NCBI GenBank assembly: GCA_903847095.1
Contig: CAINCQ010000024.1
Span: forward strand, 80,628-126,617
Source: an uncultured bacterium
Lineage (GTDB): Bacteria; Patescibacteriota; Minisyncoccia; Minisyncoccales; UBA5738
Direction: 5' to 3'
DNA length: 45,990 nucleotides
Every line of letters starts with the position of its first letter. Within the stretch, counting starts at the first letter, position 1. The notes under the pieces were generated by a model. That model was not told the DNA's origin. It ran no database searches and worked only from the letters and a program-made list of their open reading frames with translations. Below are positions 1 to 45,990 of the stretch, one piece after another. Made by a program: the position numbers and the translations under genes.

Positions 1-273
1 GAAGCGGCCAAAAAAGCTTCCAGGATCTTGGAAGCCGGATTGGGTGTTATTCGCGTCGCGCTGGTGATGGAGGGCATGGGCGTTAACCATGCTCATTTGA
101 AGTTATATCCTCTGTACGGTCTAGAGGAGAAATTTCAGGAAATGTGGGCCAAAGACCGCGTGTTTTTCAAAAATTACCCAGGCTATATTTCCACCCAGCT
201 TGGCCCGCAGGCCGGCATTGAAGAGCTGAAAAAACTTGCCGAAGAGATCAAAGACAAGAACGGTTTGGCTTAG
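1..273 (+). CDS. HIT-family protein, C-terminal part (5' truncated by window edge)
   Basis: Frame open from base 1; translation has VNHAHLKLYPL, resembling the HIT triad region HxHxHxx with the third His replaced by Lys. Confidence 0.6.
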   Translation, partial: EAAKKASRILEAGLGVIRVALVMEGMGVNHAHLKLYPLYGLEEKFQEMWAKDRVFFKNYPGYISTQLGPQAGIEELKKLAEEIKDKNGLA

Positions 274-317
274 CCTCGACAATTTGCCGGAAATATATTA
301 ATATTACGGCATAATCC

Positions 318-388
318 GGGCCCGTAGTATAGTGGTAATACGCGTCCATGGCATGGACGTATCCGGGGTCCGAGTCCCCGCGGGTCCA
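318..388 (+). tRNA. tRNA-Ala (anticodon GGC)
   Basis: Acceptor GGGCCCG/CGGGTCC, anticodon stem CGTCC/GGACG with loop ATGGCAT (GGC), T arm GGGGTCCGAGTCCCC. Confidence 0.9.
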
Positions 389-396
389 CAAAACCA

Positions 397-421
397 AACC
401 GCCTTAAAACAAGGCGGTTTT
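397..421 (+). terminator. Rho-independent terminator after tRNA-Ala
   Basis: AACCGCCTT...AAGGCGGTT followed by T-run. Confidence 0.7.
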
Positions 422-431
422 GGATGGATAT

Positions 432-1496
432 ATGGACGAACAAAAGATAACCGATAGCAAAAAATATCAGCAAGAAATCGCCGAGCAATACAAAAAGCGC
501 GTTTCCAAGTTTTCTTCCAAAGAAATAATGGAGGTTTTGAGGGTGTTGGGGATAACCGGCGTTGAACAAGAATTAATACAAGAGGCCGTTGCCGGAAACA
601 TGAACGCGACCTATTTGACGCCTAGTTTGGTGATCAAAATAAATAAAGACAAAGGGGTTTGTAAGTACTTGGCAAATAAAATAGTTTCCGATAAACTTTT
701 TGGGCAATATCCCGTAGTAAAAGTTCGGGATTACGATTTTTTCGAAAAGACGAATTACGAAATATTGATAATGGAGAGGGCATCGGGCACGCTTCTTCTC
801 GACGATATTTTTGAGTTGAGCGATAAATCGCAAATCGATCTGTTTACGCAGGTTTTGGCGGTAGTGAAGCAATTGTTCGCTATCGGGTTTGATAAGTTTG
901 GCCCGGTAGGTTCAGAAGTTGGCTTGCTCCCTATCTATGCCGAATTATTGGCCAGCGAGTTCGGGCGGCACCTACGGGCGATACGGGAACAAAAGCTTTG
1001 CGACGAAAAAGATATCGAAAAAGTCGAAAAATATTTCTTGGAGAATGTCGGTATTTTCAATGACGAGAAACCGGTGTTTATCCACACCGACTTGCATATG
1101 GGTAATATTTTGCACGAGGGAAATAGATTAACCGCGATCATTGATTTTGACTCGGCCTTGCAGGCTCCAAAAACGAGAACGCTGGTTTCTTTGCTCGGCT
1201 ACATCGACAATCCCGCTCAATTCGTCGAGGGAACCAAAGATTTTCAGAAGTACAAAGGCAAGAGCTTTTATCATTTTCTGCCTGCCCTAAGAGAAGGGCT
1301 GTCGGATGTATTTAACGATCGGTTGCTTTTAAAAAAATTAAATATGTACGGCGTGAGTATCGGTATGATGTGGATCGCGGGCAATTGGTCGTCGGACTGG
1401 AATAAGGAGATGATACGCAACATTGTTGACAATGAGCTTGCCGATTCGGAAGAAAAATTGCGCCAATCGTATTTTGGCAAGATACTTGGCTACTGA
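432..1496 (+). CDS. Aminoglycoside phosphotransferase/kinase-like phosphotransferase
   Basis: VFIHTDLHMGNILHEGNRLTAIIDFDSA matches the APH catalytic loop (HxDxxxxN) plus the IDFD metal motif; ATG at 432 preferred over TTG at 420. Confidence 0.8.
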   Translation: MDEQKITDSKKYQQEIAEQYKKRVSKFSSKEIMEVLRVLGITGVEQELIQEAVAGNMNATYLTPSLVIKINKDKGVCKYLANKIVSDKLFGQYPVVKVRDYDFFEKTNYEILIMERASGTLLLDDIFELSDKSQIDLFTQVLAVVKQLFAIGFDKFGPVGSEVGLLPIYAELLASEFGRHLRAIREQKLCDEKDIEKVEKYFLENVGIFNDEKPVFIHTDLHMGNILHEGNRLTAIIDFDSALQAPKTRTLVSLLGYIDNPAQFVEGTKDFQKYKGKSFYHFLPALREGLSDVFNDRLLLKKLNMYGVSIGMMWIAGNWSSDWNKEMIRNIVDNELADSEEKLRQSYFGKILGY

Positions 1497-1510
1497 TCAA
1501 TCAGCCCTAA

Positions 1511-1538
1511 AAGCCGTCTCGAAAACGAGGCGGTTTTT
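1511..1538 (+). terminator. Rho-independent terminator
   Basis: AAGCCGTCTCG aaaa CGAGGCGGTTTTT. Confidence 0.7.
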
Positions 1539-1611
1539 AGTTGACAAAAAAGACGAAAAGGATAATATTTGCCTAAACTCGGTTCTTTAAAAATTACGGG
1601 AGTTGGTTATT

Positions 1612-2169
1612 ATGAACGATCTGAAAGTTAAGAATTGGCGTAAGTCCATGGAAGAATTTGACCTTGCCGGAAAAATGGAAGAATTTCTGGAATCGATATG
1701 GAGTGTTAGATGGCTGATAGTGGTTTGCTGTGTTGTTGTTTCCGGGCCCGCCCTATATGCCGGTTATCTCTTTGACACGTATGGCCAGCCGGAGATCAGG
1801 AGCGTGCCGTTCGACCACAAAATGGATTTTACGTATTTAGGTGCCGATACCGGAAAATACGTGTCCAATCTCCAACTTGATGAAGGCGCTATGAGCAAGG
1901 ATGGCTGGTATGGCCAACTAGTCATACGCTCGGGAGAAGATGCGGATCTTGTAACCTGGAAATTTTCATTGGTCAAAAATGGCCAGATAACCGAATTAAA
2001 AGAAGTCAAATACAACCCTCCGTCGTATTACAAATTATTCAACTATGATATCAAGACAGCCCGATATCAGAAAGAAGATTTCAGTAAAAGCGACTCATTC
2101 ATGTTTTATGTCGTGTTTGGACTGATAGCATTATTCGTTGTTGCGGTTTATCATACGCGGTGGAGTTAA
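1612..2169 (+). CDS. Hypothetical membrane protein (two TM segments)
   Basis: Hydrophobic segments WLIVVCCVVVSGPALYAGYL and FMFYVVFGLIALFVVAVY; upstream TTGACA; terminator at 2171-2191. Confidence 0.6.
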   Translation: MNDLKVKNWRKSMEEFDLAGKMEEFLESIWSVRWLIVVCCVVVSGPALYAGYLFDTYGQPEIRSVPFDHKMDFTYLGADTGKYVSNLQLDEGAMSKDGWYGQLVIRSGEDADLVTWKFSLVKNGQITELKEVKYNPPSYYKLFNYDIKTARYQKEDFSKSDSFMFYVVFGLIALFVVAVYHTRWS

Positions 2170-2243
2170 AGGCGGATTATCCGCTTTTTTTGTTAACTAG
2201 CCGGGACAGTGATATCATGAAAAATAAGTAAATAAACAAAAAA

Positions 2244-3437
2244 ATGAAAAAAATCCCTTATTTTTTATTGGTATTGTCGTTTGGAATTCTTGCTGCGCCT
2301 TTGGCCGTGGGTGCCAATGGGGGAATGGTTCATTGGCCACCGCAAATTTATGTCAGCCAGACCGATCAGAACGCGATCGTCGCTTGGAACGGGACCGAAG
2401 AGATCCTGGTTTTGTCGACTAACTGGAGCAAGCCGGCCGGCAGCGGCGAAGTAACGCTTTTGAAAACCGTTCCTTTGCCTTCCAATCCTTCGGAGATAAA
2501 AGAGGGAGACACCGCCATTTTTGAAAAAATGGTCGATGTTTTGAATCAAAAAATTAGCGTTACTTGGGGAACCGCTGCAACGGGTAAAGGGTCCGATTCA
2601 AAAGCGGAAAACGCGCCAAGCGTCGAGGTTGTTTTTCAGAAAGTGATCGGAGCCCACGACGTTACTGTGGTTAAGGTCAATAACCCCGAGGAGTTTTCCA
2701 ACTGGATCGATGGTTTTGCCGCCGGAAAAAAATTGGAAAAGAAACAGATCTCCGAGGAATTCAAGAACGGGTTGAAGAGCTACCTGAAACGGAACATAAA
2801 TTATTTTGTTTTCGATGTCGCAACTTTAAGCGATGACGATAATACGATCAAACCGCTGGTTTACCGTTTTTCAACGCGTTATTTTTATTTCCCGATGCTC
2901 GTAAGCGGGGTTTCCGAGATTGCCGACAGCGAAACCAGGATTAATTTATTTTTGGTTTATCCAGATACCATGAAGCTTCCGCCAAGTGTTTGGCAGGGGA
3001 ATGTCGACTATTCGGTGAGCGACTACGGCTTTGAGATACCTTTGACCAACAGTGAGCTAAAGGGAGTTTTTGAGCCTTTAGCTTCGTTATTTTATGGCGA
3101 CGTTTCCGTAAGGAGGTTCCAAATGTTTGGTAAACTAAGCAAAATCGATAAAGACCTGATGCTTTTTCCGCAGCTGCTCGCGAGTAATTTGAAAGTCGGG
3201 ATGAGAAGCGAGGATGTGAAGATTTTGCAGCAGCTTTTGATAAATGAAGGGTTTTGGCAGTCGGAGGCCAGCATCACAAGCTATTTCGGGCCGGCTACCA
3301 AAGCCGCGGTAATGAAATTCCAGGACCGGTACAAGGAAAATATTTTATATCCACTTGGGCTTACCGGGCCGACCGGATTTTTCGGTCCCTACACCCGTAA
3401 GTATCTTAACGAAAATATTTTTGTCGGAGCAAAATAG
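2244..3437 (+). CDS. Secreted protein: DUF2330-like N-terminal region plus C-terminal peptidoglycan-binding-like domain
   Basis: Signal peptide; GGMVHWPPQIYVSQTDQNAIVAWNGTEEILVLS; C-terminus LKVGMRSEDVKILQQLLINEGFW...YFGPATKAAVMKFQ is PG_binding_1-like. Confidence 0.65.
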   Translation: MKKIPYFLLVLSFGILAAPLAVGANGGMVHWPPQIYVSQTDQNAIVAWNGTEEILVLSTNWSKPAGSGEVTLLKTVPLPSNPSEIKEGDTAIFEKMVDVLNQKISVTWGTAATGKGSDSKAENAPSVEVVFQKVIGAHDVTVVKVNNPEEFSNWIDGFAAGKKLEKKQISEEFKNGLKSYLKRNINYFVFDVATLSDDDNTIKPLVYRFSTRYFYFPMLVSGVSEIADSETRINLFLVYPDTMKLPPSVWQGNVDYSVSDYGFEIPLTNSELKGVFEPLASLFYGDVSVRRFQMFGKLSKIDKDLMLFPQLLASNLKVGMRSEDVKILQQLLINEGFWQSEASITSYFGPATKAAVMKFQDRYKENILYPLGLTGPTGFFGPYTRKYLNENIFVGAK

Positions 3438-3521
3438 AGGAAGATTTCTCAATAAGGTCAATGGCTCTTGATAAGAGGTTGTTTGAGCCGAGAAAGTCTA
3501 CCGTTGTCGAGATTATTTATA

Positions 3522-4427
3522 ATGTGGGAATTTAAAAGGGTCGAACCAAAAAACAAGGAGTTATTAAATGACTATTTGAAAAAAGCCAAAGTCGGTTTTT
3601 CTTTTTTCGGTTCCCCGTATTCGCTGGATATTTTTTTAAATTGCGGGATAAAAAAGTTATACTTGGCGGTTTCCGGCTCGGAGGTCCGGCTTATATTGTT
3701 GAGGGAAAAACCTTTTGGAAACGATGTCCGGATCCTTTTTTCCGTTTCGGATGACGATGCTTTGATCGCCGCGATCAAGGATCAGTTCGATCCGGTCTAT
3801 GTTGCTTATAATATGGTTAGCGCGGATAACTTGCGGTATCCGAGTTGTTCAAAAAGAAGCGAATTGATAGTCGATACGGCAACGATCGCCCAGCTTGCCG
3901 ATCCTAAGATCAAACGCGCTTTCAATGTTTTCAATAGAAGGCATCCCGATATCCGTTTTGAAAAAATCGAGCCAGACCATAAAGAGGAACTTTTGGAATT
4001 TTTTGATCAATGGGACCAACGGCCGGTTACGAAATTGAGAATAAAAGGAATGGAGAATGATAAATTCTTTTTGGATAATTATCTCAAAGATCCGGGTATC
4101 GATGGCGAAGTAGCCATCAATGGAAATAAAATAATCGGATACATTGTTTTTGCTCCCGGATATCCTACCAATAGCGCCGTTGGCCTGATCGGCAAATGTT
4201 TAAGGGGATATAAGGAATTAGGAATGCGTTTGCATATTGCTGGCGGTCGCCGAGCCCTAGCGAAGGGTTTTACGAAGATAGCGATCGGGGAGATCGATCC
4301 TGGTGAGAAGGGAAGTTTTAAGTCGCGGCTGGCGATGAATGGTGAAACGATCAATTTGTATAGTTACGAAATATTCAGAAGCCCGAAAATAAAATTACAC
4401 GGCGACTATCTTGGTTCAATTACATAA
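3522..4427 (+). CDS. Hypothetical protein, possibly acyl-CoA N-acyltransferase fold (DUF2156-like)
   Basis: Length and C-terminal region (NGNKIIGYIVFAPG...LRGYKELGMRLHIAGGRRALAKGFTKIAIGEID) suggest a GNAT-like fold; weak assignment. ATG at 3522 chosen. Confidence 0.4.
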   Translation: MWEFKRVEPKNKELLNDYLKKAKVGFSFFGSPYSLDIFLNCGIKKLYLAVSGSEVRLILLREKPFGNDVRILFSVSDDDALIAAIKDQFDPVYVAYNMVSADNLRYPSCSKRSELIVDTATIAQLADPKIKRAFNVFNRRHPDIRFEKIEPDHKEELLEFFDQWDQRPVTKLRIKGMENDKFFLDNYLKDPGIDGEVAINGNKIIGYIVFAPGYPTNSAVGLIGKCLRGYKELGMRLHIAGGRRALAKGFTKIAIGEIDPGEKGSFKSRLAMNGETINLYSYEIFRSPKIKLHGDYLGSIT

Positions 4428-4448
4428 GGAAAAATCAATTGATTGTAT

Positions 4449-4476
4449 TTGACAAATAATGTAATTATAGTATAAT
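4449..4476 (+). promoter_or_regulatory. Sigma70-type promoter for NUDIX gene
   Basis: TTGACA - 16 nt - TATAAT. Confidence 0.7.
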
Positions 4477-4506
4477 AAAAAAAGTTGCGTGGTTTGGTGA
4501 GTTTTA

Positions 4507-4935
4507 ATGCAACAGGTATTAGAGATAGGGGCGGCACCGAAATATCGGGATTTCGCCGTGATAGTGGTGTTAGTGACTCCCGGAGGTATTCCGATGGTCC
4601 GGGAGAGAAGACCGGGCCGGGTGCCTTATCTTAAATTTCCGGGCGGAAAGCGTGATGGAGAAGAAACTCCGGAAAAATGCGCCGTACGGGAAATGGATGA
4701 GGAAACCGGGGCCAAGATTGACCCGGAAAAACTGGTCTTGCTTCATTGGGAAGACCGGGATACCCACGATTTCTTTGTTTTCGGATTAAAGCTTCCGGAG
4801 CTGCCGGTTTTGAAACATACCGGAGACGAAGGCGAAGAGGTTGGGGCGTATTCCCGGGAAGGCCTCAAGGGAAGAAAAGACGTTTTTCCAAAACATCGGG
4901 AGATCGGAGCGATCAGACAGTTTATCTATGGTTAG
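4507..4935 (+). CDS. NUDIX hydrolase
   Basis: NUDIX box GGKRDGEETPEKCAVREMDEETGA. Confidence 0.85.
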   Translation: MQQVLEIGAAPKYRDFAVIVVLVTPGGIPMVRERRPGRVPYLKFPGGKRDGEETPEKCAVREMDEETGAKIDPEKLVLLHWEDRDTHDFFVFGLKLPELPVLKHTGDEGEEVGAYSREGLKGRKDVFPKHREIGAIRQFIYG

Positions 4936-5017
4936 TCGCGTTAAGCCTGCTTACAAAAGCAGGCCTTTTTGTTTGTGTGGCGTTGATTTTTTAGGAAAAA
5001 TAGTTATTATAACTATT

Positions 5018-5719
5018 ATGATCGACAAATGGGCAAGATATTTCGGGGTTAATAAGCCGGGCGAGATCACCTGGTCCCATGGAACGAACAGTCAGGAAGC
5101 TTTGATCGATGCGCTTGGCAGACCGGTTCATTTTATCGAAACGGATGTGATGCTTAATCGCTTGGGTAAGATCATTTGTGCTCATCCGCCCAACACCGAC
5201 AGCGATCTGTCGTTGAACGACTTTTTTTGGAGGATAAGCCAAAAGGCAAAGATCGGGATCAAACTTGATTTCAAACTCCCGGAAATATTCTGGCCGTCGC
5301 TTTATTTGTTGGAAAAGTACGGGTTAAAACAGCCGATAATTCTTAATGCCGATATTTTGCAAGGCAATGGGGCTGACGCGGCGAGGTTCCATCCCGAAGC
5401 GTTTCTGGTTATCTGCCAGACTTATCTTAAGGATCATGCGAACGTCATTGTTTCTCCCGGTTGGACAACGGCGGATGACTGTTTCTACACCAAAGAAAAT
5501 GTGGACGAAATGATCAGTCTTTGCCGCTGGCTGGATAATGTCACGTTTCCGGTCAGACTTAGCCTGATGGAAGAATCCTGGCCGGAATTACGGCGGCTGA
5601 CCGAAAAGGATGGCTGGACCTTAAGCGTTTGGTCGGGTACCGATCCGGTAACTTCGGACCAGCGCCAGTGGCTTAAGGATAACGTCGATTCAATGAAAGC
5701 GTTTATCGACATAGGGTAG
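5018..5719 (+). CDS. FAM151/Menorin (DUF2181)-like protein
   Basis: ITWSHGTNS, ETDVML, CAHPPNTDSDLSL, GIKLDFK, ILNADIL, VSPGWTT, NVTFPVR, LSVW match recalled FAM151 signature blocks in order; ATG at 5018. Confidence 0.8.
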   Translation: MIDKWARYFGVNKPGEITWSHGTNSQEALIDALGRPVHFIETDVMLNRLGKIICAHPPNTDSDLSLNDFFWRISQKAKIGIKLDFKLPEIFWPSLYLLEKYGLKQPIILNADILQGNGADAARFHPEAFLVICQTYLKDHANVIVSPGWTTADDCFYTKENVDEMISLCRWLDNVTFPVRLSLMEESWPELRRLTEKDGWTLSVWSGTDPVTSDQRQWLKDNVDSMKAFIDIG

Positions 5720-5725
5720 CTTTAG

Positions 5726-5751
5726 GCAACAGTTTCCACTGTTGCTTTTTT
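5726..5751 (+). terminator. Rho-independent terminator
   Basis: GGCAACAGtttccaCTGTTGCTTTTTT. Confidence 0.7.
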
Positions 5752-5768
5752 CTTCCCGGAGATAACCA

Positions 5769-6989
5769 ATGGAAAATTTTAACTTTAAAATTTTAAAGAA
5801 AGACAAAAAAACTGCTGCTCGGGCAGGGGTGATTACAACAAAGAGGGGAAAAATAGAAACCCCTTATTTTGTGCCGGTCGCGACCTTGGGATCGGTGAGG
5901 GCGTTAAATTCCGATGATTTGGTGGCCTTGGGTGCGCAGTGCGCTTTGGTGAATACCTACCACTTGCATCTTAAGCCCGGGGATAAAACCGTGAAAAAGC
6001 TGGGCGGAATGCATAAGTTCATGAATTTTGAAAAAACGCTCTTTTCCGATTCCGGCGGTTTCCAGGCCTTTTCCTTGGGATTGGCTCGGGAACACAATAT
6101 CGGTAAGATCGGGAATTTTTTTCCGGGCGAAAACGGTAAAAAGGAGCGGGAAAAACCGGCGGCCAATGTCAAAGAAAATCTTACGAGGATAACCGACGAA
6201 GGGATAAAATTTAAATCCGTGTATGACGGGTCGTGGCAATTTATGGACGCCAAGGCTTCAATGAAGATCCAATCCAATCTTGATTCCGATCTCATTATGG
6301 CGTTCGACGAGTGTACCTCACCGTTATCGGACAAGGATTATACGGCTGTGGCAATGCGCCGGACGCATGATTGGGCCAAACTATCGTTAAAATATCACAA
6401 TAAAGAACAGGCGCTTTACGGGATAATTCAGGGAGGATGGTTTTCCGATCTTCGCGCCGAAAGCACGGAATTCATAAACTCCAAGCCATTCGACGGCATA
6501 GCTATTGGTGGATCGCTGGGCAATTGCAAAAAGGATATGCATCAGATACTGGAGTGGGTGATTCCGCAACTGGACGATCGACCTCGTCATTTATTGGGCA
6601 TTGGAGAAGTTGACGATATTTTCGAGTGTGTGGATCGCGGAATCGATACGTTTGATTGCGTAAGTCCTACGCGCAACGCCCGGCGGGGGAGTTTGTGTAT
6701 TCGGCCCGAATCCGGCGGAAACGTGAAAAACAAGTTCAGACTTCATATCGCTTCGGCCAAATTCCGAGAGGACAAAAAGCCGGTTGATCCGCACTGTTCG
6801 TGCTTTACCTGTCAAAACCACTCGCGCGCCTATCTGTGCCATCTTTACCATGCCAACGAGCTTTCCTATTACCGCCTGGCCACGATCCACAATTTGCATT
6901 TTATGCTGGACTTGATGGGGCAGGTGAGAACGAGTATCAAAAAAGACACTTTTTTGGCTTTGAAAAAAAAGTGGCTGGCGGCCGGTTAG
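5769..6989 (+). CDS. tgt: tRNA-guanine(34) transglycosylase
   Basis: SDSGGFQAFSLG, DGIAIGGSLG, HLLGIGEVDDIFECVDRGIDTFDCVSPTRNARRG and a Zn-binding CSCFTCQNHSRAYLCHLYHANE. Confidence 0.95.
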   Translation: MENFNFKILKKDKKTAARAGVITTKRGKIETPYFVPVATLGSVRALNSDDLVALGAQCALVNTYHLHLKPGDKTVKKLGGMHKFMNFEKTLFSDSGGFQAFSLGLAREHNIGKIGNFFPGENGKKEREKPAANVKENLTRITDEGIKFKSVYDGSWQFMDAKASMKIQSNLDSDLIMAFDECTSPLSDKDYTAVAMRRTHDWAKLSLKYHNKEQALYGIIQGGWFSDLRAESTEFINSKPFDGIAIGGSLGNCKKDMHQILEWVIPQLDDRPRHLLGIGEVDDIFECVDRGIDTFDCVSPTRNARRGSLCIRPESGGNVKNKFRLHIASAKFREDKKPVDPHCSCFTCQNHSRAYLCHLYHANELSYYRLATIHNLHFMLDLMGQVRTSIKKDTFLALKKKWLAAG

Positions 6990-7127
6990 CACCCCGATCT
7001 TGCGTCCAAAGGGGGCGCCTCTTGAAGCATGTTAATGTTTTCGGATTTAAGGAATCCCCTTAACTCAATGCCTCGATGCGTATTATGCGAGGTATTCCGT
7101 TAATAAAAAAGAACCGTTAAAGGGTTC

Positions 7128-7310
7128 TTAAGCTTCGGGTTCCAGCAGGCCAAAAATTTTTACCGCCAAAAGCGCAATGGCGATATTAGCCGTATTGTCG
7201 CTACAACCATCGTGATCAGGCAAATCTGCTTTATCCCAGCTTCCCTTGGCTACGTTTAAAGCCCGGGTCAGTTTTAAGCCGACTTCTTCATCGTTAGTCA
7301 TTTCAACCAC
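7128..7310 (-). CDS. Small hypothetical protein
   Basis: 60 aa ORF with a purine-rich RBS (CCAAGAGAGG) upstream on the minus strand. Confidence 0.45.
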   Translation of the reverse strand: MVEMTNDEEVGLKLTRALNVAKGSWDKADLPDHDGCSDNTANIAIALLAVKIFGLLEPEA

Positions 7311-7389
7311 CTCTCTTGGTGTTATCGAAAATATACAAATTTAAAACAAGGATGTCAAGAAAAAAACTGCCGATGGCAGTTTAATTGTT

Positions 7390-7809
7390 TCAGGTTTCTT
7401 TTAAATGGGTTATGGCGTAGCGTAACACTTCTTGAATATGGCCGTAGTCGCCGTCGATGGGATCTTTGTCTGTTCCCAAGTAGATCAGAACTTTACTGTG
7501 TTGCAACTTGAATCTTATTTGGCCGTACGATTCGACCAGGGTTTTCATATGTTCCAAGCTGTGCCGGTTATGGAAAGTGATGGCTTCGCGGTACCAGGCC
7601 GGTTGTCCGGCGGTAAAAACCCGGGTTAGAGCTTCTTCTATCGTGTGGCCTGGCGCGGATTCGACTGGTCCTCCGTTCGCGTAGAGGATAGAAGCTTGGT
7701 AAAAATTTCCACGTTGGCCGATGATCATCTCTCTTTCCGCCTTTTCGTTCAAGGTATGCCTGATGGCTTCGGTGTATTCTATGCCTTGTTTATCTTTTGA
7801 AAGATCCAT
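7390..7809 (-). CDS. Hypothetical protein
   Basis: 139 aa ORF with GAGGAAGAAA upstream of ATG on minus strand; no antisense competitor. Confidence 0.6.
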   Translation of the reverse strand: MDLSKDKQGIEYTEAIRHTLNEKAEREMIIGQRGNFYQASILYANGGPVESAPGHTIEEALTRVFTAGQPAWYREAITFHNRHSLEHMKTLVESYGQIRFKLQHSKVLIYLGTDKDPIDGDYGHIQEVLRYAITHLKET

Positions 7810-7905
7810 TTTCTTCCTCCTCGAATTTGTTTAGTAAAATCTAATCGGTTTCGCGGTTAATGTCAACGGCTATATTTCCTTATCATAAAAAAGTATAATG
7901 AAAAA

Positions 7906-8340
7906 ATGAAATTTATGGAAAAAAAAGTTAAAGTCGGCGTAGGGGTGTTGGTCCGCGATAAAAAGGGGAAGGTGATCTTGATCAAAAGGACCGGTTCCCA
8001 CGGGGAGGGGACTTGGGCTCCTCCGGGCGGCCATATCGATTTTGGTGAAACGGCGGTTGAAGCCGGGCGCCGGGAAGTGGAAGAAGAAACCGGTATTATT
8101 ACGGGCGATCCGAAAGTGCTTGGATTTACCGAAGATTTTTTTGAGAAAGAAGGCAAACACTATATTACGGTATGGCTTCAAAGCGATTGGCTGTCGGGAG
8201 AACTCAAAAAAAGCGATCGCGAATTCACCGAAATAGGACTATTTGGCATGGAAGATCTGCCTAACCCTTTGTTTTTGACTTTTAAGAATTTTATCGACGG
8301 AAAGCTGCTGCCCCGGCCGCAGGACTTCACAAAGGCGTAA
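7906..8340 (+). CDS. NUDIX hydrolase (NUDT15/MutT-like)
   Basis: VGVGVLVRDKKGKVILIKRTGSHGEGTWAPPGGHIDFGETAVEAGRREVEEETGI; paralog of 11508-11966. Confidence 0.9.
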   Translation: MKFMEKKVKVGVGVLVRDKKGKVILIKRTGSHGEGTWAPPGGHIDFGETAVEAGRREVEEETGIITGDPKVLGFTEDFFEKEGKHYITVWLQSDWLSGELKKSDREFTEIGLFGMEDLPNPLFLTFKNFIDGKLLPRPQDFTKA

Positions 8341-8374
8341 ATTTCTGTTATAAATGATGTGTTCGGCTAGCTTT

Positions 8375-8447
8375 GCCGAGGTAGCCAAGTCGGTCACGGC
8401 GGATGACTGAAAATCATCAGATCTCGGTTCGATCCCGGGCCTCGGCA
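8375..8447 (+). tRNA. tRNA-Phe (anticodon GAA)
   Basis: Acceptor GCCGAGG/CCTCGGC, anticodon stem GATGA/TCATC, loop CTGAAAA, T arm CTCGGTTCGATCCCGGG. Confidence 0.9.
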
Positions 8448-8468
8448 CAATGTAGAAGAATTTCAAAC

Positions 8469-8496
8469 AAAAGCTTCACTTTTTAGTGAAGCTTTT
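8469..8496 (+). terminator. Rho-independent terminator after tRNA-Phe
   Basis: AAAAGCTTCACT tttt AGTGAAGCTTTT. Confidence 0.65.
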
Positions 8497-8574
8497 GTGT
8501 TTGCCCCAAAACCTCTTTCAAAAAAATAAAACAGGGAAGATCATTCCCTGTATCGCGTAGTTTCGAGTTTCGGC

Positions 8575-9573
8575 TTACTGGGTGCTAAGCCGGCATTGCA
8601 GTTCTTTCCGGGCTTCGAAACTTAGCCCGTCGCAAAGATTAATCACTATTTTTTTCCAGTAACTCCTGTCTTTGATATTGCCTAAGCGCGGACCGGAGGC
8701 AACGATCGCTTTATCCGGTGAAATAGCCTGAAGGGGAAGAGTTTTGTCTGCCGCATCAATAGTTAGCGACCAACCTTCTTCCCTCATCCTTTGCGCCAGT
8801 CGGGAAATGATGGTTTCGGCATTGCTACCGGCCAGCTTTCTGGTGTAGGCAGGCAAGAGCTTATCCTTCCAGCTGCTGTCCCCGACAGCTTCGTCCGACA
8901 GCAACATATTCAGTTGAATAAAGTGTTTGCCTTCGCCGCCGGACGGATCCGGATCCAGACGGTTAGCCTGGAGACGTAAAGCCGCGTTCACCATATTCTT
9001 AACCGAGAAGATGGCCTTTTGCCGCTCATCGGGGAAATACGGTATGTCCGAATCCTCGGCTGGCAAAAAGATTTCCCAGCCCCGAACCAGCATATTGCTG
9101 CCTACGGCGATAATTGCCGAATCCGTACCGCATCGGGTTTTAATAGTCTGAAATGCGGAATGGGCCGTCATTTCTCGCCTATTTAAGTTGGTCGGGATTT
9201 TTTCTATCTTGGTGTGTGCCGGGACTATAATGATTTCCATCGGGTTGGGCAGGGCCCGGAACGCGTACGGTTTTGCCTGGAATGGAAAATTCGTGATTCC
9301 CACCACATATTCGCGATGGGATTTTCCTCCTTCCACCTTTACAAATCCATTTACTTCGGTTCCGTGTCCTTTGATTGGAATGATCAGAGGAAGAACAAGG
9401 CTTTTTTCTAACAGTTCGGGCAGATATTTAGCCTCGTTCTCGTTGTTGCAACGTACTACCAATCCTACACCCGGAACCCGGGAAACGTTAACGGTGTATG
9501 TGGTCAGATCCGTACTATTGGTATCAACGAAAATAGCCGTTGATGGCCGCTGGTTACTTAAACTTCTATTCAT
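8575..9573 (-). CDS. Hypothetical protein
   Basis: 332 aa ORF with AGAGGAGATAG RBS directly upstream on the minus strand; no family recognised. Confidence 0.65.
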   Translation of the reverse strand: MNRSLSNQRPSTAIFVDTNSTDLTTYTVNVSRVPGVGLVVRCNNENEAKYLPELLEKSLVLPLIIPIKGHGTEVNGFVKVEGGKSHREYVVGITNFPFQAKPYAFRALPNPMEIIIVPAHTKIEKIPTNLNRREMTAHSAFQTIKTRCGTDSAIIAVGSNMLVRGWEIFLPAEDSDIPYFPDERQKAIFSVKNMVNAALRLQANRLDPDPSGGEGKHFIQLNMLLSDEAVGDSSWKDKLLPAYTRKLAGSNAETIISRLAQRMREEGWSLTIDAADKTLPLQAISPDKAIVASGPRLGNIKDRSYWKKIVINLCDGLSFEARKELQCRLSTQ

Positions 9574-9726
9574 TATCTATCTCCTCTAGTATCTTACTAT
9601 TGTCCATTTTTCGGCGTTATTGGCCGAAAGCCAAGTTTTGGCGCGCGGTTTTCCAGCATAAAACTGAAAGACCCGGCGCCAAAACCCGGCAGATATCATT
9701 CAATTGTCAAAAGAACTTTCCTCTGA

Positions 9727-9758
9727 TTCAGGCCAAGATCTTGCGATCATGGGCTGAA
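9727..9758. repeat. Hairpin element copy 1 (GATC-N4-GATC core)
   Basis: TTCAGGCCAAGATCTTGCGATCATGGGCTGAA; same architecture as 10283-10314. Confidence 0.6.
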
Positions 9759-9862
9759 TAAAGGAGGAGAATCGGTTGACTTAAATACCTGATAAAATTA
9801 TTTTTTTCTAACTCCTTGCTGCCTACCGGCAGCTGTATAGAAATCCGCTTAACCGGCGGTTC

Positions 9863-9908
9863 GGGTGGTCGCGCAGACGGCCAGCCAAATCGCCAGTCAA
9901 GATTTTCT
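9863..9908. repeat. 46-bp intergenic repeat copy A
   Basis: GGGTGGTCGCGCAGACGGCCAGCCAAATCGCCAGTCAAGATTTTCT; one mismatch to copy B. Confidence 0.9.
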
Positions 9909-10215
9909 CATTTAAATTATTAAAATTCTTTGTATTGCTCGTTATTTAACATTTAATAACTATTAGCACATTCGCGCGAATGTGCGAATGGGTTAGATCG
10001 TTGTTTTTAGATGATTCCTTTTTTTTAATCTGCCGGCGCCAAGTCGCGAACCAGTTTTTGAATATCAAACAAAGAATCAGCGTTTAGAGGAGAGAGATTT
10101 ATATCCCTTTTCCGTAAACACGGAATTTGGAAAATTTCTCACGCAGTTTCCCGATCTGAAGTTCATCGGACTGGTTGGCGGCTTGGCGCCGGCCAAGCAT
10201 CTTAACTGGTAATCA

Positions 10216-10261
10216 GGGTGGCCGCGCAGACGGCCAGCCAAATCGCCAGTCAAGATTTTCT
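10216..10261. repeat. 46-bp intergenic repeat copy B
   Basis: GGGTGGCCGCGCAGACGGCCAGCCAAATCGCCAGTCAAGATTTTCT; one mismatch to copy A. Confidence 0.9.
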
Positions 10262-10282
10262 AAAATTGTTAAAGCTTTCTGC

Positions 10283-10314
10283 TTCAGGCTACGATCAAGT
10301 GATCATGGCCTCAA
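10283..10314. repeat. Hairpin element copy 2 (GATC-N4-GATC core)
   Basis: TTCAGGCTACGATCAAGTGATCATGGCCTCAA. Confidence 0.6.
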
Positions 10315-10384
10315 GTGAAAGGAAGAGTTTGGTTGCGGTATCTTCCATTTTTTTACCGCGAGAGGAGGTGACTCTCTGAACGAT

Positions 10385-10822
10385 TCAAGCGTTGGCAAGG
10401 GCTTGAATTAGTGGACCATTGGCCCACAAGGCGTGGCTCGTGCTTGTTTTGTAGTTTCTTATTCCCGGAGCTAGTAGAACTTTTTCCGGAAGCCCCATTT
10501 TTTTAAGATTCGTGTAGGCTCCTGGGTTTCTTCTGTCCATTTCATCGGCCACTCTGACCGCTTCATCAATGGAGAGCTCACGCAATTCTATGTCGGAAGT
10601 GGAAAGTAAAACGTTTCCTTTCCAAGCCACGAGGTGGCAATACGTGATACTTGTGTCGCTACCCCTTCCGCAAACGTTGTTCCATAAATTCAACATCCGA
10701 AGCTGTCCCTTAGCTTCTTCTCTGTATAGAAGGTGATTAGACTCTCTTTCTGAAAGGATTCCAAAATACCATCTCTTATCCATTCCATTAAGCTTTTTGG
10801 CTAATGCCGAATTATCTTTCAT
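10385..10822 (-). CDS. Hypothetical protein
   Basis: 145 aa ORF with CGGAGGATTGAAAT RBS upstream of ATG on minus strand. Confidence 0.6.
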   Translation of the reverse strand: MKDNSALAKKLNGMDKRWYFGILSERESNHLLYREEAKGQLRMLNLWNNVCGRGSDTSITYCHLVAWKGNVLLSTSDIELRELSIDEAVRVADEMDRRNPGAYTNLKKMGLPEKVLLAPGIRNYKTSTSHALWANGPLIQALANA

Positions 10823-10875
10823 ATTTCAATCCTCCGTTGAATTTTGATCTTTTTGCGCCAATATGTCTTGAGCGG

Positions 10876-10928
10876 CGGTTTGGGGGAGTCCTTCGATAAT
10901 TTATTATTAAGGACTGCCTCCCAAACCG
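10876..10928. repeat. Long inverted repeat/hairpin
   Basis: CGGTTTGGGGGAGTCCTT ... AAGGACTGCCTCCCAAACCG, about 17 paired bases. Confidence 0.8.
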
Positions 10929-11007
10929 ACGCCCAAATTTTTTGAAGAACCGTTTACTTATAGGCTCACTTAATCATTTAACTCCCAACTCATTAACTAT
11001 TTTTCAT

Positions 11008-11169
11008 CTTGGGAGGATGATGGGGATGAGTGCGGGTAGGGTATTGGACAATTATGGATAAATTTTCCTCACCGTTCCCAAGAAACATTTTGGCGAAACC
11101 GGGTTTGGGATAGCCCCGAAGTCCAGTTTCAGGTTTCTTTTACTCTCTCCTCTCCATCATTCTCCCAGG
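11008..11169. repeat. Nested long-range inverted repeat (putative structured RNA)
   Basis: CTTGGGAGGATGATGG at the 5' end versus CCATCATTCTCCCAGG at the 3' end; inner complementarity AAGAAAC/GTTTCTT. Confidence 0.55.
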
Positions 11170-11189
11170 CTGATCGGCTTATTTCCTTC

Positions 11190-11247
11190 ACGAATAAAGG
11201 CGGTCGAGACTGTTCTTCCATAGAAGAGATTTCTCGACCGCCTTCGT
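11190..11247. repeat. Hairpin with 13-bp perfect stem
   Basis: AAGGCGGTCGAGA ... TCTCGACCGCCTT plus flanking ACGA/TCGT with a 3-nt bulge. Confidence 0.8.
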
Positions 11248-11363
11248 AAAAAATACGCGTTTTTGGCGATCTGTTCCTTAAACTTTAATGGTCCAAGGGG
11301 TACTCTCTCCTCTAAAGAAAGTAATGGAATTTATTGGGTACTTATGTTTACTCTTACGCCTAT

Positions 11364-11392
11364 ATAATAGCACATATCTAATATTTTGTCAA
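11364..11392 (-). promoter_or_regulatory. Minus-strand sigma70-type promoter reading into the 10.8-11.35 kb leader region
   Basis: Minus strand TTGACA - 17 nt - TATTAT. Confidence 0.6.
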
Positions 11393-11507
11393 TAGATAGA
11401 GAGGGGGTACAATCTATTCGTTAAGCCTTGGAGTCCAAGTAAGTTTCTTGACAGAGAACGAGCCGTATTTTAAGATATAAACCTATCTAAATGTAGAAAA
11501 GTAAGGA

Positions 11508-11966
11508 GTGGAAATGTCAGAAGAAGGAATTGGCCAAGAGGCAAAAAATGTTGATGAACGGAGCAAAAAATCGGTTGGCGTCGGCGTGTGTGTTTTAATT
11601 GAAAAAGACGGTCGCGTCGCTTTGATTAAAAGGAAAGGACCTCACGGCGCGGGTACTTGGGCAACGCCTGGCGGGCATATGGATTTTGGTGAAACGATCT
11701 TCGGCGCGGCGGGCCGGGAAGTAGATGAGGAAGTTGGTCTAAAGATAGCCGGGCTTTTGATAATGGGTTTAACCGAAGACTTCTTCGAATCCGAGGACAG
11801 GCATTATCTAACCATCTGGTTTCAAGCCAAATGGATCTCCGGGGAACTTCCGGAAAGCGGGGAAGAGTTTTCCCAGTCCGGCTGGTTCGATCTGAGAGAT
11901 TTGCCCGAGCCATTATTTCTGCCGTTGCAAAAGCTTAAGGATGGGAAGCTGATTCAGAGTCTATGA
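11508..11966 (+). CDS. NUDIX hydrolase (NUDT15/MutT-like)
   Basis: VGVGVCVLIEKDGRVALIKRKGPHGAGTWATPGGHMDFGETIFGAAGREVDEEVGL; start may be 11514 (ATG SEEGIG). Confidence 0.9.
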   Translation: MEMSEEGIGQEAKNVDERSKKSVGVGVCVLIEKDGRVALIKRKGPHGAGTWATPGGHMDFGETIFGAAGREVDEEVGLKIAGLLIMGLTEDFFESEDRHYLTIWFQAKWISGELPESGEEFSQSGWFDLRDLPEPLFLPLQKLKDGKLIQSL

Positions 11967-12059
11967 AGCGGCCGTAAGTAAGCGGAGCCTAAGGGTTCTC
12001 GCAAACAAAGAGCTTTGAGGCTCTTTTTTTTCGCGAAAAAACCGCGATTGATTCGCGGT

Positions 12060-13199
12060 TTAAATATTGTTGTTCAGGTTTGAGATTTCTTGTAAAATAT
12101 TCTTCGTGGCTTCCGCTTCGTAACTGTCGCGGAAGTGTTGCTTCATGAATATATTACCAAGGTGCTTGGATTTGAGGATGGAGAACAATACTTCCTTTCT
12201 TCCTTGGCAGTATGTTTCATCTTCCACGTAATCATATTCCTCTCTTATGCCTTGCGCGTAACGGTTATAAACTTCGGGAGGCTGGCCCAAAATCGAAAAA
12301 TCAATGTCACGGAGCAGCCAAGTATCGGATGTCCAGTCAGCGCCGTTCATGGTGGCGTTTTCGATAAGATCGGCGACCTTTTCGCCGAAATCGTCTTCGA
12401 GCCCCATTTTCCGGGCGGCCGCTTTCGCGAATTTAGCGCTGCGCGCTTCATTATCGTTTCGCTTCGGGTCATACTCGATGTCGTGATACCAAAGGGCCAT
12501 TTCCACGGCGAGCGGATCATCAGCCAGATTTCTGACCTGGTCGAATTGGCGCAGGGCCAGGACGATATGGAAGAGCAGATTATGGTAAGCCCGGTGGTCT
12601 TGGCCGTAGCGGGAGGTAATATTGTTCCACATTACTTTTTCATCGTCTTGGGCATCGATCTCGTTCCAGAACCGGTGCCAGTGCTGGCGGGCGTAGTGCC
12701 AGTCGATGAGGTTGGCAAGTACTACCGGATGGACGTAATGCGCCACGATTTCTTCCCAGCCTTCGAATCCGACCAGGCTTAATACCATGCTGGAACTGAT
12801 CTCGAATTTGTCAGCATCGGGAATGAAATAATCGGCGTCGATATTAGGAGCGATAACTTTGTTTACGCTTCGAGCTACTTGTTCTTCCGATAAGTCTTTG
12901 TAGTCGCGAAGGCCGCGAAAAACATGGGTGGCGCCAATCTCGCTGGCGTAGCGGACCAGGTATTTGTTTTTCATGACCTGGACTTCGGCATTGGGAATGT
13001 CGGAAACGATTGTCGTGATCATTTCAAATATTGTCCTGTTCGAAAAGATCGGGGTTTTTCCGGGGTTGTTTGCGATAACTATGACCAGTTTTTCGGCCGA
13101 ACGGGCGGCTTTCCTCCACATATCATCATGTCCGTTGGTTGGCAGTCCGAAAGCGCCGCCGCTGATGATGGTTTTAATAGGTCCCGTGTGACGTTGCAT
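12060..13199 (-). CDS. CoaD-like nucleotidyltransferase fused to COG4339-like HD-superfamily domain
   Basis: N-term SGGAFGLPTNGHDDMWRKAA...VFRGLRDYKDLSEEQ...EISSSMVLSLVGFEG (CoaD/PPAT-like); C-term YHNLLFHIVLALRQF...LAVEMALWYHDIEYDPKRNDNEARSA (COG4339-like). Confidence 0.75.
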   Translation of the reverse strand: MQRHTGPIKTIISGGAFGLPTNGHDDMWRKAARSAEKLVIVIANNPGKTPIFSNRTIFEMITTIVSDIPNAEVQVMKNKYLVRYASEIGATHVFRGLRDYKDLSEEQVARSVNKVIAPNIDADYFIPDADKFEISSSMVLSLVGFEGWEEIVAHYVHPVVLANLIDWHYARQHWHRFWNEIDAQDDEKVMWNNITSRYGQDHRAYHNLLFHIVLALRQFDQVRNLADDPLAVEMALWYHDIEYDPKRNDNEARSAKFAKAAARKMGLEDDFGEKVADLIENATMNGADWTSDTWLLRDIDFSILGQPPEVYNRYAQGIREEYDYVEDETYCQGRKEVLFSILKSKHLGNIFMKQHFRDSYEAEATKNILQEISNLNNNI

Positions 13200-13351
13200 T
13201 TTTCATCAACTCCTTTGTGAAATAACTGGCAAAACCATAACACAATAATTAGATTTATACAAGAGAGGACAGCCGAACTGAATTTGTTGACAAATGTAAT
13301 TATTTATAGTATTATAATATTGTAAAAAAATTCTTTACAAGAGGGATATAT

Positions 13352-14257
13352 GTGGCAAAAAGAAAAGTTGTGATAATTGAGTTGAACGTTCCTTCGGGAG
13401 AGATGGTATTCTCGGATGGGTTGCCGGGGTTTTTCGTACCCGGAGAATATGAAGTGAATACGGAAGCAGGTACGATTAAGAAGACCAAGGCAATGGAGCG
13501 CATCGGATGCGCTTATGGTTACGTCGGCAACAGTTGTCCGATAGTGTACCGGATAGACGGTAGGAATTTGCTGGTTGCCGCGATAATGTCGGAAAGGCGA
13601 AAAAACAAGCCCAAAAAAATCGCGCAGATCGTAACCGACCATTGGTGGTATGGATTTGCCGATGCCGTAGAATTTGAGCGGCGCACCGGGCTAAAAAGAA
13701 CCGAGTACGACCGCGTGGCGGTAAATCCCGGAGTATACCGGTTTACCCATATGCTGCCCGGAGAATCGGATGCCCGGATTTATGCCAAGATCGCTTGGGT
13801 CCGGGAACCGGACCCGGTAAAGGATTATCTGGCGGAATACAGAACAATGAACTTTACCGCCGGACAGGTGATCCGGGATATGATGCTTCGCTGGCCACGC
13901 TTGTTCGAAGGCCCAAACGCCTTGATGCGCGCGGCCACACACATCATTTGTACAATGGATGGCGGAAGGTTTTGGCATGCCAACGGTTTTCCGCAGTTTA
14001 ATCCGGATATTTTTCCGGAAATCGAGGATATGGAAATACCGGTTTTCGACCAGCCCTTTGACTGGTATCCGATGTACGAGGAATGCGCGCTGGTACGGGC
14101 CGCGAATGAGGAAATCCATTTCAATCCTTCGTTTGCCAGTCTGGCCAAGAATGTCGCGCGCTGTATAATAAAGCACGGATCGGGCAGGCATACCGGCAAT
14201 CCCAAGATCGCCCAAGAGTGTCTTGAGAAGCTGGATATCCTTTATCCCGGAATTTAA
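13352..14257 (+). CDS. Hypothetical protein
   Basis: 301 aa ORF preceded by AAGAGGGATATAT and a TTGACA/TATAAT-like region; no family recognised. Confidence 0.6.
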   Translation: MAKRKVVIIELNVPSGEMVFSDGLPGFFVPGEYEVNTEAGTIKKTKAMERIGCAYGYVGNSCPIVYRIDGRNLLVAAIMSERRKNKPKKIAQIVTDHWWYGFADAVEFERRTGLKRTEYDRVAVNPGVYRFTHMLPGESDARIYAKIAWVREPDPVKDYLAEYRTMNFTAGQVIRDMMLRWPRLFEGPNALMRAATHIICTMDGGRFWHANGFPQFNPDIFPEIEDMEIPVFDQPFDWYPMYEECALVRAANEEIHFNPSFASLAKNVARCIIKHGSGRHTGNPKIAQECLEKLDILYPGI

Positions 14258-14471
14258 GGTATAAGGAAGAGGAACGTGATCATAGCCAAGCTTAATAAAG
14301 TTTGGTTTTATTTTTCAGCAATCCTTGACTCTAAAGTGATTTTGCGGTTAAATGAATTTGTTCGGAGTCTGAATATTGGAACATTCGGGATTCGGGTTTT
14401 TCCGCTGTTTGGCAAGGTTGCGGGCCGCCCTTCGGGTGAGCCTCGCTTAACCCCGCCATCGGCGAGGTTAA

Positions 14472-14546
14472 GCGGGCGTCGTATAATGGTTATTATGTGA
14501 CCTTGCCAAGGTTAAGAAGAGGGTTCGACTCCCTTCGCCCGCTCCA
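14472..14546 (+). tRNA. tRNA-Gly (anticodon GCC), CCA encoded
   Basis: Acceptor GCGGGCG/CGCCCGC, anticodon stem TGACC/GGTTA with loop TTGCCAA, T arm GAGGGTTCGACTCCCTT, then TCCA. Confidence 0.9.
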
Positions 14547-14551
14547 TCGAA

Positions 14552-14588
14552 CAAGCCTCCGTTTATATATGGAGGCTTGCTGTTTTTT
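14552..14588 (+). terminator. Rho-independent terminator after tRNA-Gly
   Basis: CAAGCCTCC...GGAGGCTTG then TTTTTTT. Confidence 0.65.
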
Positions 14589-14645
14589 TGGCGGGGAGTA
14601 ATTGTAGATGTTTTAAACTTACTTGGTATGCGGAACGGGTTTTTG

Positions 14646-14673
14646 TTGACATTATTTATAATCGTATTATAAT
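14646..14673 (+). promoter_or_regulatory. Sigma70-type promoter
   Basis: TTGACA - 16 nt - TATAAT upstream of the zinc-ribbon ORF. Confidence 0.75.
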
Positions 14674-14686
14674 TAAAAAAAGGGTG

Positions 14687-14884
14687 ATGCTCATGAGAGA
14701 TAACGGTATCGGGAAATGCCCGGTTTGTCATGGCAATATCGAAGAGAATGGCAATAATGTCCGGTGTGAAGGCTGCGGAATTTTCTTCGACAAGGAAATC
14801 ATCAAAAGGAACAATCCGCCCTTAAAGCCCGGCGGATACGTAAGGACTTGGGGTGTCAGAGAGCTTCCCGGCGAGCCGGGTTAG
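14687..14884 (+). CDS. Small zinc-ribbon-like protein
   Basis: CPVCHGNIEENGNNVRCEGCG (CxxC...CxxC); ATG at 14687 or 14693, downstream of the promoter. Confidence 0.6.
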   Translation: MLMRDNGIGKCPVCHGNIEENGNNVRCEGCGIFFDKEIIKRNNPPLKPGGYVRTWGVRELPGEPG

Positions 14885-14989
14885 AGTTGGAACAAAATTC
14901 CAACTTTTCTTTTTCCGCGTTTGATTTGACAAATAAATATTAAGATTTATGATACTAGTTGTTCGTTTCCAATCAAGGAGGTGAAGGTA

Positions 14990-15496
14990 ATGGAAATAGA
15001 TGATTTGTTCGACTTAGGATTTTTGGAGTCGATGGACAAGGGCGAAACCACTGATCCTGACCGCGTTTACTTTATCGGGATGTTCATCCCCAGAAGGCCA
15101 GGCGTGGAGCTGTTTGCGACGCGCTTGAAGTATGAGCATTTTCCCCCCTGGACCGATAAAAATGAAGATTATGTTTTGCGTATAATCAACTGGCAGGACA
15201 TGATCTGGATAATTATTGACATACCCGGAGAATGCATTGAAGTGGCGAGAAAAATCGCCGAGGAATCAGGAATAAAATTCGCCGATGGCGTTCCCACGGC
15301 AATCAGCTCCGAGGGGCGGGTGCAATTTCCCCTGGACGGAGAAAATGTCTTTACGATGGAGAATCTGCCCCAACACCGGGTGTACAACAACATAATGGTT
15401 GAAGCTGAGGCCTTGTTGGCCGAGGAGGATGCCCAGATCGACAAGGTAGTGAACAACTGCGAAAGGAACCGGAAAAATATGGCGTATCTAAGTTAA
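14990..15496 (+). CDS. Hypothetical protein
   Basis: AAGGAGGTG RBS and ATG at 14990; promoter TTGACA-16-TATGAT at 14926-14953. Confidence 0.65.
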   Translation: MEIDDLFDLGFLESMDKGETTDPDRVYFIGMFIPRRPGVELFATRLKYEHFPPWTDKNEDYVLRIINWQDMIWIIIDIPGECIEVARKIAEESGIKFADGVPTAISSEGRVQFPLDGENVFTMENLPQHRVYNNIMVEAEALLAEEDAQIDKVVNNCERNRKNMAYLS

Positions 15497-15561
15497 CGGA
15501 TACGCTTTTTTGTTGCTTTATTGCTATTGACAAAATATATAACTTATGATATTGTATAGGC

Positions 15562-15851
15562 TATAGGAAGCTTGGAACGATACACGACGGAAGGGACGAC
15601 ATTGCCAAGAGATTACCCCCGACTTGGATAGATCCCTTCAAAAAAGACTATACTTAAGGTGCGTTCCCGGTCAAATCCGAGCAATAAGACCGGGAGAACT
15701 CGCTAAACGGCATAATTCGGGAGACATAAGTCCCGAGTCCCTGTCCAGGGTTTGACGCCGCTTAGGAGCAGATTTATCCGCCTACAACACCTTATGCTCT
15801 CTCCAAGCTTCCTGTAATCCCTTTTACTTTGGCCCCGCGCAAGCGGGTTTT
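15562..15851 (+). ncRNA. Candidate structured non-coding RNA 1 (unidentified family)
   Basis: Promoter TTGACA(15527)-17-TATTGT; closing stem GGAAGCTTGG(15566)/CCAAGCTTCC(15803); inner stems TAAGGTG/CACCTTA, CCCGGTC/GACCGGG, TCGGGA/TCCCGA, GAAGGGA/TCCCTTC; terminator CCCGCgcaaGCGGGTTTT; no ORF in the track. Confidence 0.65.
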
Positions 15852-15967
15852 AAGTTACTGAAGAATAATATCCGCAAAACGATAGAATAGTTTTTGGAAT
15901 ATCATTAAAGCCCGTATTTTGTTTAATGGTGTTTGACCTTGACGGTTTGGCGGGTTAAATTAAAGCA

Positions 15968-16564
15968 ATGAATTATAATCGGGAAAATTATCTGGAAGCG
16001 GTAAAAAACAAGGTAGAGAAGAACATCTTTTTCCATTCTTTGGCGCTGGAGGCTTGCTTGGGTGGGATTTACGATCATCTTAAAGGGCAGGGTCGGATCA
16101 ATGAAAATGAAGCGCCGCGCGAAGATTGGTTGCTGGCCGGATTGATCCATGATGTTGATTACTTCGGTGATTATAAAGAAACGCATCCGAAAAACACCAA
16201 GGAGGTGCTGGATTTTTCCGGTTTGGATTTGTCCGACGGCGTTGATAGCATTGTGAAGGCGCACGCACCGGAACGTACCGGGATTAAGCCGCAAAGCCTG
16301 GCGCAATGGGCGATCTTTTGTGCCGACAGTCTTACCGGCTTGATCGTGGCCACGGCTTTGGTTTATCCGTCAAAAAAATTGGCGGATGTGAAATCGGCGT
16401 CGGTGATAAAAAGATTCTTAAAAGAACCAAAATTCGCGGCCGGAACGCGGCGCGATCAAGTCGCTATGTGCGCAAATCCCGACGGCCTGAACACTCCGCT
16501 TGAAAAATTCATTGAGATCTGCTTATTATCGATGCAAAAGATCGCCACGGAGATAGGGCTGTGA
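15968..16564 (+). CDS. HD-domain protein (predicted metal-dependent phosphohydrolase)
   Basis: FFHSLALEACL...WLLAGLIHDVDYFGDY...IVKAHAPER...ADSLTGLI pattern. Confidence 0.8.
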   Translation: MNYNRENYLEAVKNKVEKNIFFHSLALEACLGGIYDHLKGQGRINENEAPREDWLLAGLIHDVDYFGDYKETHPKNTKEVLDFSGLDLSDGVDSIVKAHAPERTGIKPQSLAQWAIFCADSLTGLIVATALVYPSKKLADVKSASVIKRFLKEPKFAAGTRRDQVAMCANPDGLNTPLEKFIEICLLSMQKIATEIGL

Positions 16565-16643
16565 CCAACGAGTTTTTGGCCGATGCCAAGTATTTCCGTC
16601 TCTGATTCGCGCGAATTGGCGAATAGTTAATCATTTGTAAAAA

Positions 16644-17009
16644 ATGGAAATCATAATTCACGAAGAAGGCGGAAAAAAGATCGCGGAAGTGGCGAGCGAC
16701 GCCATTATTATCAATAATGAGCAGGACGCGCTGGATCTGATGGTTGACCCGGCTTTGGCGGGGGCGCGAAAAATAATTATTTACCAAAAGAATATCGTTC
16801 CGGGATTTTTTGATTTAAACACGCGCATTGCCGGGGAAGTTTTGCAAAAATTCGTTAATTATCGGGTGAAGCTGGCGATCGTGGGCGATTTTAAGAATGT
16901 TGAAAGCGATTCCTTGAAAGCTTTTATTTACGAAAGCAACAAGGGAAACCAAGTCTTTTTTCTCGATGATCTCAAAACCGCCAAAACCAAACTTTTTGCG
17001 GCTGGGTAG
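16644..17009 (+). CDS. DUF4180-like protein
   Basis: IIIHEEGGKKIAEV...INNEQDALDLMVDPALAGARKIIIYQKNIVPGFFDLNTRIAGEVLQKFVNYRVKLAIVGDF, as recalled for DUF4180. Confidence 0.75.
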   Translation: MEIIIHEEGGKKIAEVASDAIIINNEQDALDLMVDPALAGARKIIIYQKNIVPGFFDLNTRIAGEVLQKFVNYRVKLAIVGDFKNVESDSLKAFIYESNKGNQVFFLDDLKTAKTKLFAAG

Positions 17010-17109
17010 CGCTGGCGGAGATCAAATTTTCACGGATTTTCCGGGTAGGCTTTTTTGGCAGCGAAGGTGTTATTTGACATTTATGTAATTCAATGATATA
17101 AAATATAAC

Positions 17110-17346
17110 ATGAGCGATAGTTTTAGGCTTGATCGGGAGACAAGGTTTGCGGTTGGAAATGAGGTTGTTCTCCATCCGGACCTTGATTGCGAAGATCACT
17201 CCGAATTTAAAGACCATGAGGGCTTGGAGCCGGGGAAAAAGTATCGGGTAATCGAAGCAGAGGATGTGGACGGTTACCAGCAAATTACCATAAATAACGG
17301 AATGACGAATGTTGTATTAATAAGCGGGTGGTTTGTTCTTGCTTAA
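17110..17346 (+). CDS. Small hypothetical protein
   Basis: 78 aa ORF downstream of a TTGACA-like promoter; terminator-like hairpin downstream. Confidence 0.5.
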   Translation: MSDSFRLDRETRFAVGNEVVLHPDLDCEDHSEFKDHEGLEPGKKYRVIEAEDVDGYQQITINNGMTNVVLISGWFVLA

Positions 17347-17481
17347 GATTAGGTTTGGGCCGCTGCGATTTTGTCAGCGGTTTTCTTTTTGATTTAAATC
17401 GCAAATGGCGTAAACTTTTTGCCCCGGATCTTTCGGGTTATGGGGCTTGACAAAAGTTTAATGGTATGATATAATTAAAAC

Positions 17482-17591
17482 ATGAAAGTTGGAGGATGCT
17501 CTTTTCGAGGCTAGTTGTTAGCCAATGATCTAGACTACTCCGCCTCCAGCTTTCAAAACCCTTAACTTTTGACCCCGCGCAAGCGGGTTTT
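17482..17591 (+). ncRNA. Candidate structured non-coding RNA 2 sharing promoter and terminator style with RNA 1
   Basis: TTGACA(17447)-17-TATAAT(17470); closing stem GAAAGTTGGAGG(17484)/CCTCCAGCTTTC(17543); inner GGCTAgttgtTAGCC; terminator CCCGCgcaaGCGGGTTTT. Confidence 0.65.
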
Positions 17592-17731
17592 AAGTTACCA
17601 AAACCTTACCTTATCCGCCCGAATGGGCGAATGGTCGGGTGGTCAAAAATTTATCAAAGGAAAACCTTGACTTTTAGCGGGAGCGGGTTAGGGTAAGGGG
17701 AGTAATTTTAAAATGGATTGGAGGTTGAAAT

Positions 17732-18142
17732 TTGACTAGGTTGAACAAAAGACCGATCCGGGAAAAAGAAGCAGTGGCGAGGCAGGTCATAAATTGTCCG
17801 CTTGGGCATTCCGACGATTATTTTTGTCATCTGCGATGTCCGATGAGGAGCCAGGATCAGTGTGTTTATAAGATCATGGAGACGCCCATTCTTTGCGAAA
17901 AAGTCATGGATGATGAAACCGGAGAAGGGGGTTATGTTTGGAGTTTTGCCTGCGTGCATTGCGGGCACGATGTGGTGTTCCTTACGCCCGACGAGACTTT
18001 GGTTGGAAGCCAGGGGTTTTGTTTGGCTTGCAAGGCAAGGTACCTTTACCAGCATCCCGTGATGGCGTACAGAACCTTTACTGTCTGTTTGATGGTTTCG
18101 AGGCCTTATTGCAAGGTGGTCAGAAAGAAGGGGAAAAAATGA
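17732..18142 (+). CDS. Cys-rich putative zinc-binding protein, paralog 1
   Basis: NCPLGHSDDYFCHLRCPMRSQDQCVYKI ... WSFACVHCGHD ... GSQGFCLACKARY; RBS TGGAGG with TTG start. Confidence 0.65.
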   Translation: MTRLNKRPIREKEAVARQVINCPLGHSDDYFCHLRCPMRSQDQCVYKIMETPILCEKVMDDETGEGGYVWSFACVHCGHDVVFLTPDETLVGSQGFCLACKARYLYQHPVMAYRTFTVCLMVSRPYCKVVRKKGKK

Positions 18143-18403
18143 CGGATTTGGGATTGGTTAGTCTTGGCGCGACCTGGGTATTCGATTGCGCGGTTCTTGT
18201 GCCGTTCTGTCGATACGCCGGGTTGAATACGGTTTCTTGTTTAAAATGGGGCACCGTATGCATTGTCGGACAGTTGCTGATGTCGGCGGTTGGTTAGCGT
18301 GCTTTATTGGCGCGCTTTTTTGTTGGTTTGGTTTATCTTGACGGTTCGCGCGATAATTGTATGATAGAGCAAGCAATTTAAGAATCAGCCGGAGGAAAAG
18401 AGC

Positions 18404-18847
18404 GTGGTGAGGCTGTACGTAAGAAAGATTGAGGAACAGAGAAAACCGGTGGTCCAGGTCACGAATTGTCCGCTTGAACTTACCGACGAGTATTTCTGCA
18501 AGTTCCGGTGTCCGATGAGGGGAATTTACCACTGTGTTTATAGGATCGTCGAGATCTTTCCCAGGCGAGAAGAACTTAGGGACGTGAAATGCGGGCAAAT
18601 CATTTTCGCCTGGCGTTTCAGATGCTGCCATTGCGACAAGCTGGCCGCCATTTATACGATAACCAGCGATCTGGTCGGAAGCCAGGGATCCTGCGCGGCG
18701 TGCGGAGCCAAATATGTTTATTTCCGGCATTACCGCTGCGAAAGCAGCCAGGGCGGTCCCGTAGCTTATTACGGCGTGTCAAAGCCGATGATCGTGATTA
18801 AGAAGGTCAGTAAGAAAAGGCGGTCAAAAGCCGAGTCGGGAGATTGA
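18404..18847 (+). CDS. Cys-rich putative zinc-binding protein, paralog 2
   Basis: NCPLELTDEYFCKFRCPMRGIYHCVYRI ... WRFRCCHCDK ... GSQGSCAACGAKY; GGAGG then GTG start. Confidence 0.7.
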   Translation: MVRLYVRKIEEQRKPVVQVTNCPLELTDEYFCKFRCPMRGIYHCVYRIVEIFPRREELRDVKCGQIIFAWRFRCCHCDKLAAIYTITSDLVGSQGSCAACGAKYVYFRHYRCESSQGGPVAYYGVSKPMIVIKKVSKKRRSKAESGD

Positions 18848-18936
18848 TAGCGTGCCAAAAAGCGCGCTTTTTTATTCACCCGCAAATTATTGACTTTGCG
18901 GAAAAAAATTGTATTATATGGCTTACGGAGGTGAAT

Positions 18937-19488
18937 ATGGCGGAAGTGCGAAGAGCGAGAGACGCGGACGTGCGGGGTATTTTGAATCTGGTGAAAAGAG
19001 TTCACGTCAAAAATCTGGCCAGGCTTGAGGATGGTTTTCTCATGATACCAAATGCGTCGCCGGTTCTTTACCAATTTTGGTTTAACGTTTCGCCGTACTG
19101 TTACGCGGCGGTTAGCGGTTCAAAGGTGATCGGAATCCTAGTCGCTTTGCCCGGGCATGTTTTGGACCAAAGGAACGAATTCTACCTACATATCCGGGAA
19201 GCGTTTGCCGGCGAAAAGATCTTATTCGTAGTACAAGTGGCGGTTAGCCCGGATTTTCGCGGCCAGGGAGTGGGCCGAGCGATGTGTGGAAGGCTTTTTG
19301 AAGAGGCCGGAGACGCGATTATTCTCTCAAGCAGCATGACGGCTCCTTATTATAACGGAGCGTCCGAGCGGTTCCACCTGGCGGTGGGATTCCAAAAAAT
19401 GGGAGAAATGGAGGCAAGCGACAAATCGAGATGCTATCTATATCTGCGGAAGAATGATCAAGAAAAAGGATGCAGGAGGAGACAATGA
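18937..19488 (+). CDS. GNAT-family N-acetyltransferase
   Basis: VVQVAVSPDFRGQGVGRAMCGRLFEEA is motif A of GNAT; ATG at 18937 after GGAGGTGAAT. Confidence 0.85.
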   Translation: MAEVRRARDADVRGILNLVKRVHVKNLARLEDGFLMIPNASPVLYQFWFNVSPYCYAAVSGSKVIGILVALPGHVLDQRNEFYLHIREAFAGEKILFVVQVAVSPDFRGQGVGRAMCGRLFEEAGDAIILSSSMTAPYYNGASERFHLAVGFQKMGEMEASDKSRCYLYLRKNDQEKGCRRRQ

Positions 19489-19991
19489 AGGAATTGCAAA
19501 AGCATGGGATTAAAACCGAAAAACAGACGGTCAAGCGGGTAATGAATTGTCCATTTGCCTGGGGTTTGGAAAATCGCTGGGGTCGCAAAATTGTTGATGA
19601 GAAAACCTGCGGTGGTTGTGAGTTTCATGACTGGCGGGAAGGCTGTGTCTATGGCCTAGCTGATTTACCAACGGTTCGAACGGCGATTTTTGATGAAGAA
19701 AGCAAGACGTCCTGGTTTGTTTGGCGGTTTAATTGTTACCACTGCCGGCAACCCGTTTCGATAACGTCTTTCTACCAGAATATGTCCAGCGGTTACTATG
19801 GACGTTGCCATAAATGCGGGGCATTCCATTACTATATAAAATGGAGTTACGCGACTTGTCCGGAAAAAGAAAAGTGGTGGTATGCCGTTGGCGAACCCGA
19901 TCCCGAAAGCATCGGGCACGTGAAAGACGGAGACGAAAAACGGGAATACCAGGCGAGGATACCAAACAGACTGGAAAAAAAGCTTGAATAG
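19485..19991 (+). CDS. Cys-rich putative zinc-binding protein, paralog 3
   Basis: MNCPFAWGLENRWGRKIVDEKTCGGCEFHDWREGCVYGLADLPTVR ... WRFNCYHCRQPV ... GRCHKCGAFHYY; overlaps the GNAT stop. Confidence 0.7.
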   Translation: MKELQKHGIKTEKQTVKRVMNCPFAWGLENRWGRKIVDEKTCGGCEFHDWREGCVYGLADLPTVRTAIFDEESKTSWFVWRFNCYHCRQPVSITSFYQNMSSGYYGRCHKCGAFHYYIKWSYATCPEKEKWWYAVGEPDPESIGHVKDGDEKREYQARIPNRLEKKLE

Positions 19992-20006
19992 AGCGTGGGA
20001 GGATAA

Positions 20007-20501
20007 ATGGCGAGATTAAAAAATCATAAGATAACGGCGGTCAGAGAGACGATCCAGCGGATAAAGAACTGTCCGCTGGCGCCATACGTGGATGGGCGTC
20101 TCGGCCATTCTTTGGTCGACGAGATAAGCTGCCGGTCCTGCGTTTGCCATGATTGGCAAAAAGGATGCGTTTACGCGGAAGCGTTAATTCCGACCATAAG
20201 GGAAACGGTTTGGGATGAGAAGAGCAGAGCAGCTTACTTCTTCTGGCGTTTCAACTGCCATCATTGCGGGCATCCGGTCGCGATAGCATCAACCTATGAA
20301 ATGATTTCGGTTGGTGATGTCGGCCGGTGTATGGGATGCGGAGCGTATCACCATTATATTATGGACGACGAGTCGGAGACGGACAGGATATTATTCGTAG
20401 TGTCCAAAAAAACCGACCAAGATCTTATTGAAGCCGTTAAGAATTCGAACGGCGAACGTCTTTATGATTCTTACATAACGGAATTCACGGGGAAGAGTTA
20501 A
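20007..20501 (+). CDS. Cys-rich putative zinc-binding protein, paralog 4
   Basis: KNCPLAPYVDGRLGHSLVDEISCRSCVCHDWQKGCVYAEALIPTIR ... WRFNCHHCGHPV ... GRCMGCGAYHHY. Confidence 0.7.
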   Translation: MARLKNHKITAVRETIQRIKNCPLAPYVDGRLGHSLVDEISCRSCVCHDWQKGCVYAEALIPTIRETVWDEKSRAAYFFWRFNCHHCGHPVAIASTYEMISVGDVGRCMGCGAYHHYIMDDESETDRILFVVSKKTDQDLIEAVKNSNGERLYDSYITEFTGKS

Positions 20502-20566
20502 TCAAGCGCGGTCAACGCGCTTTTTTGTTGCTTAAATAACTGGTTTTTTGCTAAGATAAATAACTT

Positions 20567-21712
20567 ATGGTTGCCAAAAACGATGTTTCCGATTTGATCC
20601 GTTTTGCTTTGACCACGTTATTTATCGTGCTTTTTTTTGTTGGGGTTGGGTTGGTGGCCGTGGTGCTGGTTGGAAAACAAGCGTCCAAGGTTAATGTGGC
20701 CGATATTTCCAAGGCGGTTGGGATCAAACCTAAAGCGGCGGTTAAGGAGCCGCTTACCATGCATTTTGTCGGCGACGTGATGTTGGACCGCGGAGTGGAA
20801 TTCATGGTGGATAAATACGGCAACAGTGATTACTCTTTTCCGTTTTTGAACGTGGCGGAAAAACTGAAAGCAGCGGACGTGGTTTTCGGCAATCTCGAGG
20901 GGCCGGTTTCCGACAAGGGCTATCGGGCCGGAAGCATTTACTCATTCGAAGTGAACCCCAAAGCCATCAATGGGTTGAAGTACGCCGGGTTCAACGTCAT
21001 GTCGTGCGCCAACAATCATATGTTCGATTATACGCGCGCGGCTTTGGAAGATACGCTTACCCGCCTGAAAGAAGCCAACATTATTTGTGTGGGGGCGGGG
21101 ATGGACGCGGCCGATGCCGCCGCCCCGAAATTCCTGAACGTTAAAGGCAATAAAATAGCTTTCCTTGGCTATGCCGACTTCGATGTGCCATCATGGCTGG
21201 CGGCCGAGAAGCTTTCCGGGTTTGCCAAGCTTACGGCGGCTGATCTTAAAACCGGTATCGAAAGGGCTAAAAACGAGGGCGCGGATATCGTGGTCGTTTC
21301 TTTTCATTTCGGAACGGAATATCAACCGGCGGCCAATGATTCGCAAATAAAATGGGCGCAGTCGGCGATAAATAACGGAGCGGACCTGGTGATAGGACAC
21401 CATCCCCACGTAGTCCAGCCCTTGGAAGAGTATAGGTCAAATTTCAATCCCAACCAGGACCGGCTGGCCGGGTCGGTCGACAAGAAAAATATTTTTAATT
21501 TTGGATTCAACTCTTCCAAAGAGGAAGCGTCCAACCAAAAGTCCGGCTGGATCGCGTATTCGTTGGGTAATTTCGTTTTTGACCAAAATTTTTCCGTAGA
21601 GACCATGGAAGGCGGTTTTTTGGAAGTTGAGACCAAGGACGGAAAGATCGCAAGCGTTGTTGAAAAAAAGGTCAAGATCAATGACCATTACCAACCCAAT
21701 ATCATCGACTAA
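20567..21712 (+). CDS. CapA-family (PGA_cap) metallophosphatase-like membrane-anchored protein
   Basis: N-term TM; MHFVGDVMLDRGVE, VVFGNLEGPVSDKG, NVMSCANNHMFDYTRAALEDTL, VVSFHFGTEYQPAAN, VIGHHPHVVQPLE. Confidence 0.9.
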   Translation: MVAKNDVSDLIRFALTTLFIVLFFVGVGLVAVVLVGKQASKVNVADISKAVGIKPKAAVKEPLTMHFVGDVMLDRGVEFMVDKYGNSDYSFPFLNVAEKLKAADVVFGNLEGPVSDKGYRAGSIYSFEVNPKAINGLKYAGFNVMSCANNHMFDYTRAALEDTLTRLKEANIICVGAGMDAADAAAPKFLNVKGNKIAFLGYADFDVPSWLAAEKLSGFAKLTAADLKTGIERAKNEGADIVVVSFHFGTEYQPAANDSQIKWAQSAINNGADLVIGHHPHVVQPLEEYRSNFNPNQDRLAGSVDKKNIFNFGFNSSKEEASNQKSGWIAYSLGNFVFDQNFSVETMEGGFLEVETKDGKIASVVEKKVKINDHYQPNIID

Positions 21713-21810
21713 AGTTTTGCTTTTATCCAGAGTGTTTTAAATCGATTGTTTTTTCGGTGAAACGCCGCTAAACTATCCAATAGGGCAATAAAAAAACAAC
21801 AAATCCATCC

Positions 21811-22836
21811 ATGAACAAGAACGTGTTAATCGTAGGCATCGGCGGGCGCACCGGAGCCATGTTCGCCGAAGAGTTAAAAGAGGCCGGCAACATTTTTGGC
21901 GTTGGCCTTGACCGGGAGATAGATCTGATCGAAGAAAAAAAGATCGTTATCTCAAGGAACGGAGAAAGCAAAATATACGTCGTTAATGCCGTCAGGTCAT
22001 GGGAATTTAAGAATTTGGCTGCCGAGATCGCCCCGGATTTTATATTTATTACCGCGAAGAATCCGGTTGGCGAGGCAGTGAAATATTATTACCGTAATTT
22101 TAAAAATATCCAGAAATACCCGGTCTTGGTCCTATCCCAGAATGGATTATCGGCCGCGAATGACGCCCGTGAAGCGCTGAAGGAGGTTTTAGGGTCGGAA
22201 GCGGAAAAAGTAAAGATAATCAGGCTAAGCCTTTTTAATCCGATAGGGGCGAATTTGTCCGACGATGGGATCTTTTCCATTAATTATTCGGTGCCGGTGC
22301 AATTATGTTATGGCGTCCACAGCGGCGGAGAGGATGCTTCCGATTTGCGCGAAATTTTACTTAAAACCAAGGTCGAGAGCGAGGAGGTCGCGCCAAAAGA
22401 TACCAGGAACATGGAATATACCAAGCTTTTCATGAACCTGATCGGCATGGCTTCGGCCGTGAGAAGCAAATCGGTTAAAGAAGGGTTTAACGACCAAGAA
22501 ACTTTTGTCCAGGAGATCAATGTCCTGCGCGAATACGCGAAAGTCGTGAAAAGAGGAGGCGGTAAGTTTTTGAATTTTACCAACTATCCTTATCCGTTGG
22601 GATTAATGGCTTGGGCGGTTGTGTCTCTGCCTTTGCCGGTCTGGTCCCTTTTTAAGTCGCAAGTTGCGGGTCTTGTGGGTTCCAAACGGAACGACAAGCC
22701 AAAGGACATCGGTGAGATAGATTATTATAACGGTGAAGTAGTAAAACTAGCCAAGTTTCTGGGGGAAAGCGTTCCCGTGAACGAGAAGGTACTCCAACAA
22801 GGAAGGGCGGTTCTAAAAAAAGGCCAAGCCGGTTAG
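21811..22836 (+). CDS. Ketopantoate reductase (ApbA/PanE)-like oxidoreductase
   Basis: N-terminal GxGxxG Rossmann start, DFIFITAKNPVGEAV, VLVLSQNGLSA, KLFMNLIGMASAV. Confidence 0.75.
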   Translation: MNKNVLIVGIGGRTGAMFAEELKEAGNIFGVGLDREIDLIEEKKIVISRNGESKIYVVNAVRSWEFKNLAAEIAPDFIFITAKNPVGEAVKYYYRNFKNIQKYPVLVLSQNGLSAANDAREALKEVLGSEAEKVKIIRLSLFNPIGANLSDDGIFSINYSVPVQLCYGVHSGGEDASDLREILLKTKVESEEVAPKDTRNMEYTKLFMNLIGMASAVRSKSVKEGFNDQETFVQEINVLREYAKVVKRGGGKFLNFTNYPYPLGLMAWAVVSLPLPVWSLFKSQVAGLVGSKRNDKPKDIGEIDYYNGEVVKLAKFLGESVPVNEKVLQQGRAVLKKGQAG

Positions 22837-23117
22837 CCGGCCGGTAATGGGAATAAATCACAAAAAGATCGAGCGGAAAAAACCGCTTTTTCTTTTTTTG
22901 CAATACGATATTCGGGAATAATAAGTTATTCACATTGACAGAAGTCGTTACTCTTGGGAAAATATTGAGAAGGTCATAACATTTCTGTTTTTATTAATTT
23001 TGGCGGTTTGTTCCGCCAGCCCGTAGCGAGCCAGGCGAGCGGAGGATTAACAAATTACCGCGTTGCTTCGCGCGCGGTAGTTTCTTTTAAACTAGTGGAG
23101 AAAATTTATATAATATT

Positions 23118-26100
23118 ATGAATAAAAATCTGGAAAAACTTCCGGCGGCTTTAAGGTTTGGGGGCGTTATTTTATTATTAGTTTCAAGTTTTTTCATAAT
23201 TGATCCGCTAAACAAGGCTATCGGTTTGGGTAATAATCTGGTGAACGCCAGTTGTACCAATGGATGCTTGACTGCCGGATGGCAATGTAATTCATCGCAG
23301 GCCCGCCATCAGTGCGGCGATTTTAACGGGGATGGCTGTCTGGAGTGGGCAGATACCATTTACAGCTGCGCGACGGGCCAGACTTGCACGGATGGAATGT
23401 GCTCGGGCGGCGGCAGTTGTGTCTGCTTGGCTTGGGTGAACGGGGATTGTTGCAATGGCACCGATTGTACCAAGGGATACAGGAAACAAACCCGGACTTG
23501 CACGCCCACGCAATGTAGTTTTGAAGGCCGGATCATAAACGATGCCACCTGCACCGGCGGAAGCGGAACTTGCACCCAAGATTCCGAATGCAAAATGGAT
23601 AATGCCACTTGTTCCTGCAGCAGCGGGAAATGTTTGTGCTGTCCGACCGTCAATGGTGTGACCGGCAAGGTTTGTTCTTACAACACGGAGCAGTGTTATT
23701 ATGAAGCGAACATGCAGCTTTGCGGCGCGAGCGGCGTTTATTGCGGATCGAATACCTCTTACCCGCATTATAAATGTGAAGCGGAAACCGGTTCGGTTTT
23801 GAAAACATTGTTGAAAACATTGGAGCCTAACGGTTCGGTTTGCAGTTATACCAGCAAGAGTTGTTGCACGGGCGCGATCTGCAACCCGCTGGGGTCTTGC
23901 GATGGTCATGCCGCCCCTCCGGTCATTTCCAACGTTAAACCGCAAAGCACTTTCAAGGTTTCTTCGGATGCCGATATTACCATTTCGGCCGATACCAACA
24001 TCGATTCGATTTGTAAATTCAGCGGGATCGATCAGGATTACGATTCGATGCCGAACACCTTTTTGAATACCGGAAAAAAATTCCATTCCCAAAGCCTGGG
24101 AAAAACGACGGTCGGGGAACATACTTTATATGTCCGCTGCAAGGGGGTTAATTGCGTTAAAAATACCGTTTCGGCGGTCATCAAATTCACGGTAATCGAT
24201 GCCGGCGGCGATAAACTTGCCCCCAAAATAACCAATCCTTTGCCGACCGGCGACGTTGATTGGGAAAACGTAACGCTTTCCGTGGAAACGGATGAAGCCG
24301 CGACTTGTTATATCGACCGGAAAGACAATACCGCATACGCCGATATGGAAACCTTGATGGGGACGACGGATGGACGGAATCATTCTGCTTCCATCGATCT
24401 TACCGGATACGCCGATGCGACATATACTTATTACGTGAAGTGCAAAGATCTGGCCGGGAATACCAACGATGACTCGAATCAAGGGAAAATAATATTCACT
24501 TATACCGGCGGATCAAACAATGGTTCGGACACCACTCCTCCGGTCATTTCCAATCTGCTACCCAAAGACACGATTACGGATAATACTCCTAAGATATCGG
24601 CTGATACCGACGAAAATGCCACTTGCCGGTTCAGCTTCGCCGACAAGGATTATGACCAAATGACCGATACCTTTACGATGACCGGCGGCAAGGTTCACGA
24701 ATATACTTTTGCCTCCTCTCTTAGCGACGGAGCTTATACGATTTATGTCCGATGCAAGGATGATAATGGAAACAAGAACACAAAATCGGAAAAGATCGTG
24801 TTTACGATCGATACTTCCACCACCTGTACCACGGATAGCAATTGTGCAACCGGTCAAACATGTACCGGCGGAAAATGTGTGACCAGCACGACCTGTACCA
24901 GCGACTCCGGTTGCGCAACCGGACAAACTTGTACCGGAGGAAAGTGTGTAACCAGCACCACCTGCACTTCAGACAGTGGTTGCGCAACCGGTCAAACTTG
25001 CACAAGCGGAAAATGCGTGACCAGTACCGGTTGTACCACGGATAGCAATTGTGCAACCGGCCAAACGTGTACCAGTGGAAAATGCGTGACCAGCACCACC
25101 TGCACCTCAGACAGTGGTTGTGCAACCGGTCAAACTTGCACAAGCGGAAAATGCGTGACCAGTACCGGTTGTACCACGGATAGCAATTGTTCAACTGGCC
25201 AAACGTGTACCAGTGGAAAGTGTGTAACCAGCACCACCTGCACCTCAGACAGTGGTTGCGCCTCTGGCAAGACTTGTACCAACGGAAAATGTGTGACCAG
25301 TACGACCTGCACCAGTGACTCCGGTTGCGCAACCGGCCAAACGTGCACCGGCGGAAAGTGTGTGAATGACACCACTCCTCCGGTCATTTCCAATCCTAAA
25401 CCAACCGGTACGTTAACCAGCGGTTCCGGGGTTACTCTTTCGGTGGCCACGGACGAAAACGCTACTTGTAAGTACGACACCACGGACAAGGATTTTGATT
25501 CAATGGCGAATACCTTTGGAGGCGCTGGTACCAAATCACATTCCAAGGCACTTTCCGGTACCCTAAGCGATGGCGCTAAAATTTACTATGTCCGTTGTAA
25601 AGATACGGCTGGAAACAAGAATACCGCATCGACCAAGATAGAGTTTACCGTAGATACAACGACTGACGACACCACTACCGATGATACAACCACGGACGAT
25701 ACGACGACAGACGATACCACCACAGACGATACCACCACGGATGATACCACCACGGATGATACCACCACGGATGATACCACTGGCGATGATACAACGGTTG
25801 ACGGCCTTACGGTCACGCTGGTAAAACCGACCAGCGCCATAACCGTAGCGGAAACCGATTTTGTTGTTTCAACCAATCATAACGCCGTTTGCAAACTCTC
25901 CGATACGGATCAAGCTTATGCTTCCATGCCTTGGACCTTTACCACAACCGGCGGCAAGACTCATTCTGTACATTTGATCAATTTTGATCCCGGGGCCAGT
26001 AAAGTTTATGTTCGTTGTAAGGATACGGAGACCAATACGGTGATGTCAAAATCAGCGGTTTTCACGGTAACTTACAATAATAGCGGCGGAGGTGGTGATA

Positions 26101-29100
26101 ACACGATCGATGGTTTGACGATGACGTTAGTCGGACCGACCAAAGCCATAACCGTAGCGGAAACCGACTTCGTTATTTCAACCAGCCATAACGCCGTTTG
26201 CAAACTCTCCGATACGGATCAAGCTTACGCTTCCATGCCTTGGACTTTTACCACGACCGGCGGCAAGACCCATTCCGTCCATTTGATCAATTTTGATCCC
26301 GGGGCCAGTAAAGTTTATGTTCGTTGCCGGGATTTGGAAACCGGTATCGTGAGTTCTAAGTCGGCGGTTTTTACCATTACTTACAATTCAAATGGCGATG
26401 ATACAACGACTGACGACACCACTACCGATGATACAACCACGGACGATACGACGACCGACGATACAACCACGGACGACACCACCACGGATGATACCACTGG
26501 CGATGATGACATAACGGACGACGATTCGGCTACTGGCGATGACGATACAACGACGGATGATACCGCCACCGACGATACAACTACGGATGATACGACGACC
26601 GACGATACAACTACCGATACTACTCCGCCTGTCATCAGCGGCGCTTTGCCGACTGGTACGGTAAACGCTTCACCGGTCACGGTTTCGGTGAAAACCGACG
26701 AAAAAGCGACCTGTAAGCTGGATGTAATTGATAAGGATTACGATTCGCTGAAAATGACTCTTAAGGCCGATTCGGAAAAGAAAAGCCATTCGATCAAGGT
26801 TATGGCTTTGTCAGGCGGGGATTACAAGGTATATGTTCGTTGTCAGGACGTTGCCGGTAACAAAAACACCAAAGCAACGGTAATTTCTTTTAAGGTAACG
26901 CTAGGCGGGACGGATAAAACACCGCCCGAAATATCAAATCCTTTGCCTAAAGACACGATAAGTTCTATTGATGTCCAAATATCCGTTGAAACGGCAAAAG
27001 AGAACGCGACTTGCAAGTTCGATACCCAGGATACGGATTACGATTCGATGGCTTCTGATTTTGACCAGACCGGAGGCACGATTCATAAATCCCAATTTAT
27101 GGCTTTGGGAGACGGTAATTACACCGTATATGTCCGGTGCAAAGACGTTGCCGGAAACGTAAATACATCTTCGGCCAAGATCGTTTTCAAGATCGATACC
27201 ACGGGTTCATTCAATAACAGCGGCAAAGACACCGGCGGAGATGACGTCGCGGGCGAAATCATGACCATCAAGGGTGATTATGTCTGGCAGAATGACGATG
27301 CCGGAAAACTGGGATCTTTTCCTTGGGTGAATTGGTTTGCCGGATACGAGTTTGTTCCTCAAAAGGATGGCGCCATAACGGAACTTTGCGGTTTCTTCGA
27401 TAACAAAGCGTTGATGGTCAATCTTTACGACGATTCTTTCCGCCTATTGGCCGCGGCAAAAGTCAATAGCGGGAACAATTGGAATTGCGCTCCGATTTCC
27501 CCGGTAACCGTTGCGAAAGGGAAAAATTATTTCGTAGCCGTCAACGCGTCCCAGTCTTCGATACATTACAAATACCAATGTTGCAATCCATCCTTGCTTC
27601 CCAGAACGATCAAGGACGTCAAGGTGGTGGCGGGCGTGCGCCAGGCCAATAAAAATGCTTTTGGAACAGGTATCAAGAGATACGCTTATTTGTTGTTCGG
27701 ATTGGTTGATGCCAAATTTAGCACGGGATCAGTCTTGGCTCCCGCCGCTTCCGACACAACACCTCCGGTAATTACCGATCCCTTGCCTTCAGGCACCATT
27801 TCAAACAATAAGCCGACCATTTCGGTGAAAACCGACGAAAACGCGACTTGCCGGTTCGAGCATTCGGGCGTGAGCTATTCGAACATGAAGCACGTGTTCA
27901 GCCAAACAGGCGGTCTTACCCATACCAAAGTGATTGGTCCGAAAAAAGACGGGACGTATGTTCGCTATGTCCGGTGCAAGGATGCCGCCGGGAATAAAAA
28001 CACCAAGTCCGTTAAGATTACATTCACGATCAAGAACGGTAGCGTGACCGATACGACGCCTCCCGTGATAACGAACGCCAAACCGACCGGCACCATTAGC
28101 GATAACAAACCGACACTCTCGGTTACGACTGACGAAGACGCGACCTGTAAATATTGCGAGACCGATTCTTCGTATACGTCTTTATGCAAGTCTTTTTCCA
28201 CTACCGGAACAAAAACCCACTCGGTTGCCGTTGGGCCGCTGAACGATGAAAGCTATACTTATTACGTTAGATGTAAAGATAAGGCGGGGAATGTTAATAC
28301 CGCCTCGACCAAGATCCAATTCACCGTGGAGGCCGGAAGCAACGATACCACGCCTCCCGCAATATCGGAGGTGAAAGTAAGTCCGGCATCCGGCAAGATT
28401 GGCGATACGTTCACTATTACCGCTAAAGCAACCGATAGCAGCGGCATCAGTTCTGTTCAGGCCCAGCTTCAAATTCCCGACGGAACTACGGTTGCGACCG
28501 TAACTTTGAAAGATGATGGCGCAAGCGGCGACGGAAGCGCTAATGACGGAGTTTACGGAGCGACGTGGCTGTCCACAGGAATGACGGCAGGCACGTATTA
28601 CGTCGATATCGTCGCCAAGGACAAGTATAACAACAGCGCAACCGATAATAACGGGGCTACTTTTACCATTACCGGAAGCTCGGTGAACGGCGATTGCAAA
28701 ACCCTTACCAACAACGGGTCCGCGGCGGACAAAGTCGATGTGACGTTCGTGCCTTGCGGCTACGGCAGCGACCTGGCGACTTTTGAAAGCGACGCTAAAA
28801 AGCATATTGCCAAATTCTCGTACACCAACGACGTTTCCAAGTTCAATTTCCATATCGTAACGAAAACCGGGATTACCTGCGGGACGAATACCTGTACGAA
28901 TTTGGATTCTTACGGTTCTAAATTTAGACAGTACGCTTCGGTTTGTGATACCGATCAAGTGATAGGATTGATGAAGTCGGCCCAGGACGGGGGTTGCTCG
29001 GGTATGGGTTCCGGGTTGAGTTTCGTGAACCAATCCACGTCCCCGTATGTTTCTGTCCATGAAACGGGACATGCGTTTTTCAGCATCGATGACGAATATG

Positions 29101-29333
29101 TCTATCAGCAATATCGGCCCATAAGCAATCCTTCGTACAATTGCGATAACAATTCGTCTTGTCCGACTTGGAGCGGGCTTTCCGGGGCGCAATGCATAAA
29201 GGGCTGTACTAATTCAAGCGCCTATCGATCGGCGCAAAACGGTATAATGAACAATCCGGATCAAGGAACGAACGTAGGTTTTTCGCCGGCCTGCGCAAAA
29301 CGTATTTCGAGCGTATTAAGCAAGTACAAATAA
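23118..29333 (+). CDS. Giant secreted multidomain protein: Cys-rich repeats, Ig-like repeats, Thr/Asp linkers, DUF4082-like domain, C-terminal M64-like metallopeptidase
   Basis: Signal/TM N-term; 8 copies of T(T/G)CT(S/T)DS(G/N)C(A/S)(T/S)G(Q/K)TCT(G/S/N)GKCV; many TTPPVISNP.PTG...YVRCKD.AGN.NT repeats; C-term HETGHAFFSIDDEYVYQ. Confidence 0.85.
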   Translation: MNKNLEKLPAALRFGGVILLLVSSFFIIDPLNKAIGLGNNLVNASCTNGCLTAGWQCNSSQARHQCGDFNGDGCLEWADTIYSCATGQTCTDGMCSGGGSCVCLAWVNGDCCNGTDCTKGYRKQTRTCTPTQCSFEGRIINDATCTGGSGTCTQDSECKMDNATCSCSSGKCLCCPTVNGVTGKVCSYNTEQCYYEANMQLCGASGVYCGSNTSYPHYKCEAETGSVLKTLLKTLEPNGSVCSYTSKSCCTGAICNPLGSCDGHAAPPVISNVKPQSTFKVSSDADITISADTNIDSICKFSGIDQDYDSMPNTFLNTGKKFHSQSLGKTTVGEHTLYVRCKGVNCVKNTVSAVIKFTVIDAGGDKLAPKITNPLPTGDVDWENVTLSVETDEAATCYIDRKDNTAYADMETLMGTTDGRNHSASIDLTGYADATYTYYVKCKDLAGNTNDDSNQGKIIFTYTGGSNNGSDTTPPVISNLLPKDTITDNTPKISADTDENATCRFSFADKDYDQMTDTFTMTGGKVHEYTFASSLSDGAYTIYVRCKDDNGNKNTKSEKIVFTIDTSTTCTTDSNCATGQTCTGGKCVTSTTCTSDSGCATGQTCTGGKCVTSTTCTSDSGCATGQTCTSGKCVTSTGCTTDSNCATGQTCTSGKCVTSTTCTSDSGCATGQTCTSGKCVTSTGCTTDSNCSTGQTCTSGKCVTSTTCTSDSGCASGKTCTNGKCVTSTTCTSDSGCATGQTCTGGKCVNDTTPPVISNPKPTGTLTSGSGVTLSVATDENATCKYDTTDKDFDSMANTFGGAGTKSHSKALSGTLSDGAKIYYVRCKDTAGNKNTASTKIEFTVDTTTDDTTTDDTTTDDTTTDDTTTDDTTTDDTTTDDTTTDDTTGDDTTVDGLTVTLVKPTSAITVAETDFVVSTNHNAVCKLSDTDQAYASMPWTFTTTGGKTHSVHLINFDPGASKVYVRCKDTETNTVMSKSAVFTVTYNNSGGGGDNTIDGLTMTLVGPTKAITVAETDFVISTSHNAVCKLSDTDQAYASMPWTFTTTGGKTHSVHLINFDPGASKVYVRCRDLETGIVSSKSAVFTITYNSNGDDTTTDDTTTDDTTTDDTTTDDTTTDDTTTDDTTGDDDITDDDSATGDDDTTTDDTATDDTTTDDTTTDDTTTDTTPPVISGALPTGTVNASPVTVSVKTDEKATCKLDVIDKDYDSLKMTLKADSEKKSHSIKVMALSGGDYKVYVRCQDVAGNKNTKATVISFKVTLGGTDKTPPEISNPLPKDTISSIDVQISVETAKENATCKFDTQDTDYDSMASDFDQTGGTIHKSQFMALGDGNYTVYVRCKDVAGNVNTSSAKIVFKIDTTGSFNNSGKDTGGDDVAGEIMTIKGDYVWQNDDAGKLGSFPWVNWFAGYEFVPQKDGAITELCGFFDNKALMVNLYDDSFRLLAAAKVNSGNNWNCAPISPVTVAKGKNYFVAVNASQSSIHYKYQCCNPSLLPRTIKDVKVVAGVRQANKNAFGTGIKRYAYLLFGLVDAKFSTGSVLAPAASDTTPPVITDPLPSGTISNNKPTISVKTDENATCRFEHSGVSYSNMKHVFSQTGGLTHTKVIGPKKDGTYVRYVRCKDAAGNKNTKSVKITFTIKNGSVTDTTPPVITNAKPTGTISDNKPTLSVTTDEDATCKYCETDSSYTSLCKSFSTTGTKTHSVAVGPLNDESYTYYVRCKDKAGNVNTASTKIQFTVEAGSNDTTPPAISEVKVSPASGKIGDTFTITAKATDSSGISSVQAQLQIPDGTTVATVTLKDDGASGDGSANDGVYGATWLSTGMTAGTYYVDIVAKDKYNNSATDNNGATFTITGSSVNGDCKTLTNNGSAADKVDVTFVPCGYGSDLATFESDAKKHIAKFSYTNDVSKFNFHIVTKTGITCGTNTCTNLDSYGSKFRQYASVCDTDQVIGLMKSAQDGGCSGMGSGLSFVNQSTSPYVSVHETGHAFFSIDDEYVYQQYRPISNPSYNCDNNSSCPTWSGLSGAQCIKGCTNSSAYRSAQNGIMNNPDQGTNVGFSPACAKRISSVLSKYK
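24819..25370 (+). repeat. Eight tandem 69-bp coding repeats (23-aa, four-Cys unit)
   Basis: Read directly: units TTCTTDSNCATGQTCTGGKCVTS etc., ending at ...GGKCVND. Confidence 0.9.
25653..25800 (+). repeat. 15-bp tandem coding repeat encoding (DDTTT)n
   Basis: DTTTDDTTTDDTTT... translation. Confidence 0.9.
26396..26620 (+). repeat. Second 15-bp (DDTTT)n coding repeat, degenerate in the middle
   Basis: DDTTTDDTTT...TGDDDITDDDSATGDDDTTTDDTATDDTTT. Confidence 0.9.
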
Positions 29334-29334
29334 C

Positions 29335-30180
29335 ATGAATAAAATAAAATACATGTTTGATCGATGTATTTTCGAAAAAGGAGGAAGCGGGGAGTGGCTT
29401 ATTGACGCTAATTATAAAACGGGCGCAAGAAAGGTTGTGACGATATTCCTTGGTTTTTTGGTCGCGGTCGCGGTTATTGCTGCTCCGGCTGGGTCCAAAG
29501 CTTCGTTTCAAGCCGGAAAGTCGCCTAATTTTTCGGCAGCCGGGCAGGCCGAAAGTTACTTGTTGTCGGTGGATTACAATAAGGATAACTATACCGTCCA
29601 AGGTATAACCTTGATAAAAGCGCAGGCTCCGGATCAGAACAGCCAGGTTGAAAAAGGGTTCCGTTGCGAGATAGTTTCGGTGAACGACGAGATTTTGTAT
29701 TCACTCAATTTCGGGGCCCCGAACATCCAATGTTCGGATACTTTCGGAAAAGAGGCGTCGGGAGGATGTACGGCCAAGGAGTCGGGCGAGTTTTCGTTGC
29801 AGTTGCCGTATTTTAAAACCGCGAAATTGATCAGCATATACGATCAGAACGACAAAATGGTTTTGGCGGCCGACGTATCCAGTTTTGCCCAACTTTGCGG
29901 GGACAATATTTGCCAGGAAAACGAGAATGCCTTGACGTGTCCGCAAGATTGCAAATCCGGAATAAAAGACGGTATTTGCGACCGTCAAATTGACGGTGTT
30001 TGCGATCCCGATTGCGCTAAAGGAGCCGATCCCGATTGCGCGGCCACGGCCAATTACTACTATTATGTCGCCGCCATAGCCGTGCTTATACTACTGGCCG
30101 GACTGGCCGGATATCTTATCTGGAGGAAGAATAACAAGAATGGCGAGCGGGCGGAGGGTGATGACGAAGAACAAAATTAG
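29335..30180 (+). CDS. Cys-rich single-pass membrane protein, partner of upstream M64-like protein
   Basis: N-terminal hydrophobic segment, YLLSVDYNKDNYTVQGITLIKAQAPD, CGDNICQENENALTCPQDCKSGIKDGICDRQIDGVCDPDC, C-term TM YYYYVAAIAVLILLAGLAGYLIW and charged tail. Confidence 0.7.
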   Translation: MNKIKYMFDRCIFEKGGSGEWLIDANYKTGARKVVTIFLGFLVAVAVIAAPAGSKASFQAGKSPNFSAAGQAESYLLSVDYNKDNYTVQGITLIKAQAPDQNSQVEKGFRCEIVSVNDEILYSLNFGAPNIQCSDTFGKEASGGCTAKESGEFSLQLPYFKTAKLISIYDQNDKMVLAADVSSFAQLCGDNICQENENALTCPQDCKSGIKDGICDRQIDGVCDPDCAKGADPDCAATANYYYYVAAIAVLILLAGLAGYLIWRKNNKNGERAEGDDEEQN

Positions 30181-30280
30181 AAGCGTCGGATTATCGTAGG
30201 CGTGTCGAAAGGCGGAGCGCGAAAACTTTTCTGATTTCGGGTTCATATATCGGTCGAAGCACAATAAACGTCAAGGTAAA

Positions 30281-32680
30281 ATGAAAAAAAGCAAAATAGC
30301 GATATTTTTATTTGCGTCAATATTGATCGTAAGCGTTTCTCCTTGTTTGTTTGCCAACCATGATTCCGCAGCCGCAAAAATCATTCTTGACGGGCAAAGC
30401 GCCAGCGGTGATTCCGGCTCGGGAGATGCGGTGTTGGATCAAGAACCGGTCGGTCAGCTTTTGGAAGGGGAAAACGACCAGGATTCTCAACAAGGCTTGG
30501 TGGAGGTAAGCGTTCCTTTGAGCGATGATCGGTCTTTATCCAAATATCCCGGGGTGAGCCCGGGAAATTACGTTTGGCAGAGCTTGGATGAGGGTGAGAC
30601 GGGCAGTTTTGGCAACGTCAACTGGACCGTCGGATACGAATTCGTGCCCCAAATCGACGAAGCGGTGACGGAGCTGTGCGGTTTTTTTGACGATTCGGTC
30701 CGTGAAGTCGACCTTTATGACCAGTCATTCGGCCTTTTGGCAACCGCGGCGATCAAGAGCGACGGAGGATGGACTTGTGTTTCGATCGATCCGGTCAATG
30801 TGGCGAAAAAGCAGACGTATTATGTCGTTTCGAAAATCGAGAACGAACCTCTTTATTACAAATACCGGTGTTGCAATCCGTCTTTGCTTCCCCAAACGGT
30901 TTCCAACGTTAAAATAACGGCTGGCGTCCGGCAGGTCAACGGGGAAAAGTTTGGTTCCGGCCTAAAACGGTACAATAGCCTGGTTTTCGGTTTGGTCGAT
31001 GTGAAAATAAGCAAACGAGGCCTGCCTTATTTGCCGGTTTCGGGCGTCCGGCCGGTAATAATCGACCCTGAGCCTACCGGCACGATCTCGAACAGCAAAC
31101 CGCTCCTTTCGGTGGCTACCGACAAGAACACCACCTGCAAATATGCCAAGACAAAGAAGAATTACGCCGACATGGATTACACGTTCACGACGACCGGGGG
31201 GAAGCTTCATACCAAGAGGATCGGCGTGCTTGCGGACGGGAGTTACACGCGGTACGTCCGCTGTAAAGATGGGGATGGCAATATAAGCTATGCCACAAAG
31301 ATTTCGTTTACCGTGAAAAACGGAAGTACGAGCAATATATCCAAACCGGTTATCTCCAATCCGCAACCGACCGGAACCATATCCGACAATACCCCTACTA
31401 TCTCCGTTACGACGGATGAAGTTGCTACTTGCAAATATAGTACTAAAAACGTTTCATACAACAGTGTGTCGCGCGTGGCATTTTCCACGACCGGAGGCAC
31501 TGCTCACTCCGCGACGCTGAGCGCGTTAAATGATGGCAATTATACTTATTATGTCCGCTGCAAAGATGAAGCGGGAAACGCCAATATCTCTTCAGTAAAG
31601 ATCATCTTTACCGTAGCTTCCGACACTGGCGATACCACTCCTCCCGTCATCTCAAACGTGGCAGTCAGCCCGGCATCGGGAACGGTAGGGGATAGTTTTA
31701 CGATTACGGCGAAAGTTACCGATGCCAGTGGTATTAGCGGCGTACAGGCCAAGATCCAGCATCCGGATGGTACCACGATTTCGACGGCCACGATGAAAGA
31801 TGACGGCGGTCATGGCGATGGCGTCGCCAACGACAATGTTTACGGCGTAGTATGGTCTTCGACCGGAAAAGACGCGGGGGATTATTTTGTTGACATTACC
31901 GCTACCGATAAATACGGCAATTCATCGAATAAGAACAATGGCGCCACTTTCACGGTTGCGACTAGCAGCGGGGATGATGATAGCGTTGACAGTTCCTGCG
32001 TACCGTTGTTGAAAAGCGGTTCTTCGGCCGATAAGATCGATATCGTCTTTGTTCCGGCCAATTACGGGTCCGATATGGCGACTTTTGAGGCTGATGCCAA
32101 GAAACACATGGATGCCATTTTCAACGCGGCTCCTTTGAGCGATTACAAATCATACTTCAACATCTGGATGGTTAAACAAACCGGATTGACTTGCAATTCC
32201 AATCTTTGTACCGCCTTAAGCAGTGTTGCGAATTTCAAAACCTTGGCGGCCAAATGTAATGCCGATACGACCGCGATCTTGGCCGTAGTTTCCGGTGGTT
32301 CTTTCGGAGGGTGCACGGATATAAGCAACGGGGTGGCGATCATAATGTCCAGTTTTAGCAAGGCAACGCCTCATGAAATGGGACACGCGGTTTTTAAATT
32401 GTGGGACGAATACGTATACAGTGCGGCTTATACATCCGGCGAATTCGATGATTCTTATTGGTGCGGATCCAACGCCCAGGTTGATTTCGCGGACGCTCCG
32501 AATTGCGATAAAAGTTCAACTTGCTCAAAATGGTCGGGTATTTCGGGCATAAGCTGTTCGAAGGGATGTACTTGCCCTAATGATTACCGGGCTGCTTCGT
32601 CGTGCATGATGAATGATTACGGGCCTTTTTGCAAAGCTTGCTCCGCTCAAATAGTGAAAATCATTAAGAATTACAAATAA
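30281..32680 (+). CDS. Secreted protein: DUF4082-like domain, Ig-like repeats, C-terminal M64-like metallopeptidase
   Basis: Signal peptide; GNYVWQSLDEGETGSFGNVNWTVGYEFVPQIDEAVTELCGFF; DKIDIVFVPANYGSDMATFEADAKKHMD...HEMGHAVFKLWDEYVYS. Confidence 0.85.
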   Translation: MKKSKIAIFLFASILIVSVSPCLFANHDSAAAKIILDGQSASGDSGSGDAVLDQEPVGQLLEGENDQDSQQGLVEVSVPLSDDRSLSKYPGVSPGNYVWQSLDEGETGSFGNVNWTVGYEFVPQIDEAVTELCGFFDDSVREVDLYDQSFGLLATAAIKSDGGWTCVSIDPVNVAKKQTYYVVSKIENEPLYYKYRCCNPSLLPQTVSNVKITAGVRQVNGEKFGSGLKRYNSLVFGLVDVKISKRGLPYLPVSGVRPVIIDPEPTGTISNSKPLLSVATDKNTTCKYAKTKKNYADMDYTFTTTGGKLHTKRIGVLADGSYTRYVRCKDGDGNISYATKISFTVKNGSTSNISKPVISNPQPTGTISDNTPTISVTTDEVATCKYSTKNVSYNSVSRVAFSTTGGTAHSATLSALNDGNYTYYVRCKDEAGNANISSVKIIFTVASDTGDTTPPVISNVAVSPASGTVGDSFTITAKVTDASGISGVQAKIQHPDGTTISTATMKDDGGHGDGVANDNVYGVVWSSTGKDAGDYFVDITATDKYGNSSNKNNGATFTVATSSGDDDSVDSSCVPLLKSGSSADKIDIVFVPANYGSDMATFEADAKKHMDAIFNAAPLSDYKSYFNIWMVKQTGLTCNSNLCTALSSVANFKTLAAKCNADTTAILAVVSGGSFGGCTDISNGVAIIMSSFSKATPHEMGHAVFKLWDEYVYSAAYTSGEFDDSYWCGSNAQVDFADAPNCDKSSTCSKWSGISGISCSKGCTCPNDYRAASSCMMNDYGPFCKACSAQIVKIIKNYK

Positions 32681-32681
32681 G

Positions 32682-33392
32682 ATGATAAAAGTTAAAAAAA
32701 CATCGATCGCTTTTTTCGCGATCATAACGCTTGGTCTGGCGGGTTTTGGATATGCGCGGGCCGAACAGGAGGAAATCTATTATTTAACGGTGGACTACGC
32801 CAAAGACGATTACAGTGTTCAAAGCGTAGACCTGGTCAAGGGAGGGGCGCCTGATTACAAGTCGCAGATGGACGCAAAATACCGGTTTGACCTGGTTTCC
32901 GCCACCGATGAGGTTTTATATTCCGCTAATTTCGATCTTTCCAAAAAAATCTGCGGGGATGCCGCGGATCCCGCGAAGAATACGCAAATCGGAGGATGCA
33001 GAATAGCCGATCTGGGAAGTTTTTCCCTGGCGGTTCCGTATTATCCGTCCGGCACTTCGATCAATTTGTACGATCCCGACGGGAAAACCATTTTGCAAGC
33101 CGATGTTTCGGATTTCGCCCGGCTTTGCGGGGATAACGTCTGCCAGGAGAACGAAAGCGCCTTAACGTGCGCCCAGGATTGCAAATCAGGGATAAGAGAC
33201 AATGTTTGCGACGGCAAAGCCGATGGAGTTTGCGATCCGGATTGTAAAAGCGCCAAAGACCCCGATTGCGCGGTTGCCGAAAAAAACTATTTTTTGCAAC
33301 TGATCATAACGGGTGTTTTACTTTTGGTTTTAGCCGGAGCCGCGGTTTTCGCGATAATTAAAATACATAACAAGAAGGGCAAAGAACACTAA
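32682..33392 (+). CDS. Cys-rich single-pass membrane protein, paralog of 29335-30180
   Basis: YYLTVDYAKDDYSVQSVDLVKGGAPD; CGDNVCQENESALTCAQDCKSGIRDNVCDGKADGVCDPDC; C-term TM. Confidence 0.7.
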   Translation: MIKVKKTSIAFFAIITLGLAGFGYARAEQEEIYYLTVDYAKDDYSVQSVDLVKGGAPDYKSQMDAKYRFDLVSATDEVLYSANFDLSKKICGDAADPAKNTQIGGCRIADLGSFSLAVPYYPSGTSINLYDPDGKTILQADVSDFARLCGDNVCQENESALTCAQDCKSGIRDNVCDGKADGVCDPDCKSAKDPDCAVAEKNYFLQLIITGVLLLVLAGAAVFAIIKIHNKKGKEH

Positions 33393-33396
33393 AATC

Positions 33397-36009
33397 ATGC
33401 TCATGAGCAGTAATAACGTCCCGTGCCGGAATTTGGTTTGTCTGGCGGGATTGACAGCTTTTATTTTAGGTTTGGTTATTTATCATCAAGTATCAGCCGC
33501 TTTTTTAGAAAAAAGCGGTTTGGTTTTTTCCCAAAATAGTTCCCAAAATAGCAGTTTTTCCATTTGGCAGACCTTGGAATCGGGGAAGCTTGGAGGCCGG
33601 ATCTCGCCCCAAATTTATGCCGGTTATCGGTTTTCGCCCCAAAAAGACGGTTACGCGACCGAACTTTGCGGTTATTTTACCGGAGTCAAGTCGGTCAACT
33701 TGTATGACAGCTTTTTCAATTTGCTCGCGTCTTCGGCGATCAGGAGCGAAGAAGGCTGGGTTTGCGCTTCGGTGCCTCCCGTATCTTTGAGACAAGGCGA
33801 GAATTATTATGTGGCGGCGGAAATGGATGGAGGGATAATGTACTACCGGTATCGGATTTCAAGCGATCTTTTTCCGCTTGCCGTTCATGACGTTGAAATA
33901 AAGGAAGGGGTTTACCAGTCTTTGTCTCAACCTTTCGGAACCGGGCTAATTGCCGATCGGCGCGCGGTTTACGGTCTTGTCGACATTGGATTTGAAACCG
34001 GCAGTCGGGAAAAAAATAATTCGAGCGCTTTTTTTCCGGCGTCCGGGGATAACGAAAGCGTTATTAAAAATTGCGCCGGCGGTGTTTGCGTCAATTGTTC
34101 CCAAAGCGGTTGTTTTGAAAAAAAAACGTCCGAAGACGATAGTTTTGAAACATTTCTTGAGGTGTGCGCCTCCGGCTCTTGCCTGAGTTGCCGGAAATCC
34201 AAATGTGATTCGGTAAAAGCGGAAAAGTGGTCGGGCCAGGGCGTGTTTTTTGTCAAAAATTGCGTTGGCGGCCAATGTGTCAATTGTTTTAACGGTGAAT
34301 GTTTCGTATCGGGCGCGGAGACCACGTCAGACCAAAGTTTTGGTTGCGGCGGCCGGTTTTGCGAAACGGACAAGATCGTGGCGGGAGGGCGGTCGTTCAA
34401 TAATGTTTTTGGGGGTTGCGCCAAAGGGAATTGCGGGCGAGGCGGGATATATTTCGAAAGTGGGACTGTCGCGGAATCGGATCAAAAAAACGTGTCCCGA
34501 TTAATATTGACGGGCAGCGGTAAAAAGATCGCGAACTCGGAAATATCCGGAAATTATTCGGTCGTTTGCGATAACGGTGTTTGCGACCTTTGCGCCGCGA
34601 AACAATGCGTCAAGGTTGGGATGGATCCGAAAGCGGCGGTTGTCGAAAGCGCAATCCAGGAAGAAAACGATCAAAAGGTTCTCGCGGTGAAGATTGGATC
34701 CGCCGCAACCGATGCCGAGCCGCCGGTGATCTTTAATTTGAGGCCGAGTGGTTTGGTTGGCGAGTCGCTCAAAACGCTAACTTGCGATACGGACGAGGAT
34801 TCATTTTGTAAGTTATGTTCGATCGACCAGCCGTTTTCGGAGATGTGTGAGACGTTTGGCGAGACCGGAGGAAAGCATCATTCGCAAGTCGTCGGCCAAT
34901 TATCGAGTGGAGATTATAAATATTACGTTAAATGTCGCGATCGAACCGGCAACGAGAATCGGATATCGTCTCAAATTACATTCCGCGTCATGGGGGAAAA
35001 AAGTTCGGGTTCAAAGATCGATTTAGAGCCGCCCATTATCTCATCTCCGGCCGCCGGTATCCGGTCGAATGGTATTTTTACGATAGAAGCGGCTGTTTTT
35101 GATAATACCGGGATCGGTCAAATTAAAGCAAGAATAAAGGATTCCAAGGGAGGTTGTTTTGCCGTTGTTTATCTGGGCGATACGGGGCTTAACGGGGACC
35201 GGAAAGCAGCGGACGGGATCTATACCGCCAATTGGCCTGCGAATGGAGAGGATTTGACCAAGGCGTCGGTCGAGATCATAGCTAGCGATAACTTCGGCAA
35301 TTTTTCGTCCGAGGAAATAGAAACAAAAGATATCAACCCAGGGACCGAGTCCGCGGAAAAATCCTTGAATAGCGATAATTCCTCGAAGGTTTTTATTCTG
35401 GATCTTTCTTTTGATAACAAAGATATCTTTTTGAATTCCATTTCCACCGGAATGGCTGTCTTTAGGGAAACCGGTTATCCGGACAACTCCTTTTATGTCG
35501 CGCGCTTGATTGGAGCCAGCGGAGAGGTTTTGGGTTCTTACGGGCTGGATTTGCCCTGGAAAAAATGCGTCGCGGACAATAATACGGAGGTCGCGAGCCA
35601 GGAAAACAAAGATGGCTGTCAAAAACAACCGTCCGCAACTTTAAGCGCAAAGGTTCCTTATCGGGCAGAAGCGCGGACGATTGATATTTATGATCCTGAC
35701 GGGAAGGTCGCGTTAAGCGTTGAAGTTTTCGACCTCGTGAATTTTTGCGGCAACTTGGTTTGCGAAAAAGGCGAGGATGGCGCGAATTGCAAAAAGGATT
35801 GTTCTTTAAGCGTTAAAGACGGATATTGCAATGGCGTGGTTGACGGTTTTTGCGATCCCGATTGTTCTTCTAAATCCGATCCCGATTGTCAAAAAACGCC
35901 GCCGGCCATTTCGGTGATATTGACGGCCGCGGCATTAATGCCGATTCTTTTGATCGGAGTATTGACGCAAAAAAGATCTTTTTGGATTCGCGGGAACAAA
36001 AAGGGCTAA
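33397..36009 (+). CDS. Secreted/membrane fusion protein: DUF4082-like + CX4CX2CX4C repeats + Ig-like + partner-type Cys-rich membrane domain
   Basis: YRFSPQKDGYATELCGYF (DUF4082-like), EPPVIFNLRPSG...YYVKCRDRTGNENRIS (Ig-like), CGNLVCEKGEDGANCKKDCSLSVKDGYCNGVVDGFCDPDC and C-term TM; no HExxH seen. Confidence 0.75.
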   Translation: MLMSSNNVPCRNLVCLAGLTAFILGLVIYHQVSAAFLEKSGLVFSQNSSQNSSFSIWQTLESGKLGGRISPQIYAGYRFSPQKDGYATELCGYFTGVKSVNLYDSFFNLLASSAIRSEEGWVCASVPPVSLRQGENYYVAAEMDGGIMYYRYRISSDLFPLAVHDVEIKEGVYQSLSQPFGTGLIADRRAVYGLVDIGFETGSREKNNSSAFFPASGDNESVIKNCAGGVCVNCSQSGCFEKKTSEDDSFETFLEVCASGSCLSCRKSKCDSVKAEKWSGQGVFFVKNCVGGQCVNCFNGECFVSGAETTSDQSFGCGGRFCETDKIVAGGRSFNNVFGGCAKGNCGRGGIYFESGTVAESDQKNVSRLILTGSGKKIANSEISGNYSVVCDNGVCDLCAAKQCVKVGMDPKAAVVESAIQEENDQKVLAVKIGSAATDAEPPVIFNLRPSGLVGESLKTLTCDTDEDSFCKLCSIDQPFSEMCETFGETGGKHHSQVVGQLSSGDYKYYVKCRDRTGNENRISSQITFRVMGEKSSGSKIDLEPPIISSPAAGIRSNGIFTIEAAVFDNTGIGQIKARIKDSKGGCFAVVYLGDTGLNGDRKAADGIYTANWPANGEDLTKASVEIIASDNFGNFSSEEIETKDINPGTESAEKSLNSDNSSKVFILDLSFDNKDIFLNSISTGMAVFRETGYPDNSFYVARLIGASGEVLGSYGLDLPWKKCVADNNTEVASQENKDGCQKQPSATLSAKVPYRAEARTIDIYDPDGKVALSVEVFDLVNFCGNLVCEKGEDGANCKKDCSLSVKDGYCNGVVDGFCDPDCSSKSDPDCQKTPPAISVILTAAALMPILLIGVLTQKRSFWIRGNKKG

Positions 36010-36184
36010 GATTCACATCGGGGATTTTTAGCGGTTTTATTCTTGATTTTTCTTGACAATTTCTTTTTTTGTCTGATGAAAAATTTTTTCTTGACAATTT
36101 ATTTCAGCAATATATCATAAATATAATAAACTTTTGCCCGTGGGATACGGGGCGTTGGGAAACGAATAAAATTAAAATTAAGGT

Positions 36185-36283
36185 ATGAACAGAATAACAA
36201 TAAAATCTCAAATGATCGCCAATAACCTTCATTTGGGGAAAAAAACTATTATCATGGCTTTTTGTTATGCCAAGTTATTATAA
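36185..36283 (+). CDS. Possible 32-aa small protein or leader peptide
   Basis: MNRITIKSQMIANNLHLGKKTIIMAFCYAKLL*; upstream TTGACAATTT promoter-like region; terminator at 36326-36354. Confidence 0.3.
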   Translation: MNRITIKSQMIANNLHLGKKTIIMAFCYAKLL

Positions 36284-36325
36284 ACAAGGGAGCAATTAAA
36301 AAGAAAGCGGTCTAATGCAAGTAAG

Positions 36326-36354
36326 AACTCCCTTCGGCAAGGGAGATTTTTTTA
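36326..36354 (+). terminator. Rho-independent terminator
   Basis: CTCCCTTcggcAAGGGAG then TTTTTTT. Confidence 0.75.
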
Positions 36355-36447
36355 AAAATTTGTAGGCTCTTGCGGGGTTACGAATTTCGATGGTTTCTTT
36401 GCAAGAACCGGAGGGTATACGATAAGAAAATATTTTATTCTACAAAC

Positions 36448-36924
36448 ATGACAGACGAAAAAAACTTCTATTTAACCAAGGAAGGACTCAAAAATATCAA
36501 GAAGGAATACGAGGATCTGCTTTTGATAAAACACCAAAAAACGACCGGTGAGGCGCCGAAGATCCTTCATTCCGAGGATGTCGATCCCGAATATCTTTCT
36601 TATCAGGAAGATTTGATTATGCTTGATTCAAAGATGCTGGAGTTGGAAACTATCTTAAAGAACGCCAAATTGATCAAGGTTCCTCCCAAAGACAAGCAAG
36701 AGGCTATTGACTTGGGCGCGACCGTATTGGTCGACATAGGAGGAAGCAAGGACGAATTTATGATCGTGGGTACTCTGGAAGCCAACCCTTCCGAAGGCAA
36801 GATCTCCAACGAATCGCCGGTCGGGAGACTCTTGCTCGGGAAAAAAGTTGGAGAGGAAGTGATGGTTTCCGCGCCCAATAAAACCATTTGCAAGATTAAG
36901 AAGATTAAATATTCCGTCGCTTAA
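36448..36924 (+). CDS. greA: Transcription elongation factor GreA/GreB family
   Basis: FYLTKEGLKNIKKEYEDLL ... ISNESPVGRLLLGKKVGEEVMVSAP; ATG at 36448. Confidence 0.9.
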   Translation: MTDEKNFYLTKEGLKNIKKEYEDLLLIKHQKTTGEAPKILHSEDVDPEYLSYQEDLIMLDSKMLELETILKNAKLIKVPPKDKQEAIDLGATVLVDIGGSKDEFMIVGTLEANPSEGKISNESPVGRLLLGKKVGEEVMVSAPNKTICKIKKIKYSVA

Positions 36925-36971
36925 AGAGTAAGATAAAGCCAGATTTTTCTGGCTTTCTTCTTGGAAAAAAA

Positions 36972-38237
36972 ATGGAAGAAATACTGGATTTTTTAATAAA
37001 AGCCGGAAGTCTGAAAAAAATGCCCCGCACCGGGTTCGTGTGGCTTGGCATAAAAGAACCGGAGACCATTGCCCAACATAGTTACCGTGTCGCCTTGATG
37101 AATTGGATCTTAAGTTTGAAAGAGAAGAAGAAGATGGATGTCAAAAAGGTGATCAGGATCAGCTTGGTGCACGATCTTTGCGAGGTTTACGCCGGAGATA
37201 TGACCCCTTATTGGGGTCTTTTGCCCGATGATCCTAAAGAAAGATTGGAAATGTTGAAGCATTACCTGCATTTACCTAAAGCTTTGAAAATGAAAAGGGA
37301 CAGGGTCAAGCATAAAAAAGAAAAAAAGGCGTTATTGAAACTGATCGAGGGCCTTGGTCAAAAAGAAAAAAAAGAAATAATGGGCTATTGGATGGATTAT
37401 GAAACGTCAAAAAGCCGCGAAGGGCGGTTCGTGAAACAAGGAGATAAAGTGGAGGCCTTGCTGCAAGCTTTGGAATATTGGGGGTCAACCCCGGACACGC
37501 CCGTTATGGGATGGTGGGAGGAAGTCGGCGCGGTTGTCAACGATCCGGTTCTAAAGGATTTTTTGGCCAAACTTAAAAAATATTTTTACGGAAAAAATGA
37601 AGATCCCGGAGAGATAAATTTTCTCATCAAAATCGGGCGGTTAAAAATTATGCCGAGATCCGGCTGGGTTTCGCGTGGGGTTGAAGATCCCGAAACCGTA
37701 GTGGAACACGCGTTTTTAATGGCTTTGGCCGTCTGGCTTCTGGGCGCGAAAAAACGCCTAAACCAGGAAAAAATCCTGAAAATGGCTCTGGCTTACGAAA
37801 TATGCGAGATCTGGGCCGGCGGTGGAACCCCGAACGATAAGCTCATTCGCGAGAAAAACGATGTTTTGGGACAGAGGTCAAAAATTTTTAAGAAGGAAAA
37901 AGAGAAATTATTCCTCAAAGATTATAAGAAAGAAAAAAAGGCATTGGAAGAACTAACGGCTAATCTTGGTTTGAGTCTTAAGAAGGAATTGATCGGCCTA
38001 TGGGACGAATGTAAGAGGCAGAAGACTTTCGAGGGGGCTTTTGTTAACCAGGTCTATTGGCTTACCACTTATTTGCAGGCCCTTCAGTATTACAAGGCAA
38101 ACAAAAAATTTCCGATTTGGGGATGGTACGAACAGGTACGCCAATATATTTATGATCCGCTGTTGCTTGAATTTTTAAAAATCGAAGAAAAAAAATTTCT
38201 TTCGAGTAAAGTGGCTGCCGATCATGACCAGGAATAA
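36972..38237 (+). CDS. Tandem HD-domain protein (YfbR/HDDC2-like)
   Basis: First unit IAQHSYRVALM...ISLVHDLCEVYAGDMTP; second unit VVEHAFLMALA...MALAYEICEIWAGGGTP. Confidence 0.8.
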   Translation: MEEILDFLIKAGSLKKMPRTGFVWLGIKEPETIAQHSYRVALMNWILSLKEKKKMDVKKVIRISLVHDLCEVYAGDMTPYWGLLPDDPKERLEMLKHYLHLPKALKMKRDRVKHKKEKKALLKLIEGLGQKEKKEIMGYWMDYETSKSREGRFVKQGDKVEALLQALEYWGSTPDTPVMGWWEEVGAVVNDPVLKDFLAKLKKYFYGKNEDPGEINFLIKIGRLKIMPRSGWVSRGVEDPETVVEHAFLMALAVWLLGAKKRLNQEKILKMALAYEICEIWAGGGTPNDKLIREKNDVLGQRSKIFKKEKEKLFLKDYKKEKKALEELTANLGLSLKKELIGLWDECKRQKTFEGAFVNQVYWLTTYLQALQYYKANKKFPIWGWYEQVRQYIYDPLLLEFLKIEEKKFLSSKVAADHDQE

Positions 38238-38244
38238 TGGGAAG

Positions 38245-39036
38245 TTAATTTTTTCGAGCTTGGATCAAAATAAAAAGCGGTTTTTGGAAATTTATTCTCC
38301 ACCATTCGTCGTTTTTCATCACCGGAATTCCGGGATGGGGTTCTTTGATTTTTTCTAACGAAAAACCGGTTTTTTCGATCAGCTCCAGCCATTCCGACAG
38401 AGAAAGATGCAGATAGGAATAAGCGGAAGGCGAGCGGATTCCGCTGACCAGATAACATTCCCGGGTGATTTTAACTTTTTGGAAATAATATTGCGGGAAT
38501 ATCCCTTTCAAATCATTGGGGTTCAGGTCAAAGCAAGGATGCAAAAAAAACATAATAAGTCGTCCGCCGCGCTTTAAAACGCGCGAAAACTCAAAAAGCG
38601 CCTTTTTTGGATCATCAAGCTCGTTGATGGAATGGTTTGAAAGAATGGCGTCGAACGAAGCGTTTTTGTAGGGGAGTTTTTTAATATCGCCAACCGCGTA
38701 TTTAACGCCCAGAGGTTTTTTGTTTTCTTCCCGGAGAGCCGCTTCGATCAGCTTTGGATTGAAGTCGATCCCTTGGGTTTTATGGCCGCTTTTGGCCAGC
38801 TGGCGGCACAGATAGCCTTCGCCGCATCCGGCGTCGAGAACCGAAAGGTTCTTTTTTCCTTTGAAAAATTCCAAGACCGCTTTGTTGGTGAGTTTCAGGC
38901 GGAAGGGGTCGAGGTTTTCCGTAATGATCTTGATCCAAAAATCAGCGTTAGCCTGCCATTCGGCCGGTTTTTGCGTCCAATCTTTATGGGAACCAGTTTT
39001 AATTATTTGATAAGATTTTTCCGGTTTATTTTCCAT
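38245..39036 (-). CDS. Class I SAM-dependent methyltransferase
   Basis: LSVLDAGCGEGYLCRQLAKSGHKTQGIDFNPKLIEAA ... FDAILSNHSINELDD. Confidence 0.9.
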   Translation of the reverse strand: MENKPEKSYQIIKTGSHKDWTQKPAEWQANADFWIKIITENLDPFRLKLTNKAVLEFFKGKKNLSVLDAGCGEGYLCRQLAKSGHKTQGIDFNPKLIEAALREENKKPLGVKYAVGDIKKLPYKNASFDAILSNHSINELDDPKKALFEFSRVLKRGGRLIMFFLHPCFDLNPNDLKGIFPQYYFQKVKITRECYLVSGIRSPSAYSYLHLSLSEWLELIEKTGFSLEKIKEPHPGIPVMKNDEWWRINFQKPLFILIQARKN

Positions 39037-39128
39037 GATTAAAATGAAATCGTTGTTTCATTAATCGTAAAGCTTTTATTTTCCAATGTCTACTTTGGGA
39101 TGATCAACAAAAAACCTAAGCTTTAAAC

Positions 39129-39737
39129 TTAGGTTAAGGGAGTGCTCTCGTTGAGCGAGAATGAACAAACCGAGTTTTCTCCCCAGACGTAATAGAAGAA
39201 TTTGTTTTCACTTACATTGGTATATCTCCAAACCGTGGAAATCTGGTGCAGGTCGCTGGTGAATAGCCCCGAAATTTGCTTGAACCCATCGGCCGGGATC
39301 GTTTTAGTGTTTTTAATCCTTTTTTGGGTAATGCCGGTCGATGGGTTGTATCCGTAATTACTGACGATCAGGGTGATCTCATATCCCAGCTCATTATCTA
39401 CAACGGTGTATATCTTCGTTTCTATGACATTGGAGCGTCCGACTTGCTCATTTTTTCCCATATCCTGGAGCATGGGCATGTATAACCCCTTGGCCATTTC
39501 CTCGTTCAGCGCCGTCTGATGGTCTTTTTCCTGATCTATTTCGGTAAAATAGAAGGCGCCGGCGAATAGAGCCAATATAACTAACATTAGAAATATTATA
39601 GCCAATCCGCCAAAAAATCGGGAATGTTTTTCTATAAACGGTAGGTGTTTTTCCGTATGCTTTTTAAAGAACGCTTTAACGTTGGTCAGGTCGATACCTC
39701 CTCGCCAAGACTCTACATTAAAATTAGATAAAGTCAA
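39129..39737 (-). CDS. Hypothetical membrane protein
   Basis: One TM (FFGGLAIIFLMLVILALFAGAFYF) and extracytoplasmic domain. Confidence 0.6.
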   Translation of the reverse strand: MTLSNFNVESWRGGIDLTNVKAFFKKHTEKHLPFIEKHSRFFGGLAIIFLMLVILALFAGAFYFTEIDQEKDHQTALNEEMAKGLYMPMLQDMGKNEQVGRSNVIETKIYTVVDNELGYEITLIVSNYGYNPSTGITQKRIKNTKTIPADGFKQISGLFTSDLHQISTVWRYTNVSENKFFYYVWGENSVCSFSLNESTPLT

Positions 39738-39803
39738 TATTAAATAAGCGAGGGATTTCCGCTATAATGAAAGAATCCCTAAAAAAAGAAAGTAAGGAAT
39801 ATT

Positions 39804-40466
39804 TTGGCCGCCAATATGATTAACTTAAAAGTAAACCGGGTTATAAGATACTTATTGATAAGCGATTTTATTTTTTGGAGCGGGTGGGGGTTGGTTGCTC
39901 CGATTCTGGCTATTTTTGTGGTAAAGCAGATCCAGGGAGGCAGCGAAATGGTGGTTGGGATAGCCACGGCCATTTATTGGATATTGCTGTCGCTTTTGAG
40001 GGTGCCGCTGGGTATTTATCTTGACAGCCGGGGCGACGAAAAGCTCAATTATTATTGTATGACCGCGGGTCTTTTTGCCGCTTCGTTCGTGTCTTTTGGT
40101 TTTATGTTCGCGACTTTTCCTTGGCATCTTTACGTTTTACAAGCGTTGCACGCAGTCGCGATGGTGGCAAATTTCACGGGATGGTCGGCGCTTTTCAGCC
40201 GCCACATCGATAAAGGAAGAGAGGCGACCGAATGGGGGCTTGATGCCACTTCGGTTGGCATCGGTACGGGTTTAAGCGCTTTGGCTGGCAGCTGGGCCGT
40301 GGCTCAATTCGGATTCAAGACGGTCTTTCTCCTTGTGGGAACGCTGGGTTTGATCGGATCGCTTCTTCTCTTGATCATCAGGAAAGATATGGATAAAAAG
40401 GCGGGCCATGGTATTTATTTCAATTTCCGCGATCTAATCCAGAAAGGCGGGGAAGGCCCGACCTAA
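39804..40466 (+). CDS. Half-length MFS-like transporter (about 6 TM)
   Basis: Six hydrophobic segments; LLRVPLGIYLDSRGDEK resembles the MFS loop 2-3 motif. Confidence 0.65.
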   Translation: MAANMINLKVNRVIRYLLISDFIFWSGWGLVAPILAIFVVKQIQGGSEMVVGIATAIYWILLSLLRVPLGIYLDSRGDEKLNYYCMTAGLFAASFVSFGFMFATFPWHLYVLQALHAVAMVANFTGWSALFSRHIDKGREATEWGLDATSVGIGTGLSALAGSWAVAQFGFKTVFLLVGTLGLIGSLLLLIIRKDMDKKAGHGIYFNFRDLIQKGGEGPT

Positions 40467-40488
40467 ACCAGTTAAAGATCTTCGCGCA

Positions 40489-42255
40489 ATGACGCGGGTT
40501 GCCATGAAAAACCAGGAACTATCGAAAATTTTTAACGAGATCGCCGATTATTTGGAAGCCGACCGCGTCGATTTCAAGCCTTTTGCTTATCGAAAAGCGG
40601 CGATCACCCTGGAAACCATGGAAGAGAATGTTGCCGAGGTTTATGCCAACGGAGGCCTTGACGCGTTGGAAAACATTCCGGGTGTCGGGTCGAGCATTGC
40701 CGAAAAAATCGAAGAGTATCTGCAAACCGGACGAATAGAATATTACGAATCTTTGAAAAAAAGTTTGCCGGTCAACCTGGAAGAAATTATTGCCATTGAA
40801 GGAGTGGGTCCCAAGCGCGCCAAGCTTCTTTTTGAAAAATTGGGCGTACAGACAGTGGTGGATATGGAAGCGGCCGCGGAGAGCCACAAGATTGCTCCGC
40901 TTTCCGGATTCGGGGCCAAAACCGAAGCTAATATTTTGGACGGCATAGAATTTCTGAAACGTTCCAAGGGAAGGCTTTTGCTGGAAAATATCCTGCCCCG
41001 GGTGCGCGAAATTAGCGAACGACTGAGGACGCTGCCCGAGATCGAGAAGGTGGAGATCGCCGGTTCGTTGCGTCGGATGAAGGAAACCATCGGCGATGCC
41101 GATTTTCTGGTGATCCTTTCGCCCAAAGCCCAAAAAGAGGGCGCGAAGCGAATCATGGATTTTTTTACATCCTTGGACGGCGTTGAGAAAGTTTGGGGAA
41201 AAGGGACTACGAAAGCTTCAGTGCGCATGAAAGGAGGTTATGATATGGATATTCGCGTTCTTTCTCCGCGGTCTTACGGTTCCGCCCTTCAGTATTTCAC
41301 CGGTTCCAAAGATCATAACGTGGCGCTGCGTCGGATTGCCCAGGACAAGGGTTTGAAACTTTCCGAATACGGGTTGTTCCGCGGAGCGATTATGATCGGC
41401 GGGAAGAATGAAGAGGAGATCTACCGGATGCTGGGAATGTCTTTTGTTCCTCCGGAATTGCGTGAAAACCAAGGCGAGATCGAGGCGGCAAAAGTCGGGA
41501 AGCTGCCCAGGGTCATTGGATACGGCGATATTCTTGGCGATCTGCATTGCCATTCCGATTGGGATGGCGGTTCCAATACTATCGAGGAATTGGCGGCCGC
41601 GGCCCGGGCGCGCGGCTACCAATATATAGGTATCGCCGACCACACCAAGTTTTTGAAGATCGAGCACGGTTTGGACGAGAAGGCTTTGGAAGCGAGAAAC
41701 AAGCATATTGACAAACTCAACAAAAAAATGGACGCGGAGGGAACGGCGTTCCGGATCCTGAAAGGTTGCGAAGCCAATATCATGCCGGACGGATCGATCG
41801 ATATCAACGACGCGGCTTTGGAAGTTCTGGATTTCGTGATCGCGGGCGTTCATTCAAACATGAAAATGGACAAGGTCGCGATGACGGAGCGGATGATCAG
41901 GGCGATGGAAAGCCAAAATGTCGATATTGTTTCCCATCCGACCGGTAGGTTGTTGAAACAACGCGACGAATATCCGTTGGATTTCGATAAATTATTGGAA
42001 ACGGCAAAAAAAACGCAAACGATTTTGGAAATAAACTCCTCTCCCCAGCGCCTCGACCTGAACGATCTTAATATCAGGCGCGCGAAAGCCGCCGGGGTGC
42101 GAATGGTGATCAATACCGATGCCCATATTGTCGGCCAGTTGAGTTTTATCGAGTACGGAATTGCCCAGGCCCGGCGCGGTTGGGCCGAAAAGGAAGATAT
42201 CATTAATGTTCATCCGCTGCCTCGATTGATGGCATATTTCAAAAAACAACCTTAA
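40489..42255 (+). CDS. polX: DNA polymerase/3'-5' exonuclease PolX (POLXc + PHP)
   Basis: HhH motifs NIPGVGSSIAEKIEEYL and AIEGVGPKRAKLLFEKLG; AGSLRRMKETIGDADFLVI; C-term PHP domain GDLHCHSDWDGGSNTIEELAAAARARGYQYIGIADHT; start may be 40504. Confidence 0.93.
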   Translation: MTRVAMKNQELSKIFNEIADYLEADRVDFKPFAYRKAAITLETMEENVAEVYANGGLDALENIPGVGSSIAEKIEEYLQTGRIEYYESLKKSLPVNLEEIIAIEGVGPKRAKLLFEKLGVQTVVDMEAAAESHKIAPLSGFGAKTEANILDGIEFLKRSKGRLLLENILPRVREISERLRTLPEIEKVEIAGSLRRMKETIGDADFLVILSPKAQKEGAKRIMDFFTSLDGVEKVWGKGTTKASVRMKGGYDMDIRVLSPRSYGSALQYFTGSKDHNVALRRIAQDKGLKLSEYGLFRGAIMIGGKNEEEIYRMLGMSFVPPELRENQGEIEAAKVGKLPRVIGYGDILGDLHCHSDWDGGSNTIEELAAAARARGYQYIGIADHTKFLKIEHGLDEKALEARNKHIDKLNKKMDAEGTAFRILKGCEANIMPDGSIDINDAALEVLDFVIAGVHSNMKMDKVAMTERMIRAMESQNVDIVSHPTGRLLKQRDEYPLDFDKLLETAKKTQTILEINSSPQRLDLNDLNIRRAKAAGVRMVINTDAHIVGQLSFIEYGIAQARRGWAEKEDIINVHPLPRLMAYFKKQP

Positions 42256-42275
42256 AACCGATTTTTTATAAAATT

Positions 42276-42830
42276 ATGGATAAAAAGAAAAGGAATTTAT
42301 TGGCCATAGCCGCTCTAATCATTTTGGCCATAGCCGCTTTTTTAATGGCTTGGCCCGGCTTATGGTGGTTTTTGGCTAAATCTTTCAACTCGGTGCCATC
42401 GGTAGGCCCGTTAAGCGGCAAGGATGCCGAGGACTGGAATACATATTCGGATCCCGATCTTGAATATCGGTTCAAGTATCCGCAGGGATCAAAAGTGGTT
42501 GATAACAGCCGATCTCCGGTCATGGACGGGGCAAAAAAAGAAATAGTAGTGGAAAAAAACGACAGTCAAAAAAAGCCGGATGTGTTTTTTACGGTGGACT
42601 TGTTCGATGACGCTTTAATGGGGGTTGGAGGGATCGATTTTTCGATGAACGGGGACACCGGATCAATCGGTTGCGCTTACGGCAATTTTTGCCGGATTTA
42701 TCTGGAAGGACGCAACGCGGTGGTTTCGATCAAGTCTTCGCCTTATCCCTGGCTGATGATGGATGGGGAATCAAAAAAAATCCTGGCGACTTTGAGTTTC
42801 GAGCCTTCGCAAAGCGATAAAAACCAATAA
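42276..42830 (+). CDS. Hypothetical membrane-anchored protein
   Basis: N-terminal TM LLAIAALIILAIAAFLMAWPGLWWF followed by extracytoplasmic domain. Confidence 0.6.
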   Translation: MDKKKRNLLAIAALIILAIAAFLMAWPGLWWFLAKSFNSVPSVGPLSGKDAEDWNTYSDPDLEYRFKYPQGSKVVDNSRSPVMDGAKKEIVVEKNDSQKKPDVFFTVDLFDDALMGVGGIDFSMNGDTGSIGCAYGNFCRIYLEGRNAVVSIKSSPYPWLMMDGESKKILATLSFEPSQSDKNQ

Positions 42831-42835
42831 CGAAA

Positions 42836-44218
42836 ATGCCAAGGGAAATTTCAGCCGGAGCCGTAATTTATCGGATCGAAAACGGGATAATTTATTATTT
42901 GCTTTTGTATTACCCCGCGCTTAGCCATCGCGCGAAAAAGGATTACTGCGATTTTCCCAAAGGGCATTTGGAGTCAGGCGAAAGCGATGTTTGCGCGATG
43001 AGGAGGGAAGTTGCCGAGGAGACCGGAATCAAAGATCTAAAGATCGTCAAAGGTTTTCGGGAGACGATCAAATATTTTTTTGTCGTTGGCGAAAAGAAAA
43101 TATTCAAGATAGTAACTTTCTATCTGGCCAAAACCAGCACCAAGAAAGTGACAATATCGTCGGAACACACGGGCTTTTCCTGGCTTCCGATCGGCGAAGC
43201 CGTCAAAAACCTTTCTTTTTCGAATTCGAAAAAAATCTTAAAAAAAGCCAACGCTATCTTAACGAAAAAACCAGCCCTGGAAAAGAAAAAGAACAAAATT
43301 GCCAAAGCATTGATTTTAATGTCGGGCGGATTGGATTCGATGCTCGCGGCAAAATTATTAATGGCCCAAGGGGTTGAAGTAACTCCTCTTTGTTTTAAGA
43401 GTTATTTTTTTGGAAGCGACGCCGCCAAAAAAGCGGCAGCGCAGCTGGGTTTGTCTTTAAGGGTTGTCGATTTTTCCGACGACCAGTTCGAAGCGGTTAA
43501 AAAACCAAAATACGGACGGGGAAGAGCCATTAATTCCTGCATCGATTGCCACTTGCTGATGATCCAAAAAGCCGGGGAAATCATGGAGAGGGAGGGTTTT
43601 GATTTTGTCGCCACCGGCGAGGTGCTGGAAGAACGGCCGCTTTCGCAAAACAAGCGGTCCCTTGACCTGATCGAACAAAGATCGGGGCTGGCCGGGAAGC
43701 TGTTAAGACCGCTATCGGCGAAATTACTGCGGGAAACCGAAGTGGAAGCCAGGGGATTGGTTGACCGCCAAAAACTGGAGGCTATATCGGGGCGGTCCCG
43801 TAAGCGCCAGTTGGAATTGGCTGAAAAATTTAGGATCAAAGACATACCCCAGCCATCCGGAGGCTGTATTTTGACCGAAAAAGATTACGGAGATAAATTA
43901 GCCAACGCGATCAAGATAAAGCCGGAATTGGACGGTAATGATATCCAAATCTTGAGAAGCGGTCGGGTAATTTTTGAGGGTGAGACTTTGATCGTGGTCG
44001 CGCGCGACAAAACCGAGTCCGAAGCCCTGCCGCAATTGGCAAAAAAAGGCGATACGGTTTTTTTGCCCGAAAATTTTCCCGGACCGGCGGTTTTATTGAG
44101 GGATTTTAGGTGTAAACTGACGGCCGCCCAAGCAGAGGAAATAGGAAAGGCTTACCTGCTTAAATTTACCAAAAAAATATCCGACACGTTTAAAATTAAG
44201 GTGGACAGGATCCAATGA
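42836..44218 (+). CDS. NUDIX hydrolase fused to PP-loop tRNA thiolase-like (ThiI/MnmA-type) protein
   Basis: NUDIX box KGHLESGESDVCAMRREVAEETGI; PP-loop LMSGGLDSMLAAKLL; INSCIDCHLLM; ATGEVLEERPLSQ; RPLSAKLL; GRSRKRQLELAEKF; PSGGCILTEKDYGDKL. Confidence 0.85.
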   Translation: MPREISAGAVIYRIENGIIYYLLLYYPALSHRAKKDYCDFPKGHLESGESDVCAMRREVAEETGIKDLKIVKGFRETIKYFFVVGEKKIFKIVTFYLAKTSTKKVTISSEHTGFSWLPIGEAVKNLSFSNSKKILKKANAILTKKPALEKKKNKIAKALILMSGGLDSMLAAKLLMAQGVEVTPLCFKSYFFGSDAAKKAAAQLGLSLRVVDFSDDQFEAVKKPKYGRGRAINSCIDCHLLMIQKAGEIMEREGFDFVATGEVLEERPLSQNKRSLDLIEQRSGLAGKLLRPLSAKLLRETEVEARGLVDRQKLEAISGRSRKRQLELAEKFRIKDIPQPSGGCILTEKDYGDKLANAIKIKPELDGNDIQILRSGRVIFEGETLIVVARDKTESEALPQLAKKGDTVFLPENFPGPAVLLRDFRCKLTAAQAEEIGKAYLLKFTKKISDTFKIKVDRIQ

Positions 44219-44264
44219 TTGAGGTACGTTTGCGTTAGTTTTTTAGTTAAGCAGGAGGCAAAAA

Positions 44265-44291
44265 ATGGTTAGTGCCTTTCGGGTCAAATAG
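44265..44291 (+). promoter_or_regulatory. Possible 8-aa leader peptide ORF ahead of alternative hairpins
   Basis: CAGGAGG spaced from ATG; MVSAFRVK*; followed at 44348-44393 by competing GATGCC/GGCATC/GATGCC pairings. Confidence 0.25.
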
Positions 44292-44493
44292 AACCTTATG
44301 CAATGTGTGCGAGCAGGTTTGTCTCGGCCGCGCGATTGAATTCGTCTGATGCCAAACACGGCATCGCAAGAGCTTTTATTGATGCCACGATGCGGTATTT
44401 TTTATTATGTACACTTTAATTGTTTTGATTTTATCGGTATAATATCTTAATCGTTTAAGGTGCGATGAAAAATCGCGGGAATAAAAATAAAAA

Positions 44494-45990
44494 ATGAAAA
44501 AACAACCTCTTGTTTCCTTGCTTGCGCTACTGATCTCTTTATCGGGCACGCTTGTTGTTTACGCCGACGGCATGATTCTTGTGAAGCCTGATCCGTATTC
44601 GGACCGCTGGGATTATTCCGACGAGGCCGACCAACAGGCTTTCATCAATTACCAGAACGGTTTGCAGAAAATGGTCGTCGGAATCAAAATGAACGTCGCG
44701 ACCGATGCCGACGCGGTATGGCTTTTTCCGGTTCCCGCCGATCCGGCCAAAGTGGTAATTGATGTCGCGACCGACCTGCCGCAAATGAACGGGGAAGAGG
44801 TATCGGGAAAGGCGAAGGGAAGCTTATCTGAAGCCAAACACCTTCTTTACAAAAGCCAGCTATACCCGTTGTTGTTTTGGCAAAATGATTATTATGGCAA
44901 TTCCTACGATATGAAGGGCAGCATAGGAATATCCAGTTCTTTAAACGAGGCTGCTCCCAATGTTGCGCAAGACGTAGTGGTATACGAAACCCTGGATAAG
45001 GAAGGGATGACCACCGAGATCATTACGGCCAAGACTGCCAACGGCTTGTATGATTATTTCAAACAAAAAGGACTAAAGATTGAGGCGGGGATGATCCCGG
45101 TACTGGATAGTTACATCGGAAAGGATTTTTCGTTCGTCGCTTCCTGGATCAATAAGCAAACCACTCAGACCACGATCAGCCCGGTTCCATTTTACGGTTC
45201 CTCGCCTCTGTGCGACGACGGAAGGATTGTTGCCGATTTGCGCGAATGGCTTTTGAGTCCGACTATGCAGGATTTTCTGGTATCCTTGACCGTGAGATAT
45301 CCGCAGGTAGGGGCCGCGAAGCGTGATCCTGACGGGGTAGTTTCAATGAATTTGGATACCACCGAAGCTTATCTCAGGTCTGCCCAAGGTAAAGCGGCTT
45401 TGGATGAAATTGTCAGCGAAATTAAAAATAATCCGGCTCTCGGAAACAAATGCTTGGCTGTGGAAAATCGAATTTCCGAAATGCCTTTTCCGGGACGGAT
45501 CCATTATCCAAGCGAGACCGTAAAAGGGGTATCCGTCATGTTTCCGACGGATAAAATCTATTTTCCTTTGCTTCCGACCAGTGTTTACGAAAGCAAGATA
45601 GTGCCGGCCACGATCAAGGTGATTGGCCATGTAACCCCGGAATTATTCGCGGGTATCAAAAATTTTTCCAAGGTAACTTATTACACCAATGCCAGCTTTA
45701 ATGGCGGCCAAAGCAATAATGATTTCTTTGGTTCGAACAATTCATCGGATTATACAAAGATCGAGATCAACCCGCCGTCAAAATACCTTACCGATGATCT
45801 GTGGATTACGAACAAGGCTCCATTGAAGGTGACCTATGCTTCTTTGATAGGAAACCATCCTTTAGCCGTCTCAGTGATTCTTCTGGTTTTTTGCTCTATT
45901 TTAACGGGATTGCTGGCCGGGCTGGTTTTACTCAAGGACTTGAGGCAAAGCATCGGAAAACTCCTGCTTTTAGGGGCGTCCAACTGCTTG
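44494..45990 (+). CDS. Secreted DUF2330-like protein (3' truncated by window end)
   Basis: MKKQPLVSLLALLISLSGTLVVYADGMILVKPDPYSDRWDYSDEADQQAFINYQNGLQKMVVGIKMNVATDADAVWLFPVPADP; frame open to the window edge; TM near the end. Confidence 0.6.
   Translation, partial: MKKQPLVSLLALLISLSGTLVVYADGMILVKPDPYSDRWDYSDEADQQAFINYQNGLQKMVVGIKMNVATDADAVWLFPVPADPAKVVIDVATDLPQMNGEEVSGKAKGSLSEAKHLLYKSQLYPLLFWQNDYYGNSYDMKGSIGISSSLNEAAPNVAQDVVVYETLDKEGMTTEIITAKTANGLYDYFKQKGLKIEAGMIPVLDSYIGKDFSFVASWINKQTTQTTISPVPFYGSSPLCDDGRIVADLREWLLSPTMQDFLVSLTVRYPQVGAAKRDPDGVVSMNLDTTEAYLRSAQGKAALDEIVSEIKNNPALGNKCLAVENRISEMPFPGRIHYPSETVKGVSVMFPTDKIYFPLLPTSVYESKIVPATIKVIGHVTPELFAGIKNFSKVTYYTNASFNGGQSNNDFFGSNNSSDYTKIEINPPSKYLTDDLWITNKAPLKVTYASLIGNHPLAVSVILLVFCSILTGLLAGLVLLKDLRQSIGKLLLLGASNCL

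Follow-up and report, generated by a model that had tools for sequence, protein, structure and literature searches.

In Enterobacterales, the small RNAs OmrA and OmrB are encoded by neighbouring intergenic genes with near-identical ends and divergent middles, an arrangement attributed to an ancestral duplication (PMC12692685). In the C-rich small RNAs of Firmicutes (IsrR, FsrA, RsaE type), unpaired C-rich stretches pair with Shine-Dalgarno sequences (PMC9410917). Here we describe two putative small RNA loci, RNA 1 and RNA 2, in a 45,990-nucleotide stretch of DNA (the window) from an uncultured bacterium of the Patescibacteriota. The window is part of contig C24; the genome (G000) measures 1.35 Mb and is 96% complete. 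The closest parallel is OmrA/OmrB, as here too two neighbouring predicted small RNA genes have a common end. In contrast to that pair, however, it is the 3' end that is common, while the 5' ends are unrelated and the bodies differ in both size and fold (about 250 versus about 75 nt), and there is no sign of a common 5' seed or of Hfq for RNA 1 and RNA 2. The closest functional parallel for RNA 2 is the C-rich Firmicutes group, with which it has in common an unpaired C-rich stretch beside stems and an intrinsic terminator; it differs from them in that its C-run is short (CCC in G000 and CCCCCC in the sister species G001) and in that there is no sequence relation. RNA 2 is a member of neither family.

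The most plausible reading of RNA 2 is a small-RNA gene that stands alone, is restricted to its genus, and belongs to a family not in Rfam. The gene is about 120 nt long, with a putative start near 17481 and an end near 17590-17598; its parts are given in Table 1 together with those of RNA 1 and of the adjacent protein gene. The original prediction was that the region 17447-17600 encodes a small RNA, equipped with a promoter and a terminator, in which a 12-bp stem surrounds an interior of about 47 nt. Sequence and fold both confirmed the stem (P1, GAAAGUUGGAGG/CCUCCAGCUUUC, 12 bp with one G-U, closing a 47-nt interior), and the assignment as a gene is supported by the anatomy of the sequence and by its conservation in a second species. 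Within the interior, the 5' side of the loop is mostly unpaired in the G001 fold and partly unpaired in the G000 fold, and its last letters (UCG) are able to pair with 17526-17528. A short linker, AAAACCCUU, joins P1 to the terminator, in which CCCGC-GCAA-GCGGG-UUUU is nested in an AACUU/AAGUU helix; the nested fold was found in all three copies of this segment, two in G000 and one in G001.

Table 1. Features of the RNA 1 and RNA 2 loci (positions in the window)
Feature	Position	Strand	Support
RNA 1 promoter, TTGACA-N17-TATTGT	15527..15555	+	10/12 consensus
RNA 1 body, predicted multibranched, 15-bp closing helix	15562..15815	+	fold
RNA 1 copy of the 3' segment (RNA 1 end)	15816..15858	+	43 nt, 86% identity to 17556-17598
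78-aa protein gene with its own promoter and terminator, kept neighbour of RNA 2	17110..17346	+	71% identical in G001
RNA 2 promoter, sigma-70-type, TTGACA-N17-TATAAT, TG before the -10	17447..17475	+	12/12 consensus; kept in the G001 ortholog
P1 closing helix, 5' strand, GAAAGUUGGAGG	17484..17495	+	fold; pairing maintained in G001
Internal loop, 5' side, AUGCUCUUUUCG	17496..17507	+	11/12 letters identical in G001
P2 apical hairpin, GGCUA-GUUGU-UAGCC	17509..17523	+	folds in both species; 6 bp in G001
Internal loop, 3' side, AAUGAUCUAGACUACUCCG	17524..17542	+	ACUACUCCG invariant between G000 and G001
P1 closing helix, 3' strand, CCUCCAGCUUUC	17543..17554	+	fold
RNA 2 copy of the 3' segment, unpaired linker AAACCCUU plus intrinsic terminator	17556..17598	+	86% identity to 15816-15858

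Comparison with G001, the sole other species of the genus compared, revealed an RNA 2 ortholog at the syntenic place (BLAST E 1.7e-28), flanked by the 78-aa gene and a capsule-synthesis-like gene. The 78-aa gene and RNA 2 together make up one aligned block (17070-17602) that is kept, whereas the 2.5 kb preceding this block and the 2.9 kb following it have been replaced. Measured over this one divergence, identity is 46% in the intergenic sequence before the promoter and 35% after the terminator versus 92% and 80% on the 5' and 3' sides of the core loop, and the terminator matches exactly over its final 25 nt. Flanks that can be aligned only poorly thus surround a unit in which the promoter, the terminator, both helices, and the greater part of the unpaired core are kept. 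Because the core is retained nearly letter for letter in a close relative, RNA 2 is probably functional.

The predicted structure was examined in the same two species. Each of the 18 pairs in the model is a standard one in G000 and in G001, compared with 17-55% in slid controls, and the helix differences are all compatible with pairing: in P1, one U-G pair of G000 is C-G in G001 and one A-U pair is gone from both strands, and P2 has one extra pair in G001. Strict two-sided covariation is zero between the two sequences, and since there are only two, the structure is supported by pair maintenance and folding energy rather than by covariation. RNA 2 with its terminator folds at -42.0 kcal/mol (z -5.1, with 0 of 200 shuffles as good), and its body alone gives a z of -3.9; across the two-species test, z was -5.1 and -6.0 with all pairs kept. 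For the RNA 1 region (15562-15860), the minimum free energy is -99.5 kcal/mol (z -4.1). Stems of the P1 type, defined as having 12 bp, no more than one G-U, and arms close to each other, number 16 on the + strand of the window, compared with 0-3 in Markov sequences of equal length.

Our leading reading, to which we give modest preference, is that RNA 2, at about 120 nt, is a small-RNA gene in its own right whose product most likely acts in trans. An aptamer-like fold ahead of a terminator and the short ATG frames within RNA 2 would also be expected of a leader, a riboswitch, a piece of a 3' UTR, or a small-peptide gene. However, P1 and the terminator do not overlap, hence there is no antiterminator, and the genes downstream of RNA 2 differ between G000 and G001. 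Nor is any reading frame conserved, as indels shift the frames between the two species, and RNA 2 is not the 3' UTR of the upstream 78-aa gene because that gene ends at its own terminator near 17358-17390. Together, the separate promoter and terminator, the lack of a conserved frame, the position of P1 clear of the terminator, and the differing downstream genes argue for a stand-alone gene, and we regard a leader, UTR, or peptide origin as highly improbable. Even more improbable, in our estimate, is a divergent housekeeping RNA (SRP or 6S) that the models missed. Neither SRP RNA (RF00169) nor 6S RNA (RF00013) was found in the 96%-complete genome, and the outline of RNA 2, a large bubble closed by a stem, is reminiscent of 6S. 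But even at E up to 10 neither the SRP nor the 6S model matched the RNA 2 locus, the helix-8 motif of SRP RNA was not seen in it, a 6S RNA would need a much longer apical stem, and the locus has no relative in the sister genus or the order.

The origin of the common 3' end bears on whether RNA 1 and RNA 2 belong together. It had been proposed that the two loci reuse one promoter architecture and one near-identical terminator segment as a cassette carrying different RNA bodies. The near-identity of the 3' segments was borne out (86% over 43 nt, 26 nt of them exact, at loci 1.7 kb apart), as was the specificity of the terminator for the two RNA loci: when the whole 1.35 Mb genome was searched for the hairpin plus tail with up to 3 mismatches, exactly 2 sites were obtained (control, 0), none of them after a protein gene. 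G001 has a single copy of the hairpin, which terminates the RNA 2 ortholog, and the sister genus has it in 0 of 3 genomes. The promoter, on the other hand, did not hold up as a common part, being an ordinary sigma-70 promoter whose TTGAC-N-ATGATA form is also found at 17074 before the 78-aa protein gene. Of the cassette idea there remains a truly common 3' segment, while the promoter likeness is generic and duplication suffices. Since the genome holds no more than two copies and G001 one, and since BLAST did not find the body of RNA 1 in G001 or any other of 58 relatives, duplication of a single 3' end accounts for the sharing, and we favour it over a mobile cassette; a modular cassette would be a less favoured alternative.

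We lean slightly toward the view that RNA 1 and RNA 2 are unrelated units with no functional link, and that duplication or gene conversion carried the terminator across the 1.7 kb between them. This view is consistent with the unrelated bodies, the generic promoter likeness, and the detection in G001 of RNA 2 and not of RNA 1. Against it, the common part reaches past the hairpin (CCCTT..ACTTT), and different sequences are seen at about 30 further hairpin-plus-T sites of the window and of the contig from G001. In addition, the RNA 1 segment is about equally like the G001 copy (90% over 41 nt) and the RNA 2 copy (97% over 31 nt), which suggests that the copy is old or under selection and speaks against a recent event. 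Pairing between RNA 1 and RNA 2 is no better than between shuffled sequences (116 of 200 as good). The view of unlinked units concerns the RNA 1-RNA 2 link and is compatible with a real stand-alone RNA 2 gene. A far more ambitious proposal, which we consider a long shot, would place both RNAs in a lineage-specific class of Patescibacteria small RNAs, with the 3' module (C-rich linker plus nested terminator) as a common binding site for an RNA chaperone; RNA 2 would then make up a two-gene RNP module together with the SH3-like 78-aa protein.

What the sequences show for RNA 2 is its anatomy, its retention as an island, the upkeep of its base pairs, and a 3' segment confined to the two RNA loci; its expression, its mode of action, and its partner we infer. 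The sigma-70 promoter would drive synthesis of an RNA of about 120 nt, stopped by the intrinsic terminator, in which P1, the asymmetric near-invariant internal loop, P2, the unpaired C-rich linker, and the terminator hairpin would follow one another. P1 would hold open the conserved loop (AUGCU.UUUU / ACUACUCCG) for recognition of a partner in trans. If the partner is an mRNA, ACUACUCC and the CCCUU linker could pair with the purine-rich, Shine-Dalgarno-like sequence to which they are complementary, and ACUACUCCG and the CCC linker would be exposed toward purine-rich ribosome-binding sites. A search of the 46 kb window and of the 55 kb G001 contig for complements of the loop yielded none that is conserved; one extra loop-complement match at 26619 of the window is without a counterpart in G001. 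Provided that the RNA is real, base-pairing with mRNA falls, in our judgment, a little short of an even prospect, and a protein-binding or otherwise structured site is a somewhat weaker candidate. Judged from sequence, pairing with mRNA is thus weighted slightly above binding of a protein.

The specific proposal that the internal loop is a protein site, either kink-turn-like or another RNP element, perhaps bound by the 78-aa SH3-like protein, appears unlikely to us, although several observations fit it. A folded site is suited because both sides of the loop are conserved, and the 78-aa gene and RNA 2 are kept as a block while both flanks are replaced. The neighbouring protein is predicted to form a small SH3-like barrel (AlphaFold mean pLDDT 87), with matches in the PDB to Tudor, L21e, and FeoA folds that are weak (best E 0.04) and count against the proposal; adjacency by itself makes this predicted SH3-like protein a candidate partner of RNA 2. 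With respect to the kink-turn, as defined in PMC5061560, the element GA-GGCUA..UAGCC-AAU-GA is invariant in both species and fits the sequence rule C-NNN-GA/GA. RNA 2 thereby resembles kink-turn RNAs such as U4 snRNA, the SAM-I riboswitch, and box C/D RNAs in having a C helix, an AAU bulge, and GA opposite GA; the three-nucleotide bulge and the G-A and A-G pairs beside the C helix are present at the level of the sequence rule only. It differs from them in that neither inspection nor the folds show, for either species, a paired NC helix beyond the G-A pairs, in that a competing Watson-Crick pairing (UCG/UGA) is predicted in both, and in the lack of an L7Ae homolog. The L7Ae family (PF01248) was not found in G000, whereas it was found in 7 of 14 control genomes. 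Moreover, the rule, which was looked for post hoc, is expected by chance about 3.6 times per 46 kb strand, or in about 0.6% of 74-nt RNAs. A kink-turn RNP was rejected, the sequence rule being satisfied without an NC helix or an L7Ae-family gene.

Searches for relatives were made with a covariance model built from the G000 and G001 sequences, both of which score at 1e-24 or below by construction. Among 247 genomes of the order, nothing comparable was obtained beyond these two, and in 387 class and 382 phylum genomes nothing was convincing. The filters of these broad searches lose weak matches, so that a strongly diverged relative may have escaped them. Weak matches (21-28 bits) do not carry the invariant core, and with this many genomes chance is expected to produce them; the strongest, in genome G754 (27.9 bits), resembles RNA 2 in outline but differs in its core and is not directly followed by a terminator. 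Nor was there a match in plasmids, phages, or viral contigs. Rfam gave none at the gathering threshold for either the G000 or the G001 locus, and at E up to 10 the matches were at chance level only. SRP RNA (RF00169) was matched in most control genomes and not in G000. TIGR arrays of Tas systems are tandem dual-spacer repeat arrays (PMC12045711), and a TIGR array was rejected, there being no tandem repeat at the RNA 2 locus. Our searches of open-access literature for Patescibacteria together with small or structured non-coding RNA yielded no description of a small RNA of this kind. A compact, conserved small RNA with its own promoter in a reduced genome would offer a handle on RNA-based regulation, and on its chaperone, in Patescibacteria.

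Several other elements were observed in the neighbourhood. Downstream of RNA 2, four Cys-rich small proteins (17732-18142, 18404-18847, 19470-19991, and 20007-20501) look mutually related and, by eye, zinc-ribbon-like; these proteins have no confident Pfam match, and the stretch that encodes them is absent from the syntenic place in G001. At the G001 locus (L004), the palindrome TGTTGAGGTCAAACCTCAACA is present in three intergenic copies, near 1433-1453, 2031-2052, and 2918-2940, and one copy of it lies just past the RNA 2 ortholog. Tandem repeats of 69 nt and 15 nt at 24700-26700 of the window lie inside the gene for a 2071-aa Ig-like-domain protein (23118-29333). Genes are sparse in the region 9700-11300 of the window, where more non-coding elements with structure and conservation are located. 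A 61-nt sequence is directly repeated at 9848 and 10201 (89%), a segment at 10263-10330 has two copies in G001 at 87-90%, and an inverted repeat of 17 bp at 10868-10936 shows 90% conservation in G001.
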